In this document: one piece after another, positions 1-36,381 of the stretch
Layout of the letters: each line of letters begins with the position of its first letter
Numbering within the stretch: the stretch's first letter is position 1
NCBI GenBank assembly: GCA_027618475.1
Contig: JAQCEJ010000052.1
Span: 1-36,381, forward strand
Length of the DNA: 36,381 bases
Source of the DNA: Planctomycetota bacterium
Lineage (GTDB): Bacteria; Planctomycetota; Planctomycetia; Planctomycetales; Planctomycetaceae
Direction of reading: 5' to 3'
Notes under the pieces: generated by a model
What the model was told of the DNA's origin: nothing
The model's input: only the letters and a program-made list of their open reading frames with translations
The model's database searches: none
Translations under genes and position numbers: made by a program

Positions 1-62
1 ATAGCGCGCCGCCAGTTTCAACCGCCGCAACACTCCCCCCGCGCCGCCATTTTGGACCGCCG

Positions 63-1340
63 TCAACAACTGCGACTCGGAGGCTTGCGCGTCGAAATCC
101 CTTTGCCCATCGGCAGGTAGCGGTACGTGCGCGGGCTGGCAAAGACGGCTTCGGGCGACTGCACAGCCTCTGTCCAGCGGGCCATGCGCTGTTGCTGCTC
201 AGGAGTCGCCGTCGCTTTCCCGCCGAAGTGAATGTTGACGTTCCAGAACGAGATGCTGTCAGCCCCCCAAGTGTAGTAGTTGGCCGCCGCTCCGCGGGCT
301 TCAGATTCGTCGATCAACATGCTCTGGTAGCCATTGGCCCGGTTGGGATCTTGAGCAATCGGTCGATCGAGAATCATCGGCAGGCCGTTATAGATTGAGC
401 CGATCATGTTTCCCATCACCACGATCGTGTCGACGCCGGCCGGCTTAGTAAATCGCGTAAACTCGTCGACGGGAATCTGTGGATCGGTGTTATTCCACGT
501 TGAGATCACCACGTAATCAATCCAGCCGTTCTTGATCCACATTTCGACGTCGACTCCCGCCAGCCAACAGGCAGCGATCGATTCGGGGACGCGCACACCG
601 AGCGTCATCCGCTCACGTCCCTTCTTTCCCGCCGTCTCGTCTAGCATGGTACGAATGCGACCGAGAAATTCGGTCATCATCGGCGCCATTTCTCGGCCTT
701 GGTCGCGGGGAAAATGCTTGGCCCAGCGGACGAAATTGAGTTCTAACCCGTCGACGTCGTAGTTCTCGACGATTTCGGACATTATGGCCAGTCGATGGGC
801 ACGGACTTCCGGATGAGTGTAATCGAGAGCCGTCTCGTTTGTCCGTTCGTCCGGCTGCTCGATGACGAACTGCGGATTCTCGATCGCAAACATCGAACAG
901 AGCGGGATGTCGCGGTCGAGACGCGTGTGGTGCGTGTCGTTCATACGGATTTCAGCGAGCACTTCTTTTCCTTCACCGTGCATGAACTCAACCGCTAACG
1001 ACAGGACATCCGTTTGTTCGCGGCGTAGCCCACGAATACCGGGCGTCCAGCCTTTGTTGTAATCGTCTCCGAAACGATCGCCATAAACTTCACCGACTTT
1101 GGTTTCGTACGTACAGATATCGGGTGTCGCTGCGAGAACCACGAACGTCGTAAATGGCACCGCATGAGTTTCCTTGGCGAACCAAGCTTTGACGAAGTCA
1201 GAGGTATCTTCACTCGGCGCCTCCATCAGCACTTGAGCGTCGTCATTAAAGACAATACGCGGCGAACACTCTGCCTCTGGGACGGCCAGTCCGATCCAAA
1301 TGAGCGCAGCACATGTGGTCAAACAATAAGTGAGTTTCAT
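63..1340 (-). CDS. Secreted TIM-barrel, glycosyl hydrolase-like (family-10-like) protein
   Basis: About 425 residues. I start it at the ATG ending at 1340, which gives MKLTYC followed by a hydrophobic stretch of about 20 residues, a Sec signal peptide. A GGAG sits roughly 9 bases upstream. An in-frame start 39 bases further up would spoil the leader. The body reads like the glycosyl hydrolase-like TIM-barrel proteins common in planctomycetes: a beta strand then VEFMHGEGKEVLAEIRMND (loop with possible ligand residues), later NYDVDGLELNFVRW near residues 193-206, where strand-end Asp/Glu residues would face the active site, then LGVRVPES and WIDYVVISTWNN. The substrate is unknown, probably a polysaccharide outside the cytoplasm. 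The gene is complete and its downstream neighbour lies outside the window. Signal peptide and coding status are seen directly; the barrel family is inferred, with moderate certainty. Confidence 0.6.
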   Translation of the reverse strand: MKLTYCLTTCAALIWIGLAVPEAECSPRIVFNDDAQVLMEAPSEDTSDFVKAWFAKETHAVPFTTFVVLAATPDICTYETKVGEVYGDRFGDDYNKGWTPGIRGLRREQTDVLSLAVEFMHGEGKEVLAEIRMNDTHHTRLDRDIPLCSMFAIENPQFVIEQPDERTNETALDYTHPEVRAHRLAIMSEIVENYDVDGLELNFVRWAKHFPRDQGREMAPMMTEFLGRIRTMLDETAGKKGRERMTLGVRVPESIAACWLAGVDVEMWIKNGWIDYVVISTWNNTDPQIPVDEFTRFTKPAGVDTIVVMGNMIGSIYNGLPMILDRPIAQDPNRANGYQSMLIDESEARGAAANYYTWGADSISFWNVNIHFGGKATATPEQQQRMARWTEAVQSPEAVFASPRTYRYLPMGKGISTRKPPSRSC

Positions 1341-1798
1341 GGTATTAACTCCGGAAAAGAGTGGAGTGGATGGGATCAAGGCATATTGTGGTAAAAACGG
1401 TCGTCAGATGCCACTTAGCGAAAATTCCACTGTGCACGTCCGCTCCTGATTGTTCACGATTGACTGCCTGTGCCCACGCCTCCCATGAATCGGCATCTTT
1501 TTTGTCAAATGCACGTGTTGCGGCTGCTGCCAATAGAACGGAGATCCTTCGCTACAATTGTAATGTCGTTACTCATTATTGTTGGCCGGTTGTACCGCCA
1601 CACCTACCTCCGGCTCACCTCGCACTCTATGCTCTGCGAATTCTATTACCACGCTTCATTGCAGAGACCGAGTGCTCAGGTTGACATGATAAGGCATAGC
1701 TCCCGAATTCATTGGTGCCTCGGCTCTGCGAGCCGTGAAATATGAAGTGGGGGAGAAGTGATGGCTTCGAAGGCATCCTCATAACGCTCCTTCGGAAA

Positions 1799-1850
1799 TT
1801 CGGTCATTCGGATTTGATTCGTCATTCGGATCTCGACATTCGACATTCCG
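1799..1850. repeat. Short imperfect tandem repeat (18-bp spacing)
   Basis: The 11-mer GTCATTCGGAT occurs at 1803-1813 and again at 1821-1831, followed by degenerate copies of CGACATTC. The unit resembles the ATTCG-rich non-coding repeats often seen between genes in planctomycetes and related phyla. It abuts the dispersed repeat at 1858-1902. Confidence 0.55.
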
Positions 1851-1857
1851 GAGAAAG

Positions 1858-1902
1858 GCACTCTCATCCGGCCTGCGGCCACCTTCTCCCCGAGAGAGAA
1901 GG
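1858..1902 (-). repeat. Dispersed intergenic repeat, copy A
   Basis: On the minus strand it reads CCTTCTCTC, GGGGAGAAGG, GCCGCAGGCC, then GGATGAGAG. Two plus-strand stretches at 8480-8519 and 8645-8692 have the same order of elements: a C/T-rich arm, a GGAG-rich arm, a CCGC core and a GATGAG end. All three are intergenic. This looks like a REP-like element in diverged copies. The similarity was judged by eye. Confidence 0.5.
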
Positions 1903-2669
1903 AAATTTTGAAAGGCGCAAACACGATTGGGTTGCGCGCAACGTTTTTCAAACCATTTTGTGTCGGCGCGATCGTTCAAAAAACATCGATGTTTATGAAT
2001 ATGCAAAACCGTGTCGAAAGCGCGCATTTTTGGCGAAAAACGCGTGCGAAAGGCGCGCGAGATAGTCGTGAGACGAAATTTCGATCGCATTTATGCCCCT
2101 TTTTGCATTCTGAAACAACGATGCACGAGAGCGCAACGGCGAGGGGTAAAGGCCTGAAATTTCTCGGTTTTTCAGCGCCTGGCGCAACGTGCTCGGGGAT
2201 GATGCCAGGGTGACGAACGGCGAGACGATGAATCGCCTGTGCGGAATGAGCCACTCGACAACATCCGCAACATTCTTGGCGATTGAGCATCGCAGTACAG
2301 GTTCCCTCCTGGATCCCGCGTCTGCTCCCCAAACCGATCGCGGAATCAGGCTTGAAGTCTCCTTGCGAAACAGCCTTCAAGGCGAATTCCAGACCACCTC
2401 GTTCAGGAATTGACAAGCTTCAAGGCAATGTGAGTCGTTATGATGTCATACCACATTGAAGGAACTACATAGCACCTCAGGAATTTGAAAATAGTTCACA
2501 GTAAGAGTTTCATTTTTCAGTCTGCCTAACCGCCATGTGTATTCAATATGATTACATTGGGGGTTTGTGGTGCTGTGTTCGATATATGGTTGTAATATGT
2601 TATAATAAATGTGTTTATGTGAAATAAATATGTTTGTTCGAGATGGGAATCTTGTTTGCATCGTCGGTG

Positions 2670-2685
2670 TGGCACGGAAATAGCA
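2670..2685 (+). promoter_or_regulatory. Candidate sigma-54 (-24/-12) promoter
   Basis: TGGCACG at 2670-2676 is followed by TAGCA at 2681-2685. The GG and GC dinucleotides are exactly 10 bases apart, as in the consensus TGGCACG-N4-TTGCW, with one mismatch (TAGC for TTGC). Transcription would start near 2696, about 84 bases before the protease start codon. A sigma-54 activator is encoded at 28082-29137, so the regulator class exists in this genome. It is a single match and unproven. Confidence 0.45.
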
Positions 2686-2779
2686 ACTGTGTGTAGTCGT
2701 AGTGAGTTGGTAAGTTCGAAATGATATCGAATCGTGCTGCCGGGTGTGATTCCGTCAGCCATCACAAAAGGAGAAAGCC

Positions 2780-4477
2780 ATGACTAGGATGTCAACCAAA
2801 ACCGCGAAGTCTGCGAACGTCATCACGAACAACAAATCGGCACTTTTGAAGGCCGTGCTCACCTTGGGTTGCCTTGTGAACTCGTTGTCTCCCTTGATCG
2901 CCGGCGAGTGGAGCCCTTCGGTCATCGAGTCGAATCCGTCGTCGCACAAGATGCCTTTGGCCGATTACGTGAAGCCTGCCGGCAATCTGTTCGATTTGAA
3001 AATGGAATGGGATTCGGTCTCTCACTCCTACGAACATACGGCGTATGCCGAACCTTCGATGGCTGAGAAACTGACTTATCGTTATTCCGATCCGACGTTT
3101 GTTCGGTTTGTGAATTCGGCCGACGTCAATAGCACATATGGTTTGTATAGCGAAATCAACAGGCTGATTGATGAACGGCACGTCAAACCGAAACCCTACG
3201 ATGAACGGGTGAAAAAGGCTGTCGCGAATCTGATCACAGCCATGGACCTCCCCGTTTTCTGGAAAGTCAATGGACGCACACCTTCGAAGTCGAATCTCGA
3301 ATCGATGAAGTCGATGTTGAACAATATTCTGGATGAAGAAGCGGCTCATAGTCTGAATCAGGCCCATCAGGTGTTGAACTGGGTCGTCAGCAATGCATCT
3401 GATCGCGTCGGCCTGAAACCTCAGTTGACCGTACTTGAATTCGTGTATGGTGCTGTCGAATCGATGGACCGTTTCTCGGGCATTACCTTGCCGAACATCG
3501 CGACGGGTGAACCCCGCGTAGGTCTGGAAGAAAATGTGGTGGGAATCGGCGTCGAAATCGAAACCGTCGATGAAGGTGTGCAAGTGTTGAAAGTATTGAA
3601 GGGGGGACCGGCGATGGATGCCGGCCTGAAGAAGGGAGACATTGTCCGCAAAATTGACGGTTCATCGATTGCCGGAATGCCGATCAGTGAGGTGGCCGGA
3701 CTGATTGTCGGTCGAGCCGGTACCAGACTGAACGTGGAACTGGTTCGAGACGGCAGCAGCATGACACGAACGATGACACGTCGGTCGGTGGCGATCCCCA
3801 ACGTGTCGGAAGCGACGATGATCGACCCGATCGGCAAGGTCGGTTATTTTAAGCTCGAACGGTTTGCCGAATCGTCACGCAAGGAATTGGAAGATGCCAT
3901 GTGGACTCTGTATCGACAGAACATGGCGTCGATGATCCTCGATCTGCGCGGTAACCCCGGTGGACTGCTGACGTCGGCAATTTCGATTTCGGACATGTTC
4001 GTCCCTTGCGGAACCATCGTCTCGACCAAAGGACGTAATACCGTAGACAATTCTATGACCTCGGCGACGTTTGCACGAACCTGGAATCTCCCTTTGGTCG
4101 TGCTCGTCGACAACAATAGTGCCAGTGCAAGTGAAATCGTGGCCGCCGCGATTCAGGAGAATGGACGTGGAGTGATCGTGGGTACGAAATCATACGGCAA
4201 AGGGACCGTGCAGTCTCACTTTGATTTGCGAAGTATGAATGCCACGGTCCGGCTCACGACTGCTAATTTCTACGCCCCATCGGGACGAGTGATGGCGGAT
4301 GCCGGTGTGACTCCCGACGTGATGGTAAATGATTCTTCGGCAGATGCGAGCAACGCTACTGATGACGCTGCCTTGGCGCGAGCCATTGAGATTGTCAAAG
4401 GGAATAAGGCGGCACAATTGGCCAGCTCGGCTAACAAGTGCAACGCCAAATTGAGTTACAAAGAACTTGGCGTTTAA
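2780..4477 (+). CDS. Exported S41-family C-terminal processing protease (CtpA-type, PDZ domain)
   Basis: A 565-residue serine protease of the CtpA/Prc group. The start has a strong ribosome site (AAAGGAG, 7-10 bases upstream). Residues 1-41 form a long signal peptide ending near LIAG, so it acts outside the cytoplasm. Residues about 45-225 are a lineage-specific helical region I do not recognise. A PDZ domain spans about 247-325 (GIGVEIET, GGPAMDAGLKKGDIVRKIDG). The protease core follows with ILDLRGNPGGLL at 386-397. The catalytic pair is Ser449 in NNSASASEI and Lys474 in SYGKGTVQ; their 25-residue spacing matches E. coli Prc and algal D1 protease. It stands alone, behind a long leader with a possible sigma-54 promoter and followed by a hairpin. 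Family members trim C-termini of exported proteins; the target here is unknown. Confidence 0.93.
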   Translation: MTRMSTKTAKSANVITNNKSALLKAVLTLGCLVNSLSPLIAGEWSPSVIESNPSSHKMPLADYVKPAGNLFDLKMEWDSVSHSYEHTAYAEPSMAEKLTYRYSDPTFVRFVNSADVNSTYGLYSEINRLIDERHVKPKPYDERVKKAVANLITAMDLPVFWKVNGRTPSKSNLESMKSMLNNILDEEAAHSLNQAHQVLNWVVSNASDRVGLKPQLTVLEFVYGAVESMDRFSGITLPNIATGEPRVGLEENVVGIGVEIETVDEGVQVLKVLKGGPAMDAGLKKGDIVRKIDGSSIAGMPISEVAGLIVGRAGTRLNVELVRDGSSMTRTMTRRSVAIPNVSEATMIDPIGKVGYFKLERFAESSRKELEDAMWTLYRQNMASMILDLRGNPGGLLTSAISISDMFVPCGTIVSTKGRNTVDNSMTSATFARTWNLPLVVLVDNNSASASEIVAAAIQENGRGVIVGTKSYGKGTVQSHFDLRSMNATVRLTTANFYAPSGRVMADAGVTPDVMVNDSSADASNATDDAALARAIEIVKGNKAAQLASSANKCNAKLSYKELGV

Positions 4478-4578
4478 CGTGACTTAAAAATAAATGACGA
4501 AACAGAAGAGGTTGAAAATGAGAACAATAACCCTTTATACCGCATGAGAACGCATGATGTTCTGTTTACAAAATCGAC

Positions 4579-4604
4579 AGGCGGCCGGATTGTTCCAGCC
4601 GCCT
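4579..4604. terminator. Hairpin between converging genes, possible bidirectional terminator
   Basis: AGGCGGC at 4579-4585 pairs perfectly with GCCGCCT at 4598-4604 around a 12-base loop whose edges can pair further. It lies about 100 bases after the protease gene and just after the end of the minus-strand flavin reductase gene. The T-tracts on both sides are weak, so the terminator role is inferred. Confidence 0.5.
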
Positions 4605-4633
4605 ATCGTCATTCTTTGATCAAGGTTAGAGAT

Positions 4634-5110
4634 TTAGTCGGTCACGATGTTTCGATATTTTCCTTGAAAATAGAGCAGAGGATTTCCGATTCCCGCGCCG
4701 CCGGCGACGATTTCGCCGACAAAAATGTCGTGGTCGCCTCCTGGCATTACATGGGTGACCTGACAGTCGACATAACCGAGGGTGTCGGCCAAAATCGGCG
4801 AACCTGTGATTGCCGACGTATATTTTAAGTCGGAGAAGTCTTTCGGCCCCGATTTGGCAAACCGATCTGATAGCGGTTGTTGTTCCTGGGTCAGGATGTT
4901 TACGGCAAAGCAGCGATTCTCCATGATACTTTTGTGCGACGCCGCTCGTCGATCGACGGCGACGATCACGAGTGGCGGATCAAGCGACAGCGACGTGAGG
5001 GCGTTGGCCGTCAATCCATTATGCTTCTGGCCATCGGAGGTTGTGACAACCGTTACTCCGGTTGCGAACATTCCCATGATTTTTCGTTGTTCCACCGGAT
5101 CAAACGCCAT
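4634..5110 (-). CDS. Flavin reductase-like, FMN-binding split-barrel protein
   Basis: 158 residues, the usual size for the flavin reductase domain family (DIM6/NTAB, HpaC-like). Recognisable pieces in order are FATGVTVVTT near residue 16, NGLTANALTSLSLDPPLVIVAVD around 31-53 (the flavin phosphate-binding region), FAVNILTQEQQ around 68-78, and GDHDIFVGEIVAG near 124-136, matching the family's DH-x-x-x-x-GEV motif. Such proteins bind FMN or FAD and reduce it with NAD(P)H for a partner oxygenase, or act as flavin-dependent oxidoreductases. No partner monooxygenase is adjacent, so the role is open. The start has a good upstream AGAAAGGA. Cytosolic, with no signal peptide. Confidence 0.85.
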   Translation of the reverse strand: MAFDPVEQRKIMGMFATGVTVVTTSDGQKHNGLTANALTSLSLDPPLVIVAVDRRAASHKSIMENRCFAVNILTQEQQPLSDRFAKSGPKDFSDLKYTSAITGSPILADTLGYVDCQVTHVMPGGDHDIFVGEIVAGGAGIGNPLLYFQGKYRNIVTD

Positions 5111-5246
5111 GATTTATCCTTTCTCCGTTCGGACGTCTTGCGAGGTTTTCGTAGTCCATGCTGCACACAGAATAACGAATCGAACAGATGTCGGAAATCG
5201 TGCGTTAAGAAATCATGCGTCAACCAGCGAACGTCGCGATCGGCAA

Positions 5247-5948
5247 CTATTGCTGACCGGTCAATTGCGAACGGAGTCGGGGCCAGATGGCCACCGCTTC
5301 AAAGCCTTGCAGTCCGAAACAATGCCAGAGTATATCGAGGGTATCATTTACATTTGCAGCGCGGACCGATTCTCGGAGTTTTCGGGCTTGTTGCAGAAAG
5401 TTTTCATCCGATTGCATTCGCCGATGAAACCATTCCGTACATTTCCGGGCTCTTTCCATCGGCAAGTCGAGAAGTAACGAGAGCACTTGGGCTGCTGCGG
5501 TGATGTTCCCGACCATGATTTTCTGGGCAAAATCACCAAAGGTCGGCAATGTTGCGGAAGTTAAGGTATCGTCGTCAACATCATTCGACGGTGTGTGAGC
5601 ACGATCGGGTAGCATTTGCGCGAAGGCGTGATCTGTCTCTGACAGTCCCACCATCGTTGTATGAACCTCTACGTCGGGTTCAGGATATTCGATGGGGGCG
5701 TGGAGTGTCGACGACGCGGCAATTCCTATCGATGATTCAGGCGCAGGGAGCAGATTCAACATGTTCTGAACGTGCTGAAGTTGAGTGCCGCATTGCTCGT
5801 AGACCTGTTCGATCTCGTTCGAATACGATTCCCCCGCGGCATCATCCAGGATTTCGTCAGACGAATCAAGGATTCGTTCGACGAGGCGTTTCGCGAGAAT
5901 CTCACGAGCCTGTTTCAGAATCTGATAAGCCTGTTCTTGCGGGGGCAT
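5247..5948 (-). CDS. Unknown acidic cytosolic protein
   Basis: 233 residues that I do not recognise. The N-terminal 55 residues are charged and likely helical (QILKQAREILAKRLVERIL, then DSSDEILDDAAGE). The middle (about 75-145) is low in hydrophobics and probably disordered. The last 85 residues look folded (TFGDFAQKIMVGNITAAAQVLSLLLDLPMERA, then RRMQSDENFLQQA). The C-terminal part describes loss or grouping of helices but matches no motif known to me. No signal peptide or membrane span. AGGA lies about 9 bases before the start. It has coding-like codon use and is not overlapped by a better frame. It sits between the flavin reductase and dehydratase genes with gaps of more than 130 bases, so an operon is not evident. 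Confidence 0.7.
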   Translation of the reverse strand: MPPQEQAYQILKQAREILAKRLVERILDSSDEILDDAAGESYSNEIEQVYEQCGTQLQHVQNMLNLLPAPESSIGIAASSTLHAPIEYPEPDVEVHTTMVGLSETDHAFAQMLPDRAHTPSNDVDDDTLTSATLPTFGDFAQKIMVGNITAAAQVLSLLLDLPMERARKCTEWFHRRMQSDENFLQQARKLRESVRAANVNDTLDILWHCFGLQGFEAVAIWPRLRSQLTGQQ

Positions 5949-6291
5949 AACGGTATCCTAACACGACAAATGTATTGAACTGTTTTCTGCCCGGTTGGCC
6001 GCGGAACGAATGTCGAATTCTTTCTGAGAACCGCGTCGTCCCAACAGTAGTAAAACGGTTTGTCGCGTCAATCGCGTTCAGTGACTCTTCTATGTCGAGG
6101 AGAATCGATATCGAGTGCCATGCCAACACCATCGACCACGCACTCTGCTTTCGATCATAAATAGGAAGGAGTGAGATATGGGAGCGCAAACTCAGCTCCA
6201 TTGACTCTTAGAACCGAGTCCGTCCGATCATGACGATTTTGCGGGCAAGAACGGCGGACGTTCGCTCAGTGACCGGAGACGATCGTTTGCA
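5949..6291. other. Gap without a supported gene
   Basis: About 340 bases between two minus-strand genes. I see no convincing frame, RNA gene or repeat. It must contain the promoter of the 233-residue unknown protein and the end of the dehydratase transcript. Confidence 0.5.
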
Positions 6292-7854
6292 TCACAGAGT
6301 CGGACCGATCGACCACGGAGCGAATTCGTCGTCACCGATGTTTTGCCGCTCGCTCTTCGTTTTTTCGCCGCTCGCAACCGAGATGATCTTCTCGAAAATC
6401 TCGCGACCGACATCGTCGACCGAGGCACCTTCAAGAATCTGTCCGGCATTGATGTCCATGTCGTCGATCATGCGCTCGTACATCGGTGTATTGGTCGCAA
6501 TCTTGATACTCGGGACCGGTTTACAGCCGAAGCAACTGCCGCGACCCGTCGTGAAGACGACGACGTTTGCCCCTCCGGCGACCATACCGGTGACAGAGAC
6601 CGGGTCGTAACCGGGAGTATCCATCACGACGAACCCTTTCTCGGTGATCGGTTCGGCGAATTTGTAAACGGCCTTCAACGCAGTGCTTCCTCCCTTTGCA
6701 ATCGCCCCAAGCGACTTTTCGTAGATCGTCGTCAATCCCCCTTTTTTGTTGCCAACAGAGGGATTGTTGTCGATCTTCACACCGAAAAATCCGGTGTATC
6801 GTTCCCACCATTTGATGCGTTCGATCAGTTTCTCGCCGACTTCGCGAGAAATTGCTCGACGGGTGAGGAGATGCTCGCCGCCGTAGATTTCGGGTGTCTC
6901 GGCAAGACATGAAGTCGCACCATGGGCGACCAGCAAATCGCTGGCGATTCCCAATGCCGGGTTGGCGGTGACCCCGCTGTTGCCGTCGCTACCGCCGCAT
7001 TCCGTTCCGAGTAGAATCTCCGAGACCGGAATCGGAACGCGTTCGACCTGGTTGGCCGAGGGAAGCAGCTCCCTGAGTGCTGCGCTCGCACGTGCGACGG
7101 TTTTTTGAATTCCCCCTTCATCCTGAATATTCATGATCAATGGCTGCGACGTCTGTTCTTTCAATCCGGGCATGTTCAATTGCACGAGGTGCTGAGTATC
7201 GGCGAGGTAAGATGCCTGTCCCGTTTCGCAGCCGAGGCCGATGACAATGTAGGCGCCGATGTTGGGATGTTTGGCGAATCCTCCAAGCGTGCGCGAGAGC
7301 TGCTCGTGGTCTTCGCCACCGTATTGAAACGCACATCCTCCTTTATGAGTGATCGGAAGAATGCCGTCGATGTTCGGAAAGTCTGCAAGGATCGACGAGT
7401 CGATCTGCCGAGCGACCAGTCGCGACGTCGCCGCCGAACAGTTGACCGTGCTGATTATGGCAACATAGTTGCGAGTCGCTGCTTTTCCGTTCGGTCGGCG
7501 GTACCCCATAAACGTTCGCCCCTCGATCAACTGGGGAGCCGGCGGAACAGCGGAAGAGAAAGCATAGTCGAGGTTGAGATCGCCGGCGGAAAGATTATGA
7601 CTGTGAATCCAGTCACCGGGCTCAATCGGTTCCGATGCAAAACCGATCAACTGTCCATACTTGCGTACTGGTTGACCGACTTCAATTCTGTTGAGTGCGA
7701 CTTTATGCCCCAGATCGATGGCATCGCGCGTCGGAATAGGAGCCGATATCCCTTCGACGACAATCGGCGTTCCTTTAGGGACGTTCTGCTTGGCCAAAGC
7801 GATATTGTCTTCAGAATGCAGTCGTAAAAATGGTTGACCGTTACTGGCGATCAT
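6292..7854 (-). CDS. UxaA/GarD-family sugar-acid dehydratase (altronate dehydratase-like)
   Basis: 520 residues with the full two-part architecture: an N-terminal SAF domain (about 10-90, with DLGHKVAL at 47-54) and a large C-terminal UxaA catalytic domain. Family signatures include STVNCSAATSR near 136, THKGGCAFQYGGEDHEQL around 169-186, LLGTECGGSDGNSG at 281-294 and GRGSCFGCKPVPSIKIATN near 437-454. These enzymes remove water from hexonic or hexaric acids (altronate, galactarate) to give 2-keto-3-deoxy products, using a divalent metal. Length and motifs look intact. No uxaB, uxaC, kdgK or kdgA is nearby, so the substrate cannot be set from context. AGAAAG lies upstream of the ATG. Cytosolic. 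Confidence 0.9.
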   Translation of the reverse strand: MIASNGQPFLRLHSEDNIALAKQNVPKGTPIVVEGISAPIPTRDAIDLGHKVALNRIEVGQPVRKYGQLIGFASEPIEPGDWIHSHNLSAGDLNLDYAFSSAVPPAPQLIEGRTFMGYRRPNGKAATRNYVAIISTVNCSAATSRLVARQIDSSILADFPNIDGILPITHKGGCAFQYGGEDHEQLSRTLGGFAKHPNIGAYIVIGLGCETGQASYLADTQHLVQLNMPGLKEQTSQPLIMNIQDEGGIQKTVARASAALRELLPSANQVERVPIPVSEILLGTECGGSDGNSGVTANPALGIASDLLVAHGATSCLAETPEIYGGEHLLTRRAISREVGEKLIERIKWWERYTGFFGVKIDNNPSVGNKKGGLTTIYEKSLGAIAKGGSTALKAVYKFAEPITEKGFVVMDTPGYDPVSVTGMVAGGANVVVFTTGRGSCFGCKPVPSIKIATNTPMYERMIDDMDINAGQILEGASVDDVGREIFEKIISVASGEKTKSERQNIGDDEFAPWSIGPTL

Positions 7855-7939
7855 GGTGGACTTTCTCGCAGTTCAGTGAATGAGATTCGATCGAGTTGAA
7901 TTCCTGAAAATTCGTAACCGTGGTCGCGATGCCAAAACA

Positions 7940-8419
7940 TTATTGACGTTTCAGCATTGCGTTTCGCATTTCTCGTGTATCGTCCTTCTTTTTCAGTGAT
8001 TCGCGTTTGTCGAGTAGTTTTTTCCCCTTGGCGATCGCCACGTTGACTTTGACGAGACCTTTGGAAAAATAGACTGAAAGCGGGATCATCGTCAGGCCCT
8101 TGTGACCAGCTTCTTCAGCGAATTTGTGCAACTCGCGTTTGCGCAGCAGCAGTTTTCTCGGCCGCTTGGGCTCATGGTTCAGATAGGTTGCTTGGGGATA
8201 AATCGGAATGTCGCTTCCGACGAGCCAGAGTTCATTATCACGGATACGAGCAAAGGCTTCGTCGATCGACATCTTACCATTGCGCAGGCTTTTCACCTCG
8301 CTGCCTCGCAGCGCGATACCGCATTCAAGTTGATCGAGAATCTCGTAATCGTGAAACGCTTTGCGATTCTTGCAAATCGTCTTCGAATTCGGATCGTCGT
8401 TGTTCTTCTTTTTTGCCAT
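7940..8419 (-). CDS. smpB: SsrA-binding protein SmpB
   Basis: 159 residues from the ATG ending at 8419; a TTG two codons upstream is less likely because MAKKK is the common N-terminus. It binds tmRNA and brings it to stalled ribosomes for trans-translation. Diagnostic stretches are KAFHDYEILDQLECGIAL, GSEVKSLRNGKMSIDEAFA, the PKRPRKLLLRKREL segment, GLTMIPLSVYFSKGLVKVNVA, and the basic tail with KGKKLLDKRESLKKKD. The tail is disordered until it enters the decoding site. Length is typical of the family. Its partner ssrA was not seen in this window. It lies 85 bases downstream of nothing on its own strand and is followed by the dehydratase. Confidence 0.97.
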   Translation of the reverse strand: MAKKKNNDDPNSKTICKNRKAFHDYEILDQLECGIALRGSEVKSLRNGKMSIDEAFARIRDNELWLVGSDIPIYPQATYLNHEPKRPRKLLLRKRELHKFAEEAGHKGLTMIPLSVYFSKGLVKVNVAIAKGKKLLDKRESLKKKDDTREMRNAMLKRQ

Positions 8420-8479
8420 AATCAAATTTGTAACGATTCGGAGTCGGGAAGCAAAGCCCGTAGGGTGTCTCGAATTTCA

Positions 8480-8519
8480 CCTCTCTCCCAAGTAGAAGGG
8501 AGCCGCGGGACTGATGAGG
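8480..8519 (+). repeat. Dispersed intergenic repeat, copy B
   Basis: Reads CCTCTCTCCCAAG, AGAAGGGAGCCGC, then CTGATGAGG, in the same element order as the copies at 1858-1902 (minus) and 8645-8692. Very similar to copy A in its CCGC core and GATGAG end. Confidence 0.5.
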
Positions 8520-8644
8520 CTACTGTTTAAAGGAGAACAACCAGTCAAACGGTCAATGCGATGATCGAGGACGCTGAACCGCGATAGTTTGTTGAACACC
8601 GTTAACACCGCCCTGTATCAGCGTTTTTCTGAGTTTTTCAGAAT

Positions 8645-8692
8645 CCCTAACCCTGCTGGAGAGGGTTGCCGCGTAACAGCTGGGATGAGGGG
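8645..8692 (+). repeat. Dispersed intergenic repeat, copy C
   Basis: Reads CCCTAACCCTGCTGGAGAGG, TTGCCGCG, then GGGATGAGGGG. It is the most diverged of the three copies and has an insertion between the CCGC core and the GATGAGG end. Confidence 0.45.
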
Positions 8693-8810
8693 AAACCAAG
8701 GCGATTGATGGTGTGTAATTACGGATCGTCATTTTAGTCTGTCGTCTAACCAGAATGTTACGCATCTAATCTCTCGCTCATTGAGATGTTTTTCCCGTTC
8801 GCCTCGCCTA

Positions 8811-8839
8811 TTGTCGGTCTCTTTTTGAGTCGGTACAAT
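8811..8839 (+). promoter_or_regulatory. Candidate sigma-70 promoter of the lip cluster
   Basis: TTGTCG at 8811-8816 and TACAAT at 8834-8839 are separated by 17 bases, the optimal spacer. Initiation would fall about 65 bases before the lipB-like start codon. Called by eye; planctomycete promoters are poorly characterised. Confidence 0.4.
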
Positions 8840-8910
8840 GACTTATACTTTGACTACGAACGGATCAAAACCCGGGAGATCGTTTTCTGCGAGCAGCGAA
8901 CGAAGTAATT

Positions 8911-9702
8911 ATGCCACCACACTACCCACAGAACAGCAACAGCAGCGACCCGGAATCGGGAGCGCTCGATGTCTATTTTCTGGGGTGTGTCGATTTCGAA
9001 GCGACTGAATTGTTGCAGCAGAAGTTCACCGAGGAGATCGAATTCCGCCGCGATTTGCATGGAAAATTGTTGATTTGCGAGCATCCGCCATTGATCAGTG
9101 TGGGGCGCGAGGGGAGTCATGCCGATTTGCGGTACTCTGATGTCTGGTTGACGGAAAATCACGAGGATCGAATCGTCCGTCCGTCGCTGGAGGTACGTTG
9201 GGTGAAACGCGGGGGTGGGGCTCTCGTTCATGCACCGGGGCAACTGGCGATTTATCCAGTGATCCCGTACACGCGGCAGGGCTTTAACGTTGTTGAGTAT
9301 CGCGATCGACTGATGCGAGCTGTCACGCGGGCCTGCGAAGAATCACGAATTGCCGTAGAGTGTCGGAAAGCCGATCTGGGGTTGTTCACCCGCCACGGAC
9401 AGGTTGGGTTCGTCGGCCTCTCGTGTCGTGATGGCATCATCAGCCGTGGGATGTACCTCAACGTCGCCGCTCCGCTCGAACTGCTGCGGCAAGCCCACTG
9501 GTCGATGGAGAACGACAGTGTCGAAAGCGGTCGCTGTACCGAACCGGCTAATCTTGTGCAGTCGCGGCGGGTCTCGATCTCAGCGATCCGCGAGCGAGTG
9601 TTGTATCACGTGCAGAACGAATTCGGTTACGAACGCTCTCATCTCTATACATCGCATCCGCTGCTCAGGCGGGTGAGCAGGAAAGTTTATGAATACGCTT
9701 GA
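8911..9702 (+). CDS. lipB: LipB-like octanoyltransferase homologue with altered catalytic residues
   Basis: 263 residues of the LipB/LplA/BirA fold. Canonical LipB moves octanoyl groups from acyl carrier protein to lipoyl domains. The signature KRGGGALVHAPGQLAIYP (99-116, with R100-G-G and H107-x-PGQ) is clear. The next conserved block aligns without gaps to E. coli LipB: GLFTRHGQVGFVGL here against the NGRKIxxLGL region, which puts Gln164 at the catalytic Lys (K135), Arg179 at the usual His of FHGLALN, and Ser198 at the catalytic Cys (C169). The only late Cys, C209, is 11 residues further on. So the usual Lys/Cys pair seems absent. The gene ends 14 bases inside lipA, which argues for coupled expression and a lipoate-related role. 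It could be a non-canonical enzyme, a regulator or a binding protein. Homology is certain; activity is doubtful. Confidence 0.85.
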   Translation: MPPHYPQNSNSSDPESGALDVYFLGCVDFEATELLQQKFTEEIEFRRDLHGKLLICEHPPLISVGREGSHADLRYSDVWLTENHEDRIVRPSLEVRWVKRGGGALVHAPGQLAIYPVIPYTRQGFNVVEYRDRLMRAVTRACEESRIAVECRKADLGLFTRHGQVGFVGLSCRDGIISRGMYLNVAAPLELLRQAHWSMENDSVESGRCTEPANLVQSRRVSISAIRERVLYHVQNEFGYERSHLYTSHPLLRRVSRKVYEYA

Positions 9703-10612
9703 AATTCTTGGAAATGCTCCGACACAACCGCCACGAAGACGACTGCCGCCGTGGTTGAAGCGACCAATGCCGGAGCCGGACATGATGTTCACCGGAAAGG
9801 TGATCGAAGATTTAAGGTTGGAGACGGTTTGCGAGAGTGCGAAATGTCCCAATCGGACAGAATGCTGGTCGCAAAAAACAGCGACTTTCATGATTCTCGG
9901 AAACGTTTGCACGCGACCGTGCGGATTTTGTTCGGTTCCCAAAGGAAAGACCGAAACTCTCGAACTGGATGAACCCGAGCGTGTTGCCGAAGCGGCCGAA
10001 CGATTGGGACTGCGTTACGTCGTGATTACTTCGGTGACGCGCGATGATCTTTCCGATGGCGGCGCCGATCATTTTGCGAATTGCATTGCCGCCGTCCGTA
10101 ATCGGACTGGCGCACAGGTGGAAGTTCTAACGCCGGATTTTCTAGGTGACCGCGCTGCGATACAGACCGTTATCGACGCTCGGCCTGATGTTTTTAATCA
10201 CAACATGGAAACGGTACCCCGTTTGTATCATCGTGTTCGTCGAAATGCCGAATACCAGAGATCTCTTGATCTGCTGCGGATGATCAAAGAACAGGCCCCC
10301 GACATGCCGACCAAAAGCGGATTGATGCTCGGACTTGGCGAAACGGTCGACGAATTAATGTCGGTCTGTGCCGATCTGAGAGCCGTCGGCTGTGAGATGA
10401 TCACACTCGGACAATATCTGCAACCTTCACCGATTCATCTCCCCGTTGAGCGATACGTTCCACCTGAAGAATTCGATGAGATCGGCCGAATGGTGCGCAT
10501 GCTCGGCTTTGGCATGGTTGCCAGCGGTCCGTTCGTGAGATCGAGTTACCACGCCGGTGAAATGGCGGATGAGTTGGCCGGAGCCGGTCCCGAGCATATT
10601 GATGTGGGATAA
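9689..10612 (+). CDS. lipA: Lipoyl synthase LipA
   Basis: 307 residues. A radical-SAM enzyme that inserts two sulfurs into a protein-bound octanoyl chain to make lipoyl groups for 2-oxoacid dehydrogenases and glycine cleavage H protein. The auxiliary 4Fe-4S cluster ligands are C48, C53 and C59 in CESAKCPNRTEC; the radical-SAM cluster ligands are C74, C78 and C81 in CTRPCGFC. The C-terminal RSSY (284-287) supplies the serine ligand of the auxiliary cluster. Length is typical and no key residue is missing. It overlaps the LipB-like gene by 14 bases, with AGGAAAG about 4-10 bases before its ATG. An 88-base gap separates it from the small lipoyl-domain gene. Confidence 0.98.
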   Translation: MNTLEILGNAPTQPPRRRLPPWLKRPMPEPDMMFTGKVIEDLRLETVCESAKCPNRTECWSQKTATFMILGNVCTRPCGFCSVPKGKTETLELDEPERVAEAAERLGLRYVVITSVTRDDLSDGGADHFANCIAAVRNRTGAQVEVLTPDFLGDRAAIQTVIDARPDVFNHNMETVPRLYHRVRRNAEYQRSLDLLRMIKEQAPDMPTKSGLMLGLGETVDELMSVCADLRAVGCEMITLGQYLQPSPIHLPVERYVPPEEFDEIGRMVRMLGFGMVASGPFVRSSYHAGEMADELAGAGPEHIDVG

Positions 10613-10700
10613 TTCGCGTTTTTGGATTGGACAACTCTTTCACGATTCGAGACTCAGACTATTGAATTCGCTCCCGCATCAATTCTTGGCCTCCTTAAGG

Positions 10701-10979
10701 ATGTCAACCGAGTTAATCCCCGTTGTCGTGCCGCCGATCGATCATCAGGACGAACCGATGATGCTTTGTAACTGGCTGATCGACAGGGGTGAACGTGTCG
10801 AATCGGGTGAAAGTATTTTGGAAATTTCGATACCGGGTATCGTGTGGGACGTTCCTGCCCCCTCTTCAGGACGACTGGAACGAATCGTGCGCGTCGTTTT
10901 CGATCGATTACGTCCTGGCGACATCTGTGGATGGATTCGGCTCGATGGTGATCACGTTACTGTGGAGAACGCGTCATGA
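10701..10979 (+). CDS. Stand-alone lipoyl/biotinyl-type domain protein lacking the modified lysine
   Basis: 92 residues that cover a single lipoyl-type barrel: IPVVVPPID at the start, CNWLIDRGERVESGESILEI around 23-42, the turn, then DVPAPSSGRLERIVR (50-64) and RPGDICGWIRL (71-81). In lipoyl domains the hairpin turn carries Asp-Lys before the EVPAP stretch; here the aligned residues are Pro45-Gly46, so there is no lysine for lipoylation or biotinylation. The fold is inferred from this pattern. I chose the ATG at 10701 because upstream in-frame sequence does not look like part of the domain and overlaps lipA; the ribosome site (AAGG immediately before) is poor. It ends in an ATGA overlap with holB, so the two are translationally coupled. 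Confidence 0.72.
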   Translation: MSTELIPVVVPPIDHQDEPMMLCNWLIDRGERVESGESILEISIPGIVWDVPAPSSGRLERIVRVVFDRLRPGDICGWIRLDGDHVTVENAS

Positions 10980-12037
10980 AATGGTCGGATGTCATCGGCC
11001 ATCAAATTCAGATCGAAATGCTGCACGAGGCGGTACGGCGACAGCGGTTGCCGCATGCGTTGTTGTTCGCCGGCCCGTCAGGAATCGGCAAGCAGATCGT
11101 CGCTCGACTTTTGGCAAAGGCGTTATTATGCGTGCAGAATTCGGAAACCGATTTGCAGGCCTGTGAAACGTGTGGCAGTTGCCGCAGTTTCGACGCGGGA
11201 ACTCATCCCGATTGTCTCACTGTGTCAAAGCCAGAGGGGAAAGCGATCCTTCCGATTGCACTTATCGCCGGCGAGGGAGACGAACGGGGGCGATCGGGGC
11301 TTTGTTATGACTTATCGCTACGGCCGATGTTGAGCAGACGAAAAATTGCGATCGTCGACGACGCCGATTGCATGAATGCCGAAGCCGCCAATGCGTTTCT
11401 CAAAACACTGGAGGAGCCGACGCCCGATACCGTGATCATTATGATCTCATCGCAACCCGACGCGTTGCTGCCGACCATTCGTTCGCGATGTCAAATGTTG
11501 CGATTTCGTCCGCTTAAGAGCAGCGAAATCGCCGAGCTGGTCATCCGCCTGGAATGGGTAGACGATCGGCAGGTTGCCGAAGAAATCGCGGCACTCAGCG
11601 ACGGGAGTCTCAGTCAGGCCGCGCAACTGCTTGATCCACGTTGGCGTGAATTGCGCACCATGTTGTGGACAGGGCTCTCCGCCGAGAAACTCGAAACCGG
11701 CCGATTTGCCGCCGAATTGCTCGAACAGATGGAATCGAAAGCGTCAGATGCCGGTGAGCGACGGAATGCCTGGAGCTGGTTGCTCCGCTTTGCTGTCGAA
11801 TTTTACCGAAACGAGCTGACCGAACTCACCCGTGAGTTATCGGATTTCGCACCAACCGATAACACTCCGAACGGCGTTTCCAACTGCTGGGACAGGCTGG
11901 AACGCACGAATCAGCTTCTCGATCGCTGCCTCGAAGAAGAATCCCGCCGTGACGATAATCTGAACGTCTCTTTAAGCCTCGAAGCCTGGTTGACCGATTT
12001 GGCTCAACTTCGACGAAAAGAATCAGCCGTTCGCTGA
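10976..12037 (+). CDS. holB: DNA polymerase III delta-prime subunit
   Basis: 353 residues, a clamp-loader AAA+ subunit that helps load the sliding clamp on DNA. Starts in a 4-base ATGA overlap with the lipoyl-domain gene. Seen in order: MKWSDVIGHQ at the N-terminus, HALLFAGPSGIGKQ (27-40; P-loop-like, with Gln in place of the Ser/Thr after Lys, compatible with the non-hydrolysing role of delta-prime), a zinc site with C52, C63, C66 and C69 (CETCGSC), IAIVDDADCMNAEAANAFLKTLEEP (Walker B region), and TIRSRCQ (sensor/SRC motif). The C-terminal third is helical, as in the collar domain. Position before ricT matches the holB-ricT order known in Firmicutes. Confidence 0.94.
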   Translation: MKWSDVIGHQIQIEMLHEAVRRQRLPHALLFAGPSGIGKQIVARLLAKALLCVQNSETDLQACETCGSCRSFDAGTHPDCLTVSKPEGKAILPIALIAGEGDERGRSGLCYDLSLRPMLSRRKIAIVDDADCMNAEAANAFLKTLEEPTPDTVIIMISSQPDALLPTIRSRCQMLRFRPLKSSEIAELVIRLEWVDDRQVAEEIAALSDGSLSQAAQLLDPRWRELRTMLWTGLSAEKLETGRFAAELLEQMESKASDAGERRNAWSWLLRFAVEFYRNELTELTRELSDFAPTDNTPNGVSNCWDRLERTNQLLDRCLEEESRRDDNLNVSLSLEAWLTDLAQLRRKESAVR

Positions 12038-12084
12038 ATCCGAGCCGATATGTACGGCGAGATACTGTCATTTGCCGGATTCAG

Positions 12085-12112
12085 TTGCTATCGTACATAG
12101 TATCGATATAAC
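12085..12112 (+). promoter_or_regulatory. Candidate sigma-70 promoter before ricT
   Basis: TTGCTA at 12085-12090 and TATAAC at 12107-12112 with a 16-base spacer, in the gap between holB and ricT. It suggests ricT can be transcribed separately from the lip-holB run. By-eye call. Confidence 0.4.
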
Positions 12113-12186
12113 CTTTCGCTTCTCGCACGACCTCTTCTGACGCGGCAGATCGATTTTCAATCTCGCAATTGTACCGGTTCCATTTT

Positions 12187-13017
12187 ATGACGAGTTCACA
12201 GTTTGTCGTCCGTTATGGTGCGACGCGATTCATCGGTGAGTTTTCCACGCGAAATCCAGAAGATTTGCCGCGGAATAGTCCGGTGATTATCCGCAGCGAA
12301 CGAGGCGTCGAATGGGGAATTGTTCTCAGCCCAGCAAGTGATCGCACTCGCGAATATCTTGGACGCAAGAGTACCGACGGAAAAATTGTGCGTCCGGCGA
12401 CCGCAGAAGATCGTTCGCTTTTGGAGCAAACTCGACAGAAAGAACGCGACGAATTCGACGGGTGCGCCGAGATGATTCGCGACCGCCGTCTGAATATGCA
12501 ACTTGTCGACGTCGAGCATCTGTTCGGCGGTGAGCGTGTCGTGTTTTACTATCTTGCAGAAGATCGCGTCGATTTTCGCGAACTGGTCAAAGAGCTGGCG
12601 AAACGCTTTAAGACCCGCATTGAGATGCGCCAGATAGGTGTTCGCGACGAAGCCAAATTGCTCGCCGATTACGGCGATTGCGGCAAACCGGTCTGTTGCA
12701 ACACTCATTTGCACGAGATGCCCCCTGTTTCGATGAAAATGGCGAAGCTGCAGAAGGCGACTCTCGATCCGACAAAAATTTCAGGGCGGTGCGGCCGATT
12801 GAAATGCTGCTTGCGATACGAGTACGATACGTACCGGGATTTTCAGAAAGAACTTCCTCCGGTCGGAGCGACCGTCGTGACGAAAAACGGACAAGGGCAA
12901 GTGTTGGCCCAAGAGATTCTATCCCGCAAACTTCTGGTCCGGTTTGAAGGGAATCGGCAACTCATCACGGACCTGGCGGACATCGTGACCGTCATCAAAG
13001 CAGGTCAGAAAAGATGA
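12187..13017 (+). CDS. ricT: PSP1-domain protein, RicT/YaaT-like
   Basis: 276 residues from the ATG at 12187; a TTG six codons upstream is possible. The PSP1 domain is clear: VEWGIVLSP near 42-50, a charged linker, then RVDFRELVKELAKRFKTRIEMRQIGVRDEAK around 127-157. Two cysteine clusters follow: GDCGKPVCCNTH (C165, C170, C171) and GRCGRLKCCLRYEYD (C202, C207, C208). In Bacillus subtilis RicT, such cysteines take part in 4Fe-4S clusters of the RicA-RicF-RicT complex that promotes RNase Y processing of mRNAs. No ricA or ricF is adjacent here, so whether the complex exists is unknown. The holB-ricT order is conserved with Firmicutes. Cytosolic. Confidence 0.9.
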   Translation: MTSSQFVVRYGATRFIGEFSTRNPEDLPRNSPVIIRSERGVEWGIVLSPASDRTREYLGRKSTDGKIVRPATAEDRSLLEQTRQKERDEFDGCAEMIRDRRLNMQLVDVEHLFGGERVVFYYLAEDRVDFRELVKELAKRFKTRIEMRQIGVRDEAKLLADYGDCGKPVCCNTHLHEMPPVSMKMAKLQKATLDPTKISGRCGRLKCCLRYEYDTYRDFQKELPPVGATVVTKNGQGQVLAQEILSRKLLVRFEGNRQLITDLADIVTVIKAGQKR

Positions 13018-13201
13018 AGATGGCAGTGATTTGCTTGCCGCTTATCGAAAAGTAAATGTCTGTTTATGACTGAAATGTTTACATCGACGACCAAATTCAG
13101 GCTTTGAGATTCGTGGACGCTGCGTTATATTGAAAGTGGACATTTACCAGATCGACAACGTCGAAAATTGCGTTGAACTGCCAGCAAAAGAGATCGTGCG
13201 T

Positions 13202-13612
13202 ATGAGCACCACCGGAAAGTTATTGTCTCGAAAATTGCGATTTCACCCGGATGCCTATCGCTTTGTGTTCGAAGGTCTGAAACACGCACAATTGTTGCTG
13301 AGTCGGTCGGTCACCGCGTCTCAGGACGAAGAGCCGGGGCAGCATATTTCAGGGGAACAGTTACTCAACGGTATTCGCGCCTTGGCCATCGACCAATTTG
13401 GTCCGATGACTCTGCTGGTCTTCCGTCATTGGGGTATTCGCACGACCGAAGACTTCGGTCGCATCGTATTCGACCTGATCGATCGGGGAGAAATGAGCAA
13501 AACCGACCGGGACCAGTTGAGCGACTTCGTCGACGTGTACGACTTCGAAGAGGTTTTCTCGCGTCAGTACCGTATCGACACCTGTCACGTTTTTGGACCC
13601 TTGTCCCGCTAA
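13202..13612 (+). CDS. Minf_1886-type small conserved protein
   Basis: 136 residues from ATG 13202 (AAAGAGA about 8-14 bases upstream); an alternative TTG start 24 codons up would lengthen it beyond the family's size. Characteristic pieces are LSRKLRFHPDAYRFVFEGLKHAQ at 9-31, then GEQLLNGIRALAIDQFGPMTLLVFRHWGI (about 52-80), TTEDFGRIVFDLIDRGEMSKTDRDQLSDFVDVYDFEEVF. I recognise this as the Minf_1886 family, described from Verrucomicrobia and Planctomycetes. Function is unknown. No signal peptide or membrane segment. It is followed after 76 bases by a membrane-anchored unknown protein. Confidence 0.82.
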   Translation: MSTTGKLLSRKLRFHPDAYRFVFEGLKHAQLLLSRSVTASQDEEPGQHISGEQLLNGIRALAIDQFGPMTLLVFRHWGIRTTEDFGRIVFDLIDRGEMSKTDRDQLSDFVDVYDFEEVFSRQYRIDTCHVFGPLSR

Positions 13613-13688
13613 AACGCCTATGGCGATCTGTTGTTGATTGCGCGAATGTTGCCGGTTTTGAGCATTTACTGAAGTAAGGGACGACTCC

Positions 13689-14216
13689 GTGACGACAACT
13701 CCCGAGCGTCGGTCCAAACGGGTGACGTCTGTACTCAGAGATCGACGGGACGCACCGGAGAATTCTACGGCATCGGCGACACGCGCGATGGCAAACACGA
13801 CGTCCGCTGCATTTCGATACGCACTTGTGTTTGCGGTGATTTGGTGGATTGTACTCTTGAACCTGGTGTTATTCACTGCGAATCGTGTGACTCTTAATGT
13901 CGCACAACTCGAACTGGCCGACGCCATCGTAACAGCCCGTTTGGCTGAATCGAAGACGGGAAAACTGGTTATCGAGAAAGTATGGTCTGGACCGGCGAAA
14001 ATCGTTGAGTTACAACTCGATCCGCAACTCTTTTCCGGAAGTGCGACCGATTCGACGTGGCTTATCCCATTGACACGTACGGGGAACGATCGCTTCGACG
14101 TGACTCGGGCGGTCAGCAAGAATTCCCACGGTGATTCGGTCGTTCAGCCGGCGTATGTTTATCCTTGGAATGCCGAGGCACAACAGCAACTCGACGCATT
14201 TCTCGCCGGTAGATAG
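13689..14216 (+). CDS. Unknown protein with one membrane segment
   Basis: 175 residues, starting at GTG with AAGGGA about 9 bases upstream. Residues 1-42 are basic and hydrophilic (MTTTPERRSKRV, then RDRRDAPEN). One transmembrane segment spans about 43-66 (FRYALVFAVIWWIVLLNLVLF), followed by an external region of about 110 residues with alternating beta-like strands (KLVIEKVWSGPAKIVELQLDPQLF, WLIPLTRTG, QPAYVYPW). By the positive-inside rule the short N-terminus is cytosolic and the C-terminal part is outside. Family not recognised. It is the last gene of the plus-strand run, 76 bases after the Minf_1886 gene, and converges with the sialidase gene. Confidence 0.7.
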   Translation: MTTTPERRSKRVTSVLRDRRDAPENSTASATRAMANTTSAAFRYALVFAVIWWIVLLNLVLFTANRVTLNVAQLELADAIVTARLAESKTGKLVIEKVWSGPAKIVELQLDPQLFSGSATDSTWLIPLTRTGNDRFDVTRAVSKNSHGDSVVQPAYVYPWNAEAQQQLDAFLAGR

Positions 14217-14249
14217 AAATAGTTGTTTGGTTTTCCGTTTCCAAACGGG

Positions 14250-16223
14250 TCAGTTTGATGAATGCTCGTCTTCGTAAAACCAGCTTACCGGAAGCGATCG
14301 AAATCGTGATGAATATCGCCCCGTTTTTCGGTCTTCGTCCCAGTAGCTGAGCACCGCGCGGTCACCGATAAACGTCAAGCTCGTGTAAGCATAGGTGCGT
14401 GTTGCGTCCGATTCGAGCTGTCGCTTGTGCTCCCACGTCGACCCGTCGTCCGTCGAAATTGCCGCTGTCAACGGTGTGCGTGCTCCACCATGATCGGCAT
14501 GAGGATCGTACGTTTCATTCCATACAAGCAACAGATCGCCGGTCGATGGAATCGTGCGAAGCGTTGCCGGCGATTCGGGAGCCTGAAGATCTGCCAACGT
14601 TCCCGGGTCGCTCCACGTTTCACCGGCGTCACGCGAATAACTGGTGGAGATCGTACCCAACTGATTTCGCATGATCATCAAAATCCGACCGTCGCGAAGT
14701 TCTACGACGTCGGGCTCCATCGCTCCCCGTTTGGGGAGATCGACTTCGCCTGACCCCTTTTGCCATGTTTTCCCTCGATCGTCTGAGTAATAACAGAAGC
14801 AGACCATATGATTGACCTTGATAATATCGGTTGTATAGCTGCACGGAAGCAGTATACGACCCGATTTGAGAATGGTCATGCGGTCTGAGACGACGATGTT
14901 GTACCCGGGAAAATTCGAAACCAAAACCGGTTCACCAAACGATACGCCATCGTCGGTCGATGTCTTCAAGAAAACTTGTATGCTGTCGTATCCCTGTGTG
15001 ATGTTATAGATCATTCCCAGCGTTCGTTTGCTTTCAGTTTCTCCCGGTAACCAGCGAAGTGTTGTTCCCAGAACATTGAGTTTGCCGATGTCGCGTTGCA
15101 GTTCTTGCGTCTCACTCCATGATCGGCCTCCGTCGCTCGATGTCTTGCCGATGATCCGAGCGTGGGCAAAATCGCTTGTTGTCTCACTAAATTCTGTGAC
15201 CGCATTCAACAAATCGCCGTTGTTGAGTTCAATGACCGAACCTTCTGTGTAACGGGGATTCGCTTGGCTGGCTTCATAGACAATGACCGAAATATCTTCA
15301 TGAGGCGGCGGGAGTGATGGCTGCGACAGCATGATAAGCGACTGTGCCGCACGGATGCGACAATCAACCGCATCGTCGTCGAGGAGTCTGATCAATTCCG
15401 GCACCGCTTTAAACAGGCGGGCAGAACCGGCCACATCGGCTGCATATGTTCGTACCGCATCGTCTTCATTCGTTAAGTTTTTCAGTAACGTCTGCTGTCC
15501 CTGTTCGTCTCTCAGTTGTGCGAGTGCATACTCAAAAAACGCCCGCGCGAGGGGCATTTTGACATTTTCGGCTGCGGCCCGAAGTTCCTTTGCGTCGCGA
15601 ACATCTCCCAATCGTCCGATGACCCACGCGGCGACCATCGACACCTCGGGGTTTTCGTCATGCAATTTCGACCGAAGGTATATGAGTGCATTCGAGTTGC
15701 CGCTTTGTCCTAGTGCGGCGGCGGCCATCAGTCGTAACGCTTCCTCTTTTCCCTCGGCGAACGCCTGACGCATTGCTTCGCCATCGCCGATCGACTTGAG
15801 TTTGTACAGACTTTCCGCCGCATGAATTCGACCGTTCGATTCGGTGTTTTCAAGAATGCGAAACATCACTCGATCGCGTCCACGATCTCCCGTGCGAGCA
15901 ATCTCCCGTGCCAGACCGCACCGCTTCTGGTCGTCGGTTTCGGTTTCGAGCATCGGTTCGAGCAACTCGCGTACTTCGTTGCCATTTCCGGTGATCGTCA
16001 ACGCCTCCGCCGCGTGAATCGACGGCCAGAACTCGTCTGAATGCAATCCTTCGCGAATGACCATGAGGCATTTCTCTCGGACGGCTGCGGCCAGCGGGTA
16101 GGGCTTCGATTCAGGTGATTTCTCCGTCGTTTGGGCAGGGGGCGTAAAAAGAACGATGGCGGTCATCAGAGTCACAAAGAAACGCGCCGGCCGAATGAGT
16201 GTCTGCGTCAGCGAATTTGTCAT
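14250..16223 (-). CDS. Exported HEAT-repeat/sialidase-fold fusion protein
   Basis: 657 residues, two parts. A signal peptide covers about 1-32. Residues about 45-300 are HEAT-like helical repeats (IHAAEALTITG, ESLYKLKSIGDGEAMRQAF, AAAALGQSG, AAWVIGRLGDV, AADVAGSARL, RAAQSLIML). Residues about 310-655 form a six-bladed sialidase/BNR propeller with five Asp boxes: SSDGGRSW (362-369), STDDGVSF (422-429), SDDRGKTW (480-487), SRDAGETW (530-537) and STDDGSTW (590-597). Strand motifs such as MEPDVVELRDGRILMIMRN are typical of planctomycete exo-alpha-sialidase-like proteins. Function is likely carbohydrate binding or cleavage outside the cytoplasm; true sialidase activity is unproven since the arginine triad was not assigned. 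AAGGAA lies upstream of the ATG. Confidence 0.88.
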   Translation of the reverse strand: MTNSLTQTLIRPARFFVTLMTAIVLFTPPAQTTEKSPESKPYPLAAAVREKCLMVIREGLHSDEFWPSIHAAEALTITGNGNEVRELLEPMLETETDDQKRCGLAREIARTGDRGRDRVMFRILENTESNGRIHAAESLYKLKSIGDGEAMRQAFAEGKEEALRLMAAAALGQSGNSNALIYLRSKLHDENPEVSMVAAWVIGRLGDVRDAKELRAAAENVKMPLARAFFEYALAQLRDEQGQQTLLKNLTNEDDAVRTYAADVAGSARLFKAVPELIRLLDDDAVDCRIRAAQSLIMLSQPSLPPPHEDISVIVYEASQANPRYTEGSVIELNNGDLLNAVTEFSETTSDFAHARIIGKTSSDGGRSWSETQELQRDIGKLNVLGTTLRWLPGETESKRTLGMIYNITQGYDSIQVFLKTSTDDGVSFGEPVLVSNFPGYNIVVSDRMTILKSGRILLPCSYTTDIIKVNHMVCFCYYSDDRGKTWQKGSGEVDLPKRGAMEPDVVELRDGRILMIMRNQLGTISTSYSRDAGETWSDPGTLADLQAPESPATLRTIPSTGDLLLVWNETYDPHADHGGARTPLTAAISTDDGSTWEHKRQLESDATRTYAYTSLTFIGDRAVLSYWDEDRKTGRYSSRFRSLPVSWFYEDEHSSN

Positions 16224-16287
16224 GGTGTGGATTCCTTGACGATCGACGAAGAAAGAGTGTTCTATGAAAATACCGTGACCTGCGATC

Positions 16288-16596
16288 TCAACAGGGTTCG
16301 AGTATCTGTAACTGCGTTCGGATGACGAAGTCTTTGACTTTAGGCCGATACGACTGCATGTGCGGCGCGACCAGATGAGCCATTAGCGTCTCCAGCGATT
16401 CCCATTTTTCCACGACGGTTACGACGTTCGAACGGAGCGGCAACTGTGCAGAAATATCCGTAACGGTATCGACGGTTGGGCCATACTCGATACACCCCGT
16501 TTCATTGCGGACAAGGGGAACGATCTTCGAAAACTCGTCGAGAAACCGATCTCGAGTTCCTTCAGCCAGTTCAATTGTTGCCAATACATAAATCAT
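16288..16596 (-). CDS. Antibiotic biosynthesis monooxygenase-domain protein (YgiN-like)
   Basis: 102 residues, the standard size of this ferredoxin-like dimeric fold. It starts MIYVLATIELAEGTRDRFL, then VPLVRNETGCIEYGPTVD (about 28-43), NVVTVVEKWESLETLMAHL (57-75), APHMQSYRPKVKDFV near 77-91. The sequence matches putative quinol monooxygenase/heme-degrading-type proteins. Actual substrate unknown; no cofactor-binding residue is obvious, as is usual for the group. GGAG lies about 8 bases before the ATG. It is upstream of the sialidase gene on the same strand with a 64-base gap, so they might be cotranscribed. Confidence 0.88.
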   Translation of the reverse strand: MIYVLATIELAEGTRDRFLDEFSKIVPLVRNETGCIEYGPTVDTVTDISAQLPLRSNVVTVVEKWESLETLMAHLVAPHMQSYRPKVKDFVIRTQLQILEPC

Positions 16597-16999
16597 CTGA
16601 CGGCTCCAGTGTGTGGATTATTCTTCAAATTGATATTACTGGGAGTTAGCTGGATGTCGACATAACGCGGTTTGCGACGGATCTTCGCCTCATTCCTTCA
16701 GAAAAAAATCCTTTCCAGTCGGTTAGGAATCATCTTGAAGTCTTACAGAAGAGGATCCATCAGATCGCGACATTGTATCACGCACTGCCGCATTGTTCAT
16801 CGTTGCCGCCACGGGTGGAGCGATACATCTGAAGGAAAATATCGTTTACAGTTATCGTCAAGCCGGAAATTCGCTGATCTTGTCCAAGTTGATGATGACG
16901 TGAAATGGCAATCGGTTTACAATTCAGCGCCCTGTCAGGTTTCAAATGGGAGAATAAACGCCGGGGGTTTATCGTTACTGGTCAAAAAGGAGTTTGGGA
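16597..16999. other. Divergent promoter region without a supported gene
   Basis: About 400 bases between the monooxygenase-like gene (-) and the TlpA-like gene (+). It should hold promoters for both. I found no strong -35/-10 pair, RNA gene or repeat. AGGAG at 16989-16993 is the ribosome site for the TlpA-like gene. Confidence 0.5.
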
Positions 17000-18931
17000 A
17001 TGATTGCGCTGTTCCGCCGTGTTGCCCTCTGGTCTGTGTGGGGGATCATTTTGGGATTGTCATCAGCAACGGCGATTGCTGCGGATGCGCCTTCGGTCAA
17101 GACGGCACTCTCGTTCAAACCGGTGCAGAAGAATGTCGAGTATGATATTCCCGAGCCAGACAAATACGGTGATTGCCAGGTTAAAGTTGAACGCCGAGGG
17201 AAAACCTCGGGATGGGTCGTCCTTGGTGAGGCGGGACAACCCCTTCGACGATTTATCGATACCAACAACGACAATGTTGTCGATCAATGGCGATATTATC
17301 AAAACGGCATCGAAGTCTATCGCGACCAGGACACCAATTTTAACAGCAAAGTCGACCAGTCCCGCTGGATCAACACCGCCGGTACCCGCTGGGGTATCGA
17401 CAAAAACGAAGATGGAAAAATCGACACGTGGCGGGTTCTGTCCGCCGAAGAAGCGACTCAGGAAGCGGTTCGCGCGATGATCAATCTCGACGCTGAGTCG
17501 CTCTTGGCGCTCATGATGACGCCTGACGACATCCGCACGCTTGGTCTTCCGCAAGATGTTTCCGGTCGACTGATCGAACAAACCACCGATGCCGAAAAAA
17601 CGATGCGAGAAGTTCTTTCCGGGTCCAAGAGTCTCACGCCGCAATCGAAATGGCTACGATTCGACGGTTCGATTCCCCATACGATTCCTGCCGAAGACGA
17701 GACGGGGGGAAACGACATCATGCTGTACCAGAACGTGCTGGCGATTGTCGATACCGCCGGTAAACAAGGATTTGTGCGTTTCGGCGATCTGATTCGCATC
17801 GGTGATGTCTGGAAACTCTCGCAGGTTCCGCAACCCGTTGAAGGCGACTCTATCGAAATCGCCGAAAGCAGTTTGTTGATGCAGCGAGCCGTGGCATCCA
17901 ATACGACGGCGCCGACGAGCGCAGGTCTATCTCCTGAAATGCAGAAACTGCTTGAAGATTTGCAGAAGCTCGATCAGAACAGTCCCAGTCCCGTGGCGGG
18001 GCGGGCCGAACTTTCGAAATACAACAGTCAACGCGTCGCCTTACTCCGACAGATTATTGCTCAATCATCCACAGATGAAGAACGCGAACAGTGGATGCGA
18101 CAACTGATCGACGGCTTGACGGCGGCCGCGCAAACCGGAGCCTTTGCCGATGCGCTGCCTCAGTTAAAGAAACTGGAATCCGACCTCAGTAAGGATAGAA
18201 AATCGACCAACATGCTGGCATCGGTCGTCTATCGTATTAATCTGGTGGAATACAACCTCCAGTTGCAAAAATCGGCGTCCGACGAAAAATTGTTGTTACA
18301 GGTTCAGAACCAGTGGCTCGCATCGCTGGAAGATTTCGTGAAGAAATATCCAGGAGCCGAAGATGTACCCGACGCCGAGATGCAACTCGCGATGGCGCAT
18401 GAGTTCAGCGGTAAGATGACCGATGCGCTAAAGTGGTACAGCAAACTCAAGACCGACCATCCCGATTCACCTTCGGGGCGTCGGGCCGCTGGAGCAATCC
18501 GCCGTCTCAATCTGAAAGGGTTTCCGTTCGAGTTAGTCAGTTCGACATTGAATGGTGAAAAATTCTCCATGTCACAACTCGAAGGTCGCGTAGTTTTGGT
18601 GATTTATTGGGCGACCTGGTGTCAGCCCTGCACCGAAGACTTGCCGCAGATTCGTGCACTATACGAACAGTATCGTTCGCAAGGGTTTGAAATTGTCGGA
18701 GTAAACCTCGATACCGAACCCGACCTAATTGCTCCGTATCTCAAGGAATATCGCGTACCCTGGGTGCAACTCTTTGAAGAGGGAGGTCTCGACAGTCCAC
18801 TGGCCTCCCAGTTCGGTATCATTTCTGTCCCCACGATGTTTCTCGTTGGGCGCGATGGAAAAGTTCTTGACCGAGGGATCTCTGTCGGCGATCTTAAAAC
18901 CGGATTACCCGACATTCTTAAAGCGAAGTAA
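17000..18931 (+). CDS. Exported TlpA-like thioredoxin protein with EF-hand-like repeats
   Basis: 643 residues from ATG 17000 (AGGAG about 7 bases upstream). A signal peptide ends near residue 28 (ATAIAAD). Residues about 87-142 contain three Asp-rich repeats: DTNNDNVVDQWR, DTNFNSKVDQSRW and DKNEDGKIDTWR, resembling EF-hand calcium loops (D-x-N-x-D-G-x-x-D). Residues about 300-500 are helical and include a TPR-like stretch (AEMQLAMAHEFSGKMTDALKWYSKL). The C-terminal 135 residues are a TlpA/ResA thioredoxin domain with the redox motif TWCQPC (C541, C544) and cis-proline in SVPTMFLV (P611). This predicts an extracytoplasmic disulfide reductase, perhaps for cytochrome c maturation or protein quality control. 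It is monocistronic and ends before a good terminator. Confidence 0.88.
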   Translation: MIALFRRVALWSVWGIILGLSSATAIAADAPSVKTALSFKPVQKNVEYDIPEPDKYGDCQVKVERRGKTSGWVVLGEAGQPLRRFIDTNNDNVVDQWRYYQNGIEVYRDQDTNFNSKVDQSRWINTAGTRWGIDKNEDGKIDTWRVLSAEEATQEAVRAMINLDAESLLALMMTPDDIRTLGLPQDVSGRLIEQTTDAEKTMREVLSGSKSLTPQSKWLRFDGSIPHTIPAEDETGGNDIMLYQNVLAIVDTAGKQGFVRFGDLIRIGDVWKLSQVPQPVEGDSIEIAESSLLMQRAVASNTTAPTSAGLSPEMQKLLEDLQKLDQNSPSPVAGRAELSKYNSQRVALLRQIIAQSSTDEEREQWMRQLIDGLTAAAQTGAFADALPQLKKLESDLSKDRKSTNMLASVVYRINLVEYNLQLQKSASDEKLLLQVQNQWLASLEDFVKKYPGAEDVPDAEMQLAMAHEFSGKMTDALKWYSKLKTDHPDSPSGRRAAGAIRRLNLKGFPFELVSSTLNGEKFSMSQLEGRVVLVIYWATWCQPCTEDLPQIRALYEQYRSQGFEIVGVNLDTEPDLIAPYLKEYRVPWVQLFEEGGLDSPLASQFGIISVPTMFLVGRDGKVLDRGISVGDLKTGLPDILKAK

Positions 18932-19041
18932 ACACCAGCATAAAAACGCTGATACCCGGTTGGTGGTCGTGGTTCGGCCAAGAGGGCGCTCAATCAGGAG
19001 ATATCCAGCGTTATCGCCGCACGTTGAACGTCCTCTGCGAT

Positions 19042-19065
19042 ACGACGCCTCGCTCGTCGTTTTTT
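19042..19065 (+). terminator. Rho-independent terminator
   Basis: ACGACG (19042-19047) pairs with CGTCGT (19055-19060) over a 7-base loop, followed directly by a run of six T (19060-19065). It lies 110 bases after the TlpA-like gene, on its strand, ahead of the converging oxidoreductase gene. Confidence 0.65.
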
Positions 19066-19098
19066 GGTAAACTTCGAGCGAAGCGTGAATATTCAGCG

Positions 19099-20415
19099 TT
19101 AGACAACTTCGGTAATACCCGGCACCGGAATCGGGTATTCGCCATTTTCGTTCGGTAACGAAACCGGCGTTCCCTCCCATGAAAACTCCGACGGCATCAG
19201 GCTGATATCCGAATTCATGGCCTGTTCAAGCGTCACTTCTTTTCCGCCGTAAACGGCAAGTCGACCGAGAATAGCTGTGTATGTGCTCATCGCACCGTTT
19301 TCCCCCTCGTTATAGGGGGTGCCATTGCGAATCGCCGCGAAAAGATCGTCGTGTTCTGTCTGGTACGGATCGTTCCGTTTTCCGTCGTATTTCCAGACCT
19401 TGTCGGACGAAATCTGACCGCCACTGATGTTGCTGTGACCACGCGATCCCGAAGCATGTTCGGAAACGCTGCTCCAGCAATTCTGAATGTGCCGGCACTG
19501 GCTGAACATTTTTGAACCATCGGCATACTCGTATTCGACAGCAAAGTGATCGTAAATCTCGCCGAACTTCGGGTCAGTCCGCACCTGACGACCTCCCATG
19601 CCGGCAGCTTTAATCGGGTACGCACCTTTCAACCAGTTTCCGACGTCGAGATTGTGTATATGTTGTTCGACGATGTGGTCGCCGCACAGCCAGACGTAGT
19701 AATACCAGTTGCGCATCTGGTATTCCATTTCGGTTTTACACTGTTCGCGGCTGCGTCGTGGATCCCACACACCGCCGCTGTTCCAGTAAACCCGCATGTC
19801 GACGATATCGCCGATTGCGCCGTCTTGCAGGCGTTTCATCGTTTCGAGATATTCATACTGATGATGCCTCTGCAGACCTACGCCTACGGCAAGATTCTTT
19901 GTGCGGGCAATTTCGACGGCAGCCAGTACCTGCCGTACACCCGGCATATCGACGGCGACCGGTTTTTCCATAAAGATGTGCTTGCCTGCGTTCACTGCCG
20001 CTTCGAAGTGAATCGGGCGAAACCCAGGCGGCGTCGCGAGAATGACGAGATCGGCATCGGAATCGAGAACGTTTTTGTAGGCATCGAATCCGACGAATTT
20101 GTGCTCGTCGTCGACACTCACCCGTTCGGGTCGCGAACGAAATTGCGCCGTGATGTTGTTCAAGCTGTCATCGAGTTGATCGGCAAACGCATCGGCCATC
20201 GCCACAAGTTTGACGTTTCCTTCGGTCGAGAGCGCCTGCACCGTCGCCCCGGTTCCGCGGCCGCCACATCCAATGAGGCCGACTTTAATCGTCTCATCCC
20301 CGGCGGCGAAAGCTCGCGATGCCAATGCCGACCCGATCATCAGCCCCGACCCCACGGTCGCCGACTGTTTCAAGAAATCACGCCGCGAAGCAGAATGAGG
20401 GAGAGGCGGTTGCAT
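19099..20415 (-). CDS. Gfo/Idh/MocA-family oxidoreductase with TAT leader
   Basis: 438 residues. The leader has SRRDFLKQSATVGSGLMIG (10-28) and ends near AFAAGD, a twin-arginine signal, so it is exported folded with its cofactor. The Rossmann motif GLIGCGGRGTG (46-56) binds NAD(P), and the family's FMEKPVAVD lies at 148-156, with Lys151 the usual active-site lysine of EKP. Later pieces are WNSGGVWDPRR, HIVEQHIHNLDVGNWLKG (catalytic His/Asp region) and GGRQVRTD. Such secreted oxidoreductases are abundant in planctomycetes and act on sugars or sugar derivatives; the substrate is unknown. The start has GGAG 6-9 bases upstream. It is downstream of the DUF1501 gene on the same strand, with a 207-base gap. 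Confidence 0.94.
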   Translation of the reverse strand: MQPPLPHSASRRDFLKQSATVGSGLMIGSALASRAFAAGDETIKVGLIGCGGRGTGATVQALSTEGNVKLVAMADAFADQLDDSLNNITAQFRSRPERVSVDDEHKFVGFDAYKNVLDSDADLVILATPPGFRPIHFEAAVNAGKHIFMEKPVAVDMPGVRQVLAAVEIARTKNLAVGVGLQRHHQYEYLETMKRLQDGAIGDIVDMRVYWNSGGVWDPRRSREQCKTEMEYQMRNWYYYVWLCGDHIVEQHIHNLDVGNWLKGAYPIKAAGMGGRQVRTDPKFGEIYDHFAVEYEYADGSKMFSQCRHIQNCWSSVSEHASGSRGHSNISGGQISSDKVWKYDGKRNDPYQTEHDDLFAAIRNGTPYNEGENGAMSTYTAILGRLAVYGGKEVTLEQAMNSDISLMPSEFSWEGTPVSLPNENGEYPIPVPGITEVV

Positions 20416-20622
20416 GGGGGGAACTCCTTGGTTAACGAATCTGTCGAGGTTCTTAAGAAATGCACAGATTCGTATATTGTATCTGAAAAATGTTTCGACG
20501 TCACGAGTTTCGGTAGAAAAAATGCACGACCAACCTTGAGCACAGGTTAGTTATTTCATCGTCGATGAAAATGTGGTGGTCTTTGCCATCCGGAATTGGG
20601 GAATGCTGTTTACCCCCCCCGG

Positions 20623-21975
20623 TTACGACATCAATTCCTGAATGAACCCGCGTTCTTCGAGAATATATCGCGGTCGTCCGGCGAAGTCGGGAAAGGTTTG
20701 ACTGGGATCGATACCCAGATGGTGGTACAGCATCGCCAAAACATTTTCAGGTCCGTAGGGAGACGAAATGGGAATTTCCGCATTGGCGTTCGACGAGCCA
20801 ATGATCTGGCCCATTGTATAACCTCCGCCAGCAAAGAGTGCACTATAGACGGCGGGCCAATGGTCGCGGCCGGTTCTTTTCGGATTGATGCGGGGAGAGC
20901 GACCGAATTCTCCCATCGCGATCACCAAGACCTTGCGATCAAGACCTCGTTCGCACAAATCGCTGATGAGCGCCGCCATGCCTTGATCGTAAGCAGGGCC
21001 GGCGATTCGCATGGGTTTTTCGATTCCGTCATGGTCGTCCCAACCGCCACCAGAGCCGCCGCGAGGCATCACTTCAACAAATGTTACACCCGCTTCGACC
21101 AACCGGCGGGCAAGCAAAAAACTCTGCCCTGATCGATGTCGTCCGTACCGGTCGCGCGTGGTGTTGCTCTCCTGACTTAAATCGAACGCATCGCGAGCCT
21201 CATCACCGGCGATCAACTCGAACGCACGTTGCTGAAAGACATCAGCCTCGTCCGCTAGTACATCCCATCGGCGTCGACTCTCCTCGAACGCATTCAATAG
21301 ATGCCGACGGTCGGATAAACGGTTGAAACTCAGCCCGCGAGGCATCGAGAGATTATGAATCTTGAAATCGGCGGCGTTGGGATCGTCCTGAATAATAAGG
21401 GGATCATTCCCGCGGCCAAGATAGGCTCCTCCAGAATAACCAACGTCGCCCGGCAAATTTTGCATAAGAACGTACGGTGGAACCCCCGCGCGATTCGGGC
21501 CGAGAATGTGGGAAGCCAATGCTCCACATCCGGGATTTCTCGGGTATTCATCTGCTCGGCTCTTCGGAGAAATCGGGTACCCTGTTAGTAATAAATGCCC
21601 CGCCGCGCGGTGATTGCTCGATTGATCGAAATTATGATGCACCGATCGTACGACGGCGATCTTGTCGAAAATGCGACTTTGTTCGACCATTAATTCGCTG
21701 AAATGCACACCGGGACTCGACGTCGGCACGACTCCGAGGGGTCCGCGAAATTCCACAGGGGCGTTCGGTTTGGGATCGTATGTCTCTAATTGCGATGGTC
21801 CCCCGGCAAGATGCACAAAGATCACCGCAGTATCACGCCGCGTTGCCGATGCTTCTTTTGCCTTCAATAACGAGGGAAGTGAAAGCCCACCCAGCGAAAT
21901 AGAGCCGACTTTTAACAATGCACGTCGATTGATTCTATCAACAGGCGATTTGAACTTCGGGTACAAGTCGAGCAC
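20623..21975 (-). CDS. DUF1501 exported protein
   Basis: 450 residues starting at GTG with GAGAGGGA about 8 bases upstream. Near the N-terminus is NRRALLKVGSISLGGLSLPSLL (16-37), a twin-arginine-like export signal. The DUF1501 fold, related to the alkaline phosphatase/sulfatase superfamily, shows in AVIFVHLAGGPSQLETYDPKP (about 49-69), VRSVHHNFDQSSNHRAAGHLLLTG, then HDGIEKPMRIAGPAYDQGMAALISDL and VLVIAMGEFGRSPRIN. Function unknown. In planctomycetes such genes usually sit beside a large DUF1549/DUF1553 cytochrome-type gene; none is in this window, so this is an orphan copy. Length is normal. The C-terminal residues and stop are intact. Confidence 0.93.
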   Translation of the reverse strand: MLDLYPKFKSPVDRINRRALLKVGSISLGGLSLPSLLKAKEASATRRDTAVIFVHLAGGPSQLETYDPKPNAPVEFRGPLGVVPTSSPGVHFSELMVEQSRIFDKIAVVRSVHHNFDQSSNHRAAGHLLLTGYPISPKSRADEYPRNPGCGALASHILGPNRAGVPPYVLMQNLPGDVGYSGGAYLGRGNDPLIIQDDPNAADFKIHNLSMPRGLSFNRLSDRRHLLNAFEESRRRWDVLADEADVFQQRAFELIAGDEARDAFDLSQESNTTRDRYGRHRSGQSFLLARRLVEAGVTFVEVMPRGGSGGGWDDHDGIEKPMRIAGPAYDQGMAALISDLCERGLDRKVLVIAMGEFGRSPRINPKRTGRDHWPAVYSALFAGGGYTMGQIIGSSNANAEIPISSPYGPENVLAMLYHHLGIDPSQTFPDFAGRPRYILEERGFIQELMS

Positions 21976-22177
21976 GCGTCATTCCCTCTCTGCCGGTCAT
22001 AGTCGAATGATTGCCGGATCGCAACAACATATAAGCGTGAGTCTATATTACTGGGCCTGGCAGGAGTTATCAAGTAGAATGTAATACTTCAGCTTGTCCT
22101 CGGAGTTCTGCGCACGCAAGCTGTCAGTGTTATGACCGGATCACGTACAAGATGAGATCCCCCCGCGTCGGATCTTC

Positions 22178-23062
22178 TCATTTAGCATTCGCTAATTCAG
22201 CGGCAACTGCTGTCGAATCCTCCGTGAACGATTTGGACGTAGAGGTGAAAAATTCGGTCGTCATGCGGTATGTTCCCTCAAACCTGGCAGGCATGACCTC
22301 ATCCACAAATGTCACGAAGTAAAACTTGCGATAAACGTCGAGGCAATTCCAGAGTTGCATCGACGCTCCGCCGGTTTCAGGATGTTCGAGTAAATACGAT
22401 ACCGCACCTTTGTCCGAATTCGCATCAAAGACTGCCACCCAGTCCGGATTTTTCTGAAAGTAAAATTTACGGTCGTCTTCTCGGGAATTGCTGAATTCAC
22501 CCGACTCAATGATCTTGCCATCTTTACCGTAGGCGTAGTGCGTCGCTGCAGGAATCCAAGCGTGCATGAAGTGATAGATTTTTGCCAGTCGAACAACGTT
22601 GTTCGCTTGAATACGAGCGGTTTCCGTCAAACGCCCGTCGGCGATTTCGACTGTCGAATACAATTCGAGATCGCGGACTCTTGATCGTCGTTCGCAGCGA
22701 AACGACCTTCCATTCACGTGCTCTTGTTCACCGGAGATTTTCTCACCATCGAGGAGAAAACGCACATCTATAATCTGCTCGGTTTCGATGTCGCGGTGGG
22801 CTGAGCCGATGAAGCCAACTCCTTCAAGATTGAACACCGTACCGTAGGCGCTTTCTTCGATGCCGAGAATTGTCCCCTGATATTCGATTCGACTGGGCGT
22901 CCAGAGTTTGGGGCCGTCGATGCGAATCCGCACGTCGCCGCAGGTGACAGTGAGAGATGCCGGTCCGGTAAAACCGCCGGCTGTCGTTTGGTTATCATCG
23001 GCAACAACAAGAGTTGAAGCGGTAATCAAAAGGGATAATAAAAACCCGAAAATGCGATTCAC
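22178..23062 (-). CDS. Exported protein of unknown function
   Basis: 294 residues starting at GTG, supported by a strong GAGGAGG about 8 bases upstream. Signal peptide at 1-21 (FGFLLSLLITASTLVVADD). The rest is mostly beta: SLTVTCGDVRIRIDG (36-50), PSRIEYQGTILGIEESAYG, then IQANNVVRLAKIYHFMHAWIPAATHYAYG, and YRKFYFVTFVDEVMPARFEGTYRMTTEFF. Family not recognised; repeated aromatic/beta strands suggest a sugar-binding or glycosidase-associated beta-sandwich. It lies 48 bases downstream of the VOC gene on the same strand, so an operon lysA-VOC-this gene is possible. Confidence 0.72.
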   Translation of the reverse strand: MNRIFGFLLSLLITASTLVVADDNQTTAGGFTGPASLTVTCGDVRIRIDGPKLWTPSRIEYQGTILGIEESAYGTVFNLEGVGFIGSAHRDIETEQIIDVRFLLDGEKISGEQEHVNGRSFRCERRSRVRDLELYSTVEIADGRLTETARIQANNVVRLAKIYHFMHAWIPAATHYAYGKDGKIIESGEFSNSREDDRKFYFQKNPDWVAVFDANSDKGAVSYLLEHPETGGASMQLWNCLDVYRKFYFVTFVDEVMPARFEGTYRMTTEFFTSTSKSFTEDSTAVAAELANAK

Positions 23063-23110
23063 TCGAATTCCTCCTCAATCTATGCTCACAATGTTAGTCT
23101 CATCCTCAGT

Positions 23111-23497
23111 TTACTCATCGATATCCGAATGCAGCGCGATACGATTCCCTTCGCTGTCGAGCACGATCGCCCGGAACCCATGCGGGCCGATGGTATGAGT
23201 ATCTGTGATGACCTTACCACCGTGTCTGGTGACATTCTGCACGGCGTCTCGAATGCGGCCATGAACGTTGAGGTACACGAGAATACCACGATCGCTGCTG
23301 ACTTCGTTTTCTTTGATGACGAGACACCCTCCGTTGCCGTCGTGATGGTCGAGGACGGCGAAGCGAATTTGGTCAAATGTTTCGAGATGGACATCAATGC
23401 CCAGGACCGCACGATAAAATGCCGCGGCTCGGTCGAGGTCAGCGACGGGAATATCAAACCAGACGGCACGATTCTTATCGCGATTGAAGGTGGTCAT
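23111..23497 (-). CDS. VOC-superfamily (glyoxalase/bleomycin-resistance fold) protein
   Basis: 128 residues in the beta-alpha-beta-beta-beta arrangement of the vicinal oxygen chelate fold. The opening AVWFDIPVADLDRAAAFYRA (11-30) is diagnostic. Later: RFAVLDHHDGNGGCLVI (about 44-60), ILVYLNVHGRIRDAVQNV, GKVITDTHTIGPHGFRAIVLDSEGNRIALHS, which ends with the typical DPxGN-like segment (here DSEGN). Function open: small lyases, dioxygenases and drug-binding proteins share the fold. AAGGA precedes the ATG. It starts 30 bases after the end of lysA and is followed after 48 bases by the exported unknown protein. Confidence 0.88.
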   Translation of the reverse strand: MTTFNRDKNRAVWFDIPVADLDRAAAFYRAVLGIDVHLETFDQIRFAVLDHHDGNGGCLVIKENEVSSDRGILVYLNVHGRIRDAVQNVTRHGGKVITDTHTIGPHGFRAIVLDSEGNRIALHSDIDE

Positions 23498-23527
23498 GAT
23501 CGTGGTCCTTGAATCTAATCTTTGTGA

Positions 23528-24778
23528 TTACAACGTTCCAAAATCCAACGTCCGAAAGTAATCCTCCATCGTCTCGGCTCGGCGGATGGTCTTGATGCTG
23601 CCGTCTTCACGCCACAGCAGTTCGGCACATCGCAATTTCGCGTTGTACTGGAAGCCCATGCTGTGCCCGTGGGCGCCGGCATCGTGAATGACCAGGATGT
23701 CTCCGATGGCGACTTGTGGGAGTTGCCGGTCGATCGCGAATTTATCGTTGTTCTCGCAGAGCGAACCGACGACATCGACCGTTGTATCAAGCGGGGCGTT
23801 TTCTTTGCCCAGAACAGTGATGTGGTGATAAGCGCCATACATTCCCGGCCGCATCAGGTTCGACATGCAGGCATCGACGCCGACGTATTTTTTGTAAATC
23901 GACTTCTTGTGAATCGCTTCTGTGATCAGATAACCATACGGGCCGGTGATACAACGTCCGTTTTCGAGATATATCTTCAACGGATGTAATCCTGCGGGAC
24001 GTATGATTTCGTCGTACAGCTTGTGAATCGGGCCTCCGATGTCTTCGTAATTGATCGGCTGCTGATTCGGTCGATAGGGAATACCGATGCCGCCGCCGAG
24101 ATTGACAAACTCCAGCCGTACGCCGAGTTCTTTGTTGAACTCGACGGCGAGTTCGAACAACATACGGGCAGTCTCGACAAAGAACTCAGGGTTCAGTTCA
24201 TTCGAGGCGACCATCGTGTGCAGGCCGAATCGTTTGACGCCCTTCTTTTTTGCCTGTGTGTACGCTTCGAACAATTGAGGACGAGTGAGTCCGTACTTGG
24301 CTTCTTCGGGTTTGCCGATGATCACGTTTCCTTCGCGGAGCGGACCGGGGTTGTAACGGAAACAAAGGAGTTCCGGCAGTCCGGCGTGTTTTTCGAGATA
24401 TTCGAGATGAGTCTTGTCATCAAGGTTGATGATCGCCCCGAGTTCGCGTGCCGTACGGAAATCTTTCGCCGGGGTGTCATTCGATGTGAACATGATTTCT
24501 TCACCGGTGATGCCCGCTTTCTCGCTGAGAACGAGTTCCGGCAGGCTCGAACAATCGGCACCAAAACCTTCTTCTTTCACGATCTTCAACAAATGCGGAT
24601 TAGGTGTGGCTTTGACGGCGAAATACTCGCGAAAGCCGTCGCACCATTGAAACGCTGCGCTCAATTTACGGGCATTGGTCCGGATGGCCCGTTCATCGTA
24701 CAGGTAGAACGGCGTAGGGTGATCCTTAATGATCGTTCGGATGAAATCTTCGTTAAACGGCAAAGTCTTGTCAGCCAT
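23528..24778 (-). CDS. lysA: Diaminopimelate decarboxylase-like, PLP-dependent
   Basis: 416 residues of the fold III PLP decarboxylase family; LysA turns meso-diaminopimelate into L-lysine and CO2. PLP lysine is K56 in EYFAVKATPNP. Other motifs: GFGADCSSLPEL (71-82), VNLGGGIGIPY (225-235, PLP phosphate), ENGRCITGPYG (272-282) and SLCENNDKFA (339-348), the latter carrying the active-site Cys341-Glu of the partner subunit. Two motifs differ from the textbook form: HTMVASN (187-193) replaces the usual HIGSQ-type segment, and ENGR replaces EPGR. Similar variants exist in other phyla such as Bacteroidetes, so it is probably still LysA, but carboxynorspermidine or other substrates cannot be excluded. 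Upstream ribosome site is weak. Confidence 0.86.
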   Translation of the reverse strand: MADKTLPFNEDFIRTIIKDHPTPFYLYDERAIRTNARKLSAAFQWCDGFREYFAVKATPNPHLLKIVKEEGFGADCSSLPELVLSEKAGITGEEIMFTSNDTPAKDFRTARELGAIINLDDKTHLEYLEKHAGLPELLCFRYNPGPLREGNVIIGKPEEAKYGLTRPQLFEAYTQAKKKGVKRFGLHTMVASNELNPEFFVETARMLFELAVEFNKELGVRLEFVNLGGGIGIPYRPNQQPINYEDIGGPIHKLYDEIIRPAGLHPLKIYLENGRCITGPYGYLITEAIHKKSIYKKYVGVDACMSNLMRPGMYGAYHHITVLGKENAPLDTTVDVVGSLCENNDKFAIDRQLPQVAIGDILVIHDAGAHGHSMGFQYNAKLRCAELLWREDGSIKTIRRAETMEDYFRTLDFGTL

Positions 24779-25371
24779 GAAAGTTTCTCAATGATGCTTT
24801 AGGGGGTGATAATGTTCAGTGGTTGCGTGTCGGCATTCCGTGACAGTCAACATTTTAGTCGCGCATTTGCGGTTTCTCTACTCTCGCCGGGGGAGCAGGT
24901 TACATGGTCTGGACGGATTATAGCGTCGAATGAGCATAACCCCAGTCTCAGACAGGATGTCCACCACGCTTCGCGTGTATCTGGACGGGGAAGGATTTCG
25001 ATCATAAGAGGAGCACCCTTCTCGCGCTCGAGGTCCGTTATGACGGTGGACCGTTGAGAGAACGGGTCCGAAATAACCGATACCCATACCTCCCATCTGG
25101 TTCGCCGGTCGCATTTAGGCCGATCATCAGGATATGGGCTAGGACCATTCAAAGCAGGACGAAAGTCCTGTTTTGGTCAGAAATTTGTTGTGTTTCCCGG
25201 GTATGGTTTTCTAACATAAAGTGTTTGGATTGTTTGAAGCGAATGAAGCGTTTGAAGTCCCTGTGGGTTCGTTCTCGCCGGTGACTCGCAATCGATTCGT
25301 CCTCCGAACGTTGGAATTGTTTGCAGCGGTTTAGTTTGCTTTTGATGCCGACATGAGTAGGGGTTCTCCAC
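24779..25371. other. Repeat-bearing gap without a supported gene
   Basis: About 590 bases between lysA (-) and the HEAT protein (+). It holds a small hairpin (CACGC-TTC-GCGTG, 24965-24977) and a 9-bp period tandem repeat at 25233-25259. Reading frames across 24850-25150 are short and mutually inconsistent. A CTCGCCGGGGGAGCAGG stretch near 24890 faintly recalls the dispersed repeat. Confidence 0.5.
25233..25259. repeat. Nine-base tandem repeat, three units
   Basis: TTTGAAGCG, AATGAAGCG, TTTGAAGTC in direct succession. It is intergenic, about 110 bases before the HEAT protein start. Confidence 0.5.
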
Positions 25372-27807
25372 ATGCGTTGGAAACTGGGATTTATTGTTGC
25401 CGTATTTGCCGTTGCGACGACGGGGCTTTGGAAAACCACCAAACCGACCGCCATGGTTTCGAAATCCGACCCATCGATCGTTGTGGCATCGGTCGCAGCT
25501 CGGATTCCATTGGCAACACGCGAGCCCTCTCACGATTTGTATCCGGCTTATTTATTCAGCGTACAAGATGATACTGACGACGACGATGCAGTGGGAGATT
25601 CAGAAGCGGAGGCGGCTGATACCATCGATCCCAATACGCCGTTATTAGTCGAGCCGACCGATCCTGAAAAGGTTTTTGATGCCGTGCTGTTGATGATGGA
25701 CCTCGGTCGAATGAATCTTGCGAAGAGTTATCTTGTCAAATTCCTTAAAGGCCAACCCGACGATGAAACATTATTAGCCATTCGACAAAAGCATGGGCCG
25801 GCAACATTTCTGAAACTCTCGAATCTGGAAGCGATGCAACCGGCATCGCTGCAACTGCTAGACATGATCAATCAGGCGACGATGCGCACGGCAAACGACC
25901 CGGAGCGTGTCAAAGAACTGTTCCAGCAGCTCCTGAAAGACGATTCCGTTGATCGACGTGCGGCGATTCAGCAACTGCGTGTCGCCGGTGCCCGAGCGAT
26001 GCCTTACGTGATCTCGTCGCTGGGGGAATTGAGTCAGAATGAACGCGACGCACTATTGGATGCGACCGGGCAAATGGGTGAATCAGTGATCCCGCCGCTT
26101 GTCGCTGCGACCGATTCACAGATTCCGGTCATTCAAAATTTTGCGATCGACGCCCTCGGATTGATTGGAACTTCGGAGACGCTTCCTTACCTGTGGTATT
26201 ACGCGGCAAGCCCCGAGGTCGCCGACGGTACTCGACATTCCGCCTTGTTGGCGATGGGACGAATCATGCGGATCGCGTCTCACAAAATGGGCGACATTTC
26301 CTTGTACGGAACGGCAAAGGGGCTGAGAGATTTAGCGAGGGCTCGATATCGCGAAATGGTGTTGGGAACAGCCGGACCAAATGAAACAACAACCTACTGG
26401 CGTTGGGACGATGAAGCACAATCAGTTGCCGCTGCTGAGATGACGGTCTCGACCGCCAAAATGCTTGAGGGTTCGCGTTTTGCCCGTCAGGCGTTGGCAC
26501 TTGCACCGGAGCAAGAGGATGCCCAAGTACTGGTTTTGAGTCTCGCTCTGGCGGCTGACGCCCTCGTGGTGGGGACGGGTCAGCCATTGCCCACAGGACC
26601 GGGGACTGCCCACGATCTGGCCCTTTCGTCCGGACCGGAACTTGTCAGCAATGTCTTGACGTCCGCGATGGCCGAGGGTAACGCTGCCGTCAGCGCCGCG
26701 GCGTTAGATGTGCTGAAAAGCATTGGTTCCCGAAATGAATTGGGTTCACATGCGGGGAAACCCTCGGCCATTTTGAGTGCCCTGAATTACCCCGACGATC
26801 GTGTACAGTTTGCTGCGGCGAATGCGGTGTTGCATCTCGATCCCGATACAACGTTTCGGGGTGCGGGACGCGTCGTTCAGATTCTTTCTCGGGCTTTGGT
26901 TGATAACGGCTCGGCTCGTGCGGTTATTGTCGATGCCGATCGTGAACGGTCGGGGAAACTCAAAGCGTTTCTCGGCGGGATGAATTACGACGCCGTCGCC
27001 TTGGTGACGGGGAAAGAAGGATTTACCGAAGCAGCAGAGAGGATCGACGTTGAACTGATCCTGTTACACGTCAATACCATCGAGTGGGGACTGGGACAGA
27101 CACTCGCCAACCTGCGTGCAGACGCCCGCACGGCCTCCCTTCCGATTATCGTTTATGGTGAAGACAGTTATCGGGCGAAGATCACGGAACAATTGAAGTC
27201 TTATCCGAATTCGACGTTTATCGCCGCATCGAGTTCACAACCCGATTTTGAGTATCAAGTCGGACCGTTTCTGGCGAGTCGCCGTTCACCTCCCCTGACA
27301 CCGGAACAACGTCAACATCAGCGAGAAGCGGCGGTGTATTGGCTGGCACATATCGCCAACGGTCGTCGCACCAATATATACGATCTCGCGTCTGCCGAAG
27401 AGGCTTTATTCGGCGCGGTCGAAGATCCGGCGGTGACTCACGGAATCATTCTCGCGATGGGAGCGATTTCCACTCGTACCGCTCAGAACAATCTTGCCGA
27501 AATCGTTCTCAACCCGCGATTGTCAAACGAGCATCGGGAAATCGCCGCTTTGCAACTGGTCTTTCATATTCAGCGGTTTTCCATGACACTGTCGGAAACG
27601 ACGCTGAAGGAATTGAACGACGTTTACCAACAGGTGGACGACGCGGGTCTGAAGACGGCATTGACGGCGTTACAGGGTTCTCTCAACCCGACTGCCGACC
27701 AGGTGAGCGAACGGCTACAGCGGTATTCCAGCCGACTTCCCGCTCCCGCCGGAGTAACCCCGCCCGCTGCTGAAGCTGAAAACGAGGCGGCACAGCCAAT
27801 GGAATAG
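25372..27807 (+). CDS. Exported HEAT-repeat protein with a receiver-like domain
   Basis: 811 residues. An N-terminal hydrophobic segment (7-19) acts as signal or anchor, then an acidic low-complexity linker (about 64-90, DDTDDDDAVG). HEAT-like repeats run about 170-500 (RRAAIQQLRVAGARAMPYVIS, LDATGQMGESVIPPLVAAT, FAIDALGLIGTSETLPYL, SALLAMGRIMR, AAANAVLHLDP). Residues about 515-635 look like a response-regulator receiver: ARAVIVDADRERSGKLKAFL, then ELILLHVNTIEWGLGQTL and SLPIIVYGED, but the phospho-acceptor Asp is His566. The last part (640-790) is helical, with a Pro/Ala/Glu-rich tail. Function unknown; HEAT arrays are scaffolds. AGGGG lies 8-12 bases before the ATG. Possibly transcribed with the sigma-54 activator 274 bases downstream. 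Confidence 0.82.
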   Translation: MRWKLGFIVAVFAVATTGLWKTTKPTAMVSKSDPSIVVASVAARIPLATREPSHDLYPAYLFSVQDDTDDDDAVGDSEAEAADTIDPNTPLLVEPTDPEKVFDAVLLMMDLGRMNLAKSYLVKFLKGQPDDETLLAIRQKHGPATFLKLSNLEAMQPASLQLLDMINQATMRTANDPERVKELFQQLLKDDSVDRRAAIQQLRVAGARAMPYVISSLGELSQNERDALLDATGQMGESVIPPLVAATDSQIPVIQNFAIDALGLIGTSETLPYLWYYAASPEVADGTRHSALLAMGRIMRIASHKMGDISLYGTAKGLRDLARARYREMVLGTAGPNETTTYWRWDDEAQSVAAAEMTVSTAKMLEGSRFARQALALAPEQEDAQVLVLSLALAADALVVGTGQPLPTGPGTAHDLALSSGPELVSNVLTSAMAEGNAAVSAAALDVLKSIGSRNELGSHAGKPSAILSALNYPDDRVQFAAANAVLHLDPDTTFRGAGRVVQILSRALVDNGSARAVIVDADRERSGKLKAFLGGMNYDAVALVTGKEGFTEAAERIDVELILLHVNTIEWGLGQTLANLRADARTASLPIIVYGEDSYRAKITEQLKSYPNSTFIAASSSQPDFEYQVGPFLASRRSPPLTPEQRQHQREAAVYWLAHIANGRRTNIYDLASAEEALFGAVEDPAVTHGIILAMGAISTRTAQNNLAEIVLNPRLSNEHREIAALQLVFHIQRFSMTLSETTLKELNDVYQQVDDAGLKTALTALQGSLNPTADQVSERLQRYSSRLPAPAGVTPPAAEAENEAAQPME

Positions 27808-28081
27808 TCGCCCCGCGACAGTTTTATTGATCGTTTGCAGGCAAAGTTCCTGTGTTTTCGCTCTTTTGCCATTTTGCGTGCCTATCCTCTGCGCCTTGCA
27901 GACTATTCTTTCAGCGTCAACTCTTGGAAATCTTTTCTCTGGACAACCTTCGATCAATTTACGCATTCGATTGTGTCGGTTATTATAAGAAACCATCCCT
28001 GATAGACAGGTGGATGCATAAAATGCGGGCAGGGGCGTTGAATTCCAGGGCGATTCTGTTGCTGATTTTCGATTGTTGAAA

Positions 28082-29137
28082 ATGTCCGACGTTACTTCTA
28101 CCAGTGAATTTCAGCTACTGCAGGGAATTATAGGGCAAAGTCCGGTCATGCAGGAGGTGGCTCGATTGACGCGGCTGGTGGCGCGGGCATCTGTCACCGT
28201 GCTGCTCACGGGCGAAACGGGAACCGGGAAGGAATTGATCGCCCGGGCGTTGCACACGCTCAGTCCGCGGGCGACCGGCCCCTTTATTCGCGTCAATTGC
28301 GGAGCCCTGAGCGAAACGTTGCTCGAAAGTGAACTGTTCGGGCACGTCAAAGGGGCCTTTACGAACGCGTTCGAAAATCGTACCGGTCGCTTCGAAGCCG
28401 CTCACGGTGGAACGATTTTTTTGGATGAAATTGATTCGCTCAGTTTTACACTGCAAGTGAAGTTGCTTCGCGTGCTTCAAGAACACGAATTCGAACGCGT
28501 TGGCGACACGCGAACGATACAAGTCGACTGTCGCATTGTGGCGGCGACGAATCGCGATTTACTCGTCGAAGTGGGCGAACAGCGTTTTCGCGAAGATTTG
28601 TATTACCGCTTGAATGTCATGCCGATCGAATTGCCTCCGTTACGTGAGCGGAAGATCGATATTCCGTTGCTGGTGATATTTTTTCTGAACCAGTATGCAA
28701 TGGAGAACAACTGGTCGATACCGCATCCTGAGAACGATTTCATGCATTGGCTGGAGAATTACTCGTGGCCCGGCAACGTGCGCGAGCTGCAAAACTATAT
28801 CGAGCGGGCCGTGGTGCTTTCACAAGGAGGACCGCTGAGCGTTGAGTCTCTTCCGGCCCATGTTAGGGGGTTGGCTCCGGTACGTTCGTTTCGCCGGCAA
28901 CGGAGTCTTAACGACGTGTGTACCGAACTCGTCGCACTGGGGTTGCAAGCGCGCGGTGAGACGTCGGAGAACCTGCACCCGCAGATTATGAATCTGGTTG
29001 AAAAAGAGTTGATTGCACAAGTTCTGACGCTGGCGAATGGAACCCAGACAAAAACGGCTCAGATGCTTGGCATCAATAGAAATACGCTTCACAAAAAGAT
29101 CGATGACTATGGGTTACATGGAAAGGATGAGGGATGA
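28082..29137 (+). CDS. Sigma-54-dependent activator, AAA+ and Fis-type HTH, no N-terminal sensor
   Basis: 351 residues from ATG 28082; two in-frame TTG codons just upstream are alternatives, and no site is strong. The AAA+ core begins almost at once: [11 protein letters not shown] (16-26), Walker A GETGTGKE (44-51), [15 protein letters not shown] (82-96), Walker [11 protein letters not shown] (109-118), [13 protein letters not shown] with arginine finger, and [19 protein letters not shown]. The C-terminal Fis-like helix-turn-helix includes [18 protein letters not shown]. The sigma-54 contact loop reads GAFTNA where GAFTGA is near-universal. With no receiver, GAF or PAS domain it resembles PspF-like activators, so control must come from a separate partner, or from expression level. 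The upstream HEAT protein could be that partner, but this is only proximity. Confidence 0.93.
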
Positions 29138-29386
29138 AAAAGGCCAACGGAAGGTGAGGGCTCTTGATCGTTCAGGCCACTTTCTCCTGGTTGGATCTCC
29201 CTAATAAGTTCGATAGTCCATATAATGAAGTTTTATGCGTTCACCCAGATCTTGGCCCGTGGATGGGATGACGTCTGTTAATAAAAGGATGCCGAGGACG
29301 GGACGATCCCGAAGCGGTGACGGATTGATTTCTGACTCATCCGTTATGCTTCAGTTCTCCTCCTTCTATCGCCCCGAGTCTTACCT

Positions 29387-30304
29387 ATGCTGTCGAATGT
29401 AACTGTTTTCTGTTTCCTTGCCAGCTACGTGATCGTGCTGGCCTGCGAGTTAATTCGCTGGCTGAAACGAAGTTCTCTCAATCGCGTTTTGATCATTGGG
29501 CTTGGGTGTGCTGGTCTGGTTGCACAGACGGCTTATCTGTGGAATCGAGGTTTGCAATCCGATTTGCCGCCGTTGATGGCGTCGAGTCACGACTGGCTGC
29601 TCGTGCTCTCCTGGATGGCGATTGTGCTGTACCTGTTCGTTTCGCTGATGGATAAGTCGTTGGCCGTGGGGCCGTTTTTATTACCTGTCGTTATACTGCT
29701 GATTGTCGGCGCGCTGCTGGTGAGCGACCAGCCGCATACCATCATGCTGGGAGACCCAGACCTTTCGGTGACGGTACTGCGTCGCTGGGGCATGCTGCAT
29801 GCGACACTGCTGATGTTTGGGGCCGGTGGCGTGATGGCGGGCTGCATACTGGGGCTGATGTATCTGGTGCAACACCGTCGGTTAAAGCACAAACAACTGT
29901 TGCACGATGGGTTGACGCTTCCCAGTCTGGCATCGCTGGCCCGTTGGAACTGGTGGGCCGGAGTGATTTCATTCCCGGTGCTTACGCTGGGTATGCTCAT
30001 CGGTGTGGGAATGGGGTGGTACAAACAGCAGGGGAGCCAACCAGTCTCGTTTGCCGATCCGGTCATCATCGGGTATGGCGTGGTCTGGTTTGTGATGCTC
30101 GTGATGTTCTTTCTGCTCGTGCGAACGCGGCATCCCGGCGGTCGACAGGTAGCCTGGTGGACGATTTGGGCCTTCACATTCCTGCTGGTCACGGTACTTG
30201 GTTTGCAGATTCTGACAAAAGGAGGTGTCGCTTCGTTGAACTCGTGGCATGCTCATTCGCGTCAAGTCCTTCCATCCTCTGCGTTCGTCGCACGATTGTC
30301 CTAA
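29387..30304 (+). CDS. ccsA: CcsA/HemX-type cytochrome c assembly membrane protein
   Basis: 305 residues with about eight transmembrane helices (near 4-22, 36-56, 68-86, 89-109, 142-168, 184-207, 222-243 and 252-274 by eye). The pattern matches the CcsA/HemX group: MLHATLLMFGAGGVMAGCILG with a conserved His (H144 region), NWWAGVISFPVLTLGMLIGVGMGW, and a C-terminal NSWHAHS. Such proteins bind or export heme for system II cytochrome c maturation, or, as HemX, modulate GluTR levels. The next gene, hemA, begins 9 bases after its stop, as in the Bacillus hemAX pairing with reversed order, so a heme-supply role is likely. It is not a tryptophan-rich WWD CcsA in full, so HemX-like is an equally good name. 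Confidence 0.82.
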   Translation: MLSNVTVFCFLASYVIVLACELIRWLKRSSLNRVLIIGLGCAGLVAQTAYLWNRGLQSDLPPLMASSHDWLLVLSWMAIVLYLFVSLMDKSLAVGPFLLPVVILLIVGALLVSDQPHTIMLGDPDLSVTVLRRWGMLHATLLMFGAGGVMAGCILGLMYLVQHRRLKHKQLLHDGLTLPSLASLARWNWWAGVISFPVLTLGMLIGVGMGWYKQQGSQPVSFADPVIIGYGVVWFVMLVMFFLLVRTRHPGGRQVAWWTIWAFTFLLVTVLGLQILTKGGVASLNSWHAHSRQVLPSSAFVARLS

Positions 30305-30313
30305 GGAGAGACG

Positions 30314-31597
30314 ATGAATCTGCAAGTCCTCTCCTGTAATCATCACACCGCCGATTTGTCGCTGCGCGAAAAGCTCGCGTTTTCGACCGAAGGGGATCTC
30401 CATCAGGCGTACCGCCAACTCAAGTCGGCGTTCCCCTCGACCGAAGTGGTCGTTCTCTCCACCTGCAACCGCGTCGAACTCTATACCGCTCAGATCGACG
30501 AAGAAATGGGCCCCTCGCGCGACGAGATCGCAAAATTCTTTTCGGAATTTCACGACGTCCCCGTCGATTTATTTATGAACGAAATGTGGCAGCGGCATGG
30601 TGTCGAAGCCGTACGACATCTGTTTCAGGTCGCGTGCAGTCTCGACAGCATGGTGCTCGGCGAACCGCAGATCGTTAATCAGCTCAAGGAAGCGTACCGC
30701 GTCGCACAGGAAAATGCGGCATGCGGACCTCTGACCAACCCGCTGTTTCAACAGGCAATTCGCGTCTCGGCACGGGTGCGCAGCGAAACCGAACTTGCCG
30801 AGGGACGGGTTTCGATTGCCAGCGTCGCCGTTGGTGAGTTTGGGCGAAACATCTTCGACCGTTTCGACGACAAATTGATTGTCGTCATCGGTGCCGGTGA
30901 GATGGCTGAGGAAACGCTGCGATATCTGCAGGCGGAAGGAGCGAAGACGATCGTCGTCGTCAATCGCGGATTCGAACGGGGACAGAAGCTCGCTCAGTCG
31001 TTTGCAGGATCGGCGAAGCCGTGGGAAGAACTCGACCGCTGGATTTCCGAAGCGGACGTCGTTGTGAGTACCACAGGTGCGGACCAGCCGATAATGACGA
31101 CATCGCGCATGAAGGCGCTGCGAAAATCGTCTGGACGAAAGCCGTTGCTGATACTCGACCTCGGTGCCCCGCGCGACTTCGAACCGGCAATTGCCGAGAT
31201 TGATGAGGATGTCTTTCTGTACGATATCGACGATCTCGAGGCGACTTGCGAACGGAATAAAGCAGCCCGCAGCGGAGAAGTAACCAAAGCACTCAAGATC
31301 ATCGACGAGGAGACCAACCGCTTCATGCACGATGTGTCGCACCGTGCGACGGGGCCGGTGATCAAGCAGCTGCGCGAACAATGGCACCGCATGCAGACCG
31401 AAGAAGTCGAACGGGTACTGCAGAAATTGTCGCACCTGGAGCAGAAAGACAAAGATTATATCGCCAAGTCGTACGAGCAGATGGTCAACAAAATGTTGCA
31501 TCCACCGCTGGAAGCATTGCGTGAAGAAGCCAAGAGCGGCACCCCGCATGGCTTGCTCGACGCGCTGCGACGACTTTTCGGCATCGGTGACCGGTGA
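30314..31597 (+). CDS. hemA: Glutamyl-tRNA reductase HemA
   Basis: 427 residues. Reduces glutamyl-tRNA(Glu) to glutamate-1-semialdehyde, the first step of the C5 heme pathway. The catalytic Cys51 is in STCNRVELY; LDSMVLGEPQI lies at 110-120, followed by the ARVRSETEL region near 153. The NADPH Rossmann motif VIGAGEMAEE is at 191-200. A C-terminal dimerisation helix bundle follows (about 330-427). Length and motifs are normal. AAGGAGAG lies about 5 bases upstream of the ATG, and the start is 9 bases after ccsA, so the two form an operon and are probably translationally coupled. It converges with the dihydroorotate dehydrogenase-like gene. Confidence 0.97.
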   Translation: MNLQVLSCNHHTADLSLREKLAFSTEGDLHQAYRQLKSAFPSTEVVVLSTCNRVELYTAQIDEEMGPSRDEIAKFFSEFHDVPVDLFMNEMWQRHGVEAVRHLFQVACSLDSMVLGEPQIVNQLKEAYRVAQENAACGPLTNPLFQQAIRVSARVRSETELAEGRVSIASVAVGEFGRNIFDRFDDKLIVVIGAGEMAEETLRYLQAEGAKTIVVVNRGFERGQKLAQSFAGSAKPWEELDRWISEADVVVSTTGADQPIMTTSRMKALRKSSGRKPLLILDLGAPRDFEPAIAEIDEDVFLYDIDDLEATCERNKAARSGEVTKALKIIDEETNRFMHDVSHRATGPVIKQLREQWHRMQTEEVERVLQKLSHLEQKDKDYIAKSYEQMVNKMLHPPLEALREEAKSGTPHGLLDALRRLFGIGDR

Positions 31598-31629
31598 ACT
31601 CAAACTCGGCGTAGATTCAATCTATAGGA

Positions 31630-32685
31630 TTACGTCCACGACTCTTTAATCCGCAAACCCACAGCGGGGTCGACCATCACCGAGGATGCGAGATGAACAC
31701 CCTCCGCACCGACGTCGAGAAAGGCTTGAACATGTTCCGCCGTCGCGACGCCGCCGACGCCGATGAGTTTGACGTCGTAGCCCCGTTCTTCAACTTTTCG
31801 TGCGAGAAACTCGGTCTGAGCGATACTGGCAGTGCGCGTCGCGTCACCGCAGATGCCGCGAGGTTGACCGTCAAATTCTAGTTCGCCGTTCGCATTACGA
31901 ACGCGGGCAATAACACTGTTGGTGCTCGCCCAGCCCGAAACATAAGGAGCGACGGCGTCGAGTACGTCCCCGGCAAGATCGAGTTCGGCGAAATAGCCGA
32001 CTTTCAACAAGAACGGCGTCGAGCCGATTGCACTGCGTATACGTTCGGCGACGCACGCCGCCGATTCAGGTTGCTGGTATAACTGACCATCACACGTTGA
32101 GACATTCGGACACGAAAAATTAGCCTCGATCACGTCGGCACCGCTTTCGACGGCCCACTTCGCGCACTGGGCATAGTCATCAGCGAGGTCGTCGATCGTC
32201 CAGCCCGGCTGAATCGTTCCGACAACCGAGACCGACAGAACTTTTCGATCCGAGAGTTGCTTGCGCGTGGCCGCAATGTCGTGACGCCAATAATCGGGAG
32301 TTTTGGACGGCATACCAAACGAAACGGCCCATGTGCCGTTCATCTCTGCCGACTCTTTCAATTCAAGTCCCGCACCAGCGAGCTGATTCGCTCGAACCGG
32401 CACAAGATTCGGCGCAGGATAGCAGGCACGTTCGATGCTGCGGACAGTCTTGTAGGTGAGGACATCAAATCCGAGTGAAGCGTAGTACAACACCCAACGA
32501 CCATTCAGCAGCGGACCGGCGGCGATGCCGACAGGCGATGCGACGGGTATTTCAAGAAACGACCAGTCGCCCGTGATCTCGGGAACGTCGATGTCGACCG
32601 GATTGGGGGCGTGATCGTAATTCCATTCGTACGATTGTAGCCGGTCGTAACGTGGCAGCATTGCCTGTGAGAAATCGACGGACAT
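31630..32685 (-). CDS. Dihydroorotate dehydrogenase-like FMN enzyme
   Basis: 351 residues with the FMN TIM-barrel of the dihydroorotate dehydrogenase superfamily. Seen: VASPVGIAAGPLLNGRWVLYYASLGFDVLTYKTV (about 48-81), SVSVVGTIQPG, EANFSCPNVSTCDG (187-200, the NxSCPN substrate loop), FLLKVGYFAEL, and IGVGGVATAEHVQAFLDVGAEGVHLAS (about 308-334, FMN phosphate site). Pyrimidine synthesis is possible, but the active-site base residue (Cys or Ser) could not be fixed by eye and the sequence departs from class 1 and 2 PyrD, so it may be a relative with a different substrate. GGAGG lies about 8 bases before the ATG. No pyrimidine gene is near. Confidence 0.8.
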   Translation of the reverse strand: MSVDFSQAMLPRYDRLQSYEWNYDHAPNPVDIDVPEITGDWSFLEIPVASPVGIAAGPLLNGRWVLYYASLGFDVLTYKTVRSIERACYPAPNLVPVRANQLAGAGLELKESAEMNGTWAVSFGMPSKTPDYWRHDIAATRKQLSDRKVLSVSVVGTIQPGWTIDDLADDYAQCAKWAVESGADVIEANFSCPNVSTCDGQLYQQPESAACVAERIRSAIGSTPFLLKVGYFAELDLAGDVLDAVAPYVSGWASTNSVIARVRNANGELEFDGQPRGICGDATRTASIAQTEFLARKVEERGYDVKLIGVGGVATAEHVQAFLDVGAEGVHLASSVMVDPAVGLRIKESWT

Positions 32686-32776
32686 AGAAAATCCTCCGTC
32701 ATTGAGTCATTGTAAAAGCCACTCTGATGACGGCAATCATAGGCATGAGACGACATGCGCGTCCAGCCTGCCGGTG

Positions 32777-34018
32777 TTACCGTGCCGACCGAAAGATCGC
32801 ATAGGGACGTGCAGAACGCGCGCGAGATGTTGCTGCCGTCGTTGATGCAGGTTCCGAAACCGGCGGTTCGTCCTCCGAGGGAACCATATACGGAGTTGCG
32901 TTGTCGCCGTGGTCGAAATAGACGTACGGAATCAATTCGGAAGCGATTTGCGGATACCGATAATAGTGAGGCCACATATGATGTGAGCCGACCAATCGGG
33001 TGACATCGATCTCATTGATCTGCGAGGCGGGATAACCCATACTTGCGACATCTCGACGAGTGAATCCCGATATTGCGACGGCTTGGCGAGCAAATGGAGC
33101 TCGCAATGGATAAAACGCCAGAGCGATATCGCGGTGATTGATCAGATTGACAATGCAATCGGTGCGGCAGAGTGCGCGGTCGTATCGCTGGCCGGGATTC
33201 AGCCAGTGATGATCGATGGCTCCCGCTGCGAAAATCAAATGAAACCGTCGCGACGGATCGCAATCGGCGACATATCGACCCTGAATGCATCCCCCTCCTA
33301 GCAGATGCATCGCCGAGACGGCTGTCCGTGTGCCGTGACTATGTCCGAGAATCGTTACCGGTTGCGTCGGAGGAAAATGAGCGATCAAGGTTGCCAGGTG
33401 CACGCCGTTGTATTCGGCCATGCGACCTAATTTGGTGATCGTGTGATGTGGAATCGGAAAGACGGAACTGTCGCTGGGCCAACTGAAGAAGACGATCTGC
33501 ACCGGTTTTTCCGGACAGGCCTTTCGCAGCCAGCGATACGTATGATACGACTGATGGCAGACATCGTCCCAACCCACAAAGCTACCATGCACGACAATGC
33601 ACACAGGATAGTCGGGATTCAACGATGCCTGGAATTCAGCGGCGTTGCCGGAACGTAAACACCCGTCGGAATTTCGAAATCGGAAAAAATCAAAACAGCA
33701 ACTCCAGTCACATTGTTTACCGGATTGAGGACAGTCCCGACTGCTGACGATCCAGTAATCGGGAGAACAATGATCGCCGAGGGAAATATCGACGCCGGCG
33801 GCAGCGGGTATGGCCGTGTCCGATCTTGGCGAAACGACGTCGTCTCCAAGCTGTGATATCTGTGGCCGCGGTTTTGGATCATTCTGCGCATTGACCTGTG
33901 AGAACCCGGCCAGGAGGAGTGTCAATCCGGTTGCGAATATCTCGACAAGTCCACGAGTCGAAACCATTCGGCGATGGAAAACATTGATGGATGCGTGATT
34001 GCGATTCTTTTTTAGCAT
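32777..34018 (-). CDS. Exported alpha/beta hydrolase (DUF900-like)
   Basis: 413 residues from the ATG ending at 34018; a TTG four codons upstream and an ATG 17 codons in are alternatives. A signal peptide follows a basic start (IFATGLTLLLAGFSQVNAQN). About 60 residues of variable sequence follow, then a Cys-rich stretch (CSPDYWIVSSRDCPQSGKQCDWSCC is seen at about 85-110). The hydrolase core has VCIVVHGSFVGWDD (oxyanion loop), IVFFSWPSD, and the nucleophile elbow TILGHSHGTRTAV, Ser227. A conserved aspartate in INHRDIALAFYPL and a late His in VGSHHMWPHY would complete the triad. The substrate is unknown; an ester or lipid is likely. Extracytoplasmic. The C-terminal tail (about 385-413) is low-complexity. 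Confidence 0.78.
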   Translation of the reverse strand: MLKKNRNHASINVFHRRMVSTRGLVEIFATGLTLLLAGFSQVNAQNDPKPRPQISQLGDDVVSPRSDTAIPAAAGVDISLGDHCSPDYWIVSSRDCPQSGKQCDWSCCFDFFRFRNSDGCLRSGNAAEFQASLNPDYPVCIVVHGSFVGWDDVCHQSYHTYRWLRKACPEKPVQIVFFSWPSDSSVFPIPHHTITKLGRMAEYNGVHLATLIAHFPPTQPVTILGHSHGTRTAVSAMHLLGGGCIQGRYVADCDPSRRFHLIFAAGAIDHHWLNPGQRYDRALCRTDCIVNLINHRDIALAFYPLRAPFARQAVAISGFTRRDVASMGYPASQINEIDVTRLVGSHHMWPHYYRYPQIASELIPYVYFDHGDNATPYMVPSEDEPPVSEPASTTAATSRARSARPYAIFRSAR

Positions 34019-34525
34019 GATCGTTTTCAACGGTTGAGAACGAGTTGATCGTTATCGTGCTGCCGAGATTCCGTTCGCGAGATTGCACGCGGACGAAATC
34101 CTCATCGGTGACATGATGTTTGCAGTGAACATTATTTGCGATACAGGTTCGTGGGAACCCGACGCCATATGTGGTACAGGCGGGCTGCAGGCATGGAGGG
34201 CGAGGGAGCCCCCCGGTCCGTGGTATGATCTCGATATCGGCGAGAAATTCTGCAATTCAATGCACTACAACCATAGCTCAAACGTGGTCGCTGAGAATTC
34301 AGGACGACCGGAAATGTTTATCTTCAGACGTCCGAAAACAAAGAATGCCCCGATCATAAGTTCTAATCGTGCCGTACGTGACTAGCGAATCGATTGTGAC
34401 GAATACACGGCTGGCGAACCTTAATCGTTATCCGTCCGCAAGACGAAGCAGAATTGCCTTTGTTCTCATCCGAAGACTGTACACAGTGTCGACATCGCCT
34501 GTCATAAGAAACGAGCGGAAAAGGT
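34019..34525. other. Gap without a supported gene
   Basis: About 500 bases between two minus-strand genes. A 100-codon plus-strand frame across 34083-34385 starts at TTG, has no family resemblance and is probably chance. I see no repeat or RNA gene. Confidence 0.45.
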
Positions 34526-35410
34526 CTATTGCGCTTCGTTGTCTGTTTCTTCTTCCGTACCTTCGGTGGAATCGGTTTCTTCGCTCGCAGCCTCTTCCGG
34601 CTGATCGGCAGGGCTTGCCGATGTCTGTTCGACGGAACCGTCTTCAGCGCGATAAAGCCAGACGGCGTCATCTTCGGTTCGAATTTCTTTTTCGAAAGTT
34701 TCGACTTCGTCTCCCGGCCGCCAGTAGCGTTGCCGTACCGTTTTCCGTAACGTCAATTCATTACCGTCGGGGCCTGCCGCAGCGATGTGCGCGTTTGAGA
34801 AACCAGTCATATAAATTGTAAATCGATCGGCCTCGGGATCGACGTTTCTCCAGATGGCGACGCCGTAGATCATATTTTCGGGGCGTTTTCCGTTCGAAGC
34901 CGCTTCGGGGACCGGCTGAATCTGTTCGATGCTGTTGAGTAATTTCTGACGTTCCCGCTTGATAATCGCGGTTTGTGCCTCGGGTATGATTTCATCGACA
35001 TAGACGTCCTGACGGTCGTTGTCGCTGGTGACCAACGTGAACTCGGGCATAAACATGCTCTTCCCCAGAGGAGGATCGAGATCATTGACCGGGATATCAT
35101 CCCGTTGTTTCTGGTCGAGACCCGGATTCCACGTGCGATAAACCAGATAGGTGATTCTTGTCGGTTCCATTTTTCCGGTTACAGGATCGGTGACGTTCAC
35201 GGTTATCATCCGTAACGTTTTGAATTCGATATTCAATGTCCACAAATCCGGTTGACGGGCCAGTTCTTCACCGGTGGCCATCGCGGCAATACGATATTGA
35301 AAGCCGCGGTTGAGCTGTTCCTGTGCCGTTACCGTTGAGGTGGAGGACAACAGCAGTGCCAGCAGCACGGGGACATGGTTCCAATTGCTGTTTTTCGAAA
35401 CGAGAGTCAT
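34526..35410 (-). CDS. Exported protein of unknown function with acidic tail
   Basis: 294 residues from the ATG ending at 35410. This start gives a clean signal peptide (NHVPVLLALLLSSTSTVTAQ) ending near residue 30; the frame stays open for another 264 bases upstream, but that part lacks coding character. The body (about 30-255) contains beta-like segments: FKTLRMITVNVTDPVTGKMEPTRITYLVYRTWNPG, FMPEFTLVTSDNDRQDVYVDEIIPEAQTAIIKRE and WRNVDPEADRFTIYMTGFSNAH. The last 35 residues are Glu/Thr/Ser-rich (EEAASEETDSTEGTEEETDN). Not recognised; it may be an envelope protein of planctomycetes. It runs opposite to no gene. Single-gene unit. Confidence 0.75.
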   Translation of the reverse strand: MTLVSKNSNWNHVPVLLALLLSSTSTVTAQEQLNRGFQYRIAAMATGEELARQPDLWTLNIEFKTLRMITVNVTDPVTGKMEPTRITYLVYRTWNPGLDQKQRDDIPVNDLDPPLGKSMFMPEFTLVTSDNDRQDVYVDEIIPEAQTAIIKRERQKLLNSIEQIQPVPEAASNGKRPENMIYGVAIWRNVDPEADRFTIYMTGFSNAHIAAAGPDGNELTLRKTVRQRYWRPGDEVETFEKEIRTEDDAVWLYRAEDGSVEQTSASPADQPEEAASEETDSTEGTEEETDNEAQ

Positions 35411-36131
35411 AACACGACTTTCTGTTGCAGTCTTTGTACCGGCGAGCTGAAAGGAAGGTGCGAACCGTTTAGCATCCCGTAAAATAATGAGTGCCTCAGC
35501 CGGCTTGTCCGGCAGTGCAATTGTCACATATCGAAATAACACAAGATGACTACAAGCAGTTTCATAACCCTCTGGACGGCGGATAATTTCGGACAATTTG
35601 GATGATAATTCTGTCGCCAACCGGGTTATGAAACCAGTTCTAGCCACCCCCCGTGGCACGCAAAGCTTGATCATCGGTCACTGACAACGAACGGCCACGA
35701 GTGGAGTAGATGATGAACGACGGTCGCCTGGTGGGAGACGGACCGTGAGCCTTCACCTATCCACTATATCATCGGCGAAAAATGAGGGTCAAGATGCTGC
35801 TTGATTTCTCGGGAAAGTCTGCGAAAGAAACATGCCCTCTACAAAAGGCCCGAAAACGCCGGTTGAGAAAACCCTTCGGCTCTCGCCTCGTTCGCCAGTT
35901 GTGACGATTTGGCAAGAGAATTAGGCCGATTTCACCGAAATACGTAACGGTCGCCTGGAGGAGACCGAAGTAGTCGCAAGAAGCCCGTCCTGGACCGTTA
36001 TGTAAATTCTGTCGATCGGCGCGATTATTCGGGATTTTGAGGAGCGGATAAGTTCGTGTGACGTTGTCGATGCAATGATCGAGTCGTCGTTCCGGGCACT
36101 CTTCATGCCCAAGATTCAACAGGCAGCAAGC
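35411..36131. other. 720-base gap with inverted and direct repeats
   Basis: Contains a perfect 12-base inverted repeat (35559-35570 and 35623-35634) and an imperfect 20-base direct repeat (35720-35739 and 35947-35966). Open frames at 35769-36119 on the minus strand are unlike genuine proteins. The promoter for the 294-residue exported protein should be in 35411-35660. Confidence 0.5.
35559..35634. repeat. Perfect 12-base inverted repeat
   Basis: GTTTCATAACCC at 35559-35570 is the exact reverse complement of GGGTTATGAAAC at 35623-35634, with 52 bases between. It lies about 150-225 bases upstream of the exported unknown protein. It could be an RNA hairpin, regulator site or mobile-element remnant. 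Confidence 0.6.
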
Positions 36132-36344
36132 TCAATAAAAATCACGTTGCGTCAGCAATTTTTCGATCGCGTCGGCTCGTGCACCGGCTTCGAGAACACT
36201 GCGGCGGATTTCCAGCGGGTCGACCGTCGACAAGGGATACGTATCGATGAGCACAAACATCGGCCTCCCTTCGATCTCGTGTATGGCGAGTCCGCCATGC
36301 AGAATCTCAGAGTTGAGTTTCAATGCCTGTTCGTAAACCGACAT
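36132..36344 (-). CDS. Small unknown protein
   Basis: 70 residues: MSVYEQALKLNSEILHGG, then LAIHEIEGRPMFVLIDTYPLS, then DPLEIRRSVLEAGARADAIEKLL. It reads as a compact alpha-beta mini-domain, and the codon use is like the neighbouring genes. No family recognised. A GGGA sits close before the ATG. Stop is TGA at 36132. It is cytosolic and probably in a unit with genes beyond the window edge. Confidence 0.6.
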   Translation of the reverse strand: MSVYEQALKLNSEILHGGLAIHEIEGRPMFVLIDTYPLSTVDPLEIRRSVLEAGARADAIEKLLTQRDFY

Positions 36345-36381
36345 TTCCCATATGGGTTGAGCCGGGAGACACTCCAGGCTC

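Follow-up and report, generated by a model that had tools for sequence, protein, structure and literature searches.

A lysine-less lipoyl-fold protein and its dyad-less LipB-like neighbour in Planctomycetia, a possible non-covalent pair near LipA

Why is a lipoyl domain without its attachment site encoded between the genes for lipoyl synthase and a DNA polymerase subunit? We examined this question in the window, a stretch of 36,381 nucleotides of planctomycete DNA, and in 59 related genomes. The original prediction, made from the letters of the window alone, was that a 92-residue barrel with Pro-Gly in place of Asp-Lys at the hairpin turn might bind LipA or the LipB-like protein, or act as a structural decoy. 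The genes and sites that matter for the answer are the following.

8911-9702, forward strand: LipB-fold protein without the Lys-Cys dyad; passes PF21948, below the NCBIfam LipB cut-off
9400-9402, forward strand: Gln164 of the LipB-like protein, aligned with the catalytic Lys135 of E. coli LipB
9481-9510, forward strand: residues 191-200 of the LipB-like protein (LLRQAHWSME), which lack Cys and align with PCGY around the catalytic Cys169 in E. coli LipB
9689-10612, forward strand: lipA (lipoyl synthase); motifs CX4CX5C, CX3CX2C and RSSY all intact; above the TIGR00510 cut-off and the sole true LipA of the genome
10701-10979, forward strand: the free-standing lipoyl-fold protein (LPL), 92 aa, no lysine; from translation, Pfam, AlphaFold2 and Foldseek
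10833-10838, forward strand: codons of Pro45-Gly46 (ccg-ggt), the hairpin turn that is the Asp-Lys site of lipoylated domains
10976-12037, forward strand: holB, DNA polymerase III delta prime (PF13177); its start overlaps the LPL stop (ATGA, 10976-10979)

A lipoyl barrel without lysine

LPL passes the Pfam model PF00364 (Biotin_lipoyl) with 24.9 bits against a cut-off of 22.1. Its AlphaFold2 model, computed with 42 orthologues, is a lipoyl barrel (mean pLDDT 92.1, pTM 0.79) in which residues 45-46 form a tight hairpin between strands E38-44 and E47-52, and comparison of this model with solved structures by Foldseek gave lipoyl and biotinyl domains as the best PDB matches. A functional carrier of lipoyl or biotin has its modified lysine at this turn; LPL has Pro45-Gly46 there, and the whole protein contains no lysine. 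The predicted barrel with Pro-Gly instead of Asp-Lys was thus confirmed by profile, model, structural matches and turn codons, as was the position of the gene between lipA and holB. The loss of carrier function in LPL is well supported.

With the E2 lipoyl domains of 2-oxoacid dehydrogenases (PF00364), LPL has in common the fold, the register and the motifs VPAP-x-SG and GD-x-V-x-x-GD, but it is free-standing and lacks the Asp-Lys attachment turn. We rejected the possibility of an E2 fragment, as LPL is a stand-alone ORF of 92 aa that matches N-terminal stretches of E2 models only. The lipoate carriers GcvH and LbpA are also stand-alone lipoyl folds, but these keep the lysine and have extra helices, whereas LPL has no Pfam match to GCV_H (PF01597) and was rejected as a GcvH on both profile and length. 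Normal lysine-bearing lipoyl acceptors are present in the genome of the window, where the GcvH proteins are encoded elsewhere. Two GcvH-type proteins (L071 and L072, on C67 and C81 of G000) carry their lysine in ESVKAVSD or EGFKAVSD, the second of them being divergent.

An HMM profile search found LPL in 45 of the 59 relatives, as a gene separate from those of the E2 proteins. Lysine at the turn is absent from all 53 class members, including the window, and from all 12 loci in named records that a contig scan with an LPL alignment yielded (Gimesia, Schlesneria, Blastopirellula marina DSM 3645, Pan216). In its place the class has PG, GE, GP, SG, VG and similar pairs. Pro11, Trp25, Glu41 and Gly57 are invariant across the class, the reading frames are intact, and dN/dS of 0.21-0.30, calculated for close pairs with unsaturated dS, indicates purifying selection. 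Given this selection, the conserved gene order and the presence of LPL in most relatives, the gene is more than a chance ORF. No relatives of LPL were found among viral contigs.

A LipB-like neighbour without the catalytic dyad

Catalysis by LipB depends on a dyad of Cys169 and Lys135, numbered as in E. coli (PMC9307952). The LipB-like protein of the window is modelled with the fold of LipB (pLDDT 83; best solved matches 2qhs and 1w66) and retains the RGG and PGQ pocket motifs of that octanoyltransferase, but it has Gln at the Lys site, has no Cys at the Cys site, and reaches only 45.4 bits with the TIGR00214 equivalog, for which the cut-off is 83.55. An intact dyad was found in none of the Planctomycetia LipB-like proteins that were read. 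At the Lys135 position Gln is the commonest residue and predominates in the family of the window, with Leu, Arg, Met, Pro or Ile in other families, and no conserved nucleophile replaces Cys169. One protein (in G012) has Lys at the site and no Cys, and the alignment of a Cys close to the Cys169 site in family f3 is ambiguous. The Planctomycetia proteins that are annotated as LipB, some of which exceed the threshold of the curated model, are likely not octanoyltransferases, and reconstructions of the lipoate pathway in this class therefore need revision. The dyad-less LipB of L048 (6619-7362) scores 95.5 bits against the TIGR00214 cut-off of 83.55; as a protein without the dyad can exceed this threshold, public annotation probably calls such proteins active LipB.

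Besides the LipB-like protein, the genomes of most relatives encode one or two further PF21948 ligases in which the Lys motif is intact; by motif some of these resemble LplA and others LipM. The occurrence of LipB and LipM in one genome has been described as very rare (PMC10332631), and this rarity agrees with a LipB that has ceased to act as an octanoyltransferase. Almost all relatives have an LplA or LipM, but in the assembly of the window's own genome (G000) no second ligase of either kind was found; this assembly is fragmented (218 contigs) and may simply lack the gene. Either such a gap or an octanoyltransferase other than those recognised here would account for it, and the observation counts against the explanation favoured below.

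Paired losses and the ancestral lysine

The original prediction called for a check of whether orthologues in other planctomycetes also lack the lysine. Within the class of the window all of them do, but in other classes the orthologues that occupy this locus carry it. A search of the phylum identified, in other classes of Planctomycetota, proteins of about 80 aa whose turn reads TDK or TEK, and several of their loci (L110, L114, L115, L119) have the gene order lipB-lipA-LPL-tmk-holB-PSP1. These proteins agree with LPL in length, locus, gene order and sequence family, and differ from it in retaining Asp38 and the TDK or TEK turn, in genomes that keep a catalytic LipB. Since they occupy the same lipA-LPL-(tmk)-holB locus, the lysine was ancestral. 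Orthologues with Lys at this position had been named as evidence against the original interpretation; in context, they show a derived loss rather than a misread domain. Overall, that interpretation is supported in part: the lysine-less barrel, the absence of the lysine throughout the class and a functional tie to the LipB-like neighbour are borne out, but neither the degeneracy of the LipB-like protein nor the lysine-bearing orthologues outside the class had been foreseen.

The LPL tree, based on a small number of columns and poorly resolved in its other parts, supports the class as a clade (SH-aLRT 99) and requires exactly two losses of the lysine, the first at the root of the class to which the window belongs and the second in family f79, which lies within f48; this result was stable after removal of the three trait columns. 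Position 38 switched along with the lysine, being Asp in 84% of the lysine-bearing and Arg in 85% of the lysine-less proteins. The state of LipB follows the same division. Where LPL bears its lysine, LipB has the complete dyad: 20 LipB proteins from such genomes were read, and each has both Lys and Cys. In the two f79 genomes, where the lysine of LPL was lost independently, LipB is absent and only LplA-like ligases are present; the persistence of LPL without LipB in this family counts against the pair reading.

Families f48 and f79 are probably anammox bacteria, as suggested by hydrazine-synthase-alpha-like ORFs of 809-844 aa in their members, G106 of f48 being without one. A different genome (G200) that does not look like an anammox bacterium has 36 matches to PF18582, the domain of hydrazine synthase alpha, which probably reflect a related repeat-type domain. 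The lysine-bearing LPLs of f48 (L117, 8152-8487; L118, 8017-8388) have poly-Glu/Asp C-terminal tails of up to about 45 residues.

LPL and the LipB-like protein are also lost together. Among the 59 relatives, 45 have both proteins, six have the LipB-like protein only, none has LPL only, and eight have neither, so that all eight genomes without the LipB-like protein also lack LPL (Fisher test, 1.4e-6); absences from draft genomes may be assembly gaps, although several of these genomes are more than 95% complete and G045 and G053 are on single contigs. On the LipA tree, where seven of these genomes were placed, the absences of LipB require seven separate changes, with LipA kept. In G053, lipA-tmk-holB is retained while lipB and LPL are both gone, which is not explained by one deletion because lipA, which would sit between the two, is kept. 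Six genomes have the LipB-like protein without LPL; this protein therefore does not need LPL, and the dependence runs one way, which is a point against the pair reading. On the basis of the paired loss of catalytic residues and the repeated co-loss, the association of LPL with LipB is well supported.

Possible roles of the pair

The explanation that we favour, with moderate confidence, is that LPL, a retired lipoyl carrier, has been kept near LipA to pair non-covalently with an octanoyltransferase that has itself been retired, the binding and any regulation being putative. On this reading, LPL descends from a free-standing lipoyl domain whose turn read TDK, in a lipB-lipA-LPL-(tmk)-holB locus, and the active LipB of that locus presumably octanoylated it. 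At the root of Planctomycetia, the lysine of the domain and both dyad residues of the neighbouring LipB were lost; the LplA-like or LipM-like ligases that most of these genomes encode can provide the transfer of octanoyl or lipoyl groups. The two remnants may then have persisted as a dependent pair, in which LPL would most likely dock on its LipB-fold partner as a substrate-like, unmodifiable surface, and together they would have a scaffolding or regulatory, non-catalytic role close to LipA. A comparable case is plant BADC, which lacks the biotinylation motif and helps to assemble acetyl-CoA carboxylase (PMC11926652). Like LPL, BADC is a homologue of a cofactor-carrier fold that has lost the attachment motif, and it has been kept as a non-catalytic partner; it is, however, a biotinyl-type protein of the plastid, and we regard it as a functional precedent for LPL, the putative partner, rather than as a shown relative. 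A stronger version, in which a pseudoenzyme and a pseudosubstrate form a frozen non-catalytic complex that controls or scaffolds LipA-dependent lipoylation in Planctomycetia, is conceivable but somewhat doubtful. The locus offers a natural case of an enzyme and its probable substrate domain that have both lost their reactive residues although an entire bacterial class has retained the two together, and it makes the pseudoenzyme and pseudosubstrate idea testable in lipoylation. Within the literature library that was searched, no planctomycete-specific or pseudo-lipoyl protein of this kind is described.

The gene order allows for a different role, in which LPL was repurposed outside lipoate metabolism, as a partner of HolB or Tmk or as a small-ligand-binding barrel, and its proximity to lipA is historical only. 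In the window the stop codon of LPL runs into the start of holB, LPL is next to tmk-holB in several families, including two where lipA has moved (f2 and f48), and it is apart from lipB-lipA in f2 and f5. The genomic link between LPL and LipA is therefore not universal, and the families in which LPL has remained next to tmk and holB leave room for a role with their products. The overlap behind the translational coupling to holB that was originally predicted is present in the window, but such coupling is not a feature of the family, since an overlap of the ATGA type was observed at only 17 of 79 LPL stops. Moreover, LPL in f5 is beside neither lipA nor holB, LPL is lost with LipB and not with replication genes (G053 has tmk-holB without it), and its lysine state tracks the catalytic state of LipB. 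We consider this repurposing unlikely.

A decaying relic, with other ligases having taken over and the two proteins eroding lineage by lineage with no present function, would agree with the absence of LPL from 14 and of the LipB-like protein from eight of the 59 relatives, with the fall of LPL identity to about 30%, and with an evolution rate about ten times that of LipA. Purifying selection makes a simple relic less likely, as dN/dS is low both for LPL and for the LipB-like protein (0.02-0.14), and the intact frames, the invariant residues, the concerted switch from Asp to Arg at residue 38 and the retention of LPL in most genomes speak in the same direction, so that decay seems rather improbable.

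We also judge it quite improbable that the LipB-like protein is still an acyltransferase through other residues, such as the conserved Gln at the Lys135 site or another group, with LPL as its activator or allosteric subunit. The preserved fold and pocket motifs, the replacement of Lys mostly by a single residue within the window's family, and the missing LplA or LipM in the window's assembly would be consistent with such activity. Against it are the variety of residues at the Lys site in other families, the lack of a conserved nucleophile in place of Cys169 and the intact additional ligase in nearly all relatives, while the missing ligase may itself be a gap among the 218 contigs. Modification of LPL at another lysine or nucleophile is highly improbable, for although many orthologues have one to four lysines elsewhere, the window's LPL (for which this was rejected outright) and 22 other members have none at all, and the alignment contains no conserved Cys, Ser or Tyr near the turn.

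LipA, near which the favoured non-covalent pair would act, has its cluster-binding and RSSY motifs intact at each of the 23 loci that were checked. A second LipA as the reason for a specialised pair was rejected, as 58 of the 59 genomes have a single true LipA and the remaining one has none. A divergent second radical-SAM protein, LipA-like, is encoded close to lipA in one genome (L258; G032, C64, 6175-6675).
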